Shown in pieces: positions 1 to 40,129 of a stretch of DNA of 40,129 bases; the stretch's first letter is position 1, and each line of letters begins with the position of its first letter. Made by a program: the position numbers and the translations under genes. The stretch covers positions 1-40,129 of the forward strand of contig DGWC01000010.1 in assembly GCA_002395135.1 (NCBI GenBank), in the 5' to 3' direction. The notes under the pieces are model-generated. The model was not told the origin of the DNA and did no database searches. It was given only the letters and a program-made list of their open reading frames with translations. The DNA comes from Prevotella sp. UBA4268 (GTDB lineage Bacteria; Bacteroidota; Bacteroidia; Bacteroidales; Bacteroidaceae).

Positions 1-2
1 AT

Positions 3-287
3 GACGAGAAGACGGTGAAGAAACGCTGGAAGGAAGACTCCGCCCGCGTGATGGGCGAACTGGCAGAGGTGCTGGAAGGCATCGACGACTTCAGTGTGGA
101 AGGTCAAGAGCCCGTGGTCTTTGCCTGGGTGGAAAAGCAGGGCTATAAACTGGGCGACGTGATGAATGCGTTCCGATTGGCACTTGTTGGCATCGGCAAG
201 GGACCGGGCATGTTTGACATCTCTGCTTTCCTCGGCAAAGAGGAGACCTTAAGACGACTGAGAAAGGCAATTGAAGTTTTGAAATAG
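3..287 (+). CDS. gltX: Glutamyl-tRNA synthetase, C-terminal end (partial)
   Basis: This is the last 94 codons of a gene that begins before the window; the frame is open from base 3 to the TAG at 285-287. The protein loads glutamate onto tRNA-Glu in the cytoplasm. The visible part matches the anticodon-binding tail of bacterial GltX: a KKRWKED helix near the window edge, then the closing section with [13 protein letters not shown] and [16 protein letters not shown], which is the usual end of Bacteroidetes GltX. The GTG at 15 is an internal valine, not a start. The waaA ATG follows 2 bp after the stop, so the two are probably co-transcribed. The catalytic HIGH and KMSKS motifs lie outside the window, so intactness cannot be judged. 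Confidence 0.9.
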
Positions 288-289
288 GC

Positions 290-1525
290 ATGTATCATTT
301 CATTATGTATCTCATCCAGGCTGGTGTGGCCATAGCCAGCCTGTTCAATGAGAAGGTGCGCAAGATGTGGAAGGGCGAGCGCGAATGTTTCAGCATATTG
401 AAACAGAAGGTGGACCCTGCTGCCAAGTATGCGTGGTTTCATGCCGCCTCGCTGGGTGAGTTTGAACAGGGACGGCCCATCATGGAGCGTTTGCGCAGAG
501 AGCATCCCGAATACAAAATCCTGCTCACCTTCTTTTCTCCCTCGGGATATGAGGTGAGGAAAAACTATGAGGGTGCCGATATCATCTGCTACATGCCCAT
601 CGACACCGTGGGCAATGCGCGGCGGTTCTTGCGGCTGGTGCGTCCCTCGGTGGCATTCTTTATCAAATACGAGTTCTGGTATAATTTCCTGCATATCCTG
701 AAACACAGGAATGTGCCCACCTATAGCGTGAGTTCCATTTTCCGACCCAACCAGGTGTTCTTCCGCTGGTATGGCCGCAACTATGGCAGGGTGCTCCGCT
801 GCTTCACCAAGTTCTTTGTGCAGAACGAAGTGAGTATGCAACTTCTGGAGAGCATTGGCATCACCGATGCGGAGATTACGGGTGATACGCGTTTCGATCG
901 TGTTTTGCAGATTAAAGAGGCGGCCAGGCAACTTCCTGTTGTGGAGCGTTTCATCGGAACGGCCCCTCATGTCTTCGTGGCAGGCAGCAGTTGGCCGCCC
1001 GATGAGGATATCTTCCTGCGCTATTTCAACGGTGAGCATGCCGGCTGGAAGTTGATCATTGCCCCGCATGTAATCGGCGAGGACCATCTGAAAACCATTC
1101 TGCAAGCGGCGGGCGGCCTCAAGGCGGTGCGCTATACCGATTGCGAGAAAGATATGGCCAAGGCCGATGGTGCCGATATCCTGATTGTAGACTGCTTTGG
1201 TCTGCTCAGCAGCATCTATCGCTATGGCACGGTGGCGTATGTCGGCGGAGGCTTTGGTGTGGGCATCCACAATCTTCCCGAAGCCGCCGTATGGGACATC
1301 CCCGTGTTCTTCGGTCCCAACAACCATCGTTTCCAAGAGGCTCAGGAACTGAAGAAGAACGGTGGCGGTATGGAAATCAGCAGTTATGATGATTTTGCCG
1401 AAATGATGGACCATCTTGCCGCCCATACCGAAGAGTTGGCGCAGCGCGGACATGCCGCAGGCCAATATGTGAAGGGCAGTGCGGGTGCCACGGAAAAGAT
1501 TCTGTCAACTGTGGATTTCAACTGA
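290..1525 (+). CDS. waaA: 3-deoxy-D-manno-octulosonic acid (Kdo) transferase
   Basis: This inner-membrane-associated GT-B glycosyltransferase moves Kdo from CMP-Kdo to the lipid A precursor, starting the LPS inner core. The 411 residues fit the family length. A hydrophobic N-terminal helix (about residues 3-18) is followed by the ASLGEFEQGRP motif, where Glu57 aligns with the catalytic base known in WaaA enzymes. FIKYEFWYNF and SSIFRPNQVFFRWYG are family blocks near residues 125-165, ITGDTRFDRV lies near 200, and the CMP-Kdo-binding half contains YVGGGFGVGIHNLPEAAVWDIPV. The ATG lies 2 bp after the gltX stop, so no separate promoter is needed. Confidence 0.95.
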   Translation: MYHFIMYLIQAGVAIASLFNEKVRKMWKGERECFSILKQKVDPAAKYAWFHAASLGEFEQGRPIMERLRREHPEYKILLTFFSPSGYEVRKNYEGADIICYMPIDTVGNARRFLRLVRPSVAFFIKYEFWYNFLHILKHRNVPTYSVSSIFRPNQVFFRWYGRNYGRVLRCFTKFFVQNEVSMQLLESIGITDAEITGDTRFDRVLQIKEAARQLPVVERFIGTAPHVFVAGSSWPPDEDIFLRYFNGEHAGWKLIIAPHVIGEDHLKTILQAAGGLKAVRYTDCEKDMAKADGADILIVDCFGLLSSIYRYGTVAYVGGGFGVGIHNLPEAAVWDIPVFFGPNNHRFQEAQELKKNGGGMEISSYDDFAEMMDHLAAHTEELAQRGHAAGQYVKGSAGATEKILSTVDFN

Positions 1526-1532
1526 TGGGTTG

Positions 1533-1551
1533 CTGCCATTTTCAATGGTAG
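1533..1551 (+). terminator. Small hairpin after waaA, possible terminator
   Basis: CTGCCATT and AATGGTAG can form an 8-bp stem (one G-U pair) with a TTC loop just after the waaA stop. No T-run follows, so terminator function is uncertain. A direct repeat TTCAACTGATGG(G/A)TTG brackets it. Confidence 0.3.
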
Positions 1552-1623
1552 AATTCAACTGATGGATTGTTACAAATTACGATTGTTGACGTCATTTCAT
1601 TGTAGAACAAATCTTTATTTGTT

Positions 1624-4600
1624 ATGAAGTCAAATCGTTTTCATTCATGGATTGTTTCGTTGTTCCTGCTAATGGCGGGGTCAACGAGTTTTGCACAACC
1701 TGGACAGATGGTCAGGATTGTGGTGGATAACCAGGTGAAAGGACCTGCCGTTCCTTCCAATTATGTGGGGTTGAGTTATGAAATAGCGATGCTGAAGCCC
1801 AATGCGCAGGGCAAGCATTATTTCAGCAAAGACAACCTGCCACTCGTTAGACTCTATCATGCGCTGGGAATCAAAAGCCTTCGGCTGGGAGGAAACTCCG
1901 TCGACGTGAAAGGCGGTTATACGCCCACCGCTGAAGATCTTGATGAATTGTTCGGCTTTGCCCGTGTGGCTGGCATCAAGGTCATCTATTCTGTCAGGCT
2001 GCAAGACAAGATGGTGAACGGAAAACCGTCGCCAAACGACAACGTCTCTGATGCCGTGGCGCAGGCCAAGCATATCTACGACCATTATTCCGACCTGCTC
2101 GACTACTTCGCCATTGGCAACGAACCTGGCTATTACAAAGATTACGAGCACGATATGCAGCCTCGATGGAATGCCATCATGCAGGCCATGCGAAAGGTGG
2201 CTCCCAAGGCTCGTTTCTGTGCACCCGACGATAATCCCAATCCCACGCTGTGCAACAAACTGTGGAGCGACTTCGGCGTGACCAATCCGCAGGCCAAGGA
2301 CCCTGTTTTGGGACTGCTCACCATGCACAGTTACTCAGCCGGCTGCTCTTACAAAAACCCTGGTCAGGCCAAGAACCACAGCGAACTGATTCCCTTTGAC
2401 TATAAGGAGCGAAGCCGCTATCTGCTTTCCGACGAACTGGTGGAGGAAAACCAGCGCGTTTACAATCAGATGGAGCAGGTGTTCGGCATACAAAACCTGC
2501 CCGGTTTCCGCCTTTCTGAAACCAACAGTTACTGGTTCAGCGGCCTTAACGGTGCCAGCAACGCTCATGCTGCCGCTCTCTGGGCTTTGGATTATATGTA
2601 CTGGTGGGCCATGCGTGGCAACCAGGGCGTGAATTTCCATACTGGCGACCGTGTGGGCGGCGACGGCATGGTGCCTTATTATGCCGCTTTTGTTTCTGAA
2701 GGCGACGGTTTCAACATCATGCCGCTCAGTTATGCGCTGAAGGCTTTTGGCATCGGCGCGGTGAACAGCAGAGAGGAGGATGGTCTGCGCAGGCTCGCTC
2801 AGGTGCACCTTTCTGGACGCAGCGAGCATCTCACCGCATATGCCACCAACGACGGACACGGCTTCACCTATATCACGGTGGTGAACAAAGACGTGAGAAA
2901 CGGTGCCGGCATGCGCCAGTTGATGATTAGTCTGGCCGACGGAGGGCAGCCGATAAACAGTGCCTGTTACACCCTTCTCACCAATGAGAATTCAATGAAG
3001 GACGTGGCGGCAGAGGAGAAGTATCTTGCCAAGAAAGGACAACTCATTGGCGGTCATACCATCATGGCCGACGGCACGCTCGATGCTCCTGTGTGGATCA
3101 AGGCGCAGGTTGGCGAGAAAGGGCGCATCCGCGTGGAGTTGCCGCCGCTCAGTGCTGTTATCATCAAAGTGAATACGGGCAATTACCACATCGTTGACAG
3201 TCAGGTGGAGCCCATGCAGTTTGGCAAATACAAGCCCACCTGGAGTTCGCTCAAGAAATTTGAAACGCCAGAGTGGTTCCGCGATGCCAAGTTCGGCATC
3301 TGGGCGCACTGGGGACCGCAGAGTGTTCCCGAGTATGGAGACTGGTATGCGCATTATATGTATAAACAAGGTTCGCGCGAGAACAAATATCATCTCCAGC
3401 ATTTCGACCATCCTTCGAAAGTGGGATTCAAAGACTTGGCCCATCAGTGGAAAGCCGAGAACTGGAATCCGGAGCGGCTTATCAGTCTCTATAAGCGTGC
3501 TGGTGCGCAGTATTTCGTAACACTGGCCAATCATCACGACAACTTCGACCTCTGGGACAGCAAGTACCATCCATGGAACGCCACGGTGGAAGGCCCGCAC
3601 AAGAACATTGTGGCTGGGTGGGAGCGTGCTGCGCGGAAGGCAGGCCTCCGCTTCGGCGTGAGCATTCATTCCTCGAGAGCATGGATTTGGTATGACCGCA
3701 CCGAGGATGCCGATACCAGTGGTGTCTTTAAGGGCGTTCCCTATGACGGCGTGCTCACCAAGGCCGATGGCAAGGGACAGTGGTGGGAAGGCAAGGACCC
3801 GCAAGTGCTCTATGCGCGTGGCCATGCACTGAAGAATACGGGCTATACCAATGCTGCCGGTCGTGCCATGTCGATTCCCGATGCCGACTATGTGGAGAAT
3901 TATTACGACCGCACCCTGGACGTTATCAACAAGTACAAACCCGACCTGGTGTACTTCGACGACTCCGAACTGCCGCTTTGGCCCGAGAGCGATGCCGGCT
4001 TGAAAATCGCTGCACATTATTATAATAGTAATGCGCTGTGGCATGACGGAAAGCAGGACGGCGTGATTACTACGAAGAAACTCAACCGCGAGCAGCAAGA
4101 CTGTCTGGTGTGGGATGTGGAGCGCGGTGCCTTGAACGACATCAACCCCTATCCCTGGCAGACCTGTACCTGCTTAGGCTCTTGGCACTACGACCGTACG
4201 CGTTTCACCAAGAATACCTACAAGAGCGCCTTGCGCGTGGTGCGCATGCTCTCCGACATCGTGAGCAAGAACGGCAACATGCTCTTGAGCGTGCCGGTGC
4301 GTTCCGACGGAACCATCGACGAGCGCGAAGAGGCTATCCTCGACAGCATAGGCAACTGGATGACCGTGAACCGTGAGTGCATCTTCGGCACTCGTCCGTG
4401 GGTGAAATACGGCGAAGGCCCCGATATGGAGCAAGTGGTTGAAATGCAGAACGGACTCGGATTCAACGAGGCCAACAAGGATTACACCTCTGCCGACATG
4501 CGCTTCACCAAGAAGGGCAATGTGCTCTATGCCATCGTGCTGCAGCGTCCCGCCGACGGCCGTTTCGAAATCAAGTCGCTCGCCGGAAAGAAGGCTTCCG

Positions 4601-4725
4601 TCCGTAAGGTGGAAGTGCTCGGCGTGGGCAAGGTGGCATTCACGTGCGACGACACATCCCTGCGTCTCTCCACGGCCAAGCCCCTCTCCTTTGTCCCCGT
4701 TGTCAAAATCACCCTGAAGGAATAA
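1624..4725 (+). CDS. Secreted bifunctional glycoside hydrolase: GH79-like domain fused to GH29 alpha-L-fucosidase-like domain
   Basis: The 1033-residue product begins with a signal peptide (about 1-24, ending TSFAQ). Residues 30 to about 515 resemble clan GH-A enzymes of the GH79 (beta-glucuronidase/heparanase) type: GGNSVDVKG near 93, the acid/base motif AIGNEPGYY with Glu167, and a probable nucleophile Glu299 in GFRLSETNSY. Residues from about 530 to the end are a GH29 alpha-L-fucosidase module with KFGIWAHWGPQSVPEYGDWY, ANHHDNFDLWDSKYHPWN, and PDLVYFDDSELPLWP, which carries the nucleophile (Asp779 or Asp780). Each half is close to a full catalytic domain, so this is one protein with two probable active sites. 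The GH28 gene starts 27 bp downstream. Removal of GlcA and fucose caps from arabinogalactan or pectin side chains is a reasonable inference. The GH79 assignment is less certain than GH29. Confidence 0.85.
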   Translation: MKSNRFHSWIVSLFLLMAGSTSFAQPGQMVRIVVDNQVKGPAVPSNYVGLSYEIAMLKPNAQGKHYFSKDNLPLVRLYHALGIKSLRLGGNSVDVKGGYTPTAEDLDELFGFARVAGIKVIYSVRLQDKMVNGKPSPNDNVSDAVAQAKHIYDHYSDLLDYFAIGNEPGYYKDYEHDMQPRWNAIMQAMRKVAPKARFCAPDDNPNPTLCNKLWSDFGVTNPQAKDPVLGLLTMHSYSAGCSYKNPGQAKNHSELIPFDYKERSRYLLSDELVEENQRVYNQMEQVFGIQNLPGFRLSETNSYWFSGLNGASNAHAAALWALDYMYWWAMRGNQGVNFHTGDRVGGDGMVPYYAAFVSEGDGFNIMPLSYALKAFGIGAVNSREEDGLRRLAQVHLSGRSEHLTAYATNDGHGFTYITVVNKDVRNGAGMRQLMISLADGGQPINSACYTLLTNENSMKDVAAEEKYLAKKGQLIGGHTIMADGTLDAPVWIKAQVGEKGRIRVELPPLSAVIIKVNTGNYHIVDSQVEPMQFGKYKPTWSSLKKFETPEWFRDAKFGIWAHWGPQSVPEYGDWYAHYMYKQGSRENKYHLQHFDHPSKVGFKDLAHQWKAENWNPERLISLYKRAGAQYFVTLANHHDNFDLWDSKYHPWNATVEGPHKNIVAGWERAARKAGLRFGVSIHSSRAWIWYDRTEDADTSGVFKGVPYDGVLTKADGKGQWWEGKDPQVLYARGHALKNTGYTNAAGRAMSIPDADYVENYYDRTLDVINKYKPDLVYFDDSELPLWPESDAGLKIAAHYYNSNALWHDGKQDGVITTKKLNREQQDCLVWDVERGALNDINPYPWQTCTCLGSWHYDRTRFTKNTYKSALRVVRMLSDIVSKNGNMLLSVPVRSDGTIDEREEAILDSIGNWMTVNRECIFGTRPWVKYGEGPDMEQVVEMQNGLGFNEANKDYTSADMRFTKKGNVLYAIVLQRPADGRFEIKSLAGKKASVRKVEVLGVGKVAFTCDDTSLRLSTAKPLSFVPVVKITLKE

Positions 4726-4752
4726 CAGAACATCTATTAAAAAACCGACAAT

Positions 4753-6096
4753 ATGAAAAAGAACATGCTAACCATGATGGTGTGCACAGCACTGACGATG
4801 CACACCGCAACAGTGTCTGCCCAGCAGATGCCCGAAGAAATAGCACCCATTCAGGCACCTTTCGACATGCCCCAGTTGCAGCGTCCGGCATTTCCCGCCC
4901 GCACACTGAGCATCACCAAGACGGGTGCCAAGCAGAAAAAACTCAGCACGGCAGCCATCCAGAAAGCCATAGACCAACTGGCCAAGAAAGGGGGAGGCAC
5001 CGTGATTGTGCCGGCTGGCAGTTGGCTCACCGGTCGCATTGAACTGAAAAGCAACATCAACCTGAGGCTGGAAGAAGGGGCAGAACTCAACTTCAGCGGT
5101 GACATCAAAGACTATCTGCCTTGCGTGCCAACGCGCAATGAGGGCGTGGATGTTATCTCCATGGGTGCCATGGTCTATGCCAACGGCGCTGAGAACATTG
5201 CTCTCACAGGCAAAGGAAAACTCATTGCTCCCGCCCGCGACTGCCAGATGATGAAGCAGGCCATGGGCGGTGTGAAGGAAGAATTGCAGCAACTGCCACT
5301 GGAACAGCGCGTCTTCGACGGCAGCAACGGCGGTCAGGTGTGCCTGCCCCAGTTCTTCGGTCCCATCAACTGCAAGAACATCCTCGTGGAGGGTGTCACT
5401 TTCATGAAGAGTATTTTCTGGAACATCGTGCCAGTTTATTGTGAGAACATCATCATCCGCGGCGTAGAGGTGTGGAGCCACGGCATGGGCCGCACCGACG
5501 GCATCGACATCGACTCGTCGGTCAACGCGCTGATAGAATATACCACGCTCGATTGCGGTGACGACTGTTTCACCCTGAAGTCGGGCCGCGGCATGGACGG
5601 CAAACTCAAGAACCGTCCCACCGAGAACGTTGTGGTGCGCCACTGTACGGTAAAGCGCGGCGTGGGCGGCATGACCATCGGCAGCGAGACGGCCGCCGTG
5701 GTGCGCAATGTCTACATGCACGACTGCGTGATGGAGAACCCGCGCTCTGGTTTCTATTTCAAGACGCGCCGTCCGCGCGGTGGAGGAGGCGAGAACATGT
5801 GGTTCGAGCGCATCCATATCGTCAACACACCGGGCAGCGCCATCAGTTGGGACATGCTGGGCAGTGCCATGTATGTGGGCAAGATGGCACAGCGCCATCC
5901 CACGCCTGCCGTCAACGAACTCACGCCTTTCTACCGCAACATGCATTTCAAGGACATTCGCGTGGACAACTGCAAGACACTCATCAAGGCCACCGGACTG
6001 CCCGAGTCGCCCGTTGAGGATGTCACCTTCGAGAACATCCAGTCAGACAATCGTCTCATCCTGCTGCAAGACGTAGGAAAAATGTCCTTTAAATAA
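4753..6096 (+). CDS. Secreted GH28 family glycoside hydrolase (polygalacturonase-like)
   Basis: GH28 enzymes are right-handed beta-helices that hydrolyse galacturonic-acid linkages in pectin (polygalacturonan, xylogalacturonan or rhamnogalacturonan). The 447-residue protein starts with a signal peptide (about 1-23, TATVSAQQ). The beta-helix begins near residue 60 with TAAIQKAIDQLAKKGGGTV. Catalytic motifs run in order: GRTDGIDIDSS (NTDG-type), CGDDCFTLKSG (DD pair), GVGGMTIGSE (variant of GHG in which the usual His is absent), and YFKTRRPRG in place of RIK. These variants are common in the exo-acting and rhamnogalacturonan-type subgroups, so the substrate cannot be fixed. It follows the GH79/GH29 gene by 27 bp and is presumably co-transcribed. 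ATG 4753 is preceded by a purine-poor, A-rich leader typical of the phylum. Confidence 0.88.
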   Translation: MKKNMLTMMVCTALTMHTATVSAQQMPEEIAPIQAPFDMPQLQRPAFPARTLSITKTGAKQKKLSTAAIQKAIDQLAKKGGGTVIVPAGSWLTGRIELKSNINLRLEEGAELNFSGDIKDYLPCVPTRNEGVDVISMGAMVYANGAENIALTGKGKLIAPARDCQMMKQAMGGVKEELQQLPLEQRVFDGSNGGQVCLPQFFGPINCKNILVEGVTFMKSIFWNIVPVYCENIIIRGVEVWSHGMGRTDGIDIDSSVNALIEYTTLDCGDDCFTLKSGRGMDGKLKNRPTENVVVRHCTVKRGVGGMTIGSETAAVVRNVYMHDCVMENPRSGFYFKTRRPRGGGGENMWFERIHIVNTPGSAISWDMLGSAMYVGKMAQRHPTPAVNELTPFYRNMHFKDIRVDNCKTLIKATGLPESPVEDVTFENIQSDNRLILLQDVGKMSFK

Positions 6097-6200
6097 AAAA
6101 CGCTCCCCTCAAGTTGAGCCCCGCTCGGCCAACATCAACGACCAGTATCTCTGATCGGTGCCCATGCGAAGCGTGCAAGACTTCAAACAAATGATAAACG

Positions 6201-7115
6201 ATGAACTATCAGAATATCCTGGAAAACATCTGGCGAGAGATACAGCCTTACGCCCATGAGGGCAAACAGGCTGACTACATTCCCGCTTTGGCCGAGGTAG
6301 ATCCCGACCAGTTTGGTATTTGCATACAGACACTCGGAGGCAGTACCCACTCGTTGGGTGCTGCCACCACGCGTTTCTCCATACAGAGTATCTCAAAAGT
6401 GTTCACCCTCGCCATGGGGCTTTCGCTCGAAGGCGACAACGTATGGAAGCGCATGGGCAAGGAGCCGTCGGGCAATGCCTTCAACTCGCTTGTGCAACTG
6501 GAATACGAGCACGGCATCCCGCGCAATCCTTTTATCAATGCTGGTGCCATCGTGATGTGCGACATCCTGCTGTCGCGCCTCCCCGATGCCCCTGCCGCAT
6601 TCCTCGATTTCATCCGTCTTCTTACTGGTAGCGACGAGGTGGACTATAACGAGTCATTGGCTCGCTCCGAGCAGAGCAATGCCTATATGAATGCCGCCAT
6701 TGCCAATCTGCTGAAATACCACCATAACATCGACAACCACATTGCCGATGTGCTCCATTTCTATTTCCTCACCTGTTCCGTGATGATGACCTGCGAGGAA
6801 CTGGCTCATGCCTTCCTGCCCTTTGCCGACCATCGCAAACCGTTCTCATTCGGCAGCGTTCAACTGACGGCATCTCAGGTGAAGCGCATGAATGCCATCA
6901 TGCAGACCTGCGGTTTCTATGATGAGGCTGGCGAGTTCTCCTATCTGGTGGGACTTCCCGGCAAGAGTGGGGTAGGGGGAGGCATTGCCGCCGTGTGTCC
7001 TGCGCGCTATGCTGTGGCGGTATGGAGTCCGCGTCTCAATGCCAAAGGCAACAGCGTGATGGGGCTGAAAGCCCTCGAACTGCTCACCACCGAGACATCG
7101 GAATCCATTTTCTGA
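6201..7115 (+). CDS. glsA: Glutaminase A
   Basis: This cytoplasmic enzyme hydrolyses L-glutamine to glutamate and ammonia. It belongs to the serine-dependent beta-lactamase/DD-peptidase-fold glutaminases. The 304-residue length is standard. Visible motifs are GKQADYIPALAEVDP near residue 21, the catalytic S-x-x-K in FSIQSISKVFTLA (Ser63, Lys66), GKEPSGNAFNS, and GIPRNPFINAGAIV near 108. The C-terminal half has GLPGKSGVGGGIAAVCP, which forms the far wall of the active site. It lies 104 bp downstream of the GH28 gene on the same strand, so its transcription could be separate. In enteric bacteria GlsA supports acid resistance; whether it does so here cannot be told from sequence. Confidence 0.95.
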   Translation: MNYQNILENIWREIQPYAHEGKQADYIPALAEVDPDQFGICIQTLGGSTHSLGAATTRFSIQSISKVFTLAMGLSLEGDNVWKRMGKEPSGNAFNSLVQLEYEHGIPRNPFINAGAIVMCDILLSRLPDAPAAFLDFIRLLTGSDEVDYNESLARSEQSNAYMNAAIANLLKYHHNIDNHIADVLHFYFLTCSVMMTCEELAHAFLPFADHRKPFSFGSVQLTASQVKRMNAIMQTCGFYDEAGEFSYLVGLPGKSGVGGGIAAVCPARYAVAVWSPRLNAKGNSVMGLKALELLTTETSESIF

Positions 7116-7134
7116 ATGAATAAAGAGGCATTTT

Positions 7135-7240
7135 AGAGGTGAGAGGATTAGAAATGAGTGATAAGAACTATGCGATGGGCTTTGGTTATGAGATGCCTGT
7201 ATCTCTGTACATTTTTCTCACCTCTAATCCCCTCACTTCT
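7135..7240. repeat. 24-bp imperfect inverted repeat after glsA
   Basis: The arm at 7135-7158 and the reverse complement of 7217-7240 agree at 20 of 24 positions. All four differences are A/G transitions. The arms enclose 58 bp. It may act as a factor-dependent terminator or be a small repetitive element; no T-run or target duplication is visible. Confidence 0.6.
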
Positions 7241-7324
7241 TACCACCAAAACTTTAACAAACGTTAAATTGTTATTATAAAGGTGAGAAATGTGTTAATC
7301 GTTTTTTTTTTTTGTAAAGTTGTG

Positions 7325-7332
7325 TAACTTTG
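7325..7332 (+). promoter_or_regulatory. Bacteroidetes-type promoter -7 box (TAACTTTG) for the LRR gene
   Basis: TAACTTTG fits TAnnTTTG exactly and sits after a run of 12 T. It implies a leader of about 310 nt before the LRR gene ATG at 7648. No -33 TTTG at the ideal spacing was found. Confidence 0.6.
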
Positions 7333-7380
7333 CAGCGATAATTATATTTCTTCGTCAAAAAAGCGGCGGAGAAATAGTAA

Positions 7381-7411
7381 GTGCAGTTTCTGTCTGTGAA
7401 GATAACTGCAC
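7381..7411 (+). promoter_or_regulatory. Leader hairpin in the LRR gene 5' UTR
   Basis: GTGCAGTT (7381-7388) and AACTGCAC (7404-7411) form a perfect 8-bp stem about 50 nt into the predicted transcript. Farther on, TCTCGTGCC is followed by a six-T run at about 7476-7481, which could allow early termination. The rest of the 532-bp gap 7116-7647 holds no convincing gene. Confidence 0.4.
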
Positions 7412-7647
7412 ACGCTATTAAAAGTTAATTGATTATATGTATTTAAAAGTTGTCAAGTCGTGAGGTCTCGTGCCTTTTTTCACACGATTCAACAAAGGGA
7501 ATGCCGACATGCTATGAATTAACCACAGTTGAGCACGCTCCCATTCCCCTTATTACATACAAGCAAACATTCCTGGTGCGCATTTGGGAACGGTGCGCCG
7601 ACAAATCAAAAAGAAAAAACAATAACAAAATATTTATTTAATGTAAA

Positions 7648-10600
7648 ATGAAAAAACTATTTATCATTGTATTATTGTCGGTCGTTGCCATTGTCGGGGC
7701 AAAGGCGGATATAACTTTAAACCATATTTGGAAAGGTGATAACAGCCTTCTAAAAATCACTACAACAAGTGCTGGTGATATCTCTAAAGAAACAGATTTG
7801 AACACAAAGATTTCGGATTTCTTGACGGACAAAACCTTTAACCAATGGGGTAATGGTGAAGTGCGCATAGTCATCGAAGGGCCTGTGTCAAAGGCTGATG
7901 TAGCGGCCCTTTCGGTGTTGCAGCAAAATACATTCAAAAATGCAAAGGGTATAGAATGCGTGAAGAATGCCGACAAGTTCAATTTCGAAAAGGCCACATT
8001 TGTTGATGACAGTTCTAATGAGATTGATTACAAAACCTTTTTTAGTGGTTTGGATTCAAATGTCAGCAATATCAAGTATCTGACACTTCCTCCTCAGGTT
8101 GATTCAGATGGGAACATTGTGCCAATTGATGTAACGCAATTGTCAAAACTGAATAATCTGAAGTCGGTTGTGGCTTTGGACAACACGAACCACAATAGCA
8201 TTAAGAAACTGAATGCATACGTATTGGAAGAAGGATCGCTTGTCTATGCCATGCAGGCTCTCGGTGCTACTGATGGAGAAAACTCATTTGTAGGTAATTA
8301 CGCTTCAAAAGTTGATGAGGCGTATATTGCCGGTAATGTGAATGCGGTTGACTTAGGAAATGGAGGAAACGGTTCAATGACTATCGGCGAAAATGGCCAT
8401 CTCCAGTTCTGGGAAGAGATAAACGAACGTCAACAAAACCAGCAACGCACCTTGAAAGGCACGGCGACAGACGTAGCCTTAGGATATATGCAGTTTAAGA
8501 AATTAGACTTGAGCAATGCCCATTTCTCTGACATCAACGACCTTACCTTGTCTAAATACAGTATTGTCGGATCTAAAACGAAAGAAGTTGTCATCCCTAC
8601 CAGTGTAAACACATTGCCTGCCGATTTTCTCAATGGTTGTGGAAACCTCACGGATATTTGTATTCCATCAAACATTGAATACATCAAGACACGCGCTTTT
8701 CACGGAACAAGGCTGGATCATGTATGGACTACAGCATCGGCCGGGGATGCTGCCGACACTAAATACGACAACGGAAAATATGACGGACATGGCAATTACT
8801 ACGAAGGGAATGACAATCCCGATTGGCATGATGCCGCCACAAATCCTGCTTCGTATGGAACAATCACGCTGTCGAGCAATCTGAAGTTGATAGAAAGTAA
8901 TGCTTTTTCTTCCTCCACCCACGTGAAAGACGTGTATGTGATGGCCCTACAAGCCCCCGAATGCCATATCGATGCATTTAATTCCATGATGTATTGTGCT
9001 AATAACACACTTGACAAAACTAAAATTAAGGACGGATATATTGACCGTAACGCATATCAGAAAGACGAAACTCAGGGGATGTGGTGTGCAATGCTTCATT
9101 TCCCAGAAAATGCTGTGACACCTTCTATTCAGCGTTATACTGATGTAACGCGTGACTATTCTATCCCCTCGAACCTCACAGATGCCAAGGGTAACACCAT
9201 TATGTTCCCCACGCAACAGGAATTCCTGCGCGCCTATGGTCAGGGAACCACCGGATATCTTTGGAATGCATGGGATCCCAATCGCCAGGGGCGTGAATTA
9301 TCTCCTGGTAATCCCAACGCCTTTGTTAACAACGGTGCCGTAAACACATATCCTGTTCTGCAGAAAGATGCAAATAAACTATACAACGACAATACGGATA
9401 CTAATGCAGGCACCCATTATGACAAGACTCTAACAACGTTTTATGACGTAACGAAGGAGCCGAATGGTACAACTGCTACAACACAAGCCACTACACCCTC
9501 TGCTCCTGCTGACTACCAGACAGTAAAATGGGATGAGAATTCGTATACTCTTGGTACAACGTCGGGAACTCAACTCTATGATGCTGACTACAGAGGATGG
9601 CATCAATTCGTACTGACTGCATACACAGACTTCTCGAATGACCCACCAAACACATGGAGATTTACACAAAGTGACAACGACTGGTGGACGATTTGTCTTC
9701 CTTTCGACATGACAAAACGTGAGTTGAGGAAGTTCTTTGGCGACGAAAGCAAGGGAGAAGAAGCCAACGCATTCCCTGTATTGAGCAAACTTGTGAAGGT
9801 ATATCGTCAGGAGAACGACAGACCGAAAGAGAACACTATTACGTTGGTGTTCGGTCCTGACCTGCTTCAGAACAAGGAAGTGGTTGAATCTGGCGAGGTT
9901 CACGGAACGGTTTCTGAAGGTGTTGCTCCTGCTCTCGATGATGTTGTACTGCATCAGGGCGTTCCGTATATGATTCGTCCACGCCGCGCAGGAAACGGAA
10001 CAACGTTATGGGAAGCCCAGAAAGATACCCCGGAAGGCCAGAAGATAGCAGCGAAGAGTGGAGCAGAATGGAATGCAATGTTGCTGAAAGGTTTGTATAC
10101 AGTGAATTCTTACAAAAAGGACGAAACACTTCGCACCGACTTTACTTACACGTTTGTAGGCTCATTCTATCGTTATTATCTGCCCAAGTATTCTTATTAT
10201 CTCGGCTATAACAACACAGAAAACAAAGTCTGCTTCTATTGGCAGAGCGAAGAAGCATACAACGCAAATAAGAACTACAGTTGGAACACATTCACAGGTA
10301 TCATTTGCCCCAATTGGGAGAGCAGGACAAAGAAAGGCTCAGGTGATTTCTATCAGGCAACTTCTTTCGATGAGGGTATGCATTGGAACGTGGAAGGATT
10401 CCCGGATGATACGCAGGGATTTGATCCCGTTTATCCTAATAATGAATTCCCTGGACATCCTGTATCTGCCAAAATGGTGTTCATGTTTGAGGACAACTAC
10501 AATGATGCAACTAGCATCAGTGAAGTTGGAACATCTTCTTTGTCAACAGAAGAAATGAAAGTGTACAACCTCAATGGCTTGTATGTAGGAAAAACGCTTA

Positions 10601-10656
10601 AGGGATTGCCGAAAGGTGTTTATATTGTGAATGGTAAGAAATATGTTGTTAAGTAA
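7648..10656 (+). CDS. Secreted BspA-like leucine-rich-repeat surface protein with C-terminal sorting tail
   Basis: The 1002-residue product has a signal peptide (about 1-21, ending VGAKA). Residues about 150-440 hold irregular BspA/TpLRR-type repeats, for example VVIPTSVNTLPADFLNGCGNL, DICIPSNIEYIKTRAFHGT and TLSSNLKLIESNAFSSSTH. A later section contains WWTICLPFDMTKRELRKFFG (about 675), a block often seen in large Prevotella surface LRR proteins. The last 35 residues (VYNLNGLYVGKTLKGLPKG, then VYIVNGKKYVVK) look like a type IX secretion sorting tail, implying export to the surface. BspA proteins bind host proteins or other bacteria; the ligand here is unknown. Base composition is more AT-rich than the flanking genes. 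A small gene follows after 16 bp. Confidence 0.8.
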   Translation: MKKLFIIVLLSVVAIVGAKADITLNHIWKGDNSLLKITTTSAGDISKETDLNTKISDFLTDKTFNQWGNGEVRIVIEGPVSKADVAALSVLQQNTFKNAKGIECVKNADKFNFEKATFVDDSSNEIDYKTFFSGLDSNVSNIKYLTLPPQVDSDGNIVPIDVTQLSKLNNLKSVVALDNTNHNSIKKLNAYVLEEGSLVYAMQALGATDGENSFVGNYASKVDEAYIAGNVNAVDLGNGGNGSMTIGENGHLQFWEEINERQQNQQRTLKGTATDVALGYMQFKKLDLSNAHFSDINDLTLSKYSIVGSKTKEVVIPTSVNTLPADFLNGCGNLTDICIPSNIEYIKTRAFHGTRLDHVWTTASAGDAADTKYDNGKYDGHGNYYEGNDNPDWHDAATNPASYGTITLSSNLKLIESNAFSSSTHVKDVYVMALQAPECHIDAFNSMMYCANNTLDKTKIKDGYIDRNAYQKDETQGMWCAMLHFPENAVTPSIQRYTDVTRDYSIPSNLTDAKGNTIMFPTQQEFLRAYGQGTTGYLWNAWDPNRQGRELSPGNPNAFVNNGAVNTYPVLQKDANKLYNDNTDTNAGTHYDKTLTTFYDVTKEPNGTTATTQATTPSAPADYQTVKWDENSYTLGTTSGTQLYDADYRGWHQFVLTAYTDFSNDPPNTWRFTQSDNDWWTICLPFDMTKRELRKFFGDESKGEEANAFPVLSKLVKVYRQENDRPKENTITLVFGPDLLQNKEVVESGEVHGTVSEGVAPALDDVVLHQGVPYMIRPRRAGNGTTLWEAQKDTPEGQKIAAKSGAEWNAMLLKGLYTVNSYKKDETLRTDFTYTFVGSFYRYYLPKYSYYLGYNNTENKVCFYWQSEEAYNANKNYSWNTFTGIICPNWESRTKKGSGDFYQATSFDEGMHWNVEGFPDDTQGFDPVYPNNEFPGHPVSAKMVFMFEDNYNDATSISEVGTSSLSTEEMKVYNLNGLYVGKTLKGLPKGVYIVNGKKYVVK

Positions 10657-10672
10657 GGAGAGGGAGGACAAG

Positions 10673-10942
10673 ATGATGAAAAAAACATATTGCAAGCCTG
10701 TAACAGAGAATTTCTCTGTAGAATTGAAGAGCATGGTTGCTGCAAGTGTCGTCGTAGAAAAGACCACTCGCTGGGACACTGGAGTGCCTACTGAGGTTGG
10801 AGGTGATAATTATGGAACCGTGAAGCCTCAAATATATAATGGTTCCGACTTTGATCATTTCAATGGAAGAGGTGGAGGAGAGAATGGTTCTGGTAACCGC
10901 TCCAAGGGCGGTCTCTGGTATGATGATGAGGAAGACTGGTGA
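10673..10942 (+). CDS. Small protein with YxKP start motif and aromatic-acidic tail, unknown function
   Basis: The 89-residue product starts MMKKTYCKPVTENFSVELKS and then MVAASVVVEK. The middle is rich in Gly and Asn, and the C terminus ends GGLWYDDEEDW. The ATG at 10673 (or 10676) has a good GGAGG 5-8 nt upstream, so the longer upstream frame from 10631 is not needed. From general familiarity, Bacteroidales genomes carry many short proteins with this K-x-Y-x-K-P beginning, a Met-x-Ala-x-Ser step and a W-D/E-rich end. I know of no assigned function. There is no clear signal peptide. It lies 16 bp after the LRR surface protein gene and is probably co-transcribed. Confidence 0.7.
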   Translation: MMKKTYCKPVTENFSVELKSMVAASVVVEKTTRWDTGVPTEVGGDNYGTVKPQIYNGSDFDHFNGRGGGENGSGNRSKGGLWYDDEEDW

Positions 10943-10975
10943 AAAAGACTGAGAATTATTAGTTAATTAATGAGC

Positions 10976-11013
10976 GCGGGGTGTGGCGATAGTTCGTAGC
11001 ATCCCGTTTTTCG
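10976..11013 (+). terminator. Probable terminator after the small protein gene
   Basis: GCGGGGTGT pairs with GCATCCCG, allowing G-U pairs, across a loop of about 15 nt, followed immediately by TTTTTCGTTTCC. It closes the LRR/small-protein unit. Confidence 0.55.
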
Positions 11014-11118
11014 TTTCCTTTGGGTAGCAGTCTTGCAACGGAAAGAATGGTTTCGGTAGTTTTGGGGTGCGAAATGCAGGTTTCTTTTTGGCGGTTTCGG
11101 GCTGTGAAAGTGGCACTT

Positions 11119-11214
11119 TGCTTCAGCAAATTAATTTAATTTACCGTGCAAATTAAATTGATTTACTTTTCAAATTAAATTGATTTACTCGGCAAATTAA
11201 ATTGATTTACTTTT
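11119..11214. repeat. 22-bp-period palindrome array 1 (four units)
   Basis: After TGCTTCAGC (11119-11127) come four 15-bp palindromes starting at 11128, 11150, 11172 and 11194, exactly 22 bp apart. The first is AAATTA-ATT-TAATTT (perfect arms). The other three are AAATTA-AAT-TGATTT, with one G-U-compatible mismatch. Linkers are seven bases, AC-nnnn-C, with the variable four being CGTG, TTTT, TCGG and then TTTT. The array ends 31 bp before the -7 box of the TonB receptor gene. The rest of the 10943-11345 gap is a terminator, a GC-richer left flank and a promoter. Confidence 0.9.
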
Positions 11215-11245
11215 CCAACCCGCAGGTTTGAAGGCTCGAAAGCAT

Positions 11246-11253
11246 TACTTTTG
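11246..11253 (+). promoter_or_regulatory. Bacteroidetes-type -7 box (TACTTTTG) for the TonB receptor operon
   Basis: TACTTTTG matches TAnnTTTG. A TTTG lies at 11227-11230, but the 15-bp gap is shorter than usual for the -33 element. It lies 93 bp upstream of the ATG at 11346 and just after palindrome array 1. Confidence 0.5.
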
Positions 11254-11345
11254 AGCGTCCATTTGTTAAATTTGTGTTAAACAAACGGCCGTTCATGGGG
11301 GTATTTTCTTATTTTCTGTCTTAAAGGCAGATAAACGCATATACG

Positions 11346-14039
11346 ATGAGAAGAAAGATTCTATTATTGACAACGATGATCCTGCTGCCGATGGGGGTGC
11401 TTGCACAGCGCGCCACCCTGAAGCAGCAGATGGAAATGCTGCGTAAAGAGAAGATGGTGAACTTTGTTTACGACAGTTCCTTGGAGCAACTGCTACAGCA
11501 GAAGACTGCCCCTGCCGCCAGCGAGAAGACTTTGAGAGAGACGCTGCAGGCGCTTTTCGCCAATTCAGGCATTGAGTGGCAGTTGCAAGGCAACTATGTG
11601 ACACTGCGCAGACAGCAGCAAAAGGCTCAGCCGACGGAAGCCGGATGCCAGACGGAGAACACCAAGCAGCGGCATACGCTGAGCGGCTATGTGCGCGATG
11701 AGAACGGAGAAAGTCTGATCAATGCCACGGTGCATGCCCGCAATGTCGGTGCCACCACCACCAATAACTATGGTTTCTTCAGCATGACGCTGCCTGCCGG
11801 CAACTACGACGTGGAAGCCTCTTACGTGGGTTTTGAGAGCAAGCACCTGCGGGTGGTGCTCGACAAGAACAGCCACGTTACCTTTCAACTGAAAGAGAAC
11901 AACGTGCTGGGCGAGGTGGTGGTGACGGGCGACCTGAACTCCAGGGTGCTCACCACGCAGACGGGCAAGAAAACGCTCACCCACGACGACCTGAACACAG
12001 AGTTCTCGCTGCTATCCTCGCCCGACCTCATCAAGACGCTGCAGCGCACATCGGGTGTGAGCGAGGGCATTGACGTGGCATCGGGACTGTATGTGCACGG
12101 CGGCAACGACGATGAGAACCTGTATCTGCTGGACGGCACGTCGATGTATACCGTGAACCATGCCCTGGGCCTGTTTTCGGCTTTCAACACCGGGGTGGTG
12201 AAAAACGTGGACTTCTACAAGAGCGGATTCCCCGCACGCTACGGCGGCCGACTCTCCTCGGTGACCGACGTGCGCACCTCCGACGGCGACATGCTGAACT
12301 ATCACGGTTCGTACAGCATCGGCCTGATCGACGGCCGGTTCCAGTTGGAAGGCCCCATCAAGACACGGCGCGAGCGGCAACTGGTGGAAAGCGGCAAGAT
12401 GGCGCACTACAGCACCAGTTTCAACTTCGGCATCCGCCGCTCGTGGGTGGACGTGGTGAGCGAGCCGGTGTTCTATTTCGTCAACAAGAAGGTGGACGAG
12501 AAAATCAAGGTGCACTATTTCCTGCACGACATCAACGGCAAGATTACCCACGTGTTCAACGACCGCAGCCGCGCCTATTTCAGCATCTATTCCTCGAAGG
12601 ATATGCTGAAAAACACCTATAACTGGGACGATAAGAGTGAGTCTGACAACGACTGGCACGACATTGAAGACGACAAAAACTACCTGACGTGGGGCAACCT
12701 GAACATGGCGCTCAACTGGAACTATCAACTGCAACCCAACCTCTTTGCCAATTTCAGTGCCGTTTACACCCATAACCGGAGCATCTATGAATACTTCGAA
12801 GACTGGCGCTACGGGCGGGATGGCAGTATGAACATCGACCACATGGAGAGGAAATACCGCTCCACCATCTACGACGGCACGCTGCGCGCCGACTTCGATT
12901 TCCGTCCGAACACCAAGAACCACATTCGCTTTGGCGGCGATATGACGTGGCACGAATTCCGTCCGCAGACGCAGAGCCGGCACGATTTCTCGGGCAGCGA
13001 AGACGAGAAGATGGACTCGGTGAGAACCGACAGCCACTACCACCAGCATGCACAGGAGGTGAACCTCTATGCCGAGGACGAGGTGAGGCTGAGCCGTCGA
13101 TGGAGCCTGAACGCCGGTCTGCATGCCACGTTCTTCCACATCACGGGCAAGTCGTTCCTGCTTGTTGACCCGCGCACCGCCTTGAAATACCAGGCAAGCG
13201 CCACCACTTCCGTCAAGTTGTCGTTCACAGAGATGACGCAGACCATCCACCGCATGGGCAGCACCTATCTGAGCATGCCCACCGACTACTGGGTGCCCAC
13301 CACCAAGCGCCTGCATCCCATGCACTCTTACCAGTGGGCAGCCGGTGTCTACACGCAGTTGGGCCGCCGGTGGTTCGCCTCGGTGGAAGGCTATTACAAA
13401 CTGACGAGCCACATGCTGCAATATGTCAACTTCAACTCGCTCACCCCTCCGGCCAAGAACTGGGACAATTTCGTGATGGACGGAAAGGGCCGTTTCTATG
13501 GCGCAGAGGCCGACCTGCAATACAGAGACAGCCGGTTGAGCGTGGACGTGTCCTATACCCTGTCGTGGAACAAGCGCAAGTTCGACGAGTTCTACCCCCG
13601 ATGGTTCTACGACAAATTCGACAACCGCCACAAACTGAATGTCACTGGCAGAATGAAACTGGGCAGCAATGCGGAGATGTATGCAGGGTGGACCTTCCAC
13701 ACTGGCTATCGCACCACCATGCCCACACAGTATACGCTGATGCCGGTAACGCCCGACGGACGCGGCGGCAGTTATCAATACCTGTCCACTAACTACAACT
13801 ATGAGCAGCCCAACAACGTGACGCTGCCCGACTATCACCGCCTGGACGTGGGCTTCAACCTGCACCATACCACGAAGGCAGGCCATGAGCGCGTGTGGAA
13901 CATCAGCGTGTATAACGCCTATTGCCGCTTCAATGCCATGTATGCGGAGATCAAGACGCGCAAGGACGGCACACCCTACATCCGTAGCCGCGGCTTCATC
14001 CCGATTATCCCGACGGCCAGTTACACGATTAAGTTTTAG
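11346..14039 (+). CDS. TonB-dependent outer-membrane receptor with STN signalling domain
   Basis: The 897-residue protein has a signal peptide (about 1-20, GVLAQ), an STN domain (about 22-95), and a carboxypeptidase-regulatory-like beta domain (HTLSGYVRDENGESLINATV to about 190). The plug domain includes LQRTSGVSEGIDVASGLYVHG and YLLDGTSMYTVNHALGLFSA, followed by a 22-strand-type barrel ending in SYTIKF with the typical final Phe. The STN domain transmits ligand occupancy to a FecR-type anti-sigma factor, and a fecR-like gene lies two genes downstream. It is shorter than SusC/RagA proteins and is paired with a DUF4249 lipoprotein rather than SusD. The substrate is unknown; siderophore, metal or peptide uptake are all possible. 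Confidence 0.9.
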   Translation: MRRKILLLTTMILLPMGVLAQRATLKQQMEMLRKEKMVNFVYDSSLEQLLQQKTAPAASEKTLRETLQALFANSGIEWQLQGNYVTLRRQQQKAQPTEAGCQTENTKQRHTLSGYVRDENGESLINATVHARNVGATTTNNYGFFSMTLPAGNYDVEASYVGFESKHLRVVLDKNSHVTFQLKENNVLGEVVVTGDLNSRVLTTQTGKKTLTHDDLNTEFSLLSSPDLIKTLQRTSGVSEGIDVASGLYVHGGNDDENLYLLDGTSMYTVNHALGLFSAFNTGVVKNVDFYKSGFPARYGGRLSSVTDVRTSDGDMLNYHGSYSIGLIDGRFQLEGPIKTRRERQLVESGKMAHYSTSFNFGIRRSWVDVVSEPVFYFVNKKVDEKIKVHYFLHDINGKITHVFNDRSRAYFSIYSSKDMLKNTYNWDDKSESDNDWHDIEDDKNYLTWGNLNMALNWNYQLQPNLFANFSAVYTHNRSIYEYFEDWRYGRDGSMNIDHMERKYRSTIYDGTLRADFDFRPNTKNHIRFGGDMTWHEFRPQTQSRHDFSGSEDEKMDSVRTDSHYHQHAQEVNLYAEDEVRLSRRWSLNAGLHATFFHITGKSFLLVDPRTALKYQASATTSVKLSFTEMTQTIHRMGSTYLSMPTDYWVPTTKRLHPMHSYQWAAGVYTQLGRRWFASVEGYYKLTSHMLQYVNFNSLTPPAKNWDNFVMDGKGRFYGAEADLQYRDSRLSVDVSYTLSWNKRKFDEFYPRWFYDKFDNRHKLNVTGRMKLGSNAEMYAGWTFHTGYRTTMPTQYTLMPVTPDGRGGSYQYLSTNYNYEQPNNVTLPDYHRLDVGFNLHHTTKAGHERVWNISVYNAYCRFNAMYAEIKTRKDGTPYIRSRGFIPIIPTASYTIKF

Positions 14040-14105
14040 CGGTGCAGGGTAATACGTTTTAGCGTTCATGGTGAAGAGTTTATGGTTTATCACAAATTGA
14101 TTTGA

Positions 14106-15419
14106 ATGGAAATGAAAAAGACAATACAGATAATCGTCAGTGCGGCACTGCTGCTTTGTGCCTGCAACAACGAAGTGGACGTGGAGGTGCTGAAAGGGGA
14201 ACCCAAACTGGTGCTCTACTGTTTTCCCAATACGGAGCACGACACCACCATTATCGACTTGAGCAGAAGCCTTCCGGCAAGCGCCAACGTGCGAGACCTT
14301 GCAGAAGGGAATTTCAGCGTGAGCCGTGCCCGTGTGACCTACCGCGTGAACGGCACGGAGCGGCCCGTTATGTTTGCAGAAGAGAGCAACGGCTATGTGC
14401 CTGCCGGGAAATACTATACGGTGGGGAAACATCAGTGCGGCGACGTGGTCAGCATCTCGGCATCGGCCGAAGGATATCCCGACATCCATGCCGAGACCAC
14501 CATCCCCGACATGCCCGAGATAAAAGACGTGAAGTCGGCAGAGGTGCGTCGCGACGGAAGCAACTACATACAAAAGCAGATTACCGTTGGTGACAATCCG
14601 CAAACCGACGACTTCTATGCCATCACTGTCGACGATGCCATCTGCCGGGAAGTTCCCCTTTATGACGAGCAGGGCCTCTGCCGGTTTGACACCGTATGGA
14701 CCGTGACGAGCACTTATGTTGACATCAACGACGAACCGGCACTCACTCCCGGCAGCACACTCGACGAGTTTTTTGAATACGACAACACGTTCTATCGCAA
14801 CTTCTTTATCTTCAACGACCATGTGTTCAGAGGAAATGAATATACGCTGAGGCTGAACACGCAGAATGCCTATTATAATACTAGTGACGAAAACTCGCTG
14901 GTGGCCAGCGGAATGGTGTACAAACTGTACAGGATAGCCCCGGGCTACTACCGTTTCATCAAGTCGGTGAACGACATCGCCAACAACTACCTGGGCGAAT
15001 ACGGAATGGCTCCGCTGTCGCCAAACATCAACAACGTTGCAGGCGGACTGGGATGCGTGGGCGGATACAGCATGGCCGAGTATCGCGACATAAAGCCTTT
15101 GTATAACATCAGGATGAGCCAGGACTATATAGAGTGCGACGAGAATGCCCACAGTTTCGACGTTCAGTTGCTGAACTACGACAGTTGGCAGATTCATGCC
15201 GTTATCGGCTGGAGTGGCAATTACGTGTATTCGTTTGACAGCATGAAGTTCGACGGCGGGTGGTGCACGGCGGAGATTCCCGCCGACAATCCGCGGGTTC
15301 TGCACATTGAGATGAAAGCCATGGACGGCAGTCAGGAATATAGCAGGATGTACGTACTGGAGATGCAGGCCGGCCAGCGGACGGGCAACCTTTATATCAA
15401 ACAGTATAGAAAAGATTAA
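14106..15419 (+). CDS. DUF4249 family lipoprotein
   Basis: The product is 437 residues from ATG 14106, or 435 from the in-frame ATG 14112, which gives a cleaner signal peptide (MKKTIQIIVSAALLLCACNN). The lipobox cysteine is Cys16 or Cys18 of the shorter form. The body is beta-rich, and its length and layout match DUF4249 proteins, which are regularly encoded just downstream of STN-containing TonB receptors. They probably act as surface partners of those receptors, although the molecular role is not established. It begins 66 bp after the receptor gene and is in the same direction. No catalytic motif is visible. Confidence 0.8.
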   Translation: MEMKKTIQIIVSAALLLCACNNEVDVEVLKGEPKLVLYCFPNTEHDTTIIDLSRSLPASANVRDLAEGNFSVSRARVTYRVNGTERPVMFAEESNGYVPAGKYYTVGKHQCGDVVSISASAEGYPDIHAETTIPDMPEIKDVKSAEVRRDGSNYIQKQITVGDNPQTDDFYAITVDDAICREVPLYDEQGLCRFDTVWTVTSTYVDINDEPALTPGSTLDEFFEYDNTFYRNFFIFNDHVFRGNEYTLRLNTQNAYYNTSDENSLVASGMVYKLYRIAPGYYRFIKSVNDIANNYLGEYGMAPLSPNINNVAGGLGCVGGYSMAEYRDIKPLYNIRMSQDYIECDENAHSFDVQLLNYDSWQIHAVIGWSGNYVYSFDSMKFDGGWCTAEIPADNPRVLHIEMKAMDGSQEYSRMYVLEMQAGQRTGNLYIKQYRKD

Positions 15420-15432
15420 TCATTCACCATAC

Positions 15433-16275
15433 ATGAGCAAAGACATGAAAGACAAAGGACTTGAGTTCGTTCTCAGGTATTACGAACAAGGAAAAATCGA
15501 CACGAAGCGCGCCCTGTGCAAAGTGAAAGCGCGCACCGGACTGCCCGTTGCCCGCACTGTGACCATGTATCGCCGCGTTGCCATTGCTGCCTCGCTGCTG
15601 GTGCTGCTGGCCGTGGGAGCCACCTATTTCTATATGAGCAGTGAACGCGAAACGCTGTTGGCGGCGGGAGACAGCACGCAGACCTTTATCCTGAGCGACC
15701 AGACACGCGTCACGCTGTCGCCCCATTCCACACTGGCCTACAAGAAAGCGAGCCCGCGCAGCGTCACCCTCCACGGCAATGCCTTCTTCGAGGTGACACA
15801 CGACGAGCAGCACCCCTTCACCGTGACCAACGAACTGTCGCTCGTAAGGGTGCTGGGCACGCGGTTCATGGTGTCGTCGCAGGCCGTTGCCTCGCAACGC
15901 GGGAGGCATTCCACCGATGTCTACGTGGTGGAGGGAAAGGTGGGATTCTCCTCAAAAGACAACGAAGCGGAGCGGCTGGTGCTCACGCGCGGCATGAAGG
16001 CGCGGCTTGAAGAGGGCGAGCAAAAGCCCAGACTTGTGGCGGCCGGGTCGGTGAATCAGACGGCATGGGCAACGGGCGTGTTCCATTTCTACAATACGCC
16101 CATCGACAGCGTGCTCCACGACCTGTCTCTCTTCTATGCCGTGCCGCTCCACTGCGACAACGCTGCCAAGCGGCTCAGCGGTGACTTCACGGCCGAGAGC
16201 AGCCGCCAAAACCTGAACGAAATCATCTCCCTCATTGAGCATACGCTCGGTGTGGACATTACTATCAATGAATAA
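15433..16275 (+). CDS. FecR-like anti-sigma factor/signal transducer
   Basis: FecR proteins are single-span inner-membrane regulators that relay the state of an STN-bearing receptor to an ECF sigma factor. The 280-residue product has a short cytoplasmic part (1-47), one transmembrane helix (about 48-66, VAIAASLLVLLAVGATYFY), then the periplasmic FecR domain (ILSDQTRVTLSPHSTLAYKK, LHGNAFFEVTHDEQHPFTV, VLGTRFMV). A DUF4974-type end follows (FYNTPIDSVLHDLSLFYAV). The cytoplasmic region is much shorter than that of the FecR at 21489 and has no obvious complete sigma-binding domain. No sigma gene is adjacent; the usual order is sigma, fecR, receptor, whereas here fecR comes last. It starts 13 bp after the DUF4249 gene. 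Confidence 0.85.
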   Translation: MSKDMKDKGLEFVLRYYEQGKIDTKRALCKVKARTGLPVARTVTMYRRVAIAASLLVLLAVGATYFYMSSERETLLAAGDSTQTFILSDQTRVTLSPHSTLAYKKASPRSVTLHGNAFFEVTHDEQHPFTVTNELSLVRVLGTRFMVSSQAVASQRGRHSTDVYVVEGKVGFSSKDNEAERLVLTRGMKARLEEGEQKPRLVAAGSVNQTAWATGVFHFYNTPIDSVLHDLSLFYAVPLHCDNAAKRLSGDFTAESSRQNLNEIISLIEHTLGVDITINE

Positions 16276-16315
16276 GAGAAAAGCATTATCAGTCATGAGA
16301 AAAGAAAAAACAACG

Positions 16316-17020
16316 ATGAAAAAGACGGCCGTCATACTCTTCCTGTGCGCATGCTGTCTTTCTGCCACGGCCCAGGGCGAAGAAAACTGGCGCAACAACG
16401 GACATCTGGAATTGGGATTCTCGGCCGATGGCTGGGATCTGGAAGTGGGATATGCACGCATGTTTACCCGCTGGATGGGTATCGGTGCCAGCGTGATGAT
16501 GGACAACGAGGAGAACGGCAAGTCGCTGATAGAGTACATGGTTGAAAGCCATAGCGACTATTCAGATTACGATGACGACGACATCATGCGCGTCAGCCTG
16601 ATTCCCGCGCTCGTCTTGCGCACGCCAACCCTGCCCCTGAGCAAGAAGACCGACCGCACCGACGGACTGTTGCTGCAGGTGGAGCCGGGCGCGATGTTCA
16701 GTGTGCCTGTCAACGAGTCGGTGGACGTTCCCGACATGGACTATATCCGTCAGATTCCAGTACAGAAAGACGGCATCCACGCCTACCGCGTTCCTACGAT
16801 CAGAGTGAAGAACACGGGCGGCAAATGGTGCTATTGGCGCATGAAAGCCTCGCTGGGCTACAAACTGGGAGCCGGTTTCTTCTATGCCGCCTATAGTATG
16901 TCCAACTACAGCGTATATGACAGCCGTCGCAACATCCAGGTGAATGGCCGTAGGGTGAACGATTTTCCCAATCGCAAACTGTGCCATAACGTGTCTATCG
17001 GTGTTAATATCTCGTTTTAG
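16316..17020 (+). CDS. Exported protein, probable outer-membrane beta-barrel, unknown function
   Basis: The 234-residue product from ATG 16316 starts with a clear signal peptide (MKKTAVILFLCACCLSATAQ). In-frame starts at 16268 and 16295 would bury that signal, so they are less likely. The mature part has alternating hydrophobic and polar strands (GHLELGFSADGWDLEVGYAR, MGIGASVMM, KASLGYKLGAGFFYAAYSM) and ends NVSIGVNISF with a terminal Phe, as in small outer-membrane barrels. An acidic stretch, SDYSDYDDDD, lies in a likely loop. It is 40 bp after the FecR gene and probably belongs to the same operon. The function is not recognised. Confidence 0.7.
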   Translation: MKKTAVILFLCACCLSATAQGEENWRNNGHLELGFSADGWDLEVGYARMFTRWMGIGASVMMDNEENGKSLIEYMVESHSDYSDYDDDDIMRVSLIPALVLRTPTLPLSKKTDRTDGLLLQVEPGAMFSVPVNESVDVPDMDYIRQIPVQKDGIHAYRVPTIRVKNTGGKWCYWRMKASLGYKLGAGFFYAAYSMSNYSVYDSRRNIQVNGRRVNDFPNRKLCHNVSIGVNISF

Positions 17021-17066
17021 TGCGAATAAATTGCCTCAATTGTTTCTCTGTATCAAAGAATATTTG

Positions 17067-17074
17067 TACCTTTG
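17067..17074 (+). promoter_or_regulatory. Bacteroidetes-type -7 box (TACCTTTG)
   Basis: TACCTTTG matches TAnnTTTG and lies 21 bp before the ATG at 17096. A near -33 element TTTC sits at 17043-17046 with a 20-bp gap. Confidence 0.6.
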
Positions 17075-17095
17075 TAGGCAAAAGTTAGCAACACT

Positions 17096-17335
17096 ATGAA
17101 GAAAGTCTTTTTGATGGCAGTAGCCGCTATATTGGCTACAACGAGCGTAAACGCACAGAATGGTTACAACGACAATGATGGACAGGTGAAATCAGAAGCA
17201 GAGTCGATGGTGCATGTCAACTGGCAGGTGTCGCTTATCGGCATCGAGGCCGGCAGCCCCACGGTGCGCGGTTTCGCTGAACTGGGTACAGGCGAGCAGG
17301 GTATTATTCTCGCTGGCGTGCGCTACAAGTTCTGA
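17096..17335 (+). CDS. Small exported protein, unknown function
   Basis: The 79-residue product has a signal peptide (MKKVFLMAVAAILATTSVNA, cut before QNG). That leaves a mature chain of about 58 residues that ends GIILAGVRYKF, which resembles a final outer-membrane strand. The mature part is too short for a full barrel, so it may be a small periplasmic or membrane-associated protein or a remnant of a longer barrel gene. It has its own promoter box and good start spacing. No family is recognised. A run of T (17338-17347) follows the stop and may end its transcript. Confidence 0.6.
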   Translation: MKKVFLMAVAAILATTSVNAQNGYNDNDGQVKSEAESMVHVNWQVSLIGIEAGSPTVRGFAELGTGEQGIILAGVRYKF

Positions 17336-17383
17336 TGCTTTTTTTTCCTATCGTGTTTGTAACTTTTCAGACAAAAGAGAGAT

Positions 17384-17893
17384 ATGGCATTAATAAAAGA
17401 AGTGAACGGCCTGAAGCCGGTATGGGGAAAGAACTGCTATTTCAGTGAGAATGCCACCATCGTGGGCGAGGTGGTGATGGGCGACGAATGCTCCGTGTGG
17501 TTCAACGCCGTGGTGCGCGGCGATGTGTGTCACATACATATCGGCGACCGTACCAATGTGCAAGACGGAGCCGTGCTGCACACCACCTTCAAGACAGGTC
17601 CGTTGCATATCGGCAGCGATGTCACCATTGGCCATAATGCCACTGTGCATGCCTGCACCATCCACGACCATGCGCTCATTGGCATGGGCAGCACCCTGCT
17701 CGACCACTGCGAGGTGGGCGAAGGCTCCATTGTGGCTGCCGGTGCTTTGGTGGTGGGCGGCACCCAGATTGGCCCAGGCGAGATATGGGGCGGTGTTCCT
17801 GCCAAGTTTATCAAGAAGGTGCGTCCCGGCCAGACCGACAATGCCGCTCACTATGTGGCCTATATGGACTGGTATCGCGAGCGCGAGGAGTAA
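17384..17893 (+). CDS. Gamma-carbonic-anhydrase-like hexapeptide protein
   Basis: The 169-residue protein folds as a left-handed beta-helix from hexapeptide repeats, visible through residues 15-145 (ATIVGEVVMGDECSVWFNAV, IHIGDRTNVQDGAVLH, IGSDVTIGHNATVHACTI). Conserved VVRGD and the His residues of VLHTT and IGHNATVH correspond to zinc ligands and active-site positions of the YrdA/PaaY/gamma-CA family. PAKFIKKVRP and a short helix close the chain. The family forms cytoplasmic trimers that bind a metal at subunit interfaces. Some members hydrate CO2, others hydrolyse thioesters, and many lack measured activity. It has no obvious functional link to the neighbours. Confidence 0.9.
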   Translation: MALIKEVNGLKPVWGKNCYFSENATIVGEVVMGDECSVWFNAVVRGDVCHIHIGDRTNVQDGAVLHTTFKTGPLHIGSDVTIGHNATVHACTIHDHALIGMGSTLLDHCEVGEGSIVAAGALVVGGTQIGPGEIWGGVPAKFIKKVRPGQTDNAAHYVAYMDWYREREE

Positions 17894-17909
17894 TCGCGGA
17901 ATCGTTTCT

Positions 17910-17925
17910 CCGAGAATCGGTTTTT
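17910..17925 (+). terminator. Intrinsic terminator after the hexapeptide gene
   Basis: CCGA-GAA-TCGG followed by TTTTT, 17 bp after the stop codon. The stem is short, but the position between convergent genes supports the call. Confidence 0.5.
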
Positions 17926-17939
17926 GAAAAAGAAATCGT

Positions 17940-17976
17940 CACCGTGCTTTTTATGAATCAGATAAAGAGCACGGTG
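17940..17976 (-). terminator. Terminator hairpin overlapping the 3' end of the ECF sigma gene
   Basis: CACCGTGCT (17940-17948) and AGCACGGTG (17968-17976) form a perfect 9-bp stem. On the minus strand it is followed by a TTTCTTTTTC tract. The right arm lies inside the last codons of the sigma gene, whose stop is at 17958-17960. Confidence 0.7.
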
Positions 17977-18521
17977 ATTAGTATCTGCATTAAGTTGTTT
18001 TCCTTAAACTTGTCGCGCAGCAAACTAATCATTTTTGCCTTGCGCTTGTTGAAACCGTTGATGGAGATGTTGAGCAGTTGGGCTGCCTCTTCGTTTTTCA
18101 GTCCCTGCTCAAAACTCAAGTCAAACACCTGTTGGTATTTTTCGGGCAGTTCGCGAATGGCTGCTTGCAGCATGTCGATTGTTTCCTGCTCAATCATGGC
18201 TGCTGATATCTCCGGCTCAACCGTGTTTTCCGGCAGGTGGGCCAGATATTTTGCCTGCGTGCCGCTTTTTCTCAAGAAGGATATGCACCGGTTGTGCACG
18301 CAAGTGAAGAGAAATGCCTTCATTTGGAAGGGAGAGGTGAACGTATGGCGGGTGTTATAGGCTTTCACGATGGCTTCCTGCACGCAGTCTTCGGCCATCA
18401 TGGCAAAGTTGTCGCCCAGGGTTCGGGCGGCATAGGTCATTAGCGATGACCATGCCTCGGCATACAGGCTGTCGATAAATCCGCTTTTAAAATCTGTGTA
18501 GATTTGTTCTGTAATATTCAT
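17958..18521 (-). CDS. ECF-family RNA polymerase sigma factor
   Basis: The 187-residue form starting MNITEQIYTDF is preferred over an upstream in-frame start at 18554, because the predicted -7 box (18542-18549) lies between them. Sigma region 2 is at about 30-95 (AEDCVQEAIVKAYNTR, FLFTCVHNRCISFLR) and region 4 at about 115-175 (LPEKYQQVFDLSFEQGLKN, EEAAQLLNISINGFNKRKAK). The C terminus ends with an unusual hydrophobic run, LMQILITVLFI, encoded by the terminator hairpin. It is divergent from the thioredoxin/FecR/SusCD genes and is the likely partner of the FecR at 21489, following the common Bacteroidetes arrangement. Confidence 0.88.
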   Translation of the reverse strand: MNITEQIYTDFKSGFIDSLYAEAWSSLMTYAARTLGDNFAMMAEDCVQEAIVKAYNTRHTFTSPFQMKAFLFTCVHNRCISFLRKSGTQAKYLAHLPENTVEPEISAAMIEQETIDMLQAAIRELPEKYQQVFDLSFEQGLKNEEAAQLLNISINGFNKRKAKMISLLRDKFKENNLMQILITVLFI

Positions 18522-18541
18522 CTCTCGTCTTAATCGTGCGA

Positions 18542-18549
18542 CAAAAATA
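18542..18549 (-). promoter_or_regulatory. -7 box (TATTTTTG, minus strand) for the ECF sigma gene
   Basis: On the minus strand TATTTTTG matches TAnnTTTG, about 20 bp upstream of the sigma ATG at 18521. It supports the shorter start. Confidence 0.55.
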
Positions 18550-18592
18550 ATCATTTTTTCGTCAAAAAAGAAGAAAAACGAAAAAAATGTGC

Positions 18593-18600
18593 TATTTTTG
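18593..18600 (+). promoter_or_regulatory. -7 box (TATTTTTG) for the thioredoxin/SusCD operon
   Basis: TATTTTTG lies 73 bp upstream of the ATG at 18674. The same octamer is on the opposite strand at 18542-18549, so the divergent promoters share a -7 sequence about 45 bp apart, consistent with joint control. Confidence 0.55.
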
Positions 18601-18673
18601 TTACATACTTAGCCATTGTCTGCGTATTAGCGGTTAAAACGATTCATTTATATTATTTAACCCATTCATTAAC

Positions 18674-20074
18674 ATGAAACAATCAAAACTGATCAGGTTA
18701 GCGACAGCGGCATGTCTCTTGGCTATGCCGTTGCTGGCGCAGGCACAGTTGCTGAAAGGCAAACTGGTAGGAGTACAGGACGAAGATGTGGCCGTTGCCT
18801 ATTCGCCCGACGGCTATCTGCTTAACCAGCAGGTGAAAGAAATGAATATTGCGCAAGACGGTACCTTTACTTTTGACGTTCAACTGGAGAAGCCTTTTGC
18901 CGACGTGGAGATTTATATCGGAGAGAGTGGCATCTTCGGTGCTCATCTGCAGAAGGATAAAACGTTGGAGGTTACCATCACGAAGACGGCCAACGGCTTG
19001 GACATTGCCTTCAAGGGCCCCGGTGCTGATTTGAGCAGGTTTGTCAATCTCTCGTCGAAAGCCTTCGACAGCATGAAATACTCTTCCATGGATCCGTCGC
19101 AAAGCCGTCCCAACGCAGAATACCGAGCATTGCTGGAAGAGGAATATAATAAGGTGAAGGCCGCACTGCCCCGTATCAAGGACAAGCAGATGCGCGATTA
19201 CTACACCCGTCTGTCGGAAGGCAACTACAAATGGACCAAGGCACGCCTGATTATGGATGACTGCGAGAACAAGAAAGTGAGCACGAAGACGAACCCTGAG
19301 ATGCTGGAACTGCTGAAAGACATTGACGTGAACGACGATATCAACTACCAGACCAATATGTCGCTCACCGCACTTAACCAGTCCGCAAAGACGGAGTTCG
19401 GCGGCAGCAACGAGGCTTTGTGCTATGAATTGATGGATATCGTTAACAGCAGAGTTACAAACCCCAAGTTGCGCAACGTGATGGTGCGTATCATTGCACA
19501 GGATTATTACCTTTATGGCGACGGTTCAGGCAACTATGAGGAGTTCACCAAGCGCTTCCGAGAGTTTGCCGGCAGCGATGCAGGTATTGTTGACGGTATG
19601 TATAAGAACTTCCTTGAGGTGCTGAAATCGAAAGAAAAGACGGCTGCAGGTACTCCGGCACCAGACATTACGCTTGACACACCCGATGGTAAGCAGGTGC
19701 AACTGAAGGACATTGCCCGTGGCAAGTTCACCTATATCGACGTGTGGGCCACTTGGTGCGGACCGTGCAAGCGCGAGATTCCGTTCATGGCAAAACTGGT
19801 GGAGCGTTTCAAGGGCAACGACAAGGTGATGTTCATCAGCATCTCGGTTGATGAGAATGTAGATGCATGGAAGAAAATGATTGATGCAGACAAACCGGCA
19901 TGGCCGCAGTATAATATTAACGGCAAGGTGAACGCACAGTTCTCTGCCGACTGGGGCATCACGGGCATCCCGCGCTTCATCATGATTGATAAAGAGGGCA
20001 ACATCTTTGCTGCCGATGCTACAAGACCGTCAAACGAGGAGACGGCAAAGACTATAGAGGAACAAACCAAATAA
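18674..20074 (+). CDS. Exported TlpA-like thioredoxin-domain protein, paralogue 1
   Basis: The 466-residue product has a signal peptide (about 1-24, LLAQAQ) and a beta-rich N-terminal domain (about 25-120) starting LLKGKLVGVQDEDVAVAYSP. A helical middle (about 130-320) follows, then a C-terminal thioredoxin fold with FTYIDVWATWCGPCKREIPF (Cys362 and Cys365) and the cis-Pro loop GITGIPRFIMID. TlpA/ResA-like proteins reduce or isomerise disulfides outside the cytoplasm; the large N-terminal part may bind substrate. It is first in the run of genes transcribed divergently from the ECF sigma gene. The C-terminal domain is about three-quarters identical to that of the next gene, while the N-terminal parts are far less alike. 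Confidence 0.88.
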   Translation: MKQSKLIRLATAACLLAMPLLAQAQLLKGKLVGVQDEDVAVAYSPDGYLLNQQVKEMNIAQDGTFTFDVQLEKPFADVEIYIGESGIFGAHLQKDKTLEVTITKTANGLDIAFKGPGADLSRFVNLSSKAFDSMKYSSMDPSQSRPNAEYRALLEEEYNKVKAALPRIKDKQMRDYYTRLSEGNYKWTKARLIMDDCENKKVSTKTNPEMLELLKDIDVNDDINYQTNMSLTALNQSAKTEFGGSNEALCYELMDIVNSRVTNPKLRNVMVRIIAQDYYLYGDGSGNYEEFTKRFREFAGSDAGIVDGMYKNFLEVLKSKEKTAAGTPAPDITLDTPDGKQVQLKDIARGKFTYIDVWATWCGPCKREIPFMAKLVERFKGNDKVMFISISVDENVDAWKKMIDADKPAWPQYNINGKVNAQFSADWGITGIPRFIMIDKEGNIFAADATRPSNEETAKTIEEQTK

Positions 20075-20076
20075 TC

Positions 20077-21468
20077 ATGATTGGAATGAAAAAGAAAACA
20101 CTGTTATTGCTTTCCACACTGGCTGTTTCTTCCCAGTTTGCTCAGGCGCAACTGCTGAAAGGCAAGGTGGTGGGAACGGATTTGAAGACCGTCACCATTG
20201 AATATTCCCCTAACAAAGATGTGATGGAGACGGAGTATAAGGAAATCCCTGTGAAAGACGGCATGTTTGCCTTCGATGCAGAACTTCCTGTGGAAACGGT
20301 TGATGTGGGTGTCATCGTAGAGAGACGGAATAACCTTGGCGCACATCTGACTAAAGGGAAAACCTTGGAGATGACCATCACAGAAAAAGATAAGCGGCTT
20401 GTAGCCTCTTTCAAAGGAGTCGGCAGTGATGTTAGTCCAGTGGTGTCCCGTATGAGTGAGGCATATGATATCATGCGCTACTTCTCTCTCGATCCCTCTG
20501 ATAAAAAGACAGCAAAGGATTACATGCAACTCCTCGACAATGAGTATGCCGCAGTAAAACCACTTTTGAAGAAGATCAAGAATAAGCAGCAACGTAACTA
20601 CTACTCGCTGTTGAACGATGCCCAACATAAAGAGCAGAAATGCCGTATCCTGAGCAACGATTTCTATGAGAAGAAGCTCAACCCCAAGGAGGATGCCGAA
20701 TACAAAGCTCTATTAGGGGATGTGGATATCAACGATGAAATCAGTCGCATATCCGGACTGTCACTCACAAAACTGTTGTCGATGATGAACGGCAGTGTGG
20801 ATTTTAAGGGTGATATGGGTCCGTATTGCACAGAACTCATGCAGTTGACCGAGAAGCATGTCACCAACCCAGCCCTTCGCCGACAAGTCGTGAATACCGT
20901 GGGTTACAACTACTTCACTTTCGGTGACGACTCTGGCGATTATCATGCTTTCTTTGAGAACTACAAGAGGTTTGCAGGCAGTGAGAATGCCGATATCCCC
21001 AAGAAGTACGAGAGTAAGATTGCTGCATGGGACAAGACACATAGCGGAGTTCCTGCTCCAGACATCACACTGAACGACAAGGAAGGAAACACCATCCAAT
21101 TAAGCGATTTGAAAGGCAAGTTCACCTATATCGACGTGTGGGCCACCTGGTGCGGTCCCTGCAAGAAGGAGATTCCTTTCATGGAGAAAACCGTGGAGCG
21201 TTTCAAAGGCAACGACAAAGTGCAGTTCATCAGTATCTCTGTCGATGAGGACGTGAAAGCATGGAAGGCCATGATTGAAAAAGACCAGCCACAGTGGCCT
21301 CAGTATAACGTCAACGGAGAGACCGCCAAGAAGTTTATGGCCGACTGGGGTATTACGGGCATACCACGCTTCATCATGATTGACAAGAACGGCAATATCT
21401 TTGCTGCCGATGCTTCGCGTCCGTCAGAGGAGAATACCGCGCAGACCATAGAGGAGCAAACAAAATAA
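20077..21468 (+). CDS. Exported TlpA-like thioredoxin-domain protein, paralogue 2
   Basis: The 463-residue protein begins 2 bp after the previous stop. ATG 20089 would give a tighter signal peptide (MKKKTLLLLSTLAVSSQFAQ). The plan is the same as paralogue 1: mature start AQLLKGKVVGTDLKTVTIEY, a helical middle, and a thioredoxin domain with WATWCGPCKKEIPF (Cys359 and Cys362) and GITGIPRFIMIDKNGNIFAA. The pair clearly arose by tandem duplication. Translational coupling with paralogue 1 is likely from the spacing. It is predicted to act in the periplasm or on the membrane surface; no lipobox is seen. The protein partner or substrate is unknown, but the FecR and SusCD genes directly downstream suggest a role tied to that importer. 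Confidence 0.88.
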   Translation: MIGMKKKTLLLLSTLAVSSQFAQAQLLKGKVVGTDLKTVTIEYSPNKDVMETEYKEIPVKDGMFAFDAELPVETVDVGVIVERRNNLGAHLTKGKTLEMTITEKDKRLVASFKGVGSDVSPVVSRMSEAYDIMRYFSLDPSDKKTAKDYMQLLDNEYAAVKPLLKKIKNKQQRNYYSLLNDAQHKEQKCRILSNDFYEKKLNPKEDAEYKALLGDVDINDEISRISGLSLTKLLSMMNGSVDFKGDMGPYCTELMQLTEKHVTNPALRRQVVNTVGYNYFTFGDDSGDYHAFFENYKRFAGSENADIPKKYESKIAAWDKTHSGVPAPDITLNDKEGNTIQLSDLKGKFTYIDVWATWCGPCKKEIPFMEKTVERFKGNDKVQFISISVDEDVKAWKAMIEKDQPQWPQYNVNGETAKKFMADWGITGIPRFIMIDKNGNIFAADASRPSEENTAQTIEEQTK

Positions 21469-21488
21469 TCCTATAATATAATAAGGTA

Positions 21489-22664
21489 ATGGCACAGATG
21501 GAAGAGCAAAACCTGATCTCATGGCTGATATGCAAGCAGATGATCGGAACGATTACGGAAGAGGAACTGCAAGTGCTCGATGAATGGCGCAAGCAGAGCG
21601 AGTATAACGAAGCCGCCTATCAGCGACTCCGGGATACCGACCGCCAGACGTTGGAGTACCGGCGCAGTAAGTTGATTAACTATCAGCGACCGCTTGAAGA
21701 CATGAAGCGAAGACTCGGTTTGGAAGAGTCTGTTGCAGAGAAGCCGCGTGCTCATAGTGCCGTTGTTTATAAACTCATATCGGTAGCAGCGGTACTGCTC
21801 TTGATTTTCGGTGCTACTTACTATTTCAGGCAATCTGACGTGAAGTCGGAGAAGGAGCAGACCACTGTTGTCGCCAAGACGGAAATTCTTCCTGGACGCA
21901 CACAGGCGGTGCTGACACTCGACAACGGCAAGCAGGTGGAACTGGGTGCCGACGTGCAAAGCAACACCAAGGCCATTGCCGAGATTACAGATGGCGAGGC
22001 CATTGCCTTCAACAATCTGAAAACCCCGCGCGGCGGAGAATTCAAAGTAACTCTGGAAGACGGCACGGAGGTGTGGCTCAATGCAGACAGCCGACTGCGC
22101 TATCCGGAGACCTTCGAAGGCGGCGAGCGCCGTGTGGAAGTGTCGGGCGAGGCATACTTTAAGGTGGCCAAGAATGCTGAGAAACCTTTCTATGTGGTGA
22201 GTGGCGGACAGGAAGTGCGTGTCTATGGCACAGAATTCAATGTTCATGCCTATGATGATGAGCCCACCATCTTCACCACGTTGGTGGAAGGAAGCATCTC
22301 GCTGCGCCCTGTCGGTGGCAACAAGAGTGAACTGATGCTTACACCTGGCAAGCAGGCTTTGTTCAATAAAGGCGATGCGTCGGCCACGGTTCGCAAGGTG
22401 GACACCGAGGTGGTTACCAGTTGGCTCAATGGCATCTTTGTTTTCGAAGATCAGAGCCTTGAACAAATCATGCGCACTTTGAGCCGTTGGTACGATTTTG
22501 AATACGAGTTTGCCGATCAGCAAGTCGCTTCCACCGTCTTCATGGGCAGCATTCCCCGTTATGGCAGTTTCGGCGAGGTGGTGGAAATCTTCCAGAAGTT
22601 GGGTGGCGTCCGTTTGCACCAGCGTGGTCGCAAGGTGGTGATATCCTCTTCTCAAAAACATTAA
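21489..22664 (+). CDS. FecR-family anti-sigma factor
   Basis: The 391-residue single-span regulator has an N-terminal cytoplasmic segment (1-95) with a sigma-binding type motif (LISWLICKQMIGTITEEELQ, then LDEWRKQSEYNEAAYQRL). A transmembrane helix follows at about 96-112 (LISVAAVLLLIFGATYY). The periplasmic FecR domain contains LEDGTEVWLNADSRLRYPET, VEVSGEAYFKVAKNAEKPFY and VYGTEFNVHAYDDEPTIFTT. The C-terminal DUF4974 portion has GIFVFEDQSLEQIMRTLSRW. It should hold the divergent ECF sigma factor (17958-18521) inactive until the STN domain of the SusC-like protein downstream signals. It lies 20 bp after thioredoxin 2 and 35 bp before susC. Confidence 0.93.
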   Translation: MAQMEEQNLISWLICKQMIGTITEEELQVLDEWRKQSEYNEAAYQRLRDTDRQTLEYRRSKLINYQRPLEDMKRRLGLEESVAEKPRAHSAVVYKLISVAAVLLLIFGATYYFRQSDVKSEKEQTTVVAKTEILPGRTQAVLTLDNGKQVELGADVQSNTKAIAEITDGEAIAFNNLKTPRGGEFKVTLEDGTEVWLNADSRLRYPETFEGGERRVEVSGEAYFKVAKNAEKPFYVVSGGQEVRVYGTEFNVHAYDDEPTIFTTLVEGSISLRPVGGNKSELMLTPGKQALFNKGDASATVRKVDTEVVTSWLNGIFVFEDQSLEQIMRTLSRWYDFEYEFADQQVASTVFMGSIPRYGSFGEVVEIFQKLGGVRLHQRGRKVVISSSQKH

Positions 22665-22699
22665 ACCCTATAACAATAACAATTATAATTATCACATTT

Positions 22700-25600
22700 A
22701 TGAAAAAACTACAAGTCATGATCACGTTGATGGCCATGATGCTGCTTACATCGTTGTCGGCAGCCGCGCAGACCTACGACGTGGATTACAAAGACCTTCC
22801 CATCGAACAGGTTATCAAAGACCTGCGTAAGCAAACTGGGTATCAGTTTGTCTACAAGAAAGAGACCGTGGCGGGAGTCAGTCCTGTCACATGTACACTG
22901 AAAAACGCTACGTTAGAACAGGTGCTCAACCGAGTATTCTTCTTCGTAGGACTGGATTATGAGATAGCCAAAGGCAAGACTGTTATTCTGAAGAAAGCCG
23001 ACAAGAACCGTCCTTACTTCAAGAAGCAGGTGTCTGGATTGGTAACCGATGAGAATGATGATCCGCTGCCCGGCGTTACCGTCATGGTGAAAGGAACCAA
23101 CAATGGTGCCTCCACTGATATTGATGGTGCTTTCTCTCTCTTCGTAGAAGGCAATAGCCCAGAGTTGGAATTCACTTATGTCGGTATGAAGAACAAGAAT
23201 GTGCGCCTTACTCCCAAGACCGAGAAATTTATCATGGTGAAACTCGAAAGCGATGAGAATATCCTTGACGAAGTGCTCGTAACGGGTTACCAGAACATCA
23301 AGCGTGAGAATGCTACCGGTTCTTATCAACTCATCTCTTCCAAGAAACTTGATGAGCGCCACACGGGTACTATCGTGGAAAACCTGGAAGGTCAAATCCC
23401 TGGTTTGATGAGCTACAACAACGGTTTGAACGGTGGTGGTGAGAATGCCCTTACCATCCGTGGTATCAGCTCGTTCCAAGCTAAGACCAACCCATTGGTC
23501 GTTGTTGACGGACTGCCCATTGAGGGAAGTATCGAGACCATCAACCCCTACAACATCGAGAATATCACCGTGTTGAAGGATGCCTCCGCTGCCGCTATCT
23601 ATGGTGCTCGCGCCTCTAACGGTGTGATCGTTGTTACCACCAAGCGCGCCCATCAGGAGAAATTGGAAGTAGATTTCAGCACAGACATCACCGTCAGTGA
23701 GAAGCAGAACTACGATAACTATAAATGGGCCAATGCCGCACAATATATTGAGTTGGAGAAATACAACTTCAACAGCATGAAGAGCAATGCCGACCAGACG
23801 GCCTTCGAAACAGTTCTAAGCAAATATGACAGTGACCGAAGATCGCTTTCTCCTATTTTGCGCATGTTGGTTGCCAACCATCTTGGCACACTGAGTAGCA
23901 GTGAGATGGAGTCTCAATTGAGTCGTTTGGCACAAAACGATTACCGTAAAGAGTGGCAGGATGTCTATGAGCGTACAAAGGTGCTACAACAGTATAACCT
24001 GGCACTGCGCACTCGTGGCAAGTATCTGAACTCTAGCATTGTACTGAACTATAAAGGCGACAATCTGGGATTGGTGAAAGAACACAATAATGCGCTTACA
24101 TTCAGTTATCGCGGCGATTTGGATGCAACGAAATGGTTGAAACTCTCTTTTGGAGCGAACATCATCAGTGAGCGTGGAAAGACACATGCAACAGGCATAC
24201 TCTCAGAACTGACTGGCCTCAACGGATTCCATCCCTACCAAAGCATGTTTAATGCAGACGGTTCAGCTGCCGGATTAGAGGCTTACATCGCACTTGATGA
24301 GCCAACGCTGTCAGATCCTACTTTAGGACTGAAAGATGCTGCCTACTATCCGCTCAATGAGTTGAACATGAACTTTAGCAACAGTCGTCGCACCAACATT
24401 CGCTCGTTTGCCAGTGCTACGGCTACCATTCTTCCAGGTTGGACAGCCAGTGCCCACTTCCAATATGAGGATATCTATTACAAGAGAAACATATTGTTGG
24501 AAGCCGGTTCTCACGAGATGAACTATCTGTACGACCTCTACACACAGAGTACCATAGAGATGGTGGAAGACTATGATGAGAACTGGGAGCCCATCATGGT
24601 GCCCGTGACCGTTATTAAACACCACCTCCCCGAGGGAGGACAGTTAAAGACAGACACCAGCGAGGGTGCCTATTATACTTTCCGTGCACAGACAGCGTAT
24701 TCACATACCTTTGCTGGGAAACATGCCGTTGAGGCATTGGCAGGATTTGAGTTCCGTCAGTCAAATACTAAGACATCTGCCAACCTTCTCATGGGTTATG
24801 ACGAACAGACGCAAACCAACCGTTCCGGTCTGATGAACTATGCAGAACTCAAGGATTTGTTTGGTGCTGGTTCTGCAGTAGGTAACCTCTATACCATGTC
24901 AGGTGCTCCTGACAGTGACGACTTCAATACCTCAGATGTCCTTCACCGTTTCTACTCCCTGTATTTTACAGGTAACTATGTTTATGACAGTCGTTACTCC
25001 GCATCGTTCTCCTACCGTGTAGATAAGACCGACCTGTTTGGTGCCGACCCGAAGTTCCGCGGTCGTCCGCTATGGTCTGTCGGTGCCAGTTGGAACATCC
25101 ACAACGAAGACTTCATGAAACAATATACATGGATTGATGCTTTGAAATTGCGCGCCAGTTACGGTCTGACTGGTAATATCGACTCCTCGGTATCATCTTA
25201 TCTTACTGCAACACTCGCCAATGAGTTTATCTATGGTAACCTGGGCGCAACCCTCGACACTCCTCCAAACGATCAGTTACGTTGGGAGAAGACAGCATCC
25301 TATAACCTTGGTCTTGACTTCTCTTTATGGAGCAACCGTTTAAGTGGATCATTAGACTATTATCTGAAGAAGGGTAGCGATCTGCTTACTGTTACCGATC
25401 TTGATCCGACCACAGGTTGGAATCAACTCACCATCAACAATGGCAAGATGACCAACCGAGGTATAGAGTTGCAGTTGAACGGTGAGATTATCAAACCACA
25501 GACACGCAATAGCTTAGGACTCAATGCCGCATTTAATATTTCCTATAACAAGAACGAAGTGACAAAAATAGACCATGAGGTAAGTTCTGGATTTGAATAT

Positions 25601-26302
25601 CTGAATGTACGGACACTGCATAAAGGCTACCCTGTTCACTCGCTATTCTCTTACAAGTATGCAGGTATTACGAAAGAAGAAGGTTCCAACATACAGACAA
25701 TCAACTGGTATGGAGCCGACGGTGAGAAGCATGCATCAGAGGTATATAGCAGCGACTTCAAAATTGAGGATGCGGTATATAGCGGTTCACTTGATCCCAA
25801 AGTTATGTCAAGCTTCACGCCTGAGATTACCTATGCAGGTTTCTCTCTCTCTGCAATGTTCAGCTACTATGGCGGTCATGTGATGAGAGCCAAGGCTGAC
25901 GAATGGAGTGGTTGGATTGGTAGTCAATATGGTTATAAAGGTGCCGTCCCTGCCAGCGCCTTGAATTATTGGAAATCTGGAAGTGAGACTGAATATCTGG
26001 CAAACGGATATTTGGGAGGCTCAAATATTATTGGTGGAACTTATACACAATACATGGATATCAATGTCGTGCCAGCAGATTACCTGAAACTGCGCAACCT
26101 GGTTCTGGGCTATAGTTTCCCGAAGAACTGGTGCCGCAAGATGGGTATGAACGCTATCCGCCTGCGCCTGCAGATGAACAACGTATGTACGTGGGTTCGC
26201 AACAAGTATGATATTGACCCGGAGGCTAACAGTCCTACAGGAGGAACACCACTGAACAAAGCCCCTCGCAGTTACACCATGAGTTTGCATGTGAACTTCT
26301 AA
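22700..26302 (+). CDS. SusC/RagA-family TonB-linked outer-membrane importer with STN domain
   Basis: The 1200-residue protein has a signal peptide (about 1-23, SAAAQ) and an STN domain (about 25-95, LPIEQVIKDLRKQTGYQFVY). The CarboxypepD_reg-like domain runs about 112-200 (VSGLVTDENDDPLPGVTVMV). A plug domain with LVTGYQNIKRENATGSYQLI and VLKDASAAAIYGARASNGVI is characteristic of SusC, and the barrel ends SLHVNF. It forms a gated pedal-bin complex with the SusD-like lipoprotein encoded next. RagA of Porphyromonas gingivalis, in the same superfamily, imports peptides, whereas others import glycans. No glycoside hydrolase is nearby in this operon and a protease is, which favours a peptide substrate (inference). 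Confidence 0.95.
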   Translation: MKKLQVMITLMAMMLLTSLSAAAQTYDVDYKDLPIEQVIKDLRKQTGYQFVYKKETVAGVSPVTCTLKNATLEQVLNRVFFFVGLDYEIAKGKTVILKKADKNRPYFKKQVSGLVTDENDDPLPGVTVMVKGTNNGASTDIDGAFSLFVEGNSPELEFTYVGMKNKNVRLTPKTEKFIMVKLESDENILDEVLVTGYQNIKRENATGSYQLISSKKLDERHTGTIVENLEGQIPGLMSYNNGLNGGGENALTIRGISSFQAKTNPLVVVDGLPIEGSIETINPYNIENITVLKDASAAAIYGARASNGVIVVTTKRAHQEKLEVDFSTDITVSEKQNYDNYKWANAAQYIELEKYNFNSMKSNADQTAFETVLSKYDSDRRSLSPILRMLVANHLGTLSSSEMESQLSRLAQNDYRKEWQDVYERTKVLQQYNLALRTRGKYLNSSIVLNYKGDNLGLVKEHNNALTFSYRGDLDATKWLKLSFGANIISERGKTHATGILSELTGLNGFHPYQSMFNADGSAAGLEAYIALDEPTLSDPTLGLKDAAYYPLNELNMNFSNSRRTNIRSFASATATILPGWTASAHFQYEDIYYKRNILLEAGSHEMNYLYDLYTQSTIEMVEDYDENWEPIMVPVTVIKHHLPEGGQLKTDTSEGAYYTFRAQTAYSHTFAGKHAVEALAGFEFRQSNTKTSANLLMGYDEQTQTNRSGLMNYAELKDLFGAGSAVGNLYTMSGAPDSDDFNTSDVLHRFYSLYFTGNYVYDSRYSASFSYRVDKTDLFGADPKFRGRPLWSVGASWNIHNEDFMKQYTWIDALKLRASYGLTGNIDSSVSSYLTATLANEFIYGNLGATLDTPPNDQLRWEKTASYNLGLDFSLWSNRLSGSLDYYLKKGSDLLTVTDLDPTTGWNQLTINNGKMTNRGIELQLNGEIIKPQTRNSLGLNAAFNISYNKNEVTKIDHEVSSGFEYLNVRTLHKGYPVHSLFSYKYAGITKEEGSNIQTINWYGADGEKHASEVYSSDFKIEDAVYSGSLDPKVMSSFTPEITYAGFSLSAMFSYYGGHVMRAKADEWSGWIGSQYGYKGAVPASALNYWKSGSETEYLANGYLGGSNIIGGTYTQYMDINVVPADYLKLRNLVLGYSFPKNWCRKMGMNAIRLRLQMNNVCTWVRNKYDIDPEANSPTGGTPLNKAPRSYTMSLHVNF

Positions 26303-26336
26303 ATCATTGAAAATTGACAATTGATAATTGAATATT

Positions 26337-27743
26337 ATGAATACAAATAATAATAATTGGACATTGGGTGTTGTTGTATGCCTTATGATCCTTGTATCCT
26401 GTTCTTTCACGTCCTGCGATGATGAACTTGATATCATCCCGAAAGGAAAGACCACGCTTGAGAATGTGACCGATCTTGAAGCACTGCTCAACACAGAGTA
26501 CCACTTGGGTGCTGATCCCAACCAGGACATCGCCATCATCTGTAACGAAGTTCTTGGCCAATGGAGTTCTGTGCCCGAAGTGATTTCACAGAAGAACACT
26601 GTCGAGTATGCTAATATGGCATACGACGAAAGTGTTGACCGTGCTGCCCTGACTACCGAAGACACCCGGTACAACGATGCCTATAAGCATATTAATGCCA
26701 TGAACGTGATTATCTCGAAAATGCCTGATGCTACTGGTGATGGTACCAGGAAAGATCAGTATATCGCAGAGGCCCGCATGCTGCGTGCTTATTTCCACTG
26801 GCTGATGGTTTGCATCTATGCCAAGCAGTACGACGATGCCACTGCCGAGAATGAAGGTGGTATCGCTTACGTTGACAACACCAATGTGGGTGAGACCAAA
26901 GAGAAACTGTCGCTGGCAGAAACCTACCGCCGTATTCTTGACGACTGTTCAGATGAGGTGATTGCCCAGTTGCCACAGAAGAACCCCAATGTGGAACGTG
27001 TCGACCAGGCTTTCGGCAATGCCTTCCGCGCCAAAGTGCTCATGCAGATGAAGCACTATAGCGAAGCTCTGCCGTACGCCCAGGCCTCACTGCGCATTAA
27101 CAGCCTCATTCAAGACCGTTCGGAAATTATCAACACCATGAGTTGGTCACTGACTCAGGATATGGAAAACAACCTGCTTTATGTCGGTGGATCCACACGT
27201 GTTTGTCCTACGTTTATTAACTTATCTCTCGAGAGTGGTACGCTGTTCGAAGATGGAGACTATGTGGTGAACTACGACTTGATGGGCGGTTGGAATCCCT
27301 CATGGACAGCCGGTATCCCCGGTGTGCTACAGTATCAAGGTTGGGGCACAATGGGAAATGTCTGGGGTATCATCAGCGACCATGTTTATTATGACGCAGC
27401 AGAGTGTCTCATCCGCACAGGCAAGATTATGGAAGGTCTGCAGCAGGTTGACAAAGTACGCGCCAAGCGAGTGGAGAACTACGTGCCGTTCGCTCAGGGA
27501 AATCCTTCAGAACAAGAGGCCATGGCCATGTTGCAAAGAGCCAAGTGGATCGAGTGTATCGGCACTTATGAGAATTTCTTCGACTGCAAGCGTTGGAACA
27601 CCGAGGCTAACTATAAGCGCACCATCACTCGTAGTTTAGGTGATTATGGTACTTTCAGTATCAAACCGGAATCTCCTCTTTGGGTATTACCATTCCCTGC
27701 TAACGCTACACGCTATAATCCTACGTTGACGCAAAACTATTAA
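26337..27743 (+). CDS. SusD/RagB-family substrate-binding lipoprotein
   Basis: The 468-residue protein starts at ATG 26337; an upstream TTG at 26328 only adds three residues. The signal peptide ends LMILVSCSFTSC, with Cys27 (or Cys22) as the lipidated residue, followed by the acidic DDELD, in keeping with surface export of Bacteroidetes lipoproteins. The helical TPR-like SusD fold is visible in AEARMLRAYFHWLMVCIYAK, AFRAKVLMQMKHYSEALPYA, and the C-terminal block IECIGTYENFFDCKRWNT with PLWVLPFPANATRYNPTLTQ. It should cap the SusC-like barrel as the ligand lid. It lies 34 bp after susC. The ligand cannot be predicted from sequence alone. Confidence 0.93.
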   Translation: MNTNNNNWTLGVVVCLMILVSCSFTSCDDELDIIPKGKTTLENVTDLEALLNTEYHLGADPNQDIAIICNEVLGQWSSVPEVISQKNTVEYANMAYDESVDRAALTTEDTRYNDAYKHINAMNVIISKMPDATGDGTRKDQYIAEARMLRAYFHWLMVCIYAKQYDDATAENEGGIAYVDNTNVGETKEKLSLAETYRRILDDCSDEVIAQLPQKNPNVERVDQAFGNAFRAKVLMQMKHYSEALPYAQASLRINSLIQDRSEIINTMSWSLTQDMENNLLYVGGSTRVCPTFINLSLESGTLFEDGDYVVNYDLMGGWNPSWTAGIPGVLQYQGWGTMGNVWGIISDHVYYDAAECLIRTGKIMEGLQQVDKVRAKRVENYVPFAQGNPSEQEAMAMLQRAKWIECIGTYENFFDCKRWNTEANYKRTITRSLGDYGTFSIKPESPLWVLPFPANATRYNPTLTQNY

Positions 27744-27769
27744 TAGTTCATAGTTTAGAGATCATAGTT

Positions 27770-29221
27770 ATGATGAAAAACGTATTTAAGAAAATAAGTA
27801 TGATGCTTGTCGGGGCAGCCTTCGTGCTGCCCTCACAGGCACAGTTGCTGAAGGTAACGGTTAAGGATAAGGCTTTGCAGAAGCAGGCCATGTTCATCAA
27901 CCACGGTGAGTTCCTCAATATGGAATTTGATGAGAAAGGGGTGTGGACTTACAATAATACCGAGAAGGTGAAGGCCCCCACCGAGGTGAACATGATGCTG
28001 GGCTCAGCTGGATTTATCCCTGCATTAGTGGAACCCGGGAAAACGATCTCGGTAGAGGTCCTGATGAAGAATGACAAACCTCAAGCCAAGTATAAGGGCG
28101 ACAACGTAGCCGAGTCAAGATTTCTCTTTGAAGAGGGCAAGTTTACTCCCGAGCGTATGGCACCCCGCTCTTTCGATCCGGAAGATTTTGAGGATTTAAG
28201 CGAGGAAGAGATTAATGAACATAAAGCATATTTGGAGAAGCAGAGACGTGACACCATTACCTTTGATGAGGCCTACCGCCGTCTGGATCAACACTATGCC
28301 GCTACTAAGAAAGCTGCCAATGCCGTGAAAGATGCCGACCGCCGTGCCGACTATCTACATCGTACTGAGGTGCGCAGTCTCTCCAACCTGCTCGACCTCA
28401 CCGAGACCAAGGCACACGCATGGAAGATGGATCTGAAGAAAGACAACTATTACAAAGAGTTGCTCGGCCGCATCAACCCCAACGACGAACTGGGTGTGGA
28501 TCAACTCTATCGTCTGCCACAGCGCATCCTCGATAGTCAGCTCACCACCAGCAGGAGGGATATGGATCAGACAGCCTACGCTCTCGACTATATCAATATC
28601 GTAGATAAGAATTTCTCTAATGAAAATATTCGTCACCATCTGCTCAGCGACTTAGGTATGTTGGTGTTCAATAGCAGTTATAACGGTCAGGTATTCGAGA
28701 TGGATAAGTTCTGGCAGGCCTTCAAGAAGGCATCACCCAAGCGCACCCTCGATTATTTCCAGCCCATCTATGAGTCGCGCAAGGCTACTAAGGCTGGACA
28801 ACCTTGCCCGGATGTCTCATTCTCTGACCCGCAAGGCAATCCACACAAACTGTCAGAGTATTTCGGAAAGGTACTTTACATCGACATCTGGGCTACCTGG
28901 TGCGGCCCCTGCTGCGCCGAGATCCCTCATATCGAGAAGCATGTGGCTCACTATAAGGATAATCCGAAGATACAGTTTATCAGCATCAGCATCGACAGCA
29001 ACAAACAGGCATGGCATAACAAACTGGAGAAGGACAAGCCCGAATGGATGCAGTTTCTCTGCAACAAAGAGGAGTATGAGCTCATCAGCAAGCAGTGGGG
29101 CATCACCGGCATTCCGCGTTTCGTCATCATCAATGCCGATGGCACTATCAACCAGAGTGAGGCGTTCCGACCCAGTGCACCTGACTTCCGTGAGCGTATC
29201 GATAAGATTCTCGGAGAATAA
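27770..29221 (+). CDS. Exported TlpA-like thioredoxin-domain protein, paralogue 3
   Basis: The 483-residue product (ATG 27770 or 27773) has a signal peptide ending VLPSQAQ. A mature N-terminal domain starts LLKVTVKDKALQKQ, an acidic linker (FDPEDFEDLSEEEINEHKAY) follows, then a helical region and a C-terminal thioredoxin fold. The active site is WATWCGPCCAEIPH: Cys378 and Cys381 form the usual pair and Cys382 is an extra adjacent cysteine, which is unusual. The cis-Pro loop is GITGIPRFVII. Its first 40 residues closely resemble those of paralogue 4 (32360), from which it is now separated by an AT-rich lipoprotein/protease pair. It starts 26 bp after the SusD gene. Confidence 0.87.
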   Translation: MMKNVFKKISMMLVGAAFVLPSQAQLLKVTVKDKALQKQAMFINHGEFLNMEFDEKGVWTYNNTEKVKAPTEVNMMLGSAGFIPALVEPGKTISVEVLMKNDKPQAKYKGDNVAESRFLFEEGKFTPERMAPRSFDPEDFEDLSEEEINEHKAYLEKQRRDTITFDEAYRRLDQHYAATKKAANAVKDADRRADYLHRTEVRSLSNLLDLTETKAHAWKMDLKKDNYYKELLGRINPNDELGVDQLYRLPQRILDSQLTTSRRDMDQTAYALDYINIVDKNFSNENIRHHLLSDLGMLVFNSSYNGQVFEMDKFWQAFKKASPKRTLDYFQPIYESRKATKAGQPCPDVSFSDPQGNPHKLSEYFGKVLYIDIWATWCGPCCAEIPHIEKHVAHYKDNPKIQFISISIDSNKQAWHNKLEKDKPEWMQFLCNKEEYELISKQWGITGIPRFVIINADGTINQSEAFRPSAPDFRERIDKILGE

Positions 29222-29227
29222 TCATAC

Positions 29228-29312
29228 TTAAATCATAGAGTCCGGACCCTCCGGACGGTCAGTCTGAAGTACTGGGACGATGAGTCCAGTGTAACTGGAC
29301 TCTATGATTTAA
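29228..29312. repeat. 85-bp element with 16-bp perfect inverted ends and a nested hairpin
   Basis: TTAAATCATAGAGTCC (29228-29243) is exactly reverse-complementary to 29297-29312. Inside, GAGTCCAGT (29282-29290) pairs perfectly with ACTGGACTC (29294-29302) over a GTA loop. The two pairings share 29297-29302, so they exclude each other. It sits 6 bp after thioredoxin 3 and before the AT-rich gene pair. It could be a terminator, an attenuator or a small mobile element; no T-run or target duplication was found. Confidence 0.8.
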
Positions 29313-29397
29313 CCAACTTCGCGATTCTCCGTTCATCGGGATTTGAATCCGTCAATAATTATGCACAACTATTTTATTTCATTTTCAATTATTACCT

Positions 29398-29850
29398 ATG
29401 CAAAAGGACTTGTCAACCAAATCGAAGCTGTGCTTGCTGTTATTGGTAGTAGGCATGGTGACAATATTTACTAATTGTGATAATGATAATGAAAATACCC
29501 CTTCTAAGTTAATTGTGGGCAGTTGGCAATTGATTCAACAACCAGGCTTACATCTAAGAGATTCAAATTATTACCTCGAGTTTCATTCTAATGGAACTTA
29601 TATAGAAGATTTTAGAAATAATGTTAGAAAGGGAGATTATAATATAAAGAAGAATTGGTCATATAACGAAGAATCAAAGAAATATAAAGGTGTAATAAAA
29701 ATTAAGAGGTATAAATTAAACGATTCCCCAGAAGACACATTATTGAGAAACTTTATAGTTGATAAAGATGAAATGAGACTTTGGTACGATATACCAGATG
29801 GGTGGATACCTTTTATATCAAACGTTCAGAAGTTTGTTAGAGTGAAATGA
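29398..29850 (+). CDS. Small lipoprotein with lipocalin-like features, unknown function
   Basis: The 150-residue product has a type II signal peptide: LLLLVVGMVTIFTNC with Cys27, followed by the acidic DNDNEN, a composition typical of surface-directed Bacteroidetes lipoproteins. The mature chain starts LIVGSWQLIQQ and continues YYLEFHSNGTYIEDFR, resembling the first strands of lipocalin-like beta-barrel domains. Its codons are strongly AT-rich (many ATA, AAA and TTA), unlike the thioredoxin genes on either side but like the protease gene that starts 31 bp downstream. This order, a small lipoprotein just before a secreted metalloprotease, recalls the protease/inhibitor pairs (potempins) of Tannerella forsythia. 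That role is only an inference here. Confidence 0.75.
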   Translation: MQKDLSTKSKLCLLLLVVGMVTIFTNCDNDNENTPSKLIVGSWQLIQQPGLHLRDSNYYLEFHSNGTYIEDFRNNVRKGDYNIKKNWSYNEESKKYKGVIKIKRYKLNDSPEDTLLRNFIVDKDEMRLWYDIPDGWIPFISNVQKFVRVK

Positions 29851-29881
29851 AAAAGATTTGATTTATCATAAATATGTAACT

Positions 29882-32347
29882 ATGCGAATAGAATCAGTTA
29901 TTTTCACTTTATTGATAGCTTTGTCTTCTGTTACGGCACAGAATATAGACGATGTTGTCTATACCTTCGACAAAAATGTTCCTTCTTACATGTCGATTAA
30001 AGACATTGATTCCTTTCCGTTAATAATGAAGTCAAGAAACAATACAAGTGCTCTTAAAAATATCCTGCTGTTGAATGATGAGACGACGACTGTGCTTGTC
30101 GATACTCTGACAGATGTTGCTGGAGGATTCCATGAGTCATACATTGAATTATATAAGGGCATTAAGGTGGAAGGCACTAAGTGTAATATCCATTACAATA
30201 AGGATGGTATTCCCGTGATGATAAATGGTAACTTCAGAACGATTAACGGTATTGATACCATTGGAAGAATCAGTCTGGGGAAAGGTTTCAATCAGGCATT
30301 GAGGCACGTCGGTATCGATGAAAAAGAATGGAGAGACGATTTGAGTATTCAGAAGACCTCATCAACAGGAAAGATTAATACAACAGAAGAATATAAACAA
30401 CCAGAGAAAGTAATCTATGTAAAAGATGATGAGGCTCATTTGACATATAAATACAGGATTGATTGTTATGACACAGACATACATTCATGGGTGTATGTGG
30501 ATGCCATGACGGGTAAGGTCGTAGATACTATCAGAGCTGTTTGCAATATAACCTCCAACGTTACAACGGTTTATTCTGGTCAGCAGTCTATCGAAAGCCA
30601 ATATCATAATAACGAATACAGATTGAGGGATTACACGAGGGGGAGCGGGATTGAAACTTATAATTCAAGTGGAAATGATTATACATCACCAACCTCTACA
30701 TGGACTTCTATGAGCAGTTATGACCGTGCCGCTTTGGATGTCCATTGGGGTGTCGAAACCACATATGATTACTATTACAATACTTTGGGCAGGAATAGTT
30801 ATGATAATCATGGGGCTGAACTCGTCTCTTTTGTTAATATAAATCATTCCAATGCTTATTGGACAGGAAACTACATGGCATACGGTATCTATAATACCTA
30901 TCCTATGGTTTCATTGGATATTACTGCCCATGAACTCACACACGCTTTTACACAATCAACTTCTGCTCTGATATATCAGGGTGAGAGCGGTGCTATCAAT
31001 GAGGGGATGAGCGATGTGTTTGCTACCTGTATAGAAAGATATGCTAAACCCAATAGCGGAGATAACATTTGGTTATGTGGAGAAGATATACCATCGTTCG
31101 ATTATAGGGACATGAGTAATCCAGATTGTAAATACTATCACGGTAGCGGTTGGGTAAACACCTCTGATGTTTCACAGGAGAATGATTATGGTGGAGTACA
31201 TACCAACTCAGGTGTCTTTAACTATTGGTTCTATCAGATTGTCAAAGGGACGACATCTGAAACTTATATGGTAGACAGTATCGGCTTTGACAAGGCAATA
31301 AACATTTGCTATTTGATGAATGCTTCGTATCTCCCCTCAAATGCAACATACCACGATGCAGCTCAGTGTTCCATATTGGCAGCGAAGCACTTGGGGTATG
31401 TTGATGTTGTTAAACAAATTTTTAATGCCTGGAGGAATATAGGTGTTGAAGTTTATCCTTATATTAATGGGCCTACTATTGTAATTGACACTACTGCTTA
31501 TAATCTGGATTATTTGCCAGAAAGATGGAATGTCACATGGCAACTAAGCCCAGCCTCCTCTTTTGTGGCACTACAGATCTTACCCAACGACTCCTTAGGC
31601 AGACCATTGTGTATGTTGACAAAGGATCTTCGATATCCTTATGACGGATATATCCAAGCCATCTTGTATCGTAATAACGATTCCATCACCACTGTCAGCA
31701 AAAAAATATATGGACACTTGGCTATGGGAAAAGCGTATTATGTTGTTAGGAAATATCCCAGTAATCAAGTGATAGATGCCGCCTTAATACCACCTGGGAA
31801 TATTATTAAATATATAAAAGTTGGGGACATACTAAACTATAGCTCTCCCAATTTTAAAGGTATGCGTGGAGAAGAAGACGTTTGGCATCCTAATAGTATT
31901 CCTAATTGCGTTTCACGTGTGCCATACAGTGACAACTTTACTATTTTGCCACAGGCTACAGGATATGTGATTTACAGGCTACAGAACCCGGAGAATTATA
32001 ATGAAGAATATGTCTTCATGTTTATCGTACAGCCCGCATCCGGCTCCTACTCTATAAATATTTCACCTGCGGATAATGGATATCAGGTAAATCTCATGGA
32101 GAATGAGAATATTGTCCATTATGAGGGAATACCAGAAGAGGATGACAAATCTCAAAAGACAACTACAGAAGATACAGAATGGACGCTGAATGTGTATCAA
32201 TCTACATCAACAAAACCAATAATCTGTAAAACTGTAAAAGGTAACTCAACATCCATCAATACAAACGGATGGTCGCAAGGACTTTATGTCATTAGAGCCA
32301 TCGTCAATGGAAATACACTTACGGAAAAGATAATTATCAATAATTAA
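29882..32347 (+). CDS. Secreted thermolysin-like (M4) zinc metalloprotease with C-terminal sorting tail
   Basis: ATG 29882 (821 residues) places the signal peptide at the N terminus (MRIESVIFTLLIALSSVTAQ); a TTG start at 29858 would add only eight residues. The FTP/PepSY-type propeptide spans about 40-220. The M4 catalytic domain has HELTH with zinc ligands His350 and His354 and catalytic Glu351. NEGMSD supplies the third ligand Glu374 at the canonical 20-residue spacing, and GGVHTNSGV supplies the transition-state His440. After the catalytic domain come about 200 residues of beta-rich sequence, then a type IX secretion-like tail (SINTNGWSQGLYVIRAIVNG). The protein should be secreted or surface-attached and cleave proteins. 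The gene is AT-rich relative to the operon and sits between thioredoxin paralogues 3 and 4. Confidence 0.92.
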   Translation: MRIESVIFTLLIALSSVTAQNIDDVVYTFDKNVPSYMSIKDIDSFPLIMKSRNNTSALKNILLLNDETTTVLVDTLTDVAGGFHESYIELYKGIKVEGTKCNIHYNKDGIPVMINGNFRTINGIDTIGRISLGKGFNQALRHVGIDEKEWRDDLSIQKTSSTGKINTTEEYKQPEKVIYVKDDEAHLTYKYRIDCYDTDIHSWVYVDAMTGKVVDTIRAVCNITSNVTTVYSGQQSIESQYHNNEYRLRDYTRGSGIETYNSSGNDYTSPTSTWTSMSSYDRAALDVHWGVETTYDYYYNTLGRNSYDNHGAELVSFVNINHSNAYWTGNYMAYGIYNTYPMVSLDITAHELTHAFTQSTSALIYQGESGAINEGMSDVFATCIERYAKPNSGDNIWLCGEDIPSFDYRDMSNPDCKYYHGSGWVNTSDVSQENDYGGVHTNSGVFNYWFYQIVKGTTSETYMVDSIGFDKAINICYLMNASYLPSNATYHDAAQCSILAAKHLGYVDVVKQIFNAWRNIGVEVYPYINGPTIVIDTTAYNLDYLPERWNVTWQLSPASSFVALQILPNDSLGRPLCMLTKDLRYPYDGYIQAILYRNNDSITTVSKKIYGHLAMGKAYYVVRKYPSNQVIDAALIPPGNIIKYIKVGDILNYSSPNFKGMRGEEDVWHPNSIPNCVSRVPYSDNFTILPQATGYVIYRLQNPENYNEEYVFMFIVQPASGSYSINISPADNGYQVNLMENENIVHYEGIPEEDDKSQKTTTEDTEWTLNVYQSTSTKPIICKTVKGNSTSINTNGWSQGLYVIRAIVNGNTLTEKIIINN

Positions 32348-32359
32348 TAAGGATATTAA

Positions 32360-33721
32360 ATGAAACAGTTGTTTTCAAAAATCCTCATACTGCTCGTCGG
32401 AGTAGCTTTCGTGCTGCCCACACAGGCACAGCTGCTGAAGGTAATTGTTCCAGATAAGGCTTTGCAGGCACAGACTGCCATCCCCTGGCAGAAAGCCTTG
32501 CAGTTTGACGACAAGGGCGTGGCTGTATTAGAGAATCCGGAGATCACCGAGCGCAAGGAATTGCTCGTAGAGTTGGAGGAGCGGAAAGAGTTCTTTAATG
32601 CAATCGTTGAGCCGGGACAAACACTCACAATCACCATCCAACTGAAGGACGGTAAGTCGCAAGTGAGCTATACTGGTAAGTATGCCGCGGAATGTGAGTA
32701 TATGAATGCCGACATGCTTTTCTATCCTTCCACCTATGTGCCCGTAAAACCTGAGAAGCCTATTGACTTCACGGCTGCAAAGGCACAGGAAGAAGCTGAC
32801 TATAAGGCGCTGGGCAAGATGACGGATATCTTTCCCGTTGAAAAACAAAAGATGCTGAATCAGAAAAATGAGCTTACCCATCTGAAAAACCGTATGACCA
32901 TCCGTAAGGCAGAGGTGACGGCACAGGGCGGCAACTTCCGCAAGGATCCTGAATACCAGGGGATGCTCTCACAAGTAGATATCAATGATCCCAAATATCG
33001 GGACGAGTTTTTCCTGAATTCCTATATCTATAATATGATGTCACGCGACATAAAGAGCGAGGGAGATGTTACTGAAGAGACGCTCGAGTATATCGATTGC
33101 GTATGGAAGAATATTCCCAGTCTGGAGAATCGGCGCTCATTGATTGGTGCCTTGTCGTTCTCGGCATTCCTGCCAGAGAAGAAAATTGATGCCCAACGGT
33201 TGTGGAATGCCGTGCAAGGATTGGGAGATGAGCAACTCAACAGTATGTTTAAGGAGGTGATAGAAGAGAAACTGCTTGCGGCCAAGGGTAAGAAATGCCC
33301 TGATTTCACCTTCAACGACATGGAAGGCAAGCAGCATCATATCTCTGAGTTCTTTGGCAAGGTGCTGTACCTCGACTGCTGGGCTACCTGGTGTCATCCA
33401 TGCGTCTGGGAGATTCCTTTCTTCGAAAAACTGTATCAAGAGTATAAAAACGATGAACGCATTCAATTTATCAGTTTCTCGTTTGACGACAGTATTGAGA
33501 AATGGAAGGCCAAGGTGAAGAAGGATAATCCCGAATGGGCACAATTCATTCTCACCAAATCTGACCAGCAATTCCTCAAGGAGAAGATGGGTATAGCGGG
33601 TATTCCGTGTTTCATCGTGCTCAATGCCGACGGCACTATCGCTGAAGGTGATGCCCTGCGGCCCAGTGACAAGAATGCGAAAGCCATGTTAGAAAGCGTG
33701 CTTGGTGACAAGAAGATGTAG
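32360..33721 (+). CDS. Exported TlpA-like thioredoxin-domain protein, paralogue 4 (CHPC active site)
   Basis: The 453-residue product has a signal peptide ending VLPTQAQ and a mature start LLKVIVPDKALQAQ, nearly matching paralogue 3. The C-terminal thioredoxin domain contains WATWCHPCVWEIPF: Cys345 and Cys348 with His-Pro between them instead of the Gly-Pro of the other four. Dipeptide changes at this site usually raise the redox potential, making the protein more oxidising (known for DsbA-type CPHC versus thioredoxin CGPC), so its role may differ. A further cysteine (Cys417) directly follows the cis-proline (GIAGIPCFIV). It begins 12 bp after the M4 protease stop, so read-through from the protease gene is likely. 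Confidence 0.87.
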   Translation: MKQLFSKILILLVGVAFVLPTQAQLLKVIVPDKALQAQTAIPWQKALQFDDKGVAVLENPEITERKELLVELEERKEFFNAIVEPGQTLTITIQLKDGKSQVSYTGKYAAECEYMNADMLFYPSTYVPVKPEKPIDFTAAKAQEEADYKALGKMTDIFPVEKQKMLNQKNELTHLKNRMTIRKAEVTAQGGNFRKDPEYQGMLSQVDINDPKYRDEFFLNSYIYNMMSRDIKSEGDVTEETLEYIDCVWKNIPSLENRRSLIGALSFSAFLPEKKIDAQRLWNAVQGLGDEQLNSMFKEVIEEKLLAAKGKKCPDFTFNDMEGKQHHISEFFGKVLYLDCWATWCHPCVWEIPFFEKLYQEYKNDERIQFISFSFDDSIEKWKAKVKKDNPEWAQFILTKSDQQFLKEKMGIAGIPCFIVLNADGTIAEGDALRPSDKNAKAMLESVLGDKKM

Positions 33722-33804
33722 ACATCATGCGCATTCATAGATAATCTTTTTAAGAAATACACGTTATATCATCGGAAGAGTCTTCATTCTTTTATCATAC
33801 AAAT

Positions 33805-34926
33805 ATGAAAAAACAGTTTATTATTTCACTGCTGATGCTCTTTAGCACAGCAGCAGTCTTTGCCCAGCAGCCTTGTAGGGTTCATGGAACAGTTGACGGA
33901 TTGGACGACGGGAAGATTGTTAGCCTGTCTGTGGCGTGGAGCGACCATGTGCTTGATTCCACTGTTGTGAAGGATGGAAAGTTCGAGTTCGTCGTTCCCA
34001 TCAACGAATCCACTACCCAGTATCCGCTCGTTGTTGCTTACCCGGGAATGAACGATATCAATATGCCCATTCAGGTGCAGTTGTATGCGGAGCCGGGCGC
34101 CGACCTGAAAGTGATGCTCTCGAAAGACCATACGAAACTTTTTGCCATCGGATCTCCGCTCAACATGATCTATAAGATGATGACCGAGCGGTATCTGGAG
34201 AAGATGCAACGGGTGATTGCTCTGCGCACGGCAGCAGCAGATACGAATCTGAGTGAGGAGGTGCGCGCGGAGAAGGAGAAAGAGGCCAATGCCGAGCAAT
34301 ACGGGATCATTAAGTTTGAACAGGAATTTGCCGAGCAAAATCTCGACAACATCATCGGCATCAACCTCTTTGCCGAGCGTGCCGTGGTGTTCGAAAAGGA
34401 GGACGTTGCCCGCATGATGACGGAGATTCCTTCAAAATGGGACGGTCACCCCGACGTGATTCAGATGCGCAAGAATCAGGCAATAGAGGCCAAGACAGCC
34501 GAGGGAAAACCCTATATCGACCTGACCATGCCTAATGAGAAGGGAAAGACGGTGAGCCTGTCGCAGTATATCAAGAAAAACAAACTAACGCTGGTGGATT
34601 TCTGGGCCTCATGGTGCGGTCCCTGCCGGGCATCGATTCCCGGTGTGAAGCGCCTGTATGAGAAATACCGCAAGCAGGGCTTCGGCGTGGTGGGCGTATC
34701 GCTCGACTCGAAGAAGGATGCTTGGCTGAAGGCCATCAAGGACCTATCGTTGCCCTGGCCGCAAATGAGCGACCTGAAAGGGTGGGACAGTGCTGCCTCT
34801 GCTGTCTATAACATCAAGGGCATTCCCTTCACGCTGCTTGTTGCGAAAGACGGCACTATTGTGGGGCGCAACATCTGGGGCGAAGAAGGACTGGAAAAAC
34901 GTATCGTAGAGATACTGGGAGAGTAA
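33805..34926 (+). CDS. Exported TlpA/DUF4369-type thioredoxin-domain protein, paralogue 5
   Basis: The 373-residue product is shorter than the other four. It has a signal peptide (about 1-21, AAVFAQ), an N-terminal DUF4369-like beta domain (CRVHGTVDGLDDGKIVSLSV), a charged helical middle (about 120-200), and a C-terminal thioredoxin domain with VDFWASWCGPCRASIPGVKR (Cys271 and Cys274) and NIKGIPFTLLVAKDG. This matches classical TlpA/ResA family members of Bacteroidetes more closely than the paralogues upstream. It lies 83 bp after paralogue 4, so its inclusion in the operon is probable but not certain. It converges with the second ECF sigma gene, leaving 2 bp between stop codons. Confidence 0.9.
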   Translation: MKKQFIISLLMLFSTAAVFAQQPCRVHGTVDGLDDGKIVSLSVAWSDHVLDSTVVKDGKFEFVVPINESTTQYPLVVAYPGMNDINMPIQVQLYAEPGADLKVMLSKDHTKLFAIGSPLNMIYKMMTERYLEKMQRVIALRTAAADTNLSEEVRAEKEKEANAEQYGIIKFEQEFAEQNLDNIIGINLFAERAVVFEKEDVARMMTEIPSKWDGHPDVIQMRKNQAIEAKTAEGKPYIDLTMPNEKGKTVSLSQYIKKNKLTLVDFWASWCGPCRASIPGVKRLYEKYRKQGFGVVGVSLDSKKDAWLKAIKDLSLPWPQMSDLKGWDSAASAVYNIKGIPFTLLVAKDGTIVGRNIWGEEGLEKRIVEILGE

Positions 34927-34928
34927 GT

Positions 34929-35426
34929 TCAGGCGGCAAACAGGAAATAGAAGAAATCGCTCACTTTGCTGCGCAGCACGCGCAGGGCCTTGCTTACCTG
35001 GTGCTCCACGGTCTTCTCGGAGATGCTCAGTTCCTGGGCTATTTCGCGGTATTTCTTGCCGTCGCGCTTGCTCATGAGGAATATTTCGCGGCAGCGAGAG
35101 GGCAGGGTGTCGATGGCCGTCCATAGGCGTGCCTCGCGCGTGGCGGTGTCTATGGCCTCCTCGTCGGTGATGATTCCGTCGGTGTCTTGCGGTGCTATGC
35201 GGTCGTTGACGTGTGCTGACTGCTGCAAATGGTCGATGCAGAGGTTGCGCACGGTGGTGTAGAGATAGTTCTTCGTGTTGGCAATCTCTTCCTCGCGCAT
35301 CCTCTCTATCAGGCGCACAAACGCATCTTGCACCACGTCTTCAGCGGCATCCACGTCTTTCAGGTAGTGGATGGCATAGAGACATAGCGGCCGGTATAGT
35401 TGCAGGAAAACGGAATCGATATTCAT
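34929..35426 (-). CDS. ECF-family RNA polymerase sigma factor (second)
   Basis: The 165-residue form starting MNIDSVFLQLYRPLCLY is preferred; the in-frame start at 35447 adds seven hydrophobic residues and overlaps a large hairpin. Region 2 (about 10-75) contains DVDAAEDVVQDAFVRLIERM and NYLYTTVRNLCIDHL. Region 4 (about 100-155) contains LPSRCREIFLMSKRDGKKYR and EIAQELSISEKTVEHQVSKA. This is the standard Bacteroidetes sigma-70 family layout. No fecR gene lies next to it. The FecR-like gene at 15433, which also lacks a sigma neighbour, is one possible distant partner, though the link is speculative. Stop codons of this gene and thioredoxin 5 are only 2 bp apart. Confidence 0.9.
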   Translation of the reverse strand: MNIDSVFLQLYRPLCLYAIHYLKDVDAAEDVVQDAFVRLIERMREEEIANTKNYLYTTVRNLCIDHLQQSAHVNDRIAPQDTDGIITDEEAIDTATREARLWTAIDTLPSRCREIFLMSKRDGKKYREIAQELSISEKTVEHQVSKALRVLRSKVSDFFYFLFAA

Positions 35427-35446
35427 AAAGAAGAACACATAAATCA

Positions 35447-35515
35447 CAATCCATCATCCGTTAAGATGAGTGATGTGGCTCCTGCCGCATTCACCGTCTG
35501 CCGGATGATGGATTG
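35447..35515 (-). terminator. Strong hairpin between mdh and the second sigma gene
   Basis: CAATCCATCATCCG (35447-35460) is perfectly complementary to 35502-35515 (14 bp). An inner stem, GTGATGTGGC with GCCGCATTCAC, extends the fold around a TCCT loop. It lies just downstream of the mdh stop on the minus strand and probably ends the mdh transcript. The T-tract is weak. Confidence 0.65.
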
Positions 35516-35539
35516 TTTATGATGCGTTAAGACTACATC

Positions 35540-36532
35540 TTAGAGGTTCGGGTTGATCTTGTTCCACTCGCTTACTGGCGGAACGATGTTCAGTGTAACC
35601 AACTCGTCGCGCATCTTGCACAGGTGCTCATAAGAAGCATCCAGTTTGGCATTCTCTTCGGGAGTTCCCTGAGGCACTTCGAAACTGGCACCATTCTTGT
35701 CGAGTTTGGTCTTCATGGCCATCATGATGTGGTCATACTTGTCTGTCTTCACGTATGTTCCAACAGGGAAGCGGAACGGTTCGCCGCCCATGGCCGAGCG
35801 AATCATCTCAACAGAGAGATAAGCAGGGCTCTGGAAACTGCTGCGTCCGCGCAATTCGATGATCTTGGCACCACCTTTGGTAACGGCTGTCTTCATGTCT
35901 TCCCACTCCTGAGCGGGGAATTCGTCGGTGCCGATGATGTCTGTCAGTTTGCGTCCGGCGATGGTTACGTGGCTGCCGAACACTGCCATCTGCTCACCGT
36001 GGCCGCCATAAGTGGCGCAGCCCGTGATTTCGTTCTGCATTACGTTGAATTTCTTAGCCAGAGCACTCTGCAGACGAGTGGTGTCGAGGCCGGCCAGTGT
36101 GGTCACCTGACCAGGTTTCAGGCCAGAATAGAGCAATGTTACCAGACCGGTAAGGTCGGCGGGGTTGAAGATAATCACCACATGCTTCACGTCGGGGCAG
36201 TATTTCTTGATGTTCAAACCCAGTTCCTCGGCAATCTTGCAGTTGCCTGCGAGCAGGTCTTCGCGTGTCATGCCGGCCTTGCGGGGAGCACCGCCAGAAG
36301 AGATGATGTACTTTGCGTTCTTGAAAGCCTCTTCAGCATCGGTGGTAGCCGTGATTTTAGCATCGTCGAAACCGCTCTGGCGCATTTCCTCAGCCACACC
36401 TTCCGGTGAGAAAACGTCGTAGAGACAGATGTCGTTTGTCAATCCCATCATCAAGGCTGTCTGAGCCATGTTTGAACCAATCATGCCGGCTGCGCCGACG
36501 ATGGTCAGTTTGTCGTTAGTTAAAAATGCCAT
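35540..36532 (-). CDS. mdh: Malate dehydrogenase (NAD-dependent)
   Basis: This cytoplasmic enzyme interconverts malate and oxaloacetate with NAD(H); in Prevotella-type metabolism it mainly runs reductively toward fumarate and succinate. The 330-residue length is normal. The Rossmann glycine motif is VGAAGMIGSNMAQ near residue 12. The substrate-binding Arg region is GGAPRKAGMTREDLLAGN (about 81-98), the Asn of IIFNPADLTG binds cofactor and substrate, and the catalytic His lies in TYGGHGEQMAVFGS. The C-terminal region (VPQGTPEENAKLDASYEHLC) fits the Bacteroidales form. It is transcribed alone, divergent from the aminopeptidase gene. Confidence 0.93.
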   Translation of the reverse strand: MAFLTNDKLTIVGAAGMIGSNMAQTALMMGLTNDICLYDVFSPEGVAEEMRQSGFDDAKITATTDAEEAFKNAKYIISSGGAPRKAGMTREDLLAGNCKIAEELGLNIKKYCPDVKHVVIIFNPADLTGLVTLLYSGLKPGQVTTLAGLDTTRLQSALAKKFNVMQNEITGCATYGGHGEQMAVFGSHVTIAGRKLTDIIGTDEFPAQEWEDMKTAVTKGGAKIIELRGRSSFQSPAYLSVEMIRSAMGGEPFRFPVGTYVKTDKYDHIMMAMKTKLDKNGASFEVPQGTPEENAKLDASYEHLCKMRDELVTLNIVPPVSEWNKINPNL

Positions 36533-36621
36533 AGTTGTTTAATTAATATGATAATGATATTGTTAAGAAATTTTCTCAATATGTGCCTGTGGGATATGTA
36601 TTCCATGGCTTTATGTGAGTG

Positions 36622-36629
36622 CAAAGATA
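36622..36629 (-). promoter_or_regulatory. -7 box (TATCTTTG, minus strand) for mdh
   Basis: On the minus strand TATCTTTG matches TAnnTTTG, giving an mdh leader of about 85 nt. A CAAA (TTTG on the minus strand) at 36645-36648 is the nearest -33 candidate but is a little close. Confidence 0.6.
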
Positions 36630-36704
36630 CGAAAAATATGCATGCAAAGTATATATTTAATAAAAATTAATAGTGAAACTGAAAACATTCAACAGAAAAT
36701 GCGC

Positions 36705-36712
36705 TAATTTTG
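36705..36712 (+). promoter_or_regulatory. -7 box (TAATTTTG) for the aminopeptidase gene
   Basis: TAATTTTG matches TAnnTTTG and lies 77 bp upstream of the chosen ATG at 36790. It also lies inside the longer frame from 36673, arguing that the longer start is not used. Confidence 0.6.
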
Positions 36713-36789
36713 TACAAACAAACCAATGGTTGCTGGCAACAAAAAGAAGAACCTTGAGCGACTATCATGAATCATCAAACAATCAAAAT

Positions 36790-38580
36790 ATGAATACAAT
36801 CAATGAACGACTGGCTGCGCTGCGCGAAGTGATGCGGCGCGAGCGGCTCGATGCCTTCATCTTTCCAAGCACCGATCCGCACAATGGTGAATATATTCCC
36901 GACCACTGGAAGGGGCGCGAATGGATATCGGGATTCAACGGCTCGGCCGGCACCGCTGTGGTCACGATGAGCGAGGCCGCCCTGTGGACCGACTCGCGCT
37001 ATTTCATTGCTGCTGCCGAGCAACTCAGCGGCACGGAGTACGTGCTGATGAAGGAGCGCATGCCCGGCACGCCCAGCATCACGGCATGGCTGGGACGTGT
37101 GCTGCGCGACGTGAAATCTCCGCAGGTGGGCGTCGACGGCATGGTCAACGCTGCCTCGTCGGTGATGCAACTCATTGCCGAACTGCGCAGTGAGGGCGGC
37201 ATCACCGTGCGCACCAACTTCGACCCCTTGGCGCTGATATGGCGCAACCGTCCTGCCATTCCCGCCAACAAGGTGTTTGTGCAGCCCGAAGATTATACCG
37301 GCGAGGCCGCTCACGACAAGATTCGCCGTGTGCGCGAGGCGTTGCGCAAATGCCATGCCGACGGTATGCTCGTGGCTTCGCTCGACGACATCGCCTGGAT
37401 GCTTAATCTCAGGGGCGACGATGTGCACTGCAATCCCGTGTTTGTGAGTTATCTGCTCATCTCGTCGCAGAAGGCCACGCTCTTCATCAACCCCGAAAAA
37501 CTGACGCCCGAAGTGGTCAGTCACCTGCGCAAAGAGGGCGTGGAGACCGACGACTACACGCATGTGGCCAGCGGGCTGAAAGATTATTTCGAGTATAACA
37601 TCCTGCTCGACCCCAACGAAATCAACTATACCTTATATAAAACCGTGACGCGCGAAATCGTGAATGGGGAGTCGCCCGTGAAGCGGATGAAGGCCGTGAA
37701 GAACGAAAGGGAAATAGCGGGTTTTCATAACGCGATGCTGAAAGACGGCATCGCATTGGTAAAGTTCCTCAAGTGGTTGGAAGAAGAAATGCCGAATCGT
37801 GCAGCGGCACCGCTCACAGAGGTGTCGGTGTCTGACAAACTGGAGCAGTTGCGCGCCGAGCAGCCACTCTTCAAGGGCATCTCGTTCGACACCATTGCCG
37901 GTTATCAGGCCCACGGGGCCATCGTGCACTATGAGCCCACGCCCGAAACCGACATTCCCCTCGCTGCCGAAGGACTGCTGCTGCTCGACAGCGGTGCGCA
38001 GTATGTAGACGGCACCACCGATATCACGCGCACCATCGCACTCGGAGCACTCACCGAAGAGCAGCGGCGCGTCTACACACTGGTGCTCAAAGGCCATCTG
38101 CAACTGCAGAACCTGAAATTCCCCAAGGGCGCAAGCGGCACGCAACTGGACGCACTGGCGCGCAAAGACATGTGGCGCGAGGGCTACAACTACATGCACG
38201 GCACGGGCCATGGGGTGGGGGCGTTCCTCAATGTGCACGAGGGACCACACCAGATTCGCATGGAATACAAGCCGGCACCGCTGCTGCCGGGTATGACGGT
38301 GACCGACGAGCCGGGCATCTATGTGGAGAACCGCTTCGGCGTGCGCATCGAAAACACCCTGCTCATCACACCTTACACGAAGACGGACTTCGGCGAGTTC
38401 CTGCAGTTTGAGCCGCTCACGCTCTGTCCCATCGACACCGAGCCCATCGTGCGCGAAATGATGACTGCCGAAGAAATAGTCTGGCTCAACAACTATCATC
38501 AGATGGTGTACGACCGCCTGGCGCCTCATCTCGACGAAGAGCACCGGCTTTGGTTGCAAAAGGCCACCGCCCCGTTCTGA
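36790..38580 (+). CDS. Xaa-Pro aminopeptidase (M24 family, three-domain type)
   Basis: This cytoplasmic dinuclear-metal peptidase removes the N-terminal residue from peptides with proline second. ATG 36790 gives 596 residues, the usual size of the three-domain APP1-like form; an upstream in-frame start at 36673 would add 39 residues lacking family similarity and would span the promoter. Two creatinase-like N-terminal domains (1 to about 310) precede the pita-bread catalytic domain. Metal ligands are Asp400 (LLLLDSGAQYVDG), Asp411 (TTDITRT), His474 (HGTGHGVGAFLNVHEGP), Glu507 (TDEPGIYVEN) and Glu521 (GVRIENTLLI). It would help finish digestion of imported proline-containing peptides. It is divergent from mdh and stands alone. 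Confidence 0.93.
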   Translation: MNTINERLAALREVMRRERLDAFIFPSTDPHNGEYIPDHWKGREWISGFNGSAGTAVVTMSEAALWTDSRYFIAAAEQLSGTEYVLMKERMPGTPSITAWLGRVLRDVKSPQVGVDGMVNAASSVMQLIAELRSEGGITVRTNFDPLALIWRNRPAIPANKVFVQPEDYTGEAAHDKIRRVREALRKCHADGMLVASLDDIAWMLNLRGDDVHCNPVFVSYLLISSQKATLFINPEKLTPEVVSHLRKEGVETDDYTHVASGLKDYFEYNILLDPNEINYTLYKTVTREIVNGESPVKRMKAVKNEREIAGFHNAMLKDGIALVKFLKWLEEEMPNRAAAPLTEVSVSDKLEQLRAEQPLFKGISFDTIAGYQAHGAIVHYEPTPETDIPLAAEGLLLLDSGAQYVDGTTDITRTIALGALTEEQRRVYTLVLKGHLQLQNLKFPKGASGTQLDALARKDMWREGYNYMHGTGHGVGAFLNVHEGPHQIRMEYKPAPLLPGMTVTDEPGIYVENRFGVRIENTLLITPYTKTDFGEFLQFEPLTLCPIDTEPIVREMMTAEEIVWLNNYHQMVYDRLAPHLDEEHRLWLQKATAPF

Positions 38581-38619
38581 CGCATCCCGTTTTTTTAAAG
38601 AAACACATCCCATCGTTTT

Positions 38620-38684
38620 CATGCCGCCATGCTGCGAAACGCCCACACGTAAAGGGGCTCAGCATGGTGGCATGAATGTTTTTC
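38620..38684 (+). terminator. Terminator hairpin after the aminopeptidase gene
   Basis: CATGCCGCCATGCTG (38620-38634) pairs with CAGCATGGTGGCATG (38660-38674) along 15 bp with one G-U pair, followed by AATGTTTTTCC. It is 39 bp after the stop codon. Confidence 0.75.
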
Positions 38685-38856
38685 CATTGTATGAAATTGT
38701 CATGGAAAAACCGATTTTTGGGCTCAAAAACGGGTGATACGATTCACAAACAATCAATCGGGCGCGAAATACGAGTGTTTTGAAGCGTGTTTCGTAATTT
38801 GTTGGTTAACAAATAATTACAAGGAAAATTGATTATTCTAATGCGCAGAAATAAGA

Positions 38857-38977
38857 TGCTCGCTGACAAAAGCATAGGTTTTGGGTTGCAGAAACATAGT
38901 TTTTGAGGTGCAAAACCATAGTTATTGGACAGTGAAACCTGTGTTTTTGAAGCATGAAACCATAGGTTTTGCGCGTC
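38857..38977. repeat. 22-bp-period palindrome array 3 (five units, different arm sequence)
   Basis: After TGCTCGCTGAC (38857-38867) come five 15-bp imperfect palindromes starting at 38868, 38890, 38912, 38934 and 38956, exactly 22 bp apart. The clearest are AAAAGC-ATA-GGTTTT and GAAACC-ATA-GGTTTT. Four of five have ATA as the centre. The 7-bp linkers all start with G (GGGTTGC, GAGGTGC, GGACAGT, GAAGCAT, GCGCGTC). Arms differ from arrays 1 and 2 but the 6+3+6+7 geometry is identical. Confidence 0.85.
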
Positions 38978-39126
38978 GGAATGTGTCCTGTGGTAATGAA
39001 TCCTTACGTTTTTGTGTTTCCAATGCCCCATTTTTCAATAACCGATTCCTGTTTTGAAGGAAAACGGCAACACGGTTTTGTCGCGTTTTTTCGAATCATC
39101 AGCGAGTCGTTACACCGAATATTCAC

Positions 39127-39304
39127 CACAGAGTACACCGAGTACACAGAGATGGAAACCGCTTCACTGAAAAGACGGAGTAGGCAAAAGCCTCTTCACA
39201 GAGAGATACGCATCCAGTCATTCATCTCTGTGAAGTGCCTTTAGGCACCTCTTTTAAACTCTGCGTTAAGTAACAATTTCTCTGTGCACTCTGTGTTCTC
39301 TTTG
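39127..39304. repeat. Palindromic CACAGAG repeat element (about 180 bp)
   Basis: The ends 39127-39152 and 39279-39304 are 26-bp imperfect inverted repeats (about 21 of 26 matching) built on CACAGAG. Inside, CTTCACAGAGAGAT (39194-39207) faces ATCTCTGTGAAG (39224-39235), flanked by small hairpins AGGC-AAAA-GCCT and GTGCCT-TT-AGGCAC. CACAGAG-rich intergenic elements of this kind recur in many bacterial genomes. No transposase or target duplication is seen. Confidence 0.7.
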
Positions 39305-39350
39305 TTTCAGAAACCATACCAAGTTTTTTAAACGGTTACTAATTGATGGG

Positions 39351-39408
39351 AATTCGTGTTTTTTTAACATATAATTACCATGAATTAGCCGTTAATTATC
39401 CACGAATT
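39351..39408. repeat. Short AATTCGTG inverted and AATTA direct repeats
   Basis: AATTCGTG (39351-39358) is inverted at 39401-39408. Two related 15-mers, AATTACCATGAATTA (39373) and AATTATCCACGAATT (39394), lie 21 bp apart. It may be a fragment of a dispersed intergenic repeat. Confidence 0.4.
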
Positions 39409-39503
39409 GATTTCAAATCGTTTAAGTTCTTCCATCATGCAAGTTTCTGTCTTTTAATGTTATATGTACTCCTGAAGAATATTTGTCGCATCAGTAGAGT
39501 TAT

Positions 39504-39692
39504 ATAGTATGACTCAAGTTTCTGAAGTAGTTAAGTAGTCAGTAGTTAAGTAGTTAAAGCCAAATGTCTGGAGACAAAATATCAGCAAACCAAGTAATGG
39601 CTTCACTACTGACCGAAGGACGAGCGAAGCGATCACTACTTAACTTCTAAACTACAAAGAAGTTGAGCGAATGCGAAACTTGAATAGTATGA
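39504..39692. mobile_element. MITE-like element with 9-bp direct flanks and inverted ends
   Basis: The direct repeat ATAGTATGA occurs at 39504-39512 and 39684-39692. Just inside are inverted ends TCAAGTTTC (39514-39522) and GAAACTTGA (39675-39683). The interior carries tandem AGTAGTTAAGTAGT copies (about 39526-39553) and a matching region in reverse orientation (GGCTTCACTACTGAC, TCACTACTTAACTTC), so most of the element can fold back. There is no coding capacity. Flanking duplications suggest transposase-assisted insertion from another locus. Confidence 0.6.
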
Positions 39693-39755
39693 ATGCTCCA
39701 AAGCGTCAGTTTCGAGGCGCAAAAGCAGCACTTTGCGGCAAGCAGTGCAACGAGA

Positions 39756-39847
39756 TGCTTCGGCAAATCATATTGATTTACCGCGCAAATCAATATGATT
39801 TACTTTTCAAATCAATTTGATTTATCGTGCAAATCAATATGATTTAC
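39756..39847. repeat. 22-bp-period palindrome array 2 (four units)
   Basis: After TGCTTCGGC (39756-39764), palindromes start at 39765, 39787, 39809 and 39831, exactly 22 bp apart. Units are AAATCA-nnn-TGATTT with perfect 6-bp arms and centres TAT, ATA, ATT and ATA. Linkers are AC-CGCG-C, AC-TTTT-C and AT-CGTG-C, the same alternation as in array 1. It ends 84 bp before the predicted promoter of the methyltransferase gene. Confidence 0.9.
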
Positions 39848-39931
39848 TTGTGCAGATGTCGTGAATGTTCCTTCCAAATGGCCGATATTGAAGATGAAAA
39901 GTGCCATAATGACAAATGATTTCTTCATTCA

Positions 39932-39963
39932 TTTGGCTGTTGCCGCTAAAATGTTTATCTTTG
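39932..39963 (+). promoter_or_regulatory. Full Bacteroidetes-type promoter for the methyltransferase gene
   Basis: TTTG (39932-39935) and TATCTTTG (39956-39963) are separated by 20 bp, the expected -33/-7 arrangement. The ATG follows at 40028. Confidence 0.7.
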
Positions 39964-40027
39964 CAATCGAATAGCAGCGCCTGCGGCACATGATTTACAG
40001 TGGCCGATGGCCAATCAAGCAACAACA

Positions 40028-40129
40028 ATGGCAAATACGAACTTAGCAAATGCGAAGACGGCGAAGAACGATGAGTTCTATACGCAATACCCAGATATAC
40101 AGAAGGAGATAAACGCCTATCTGGATTAT
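40028..40129 (+). CDS. EcoRI-family adenine-specific DNA methyltransferase, N-terminal end (partial)
   Basis: Only the first 34 codons are present; the gene runs past the window. The sequence MANTNLANAKTAKNDEFYTQ followed by YPDIQKEINAYLDY matches the start of EcoRI-like methylases, in which K-x-D-E-F-Y-T-Q and a following D-I-x-x-E-L/I segment are conserved. Such enzymes methylate adenine in a specific duplex site and may belong to a restriction-modification system or act alone; no nuclease gene is visible inside the window. It has its own well-formed promoter and follows the repeat-rich gap, a setting common for defence genes gained by transfer. Confidence 0.8.
   Translation, partial: MANTNLANAKTAKNDEFYTQYPDIQKEINAYLDY

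What the first reader, a model, noticed from the sequence alone, without database searches (positions are those of the whole stretch)
38857..38977. Array 3: same 22-bp geometry but a different palindrome sequence
Five units keep 6+3+6 palindromes, 7-bp linkers and the exact 22-bp step, but the arms are AAAACC/GGTTTT type and the linkers vary. The start motif TGCTCGCTGAC and the right flank (GTCGGAATGTGTCC against GTCGTGAATGTTCC after array 2) resemble array 2. Fixed geometry with altered arm sequence suggests a family of arrays read by related proteins with different specificities, or an element that spreads and diversifies. This is the part of the window least like any described feature known to me.
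Basis: partly seen in the sequence, partly recalled or inferred. Interest (0 to 1): 0.82.

Follow-up and report, generated by a model that had tools for sequence, protein, structure and literature searches.

The report
Fixed-step palindrome arrays dispersed across Prevotella
Between its genes this Prevotella-group bacterium carries scores of short runs of mirror-image DNA words repeated exactly every 22 letters, and several related species keep the same 22-letter rhythm but spell the words differently, which suggests rows of docking sites for a DNA-binding protein whose identity is still unknown.

Summary
Array 3 is real: five 15-bp palindromes (38868-38970) at an exact 22-bp step, score 23 of 30, reached by 0 of 1000 resamples. 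It is the core of a non-coding repeat (window 38688-39104) with at least 40 copies in this genome. Arrays 1 and 2 belong to a second dispersed class (AAATYA/TRATTT; 215 pair matches, control 0). A geometry-only scan singles out 22 bp: 48 sites, 20 at its harmonic 33, 0-1 at other periods. Relatives keep 6+3+6 palindromes at 22 bp with other arms: AAAACT, GGTAAY, AAAAGR, TCTTCR, AAAATA. Arrays lie outside called ORFs in 68 of 72 cases. The same arms and step occur inside phage replication-initiator genes, which points to iteron-like protein binding. Which protein reads the chromosomal arrays, and whether they are decoys, regulatory sites or selfish DNA, is not shown. The P. falsenii family is probably the published repeat PINSR; ten paper searches listed no account of the shared geometry.

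The parts
38688..39104 (+). Class B repeat element carrying array 3: leader, five-palindrome core, tail; fuller copies elsewhere extend to about 520 bp
   Evidence: blastn against own genome and against 30 oriented copies: 28 of 30 align in one piece over at least 38698-39091, L028 in two pieces, L038 only over 38879-39099; consensus
38868..38977 (.). Array 3 core: five 15-bp palindromes at a 22-bp step plus linkers
38868..38882 (.). unit 1 AAAAGC ATA GGTTTT
   Evidence: 5 of 6 pairs
38890..38904 (.). unit 2 AGAAAC ATA GTTTTT
   Evidence: 5 of 6
38912..38926 (.). unit 3 AAAACC ATA GTTATT
   Evidence: 4 of 6
38934..38948 (.). unit 4 GAAACC TGT GTTTTT
   Evidence: 4 of 6
38956..38970 (.). unit 5 GAAACC ATA GGTTTT
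   Evidence: 5 of 6
38690..39430 (+). Stretch shared with contig C1 of the same genome (98% over the 231-bp query, 97% over 38690-39119); left edge sharp, right edge approximate, read by eye
   Evidence: loci L016 and L017
39765..39845 (.). Array 2 core (class A): four perfect AAATCA NNN TGATTT palindromes at 22 bp
39699..39764 (.). Three weaker palindromes in the same 22-bp phase upstream of array 2 (scores 3, 4 and 3 of 6)
   Evidence: in 19 own class A arrays the three outer units on each side average 2.58-3.00 of 6 against 1.37-1.89 for units 4-6
11106..11252 (.). Array 1 (class A): four AAATTA units at 11128-11208 with in-phase weaker units on both sides

Best explanation
Array 3 is the core of a dispersed, non-coding intergenic repeat, and that core is a double-stranded row of protein-binding sites of iteron type. 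Each 15-bp palindrome would bind one protein dimer, and the 22-bp step (two helical turns) places the dimers on one face of the helix so that they bind cooperatively. In the genus the spacing is held fixed by the way neighbouring dimers touch, while the arm letters change with the recognition domain. On the chromosome such arrays would bind or titrate that protein, or mark a small element that spreads with its help. Shown: the geometry, the dispersal, the change of arms with constant step, the intergenic position and the phage occurrence. Inferred: dimer binding and cooperativity. Not shown: any function.
For: 22 bp is the only period enriched apart from its harmonic 33: 48 sites (20 at 33, 1 at 30, none elsewhere from 15 to 35) in 440 kb of the own genome, and 10 clusters (4 at 33, 0-1 at other periods) in 1.18 Mb of 18 other genomes (one of the 10, in G003, is low-complexity AT). 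Unrelated arm sequences share it. Class A keeps the phase over about ten units, four strong ones flanked by weaker ones. In G006, 12 class B arrays share the array but no common leader or tail, so the array is the unit. In 10 viral contigs with two adjacent AAACC/GGTTT palindromes, 6 of 6 ORFs tested around the array are DUF6291; of 5 tested against PHROGs, 3 hit replication-initiation or helicase-loader families. In 7 such genes the steps are 22 or 23 bp (twice that where a unit is missing) and the reading frame changes from unit to unit, so the DNA rather than the protein is what is kept. An AAARG array lies directly upstream of a Rep_3 initiator (E 1.5e-26). Phage lambda's four annotated ori iterons lie inside one coding sequence (gene O by recall; the record's product names are garbled) at steps of 20, 24 and 23. 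A review states that half a helical turn between iterons abolishes cooperativity (PMC4980987, passages).
Against: No reader gene tracks the arrays. The own genome has one DUF6291 gene and one Rep_3 gene, and neither carries class A or B arms. G017, dense with arrays, has no DUF6291 hit; its Rep_3 gene has an array 745 bp upstream, but arrays are common in that genome. Only 2 of 48 distinct DUF6291 phage loci have three strong palindromes at steps of 21-24 (control step ranges 0). Two PHROG-tested genes, L288 and L289, hit only families of unknown function. Class A arms gave no match in viral contigs; AAACT arms gave 2 contigs, between ORFs whose function was not tested. Of 10 viral contigs with AAARG arms one lies beside a proven initiator family. 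Plasmid records gave only weak matches, E 0.1 or worse. No DnaA box lies near array 3. Phage linkers differ from chromosomal ones by inspection.
Confidence: 0.4

Rival explanations
1. Host-encoded reader: the arrays bind a chromosomal, dimeric, oligomerising DNA-binding protein (a nucleoid or Lrp-like regulator) whose specificity drifts between species; the arrays organise or silence intergenic DNA.
For: Many copies, outside called ORFs in 68 of 72 cases, with no bias for promoters: 6 convergent, 7 codirectional and 3 divergent of 16. One intergenic gap has an array in both the own genome and G006 although orientation and flanks differ.
Against: Copy number and arm class jump between species (AAACC pairs in 12 of 150 genus genomes, from 1 to 70), and five of 17 genus genomes showed no array at the cut-off in the stretches sampled; a host nucleoid protein should have sites in all. 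No candidate gene of this kind was tested.
Confidence: 0.25
2. Passive or selfish repeat: MITE-like elements that happen to contain a short minisatellite, with no present binding function.
For: The array 3 element has at least 40 copies, one of them 98% identical; PINSR and BrickBuilt are comparable published repeats; two of three syntenic comparisons with G006 show presence against absence.
Against: No terminal inverted repeats above chance. Class B arrays in G006 share no common leader or tail, so no carrier element explains them. Drift does not explain why unrelated sequences all settle on a 22-bp step.
Confidence: 0.25
3. Structured nucleic acid: the palindromes act as hairpins in RNA (3' ends, termination, stability) or as cruciforms.
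For: RNA folding of the arrays beats dinucleotide shuffles: z -3.3 and -2.3 for the two strands of array 3, -7.5 for array 2, -6.3 for array 1. One of six arm pairs covaries in the own outer class A units (z 4.3).
Against: Any palindromic array gives such z-scores. The covariation is absent in G006 (17 observed, 20.0 expected). An exact 7-base linker and 22-base step are not needed for RNA hairpins. Position relative to transcription is unbiased. No Rfam match at gathering score in the window.
Confidence: 0.1

Closest known systems
[quoted passage not shown] abstract, passages and the two sections on the repeat read)
   Same: Dispersed, intergenic, non-coding, no terminal inverted repeats, 177-184 copies, in a clade of this genus. 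P. falsenii is PCR-positive for it, and the ~200-bp element rebuilt here from 17 copies of G017 / P. falsenii (equated by matching contig lengths) contains four palindromes at 22 bp.
   Different: Array 3's element has another leader, tail and length and occurs in other species. The section read mentions no palindromes and no 22-bp step; its consensus is in a figure and could not be compared.
BrickBuilt MITE of Porphyromonas gingivalis (PMC4596501; abstract, two sections and the first part of a third read)
   Same: Intergenic element with a leader, a tandem-repeat core and a tail; 19 copies.
   Different: 23-nt unit, 1 to 22.8 units per element, IS5-like terminal inverted repeats; here the step is 22, the unit number nearly fixed, and no such ends were found.
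Origin iterons (phage lambda ori; iteron plasmids)
   Same: A few short repeats at about two helical turns; lambda's lie inside the initiator gene (gene name recalled); PMC4980987 gives iterons of mostly 17-22 bp, two to seven per origin (passages).
   Different: The chromosomal arrays are many, have no initiator gene beside them as a rule, and array 3 has no DnaA box nearby.
REP/BIME/REPIN with RAYT transposases
   Same: Dispersed intergenic palindromes, species-specific sequences, many copies (general knowledge; listing and abstract starts seen).
   Different: No Y1 transposase match in G000, G017, G024, G026 or G035, which have arrays; the constant 22-bp tandem step differs.

Membership tests
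Iteron array of a replication origin | Tandem repeats at a step close to two helical turns | tested here: met
   Exact 22-bp step; period specificity
Iteron array of a replication origin | Initiator gene beside or around the array | tested here: not met
   Own genome: one DUF6291 hit and one Rep_3 hit against dozens of arrays, neither with class A or B arms; only these two initiator families were sought. Met for arrays in phages
Iteron array of a replication origin | DnaA boxes nearby | tested here: not met
   No exact TTATNCACA within 38501-39300
Iteron array of a replication origin | Cooperative binding of an initiator | not testable with these tools
   needs protein
PINSR | Sequence match to the 188-bp consensus | not testable with these tools
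Array 3's element matches G017 only in the array core (11 of 145 candidates scored)
MITE (BrickBuilt type) | Terminal inverted repeats | tested here: not met
   Best 12-mer 9 of 12, shuffles reach 8-11
MITE (BrickBuilt type) | Target-site duplication | tested here: inconclusive
   Ends are not sharp enough; the two near-identical copies share about 740 bp
REP/REPIN with RAYT | Y1 (RAYT) transposase in the genome | tested here: not met
   No PF01797 match at E 0.001 in G000, G017, G024, G026, G035; present in G006, G010, G028
CRISPR array | Identical repeats with long unique spacers and cas genes | tested here: not met
   Repeats of 15 bp vary and linkers are 7 bp; cas genes not searched
Structured RNA family | Match to a curated family | tested here: not met
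   No Rfam match at gathering score in the window
Lrp/AsnC-type binding array | 15-bp palindromes in regular phase bound by Lrp-like dimers | not tested
   Recalled resemblance only; no search made

The most novel reading that the evidence does not exclude
The chromosomal arrays are dispersed decoy origins: mimics of the iterons of phages and plasmids that infect the genus, kept because they titrate or handcuff incoming replication initiators. Arm classes would then change from species to species in an arms race with the initiators' recognition domains, while the 22-bp step stays because cooperative initiator assembly needs it. This would be a defence made of DNA sites alone, without a gene.
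Probability: 0.12. Interest if true: 0.93.

Novelty: new variant of a known kind. Interest (0 to 1): 0.72.

Why it matters
Dispersed bacterial repeats are usually described one species at a time by sequence. Here the conserved thing is a geometry, and sequence-based searches miss it: unrelated repeat families in one genus, probably including the published PINSR, share one 22-bp palindromic design. That turns an unexplained repeat into a testable question (which protein reads a 22-bp palindrome row, and does its recognition domain change with the arms?), and the occurrence of the same arms and step inside phage replication-initiator genes gives a concrete first candidate. If the decoy reading held, it would be a gene-free form of phage or plasmid resistance.

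Tried and rejected
REP/RAYT: rejected, since five array-bearing genomes lack a Y1 transposase match. MITE with terminal repeats: not supported. RNA hairpins: fold z-scores are raised, but the covariation was not reproduced in G006. A-tract bending as the common cause: set aside by inspection, because arms such as GAAGCC/GGCTTC and TCTTCR/YGAAGA have no A-tracts. A DUF6291 or Rep_3 gene as tracker of the arm classes: not found; the resident DUF6291 gene of the own genome (locus L431) carries other repeats. Plasmid records searched with array 3 and array 2, and phage records searched with array 3 only, gave weak matches (E 0.1, 0.5 and 0.4 at best; the low-complexity filter was on). The DUF6291 structure model had mean pLDDT 51 and was not used further. 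The synteny test between own genome and G006 gave three usable gaps. Literature: ten searches; no listed paper announces a constant 22-bp palindromic geometry across Prevotella, but apart from the three papers named, only listings and abstract starts were seen, and subscription papers are missing from the library. The script stopped on an error near its end; one search repeated the count. In one search two further DUF6291 loci (L376, L421) show palindromes about 22-23 bp apart by eye; they did not pass the criterion.

Limits and dropped rows. One search scored 40 of 68 first-look candidates, so 40 copies is a lower bound; one search scored 11 of 129 candidates in G006 and 11 of 145 in G017. 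A looser own-genome pattern gave 155 matches against 34 for its reversed control. Arrays near a stretch end were dropped, as were duplicate phage loci (48 distinct kept; L358, L365 and L367 left out because only the C-terminal part matched). Contigs of G012 were too short to scan. Stretches of G006, G017 and G035 were partly chosen because they held a known match, so their array densities are biased upward; own C45, C41 and C22 were taken as long contigs, on which array sites were already known. In one search, two of 18 arrays had their core cut short; one search repeats the measure with full cores.

Full report
What is there. The five units start at 38868, 38890, 38912, 38934 and 38956; each is six bases, three bases, six bases, with a seven-base linker, and the step is exactly 22. 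The palindrome score over five units is 23 of 30. None of 1000 order-2 Markov resamples of the surrounding 450 bp reaches it; the highest is 20. Tandem Repeats Finder sees the same period.

A dispersed repeat. A 231-bp query around array 3 finds 40 places of E 1e-20 or better in the own genome (3.15 Mb, 108 contigs, 84.7% complete), the window's own copy included, from 71 to 100% identity; 40 of 68 candidates were scored, so this is a lower bound. The aligned part runs from about 38688 to 39104; fuller copies extend on the left to about 520 bp in all. In 27 of 30 copies examined the five units stay in exact 22-bp register, with position-specific linkers. One copy on contig C1 is 98% identical over the query and shares about 740 bp, so copying has been recent. 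The element has no terminal inverted repeat above chance, and no DnaA box lies near.

A second class in the same genome. Arrays 1 and 2 belong to a class with arms AAATYA/TRATTT: 215 matches of two adjacent units with up to one mismatch, none for the reversed pattern. Around the strong units of this class (four in 16 of 19 arrays as the pattern defines them), three weaker palindromes on each side keep the same phase: means 2.74, 2.84, 2.79 on the left and 2.58, 3.00, 2.95 on the right, against 1.37 to 1.89 for the fourth to sixth units out (first seen). The whole is thus a row of about ten sites. In G006 the same holds less evenly (1.73 to 3.73 against 1.00 to 2.09; 11 arrays).

The step is singled out. 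Scanning 440,129 bases of the own genome for four successive palindromes of any sequence gives 48 sites at period 22, 20 at 33 (a harmonic, because a tandem palindrome also has a dyad at the linker centre), 1 at 30 and 0 at the other periods from 15 to 35; one resampled sequence gives 1 in all. At a slightly lower cut-off these make 19 arrays, 8 of class B and 11 of class A.

Other species, other arms, same step. I scanned stretches of 17 genomes of the genus, the own one included (5.8 to 440 kb each), and of 4 genomes of other families (40 kb each). Convincing arrays were seen in 8 of 17: own, G006, G010, G017, G024, G026, G028 and G035. A weaker one was seen in G001. None reached the cut-off in G007, G009, G016, G019 or G034 (the last with only 5.8 kb), and the hits in G003, G004 and G032 look like chance or low complexity. 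None was seen in the 4 other families. Arms seen: AAAACC/GGTTTT, AAATYA/TRATTT, AAAACT/AGTTTT (G006, two arrays at the cut-off), GGTAAY/ATTACC (G024, one array), AAAAGR/YCTTTT (G010), TCTTCR/YGAAGA (G026), AAAATA/TATTTT (G028), and GAAGCC/GGCTTC and TTCCCA/TGGGAA (G035, one array each, both inside called ORFs). Pooled over 1.18 Mb of 14 genus genomes (own, G006 and G017 left out) and the 4 other-family genomes, period 22 gives 10 clusters, one of them low-complexity; 33 gives 4; every other period from 15 to 40 gives 0 or 1. The TCTTNR class, found by geometry alone in 60 kb of G026, was then sought genome-wide: 3 of 150 genus genomes match (13 pairs in G026, 4 in G003, 1 in G107), while the reversed control also matches in 3 of 150 (54 in G080, 1 each in two others); the reversed pattern is itself a 22-bp palindrome pair, so G080 may hold a further class rather than chance. 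The AAACC class is in 12 of 150 (up to 70 pairs; control 1 match in each of 2 of 150), the AAATYA class in 3 of 60 genomes, own included (180, 104 and 1; control 0).

The array is the unit. In 60 genomes searched with the 417-bp element, one full copy was found outside the own genome (G006, 84%); the other matches in G006 (11 of 129 candidates scored) and those in G017 (11 of 145 scored) cover only the array core, and one 34-base match in G026 lies in the tail. Twelve class B arrays of G006 share no common leader or tail, though a few share another short repeat nearby. In G017 the array sits in a conserved element of about 200 bp (17 copies). G017 has four contig lengths in common with Prevotella falsenii DSM 22864, and G006 has three in common with a metagenome-assembled Prevotella from roe-deer rumen. 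P. falsenii is PCR-positive for the published 188-bp repeat PINSR (PMC4755523), so PINSR very probably has this design; its consensus could not be read here.

Position. Arrays lie outside called ORFs of 120 codons or more in 68 of 72 cases, although 77 to 87% of the bases scanned are in called ORFs. Flanking genes are convergent in 6, codirectional in 7 and divergent in 3 of 16. Of three syntenic gaps comparable between own genome and G006 (about 80% nucleotide identity in the aligned parts), two have an array in one genome only and one has an array in both, in opposite orientation with different flanks. Downstream of the peptidase gene beside array 3, G006 has no array at the cut-off and a different neighbour.

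Link to replication initiators. Two adjacent AAACC/GGTTT palindromes at 22 bp occur in 10 viral contigs. In 6 of 6 ORFs tested the array lies in a DUF6291 gene; of 5 tested against PHROGs, 3 hit replication-initiation or helicase-loader families and 2 only families of unknown function. L293 and L294 look alike by eye but were not tested; L287 and L291 lie outside called ORFs. In the 7 genes measured the steps are 22 or 23 bp, or twice that where a unit is missing, and the reading frame changes from unit to unit (1, 2, 0 in three of them), so the DNA is what is conserved. Such arrays are rare among DUF6291 genes: 2 of 48 distinct phage loci, against 0 for four control step ranges. With AAARG arms, one of 10 viral contigs has the array directly upstream of a Rep_3 initiator; L447 and L448 have it inside an ORF with a marginal O-like match, tested for L448 only (E 2.3e-4); for the other seven no link was established. 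Phage lambda, the textbook case, has four iterons inside one coding sequence at steps of 20, 24 and 23 (gene O by recall).

Against that link. Neither DUF6291 nor Rep_3 genes track the chromosomal arrays. Class A arms gave no match in viral contigs, and AAACT arms gave two contigs with no initiator recognised. Plasmid and phage records gave only weak matches.

Verdict. The reader protein and the function remain open.

Noticed in passing
window 40028-40129: Start of a gene matching EcoRI-type adenine methyltransferase (PF13651, E 8.6e-8 on the 34 residues inside the window), about 180 bp downstream of array 2.
   Followed up: partly
G080 (control column): The reversed control pattern, itself a 22-bp palindrome pair with arms AGAANY/RNTTCT, matches 54 times in G080: possibly a further arm class.
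   Followed up: no
L455, L456, L458: Rep_3 genes of G010, G012 and G026 have direct repeats at about 22 bp upstream (TTAAGTAACCTTTTGGGAACGA type in G010), read by eye: ordinary iterons, not palindromic.
   Followed up: partly
L460, L461, L462, L463: A second, similar Rep_3 protein of 383-394 aa occurs in G003, G010, G017 and G026; possibly the initiator of a second chromosome (guess).
   Followed up: no
L430: A DUF6291 gene of G018 carries ATGCAT-type palindromes whose centres look 22 bp apart by eye.
   Followed up: no
L431: The own genome's DUF6291 gene has ACCGATAT repeats about 10 bp apart in its linker region.
   Followed up: no
L155 about 8800-8930: Beside a class B array of G006 lies another short intergenic repeat (CTGATTTTCAG type).
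   Followed up: no
window 39120-39320: A 27-bp imperfect inverted repeat (39178-39251) and CACAGAGTA repeats lie between arrays 3 and 2 and are part of the stretch shared with contig C1.
   Followed up: no
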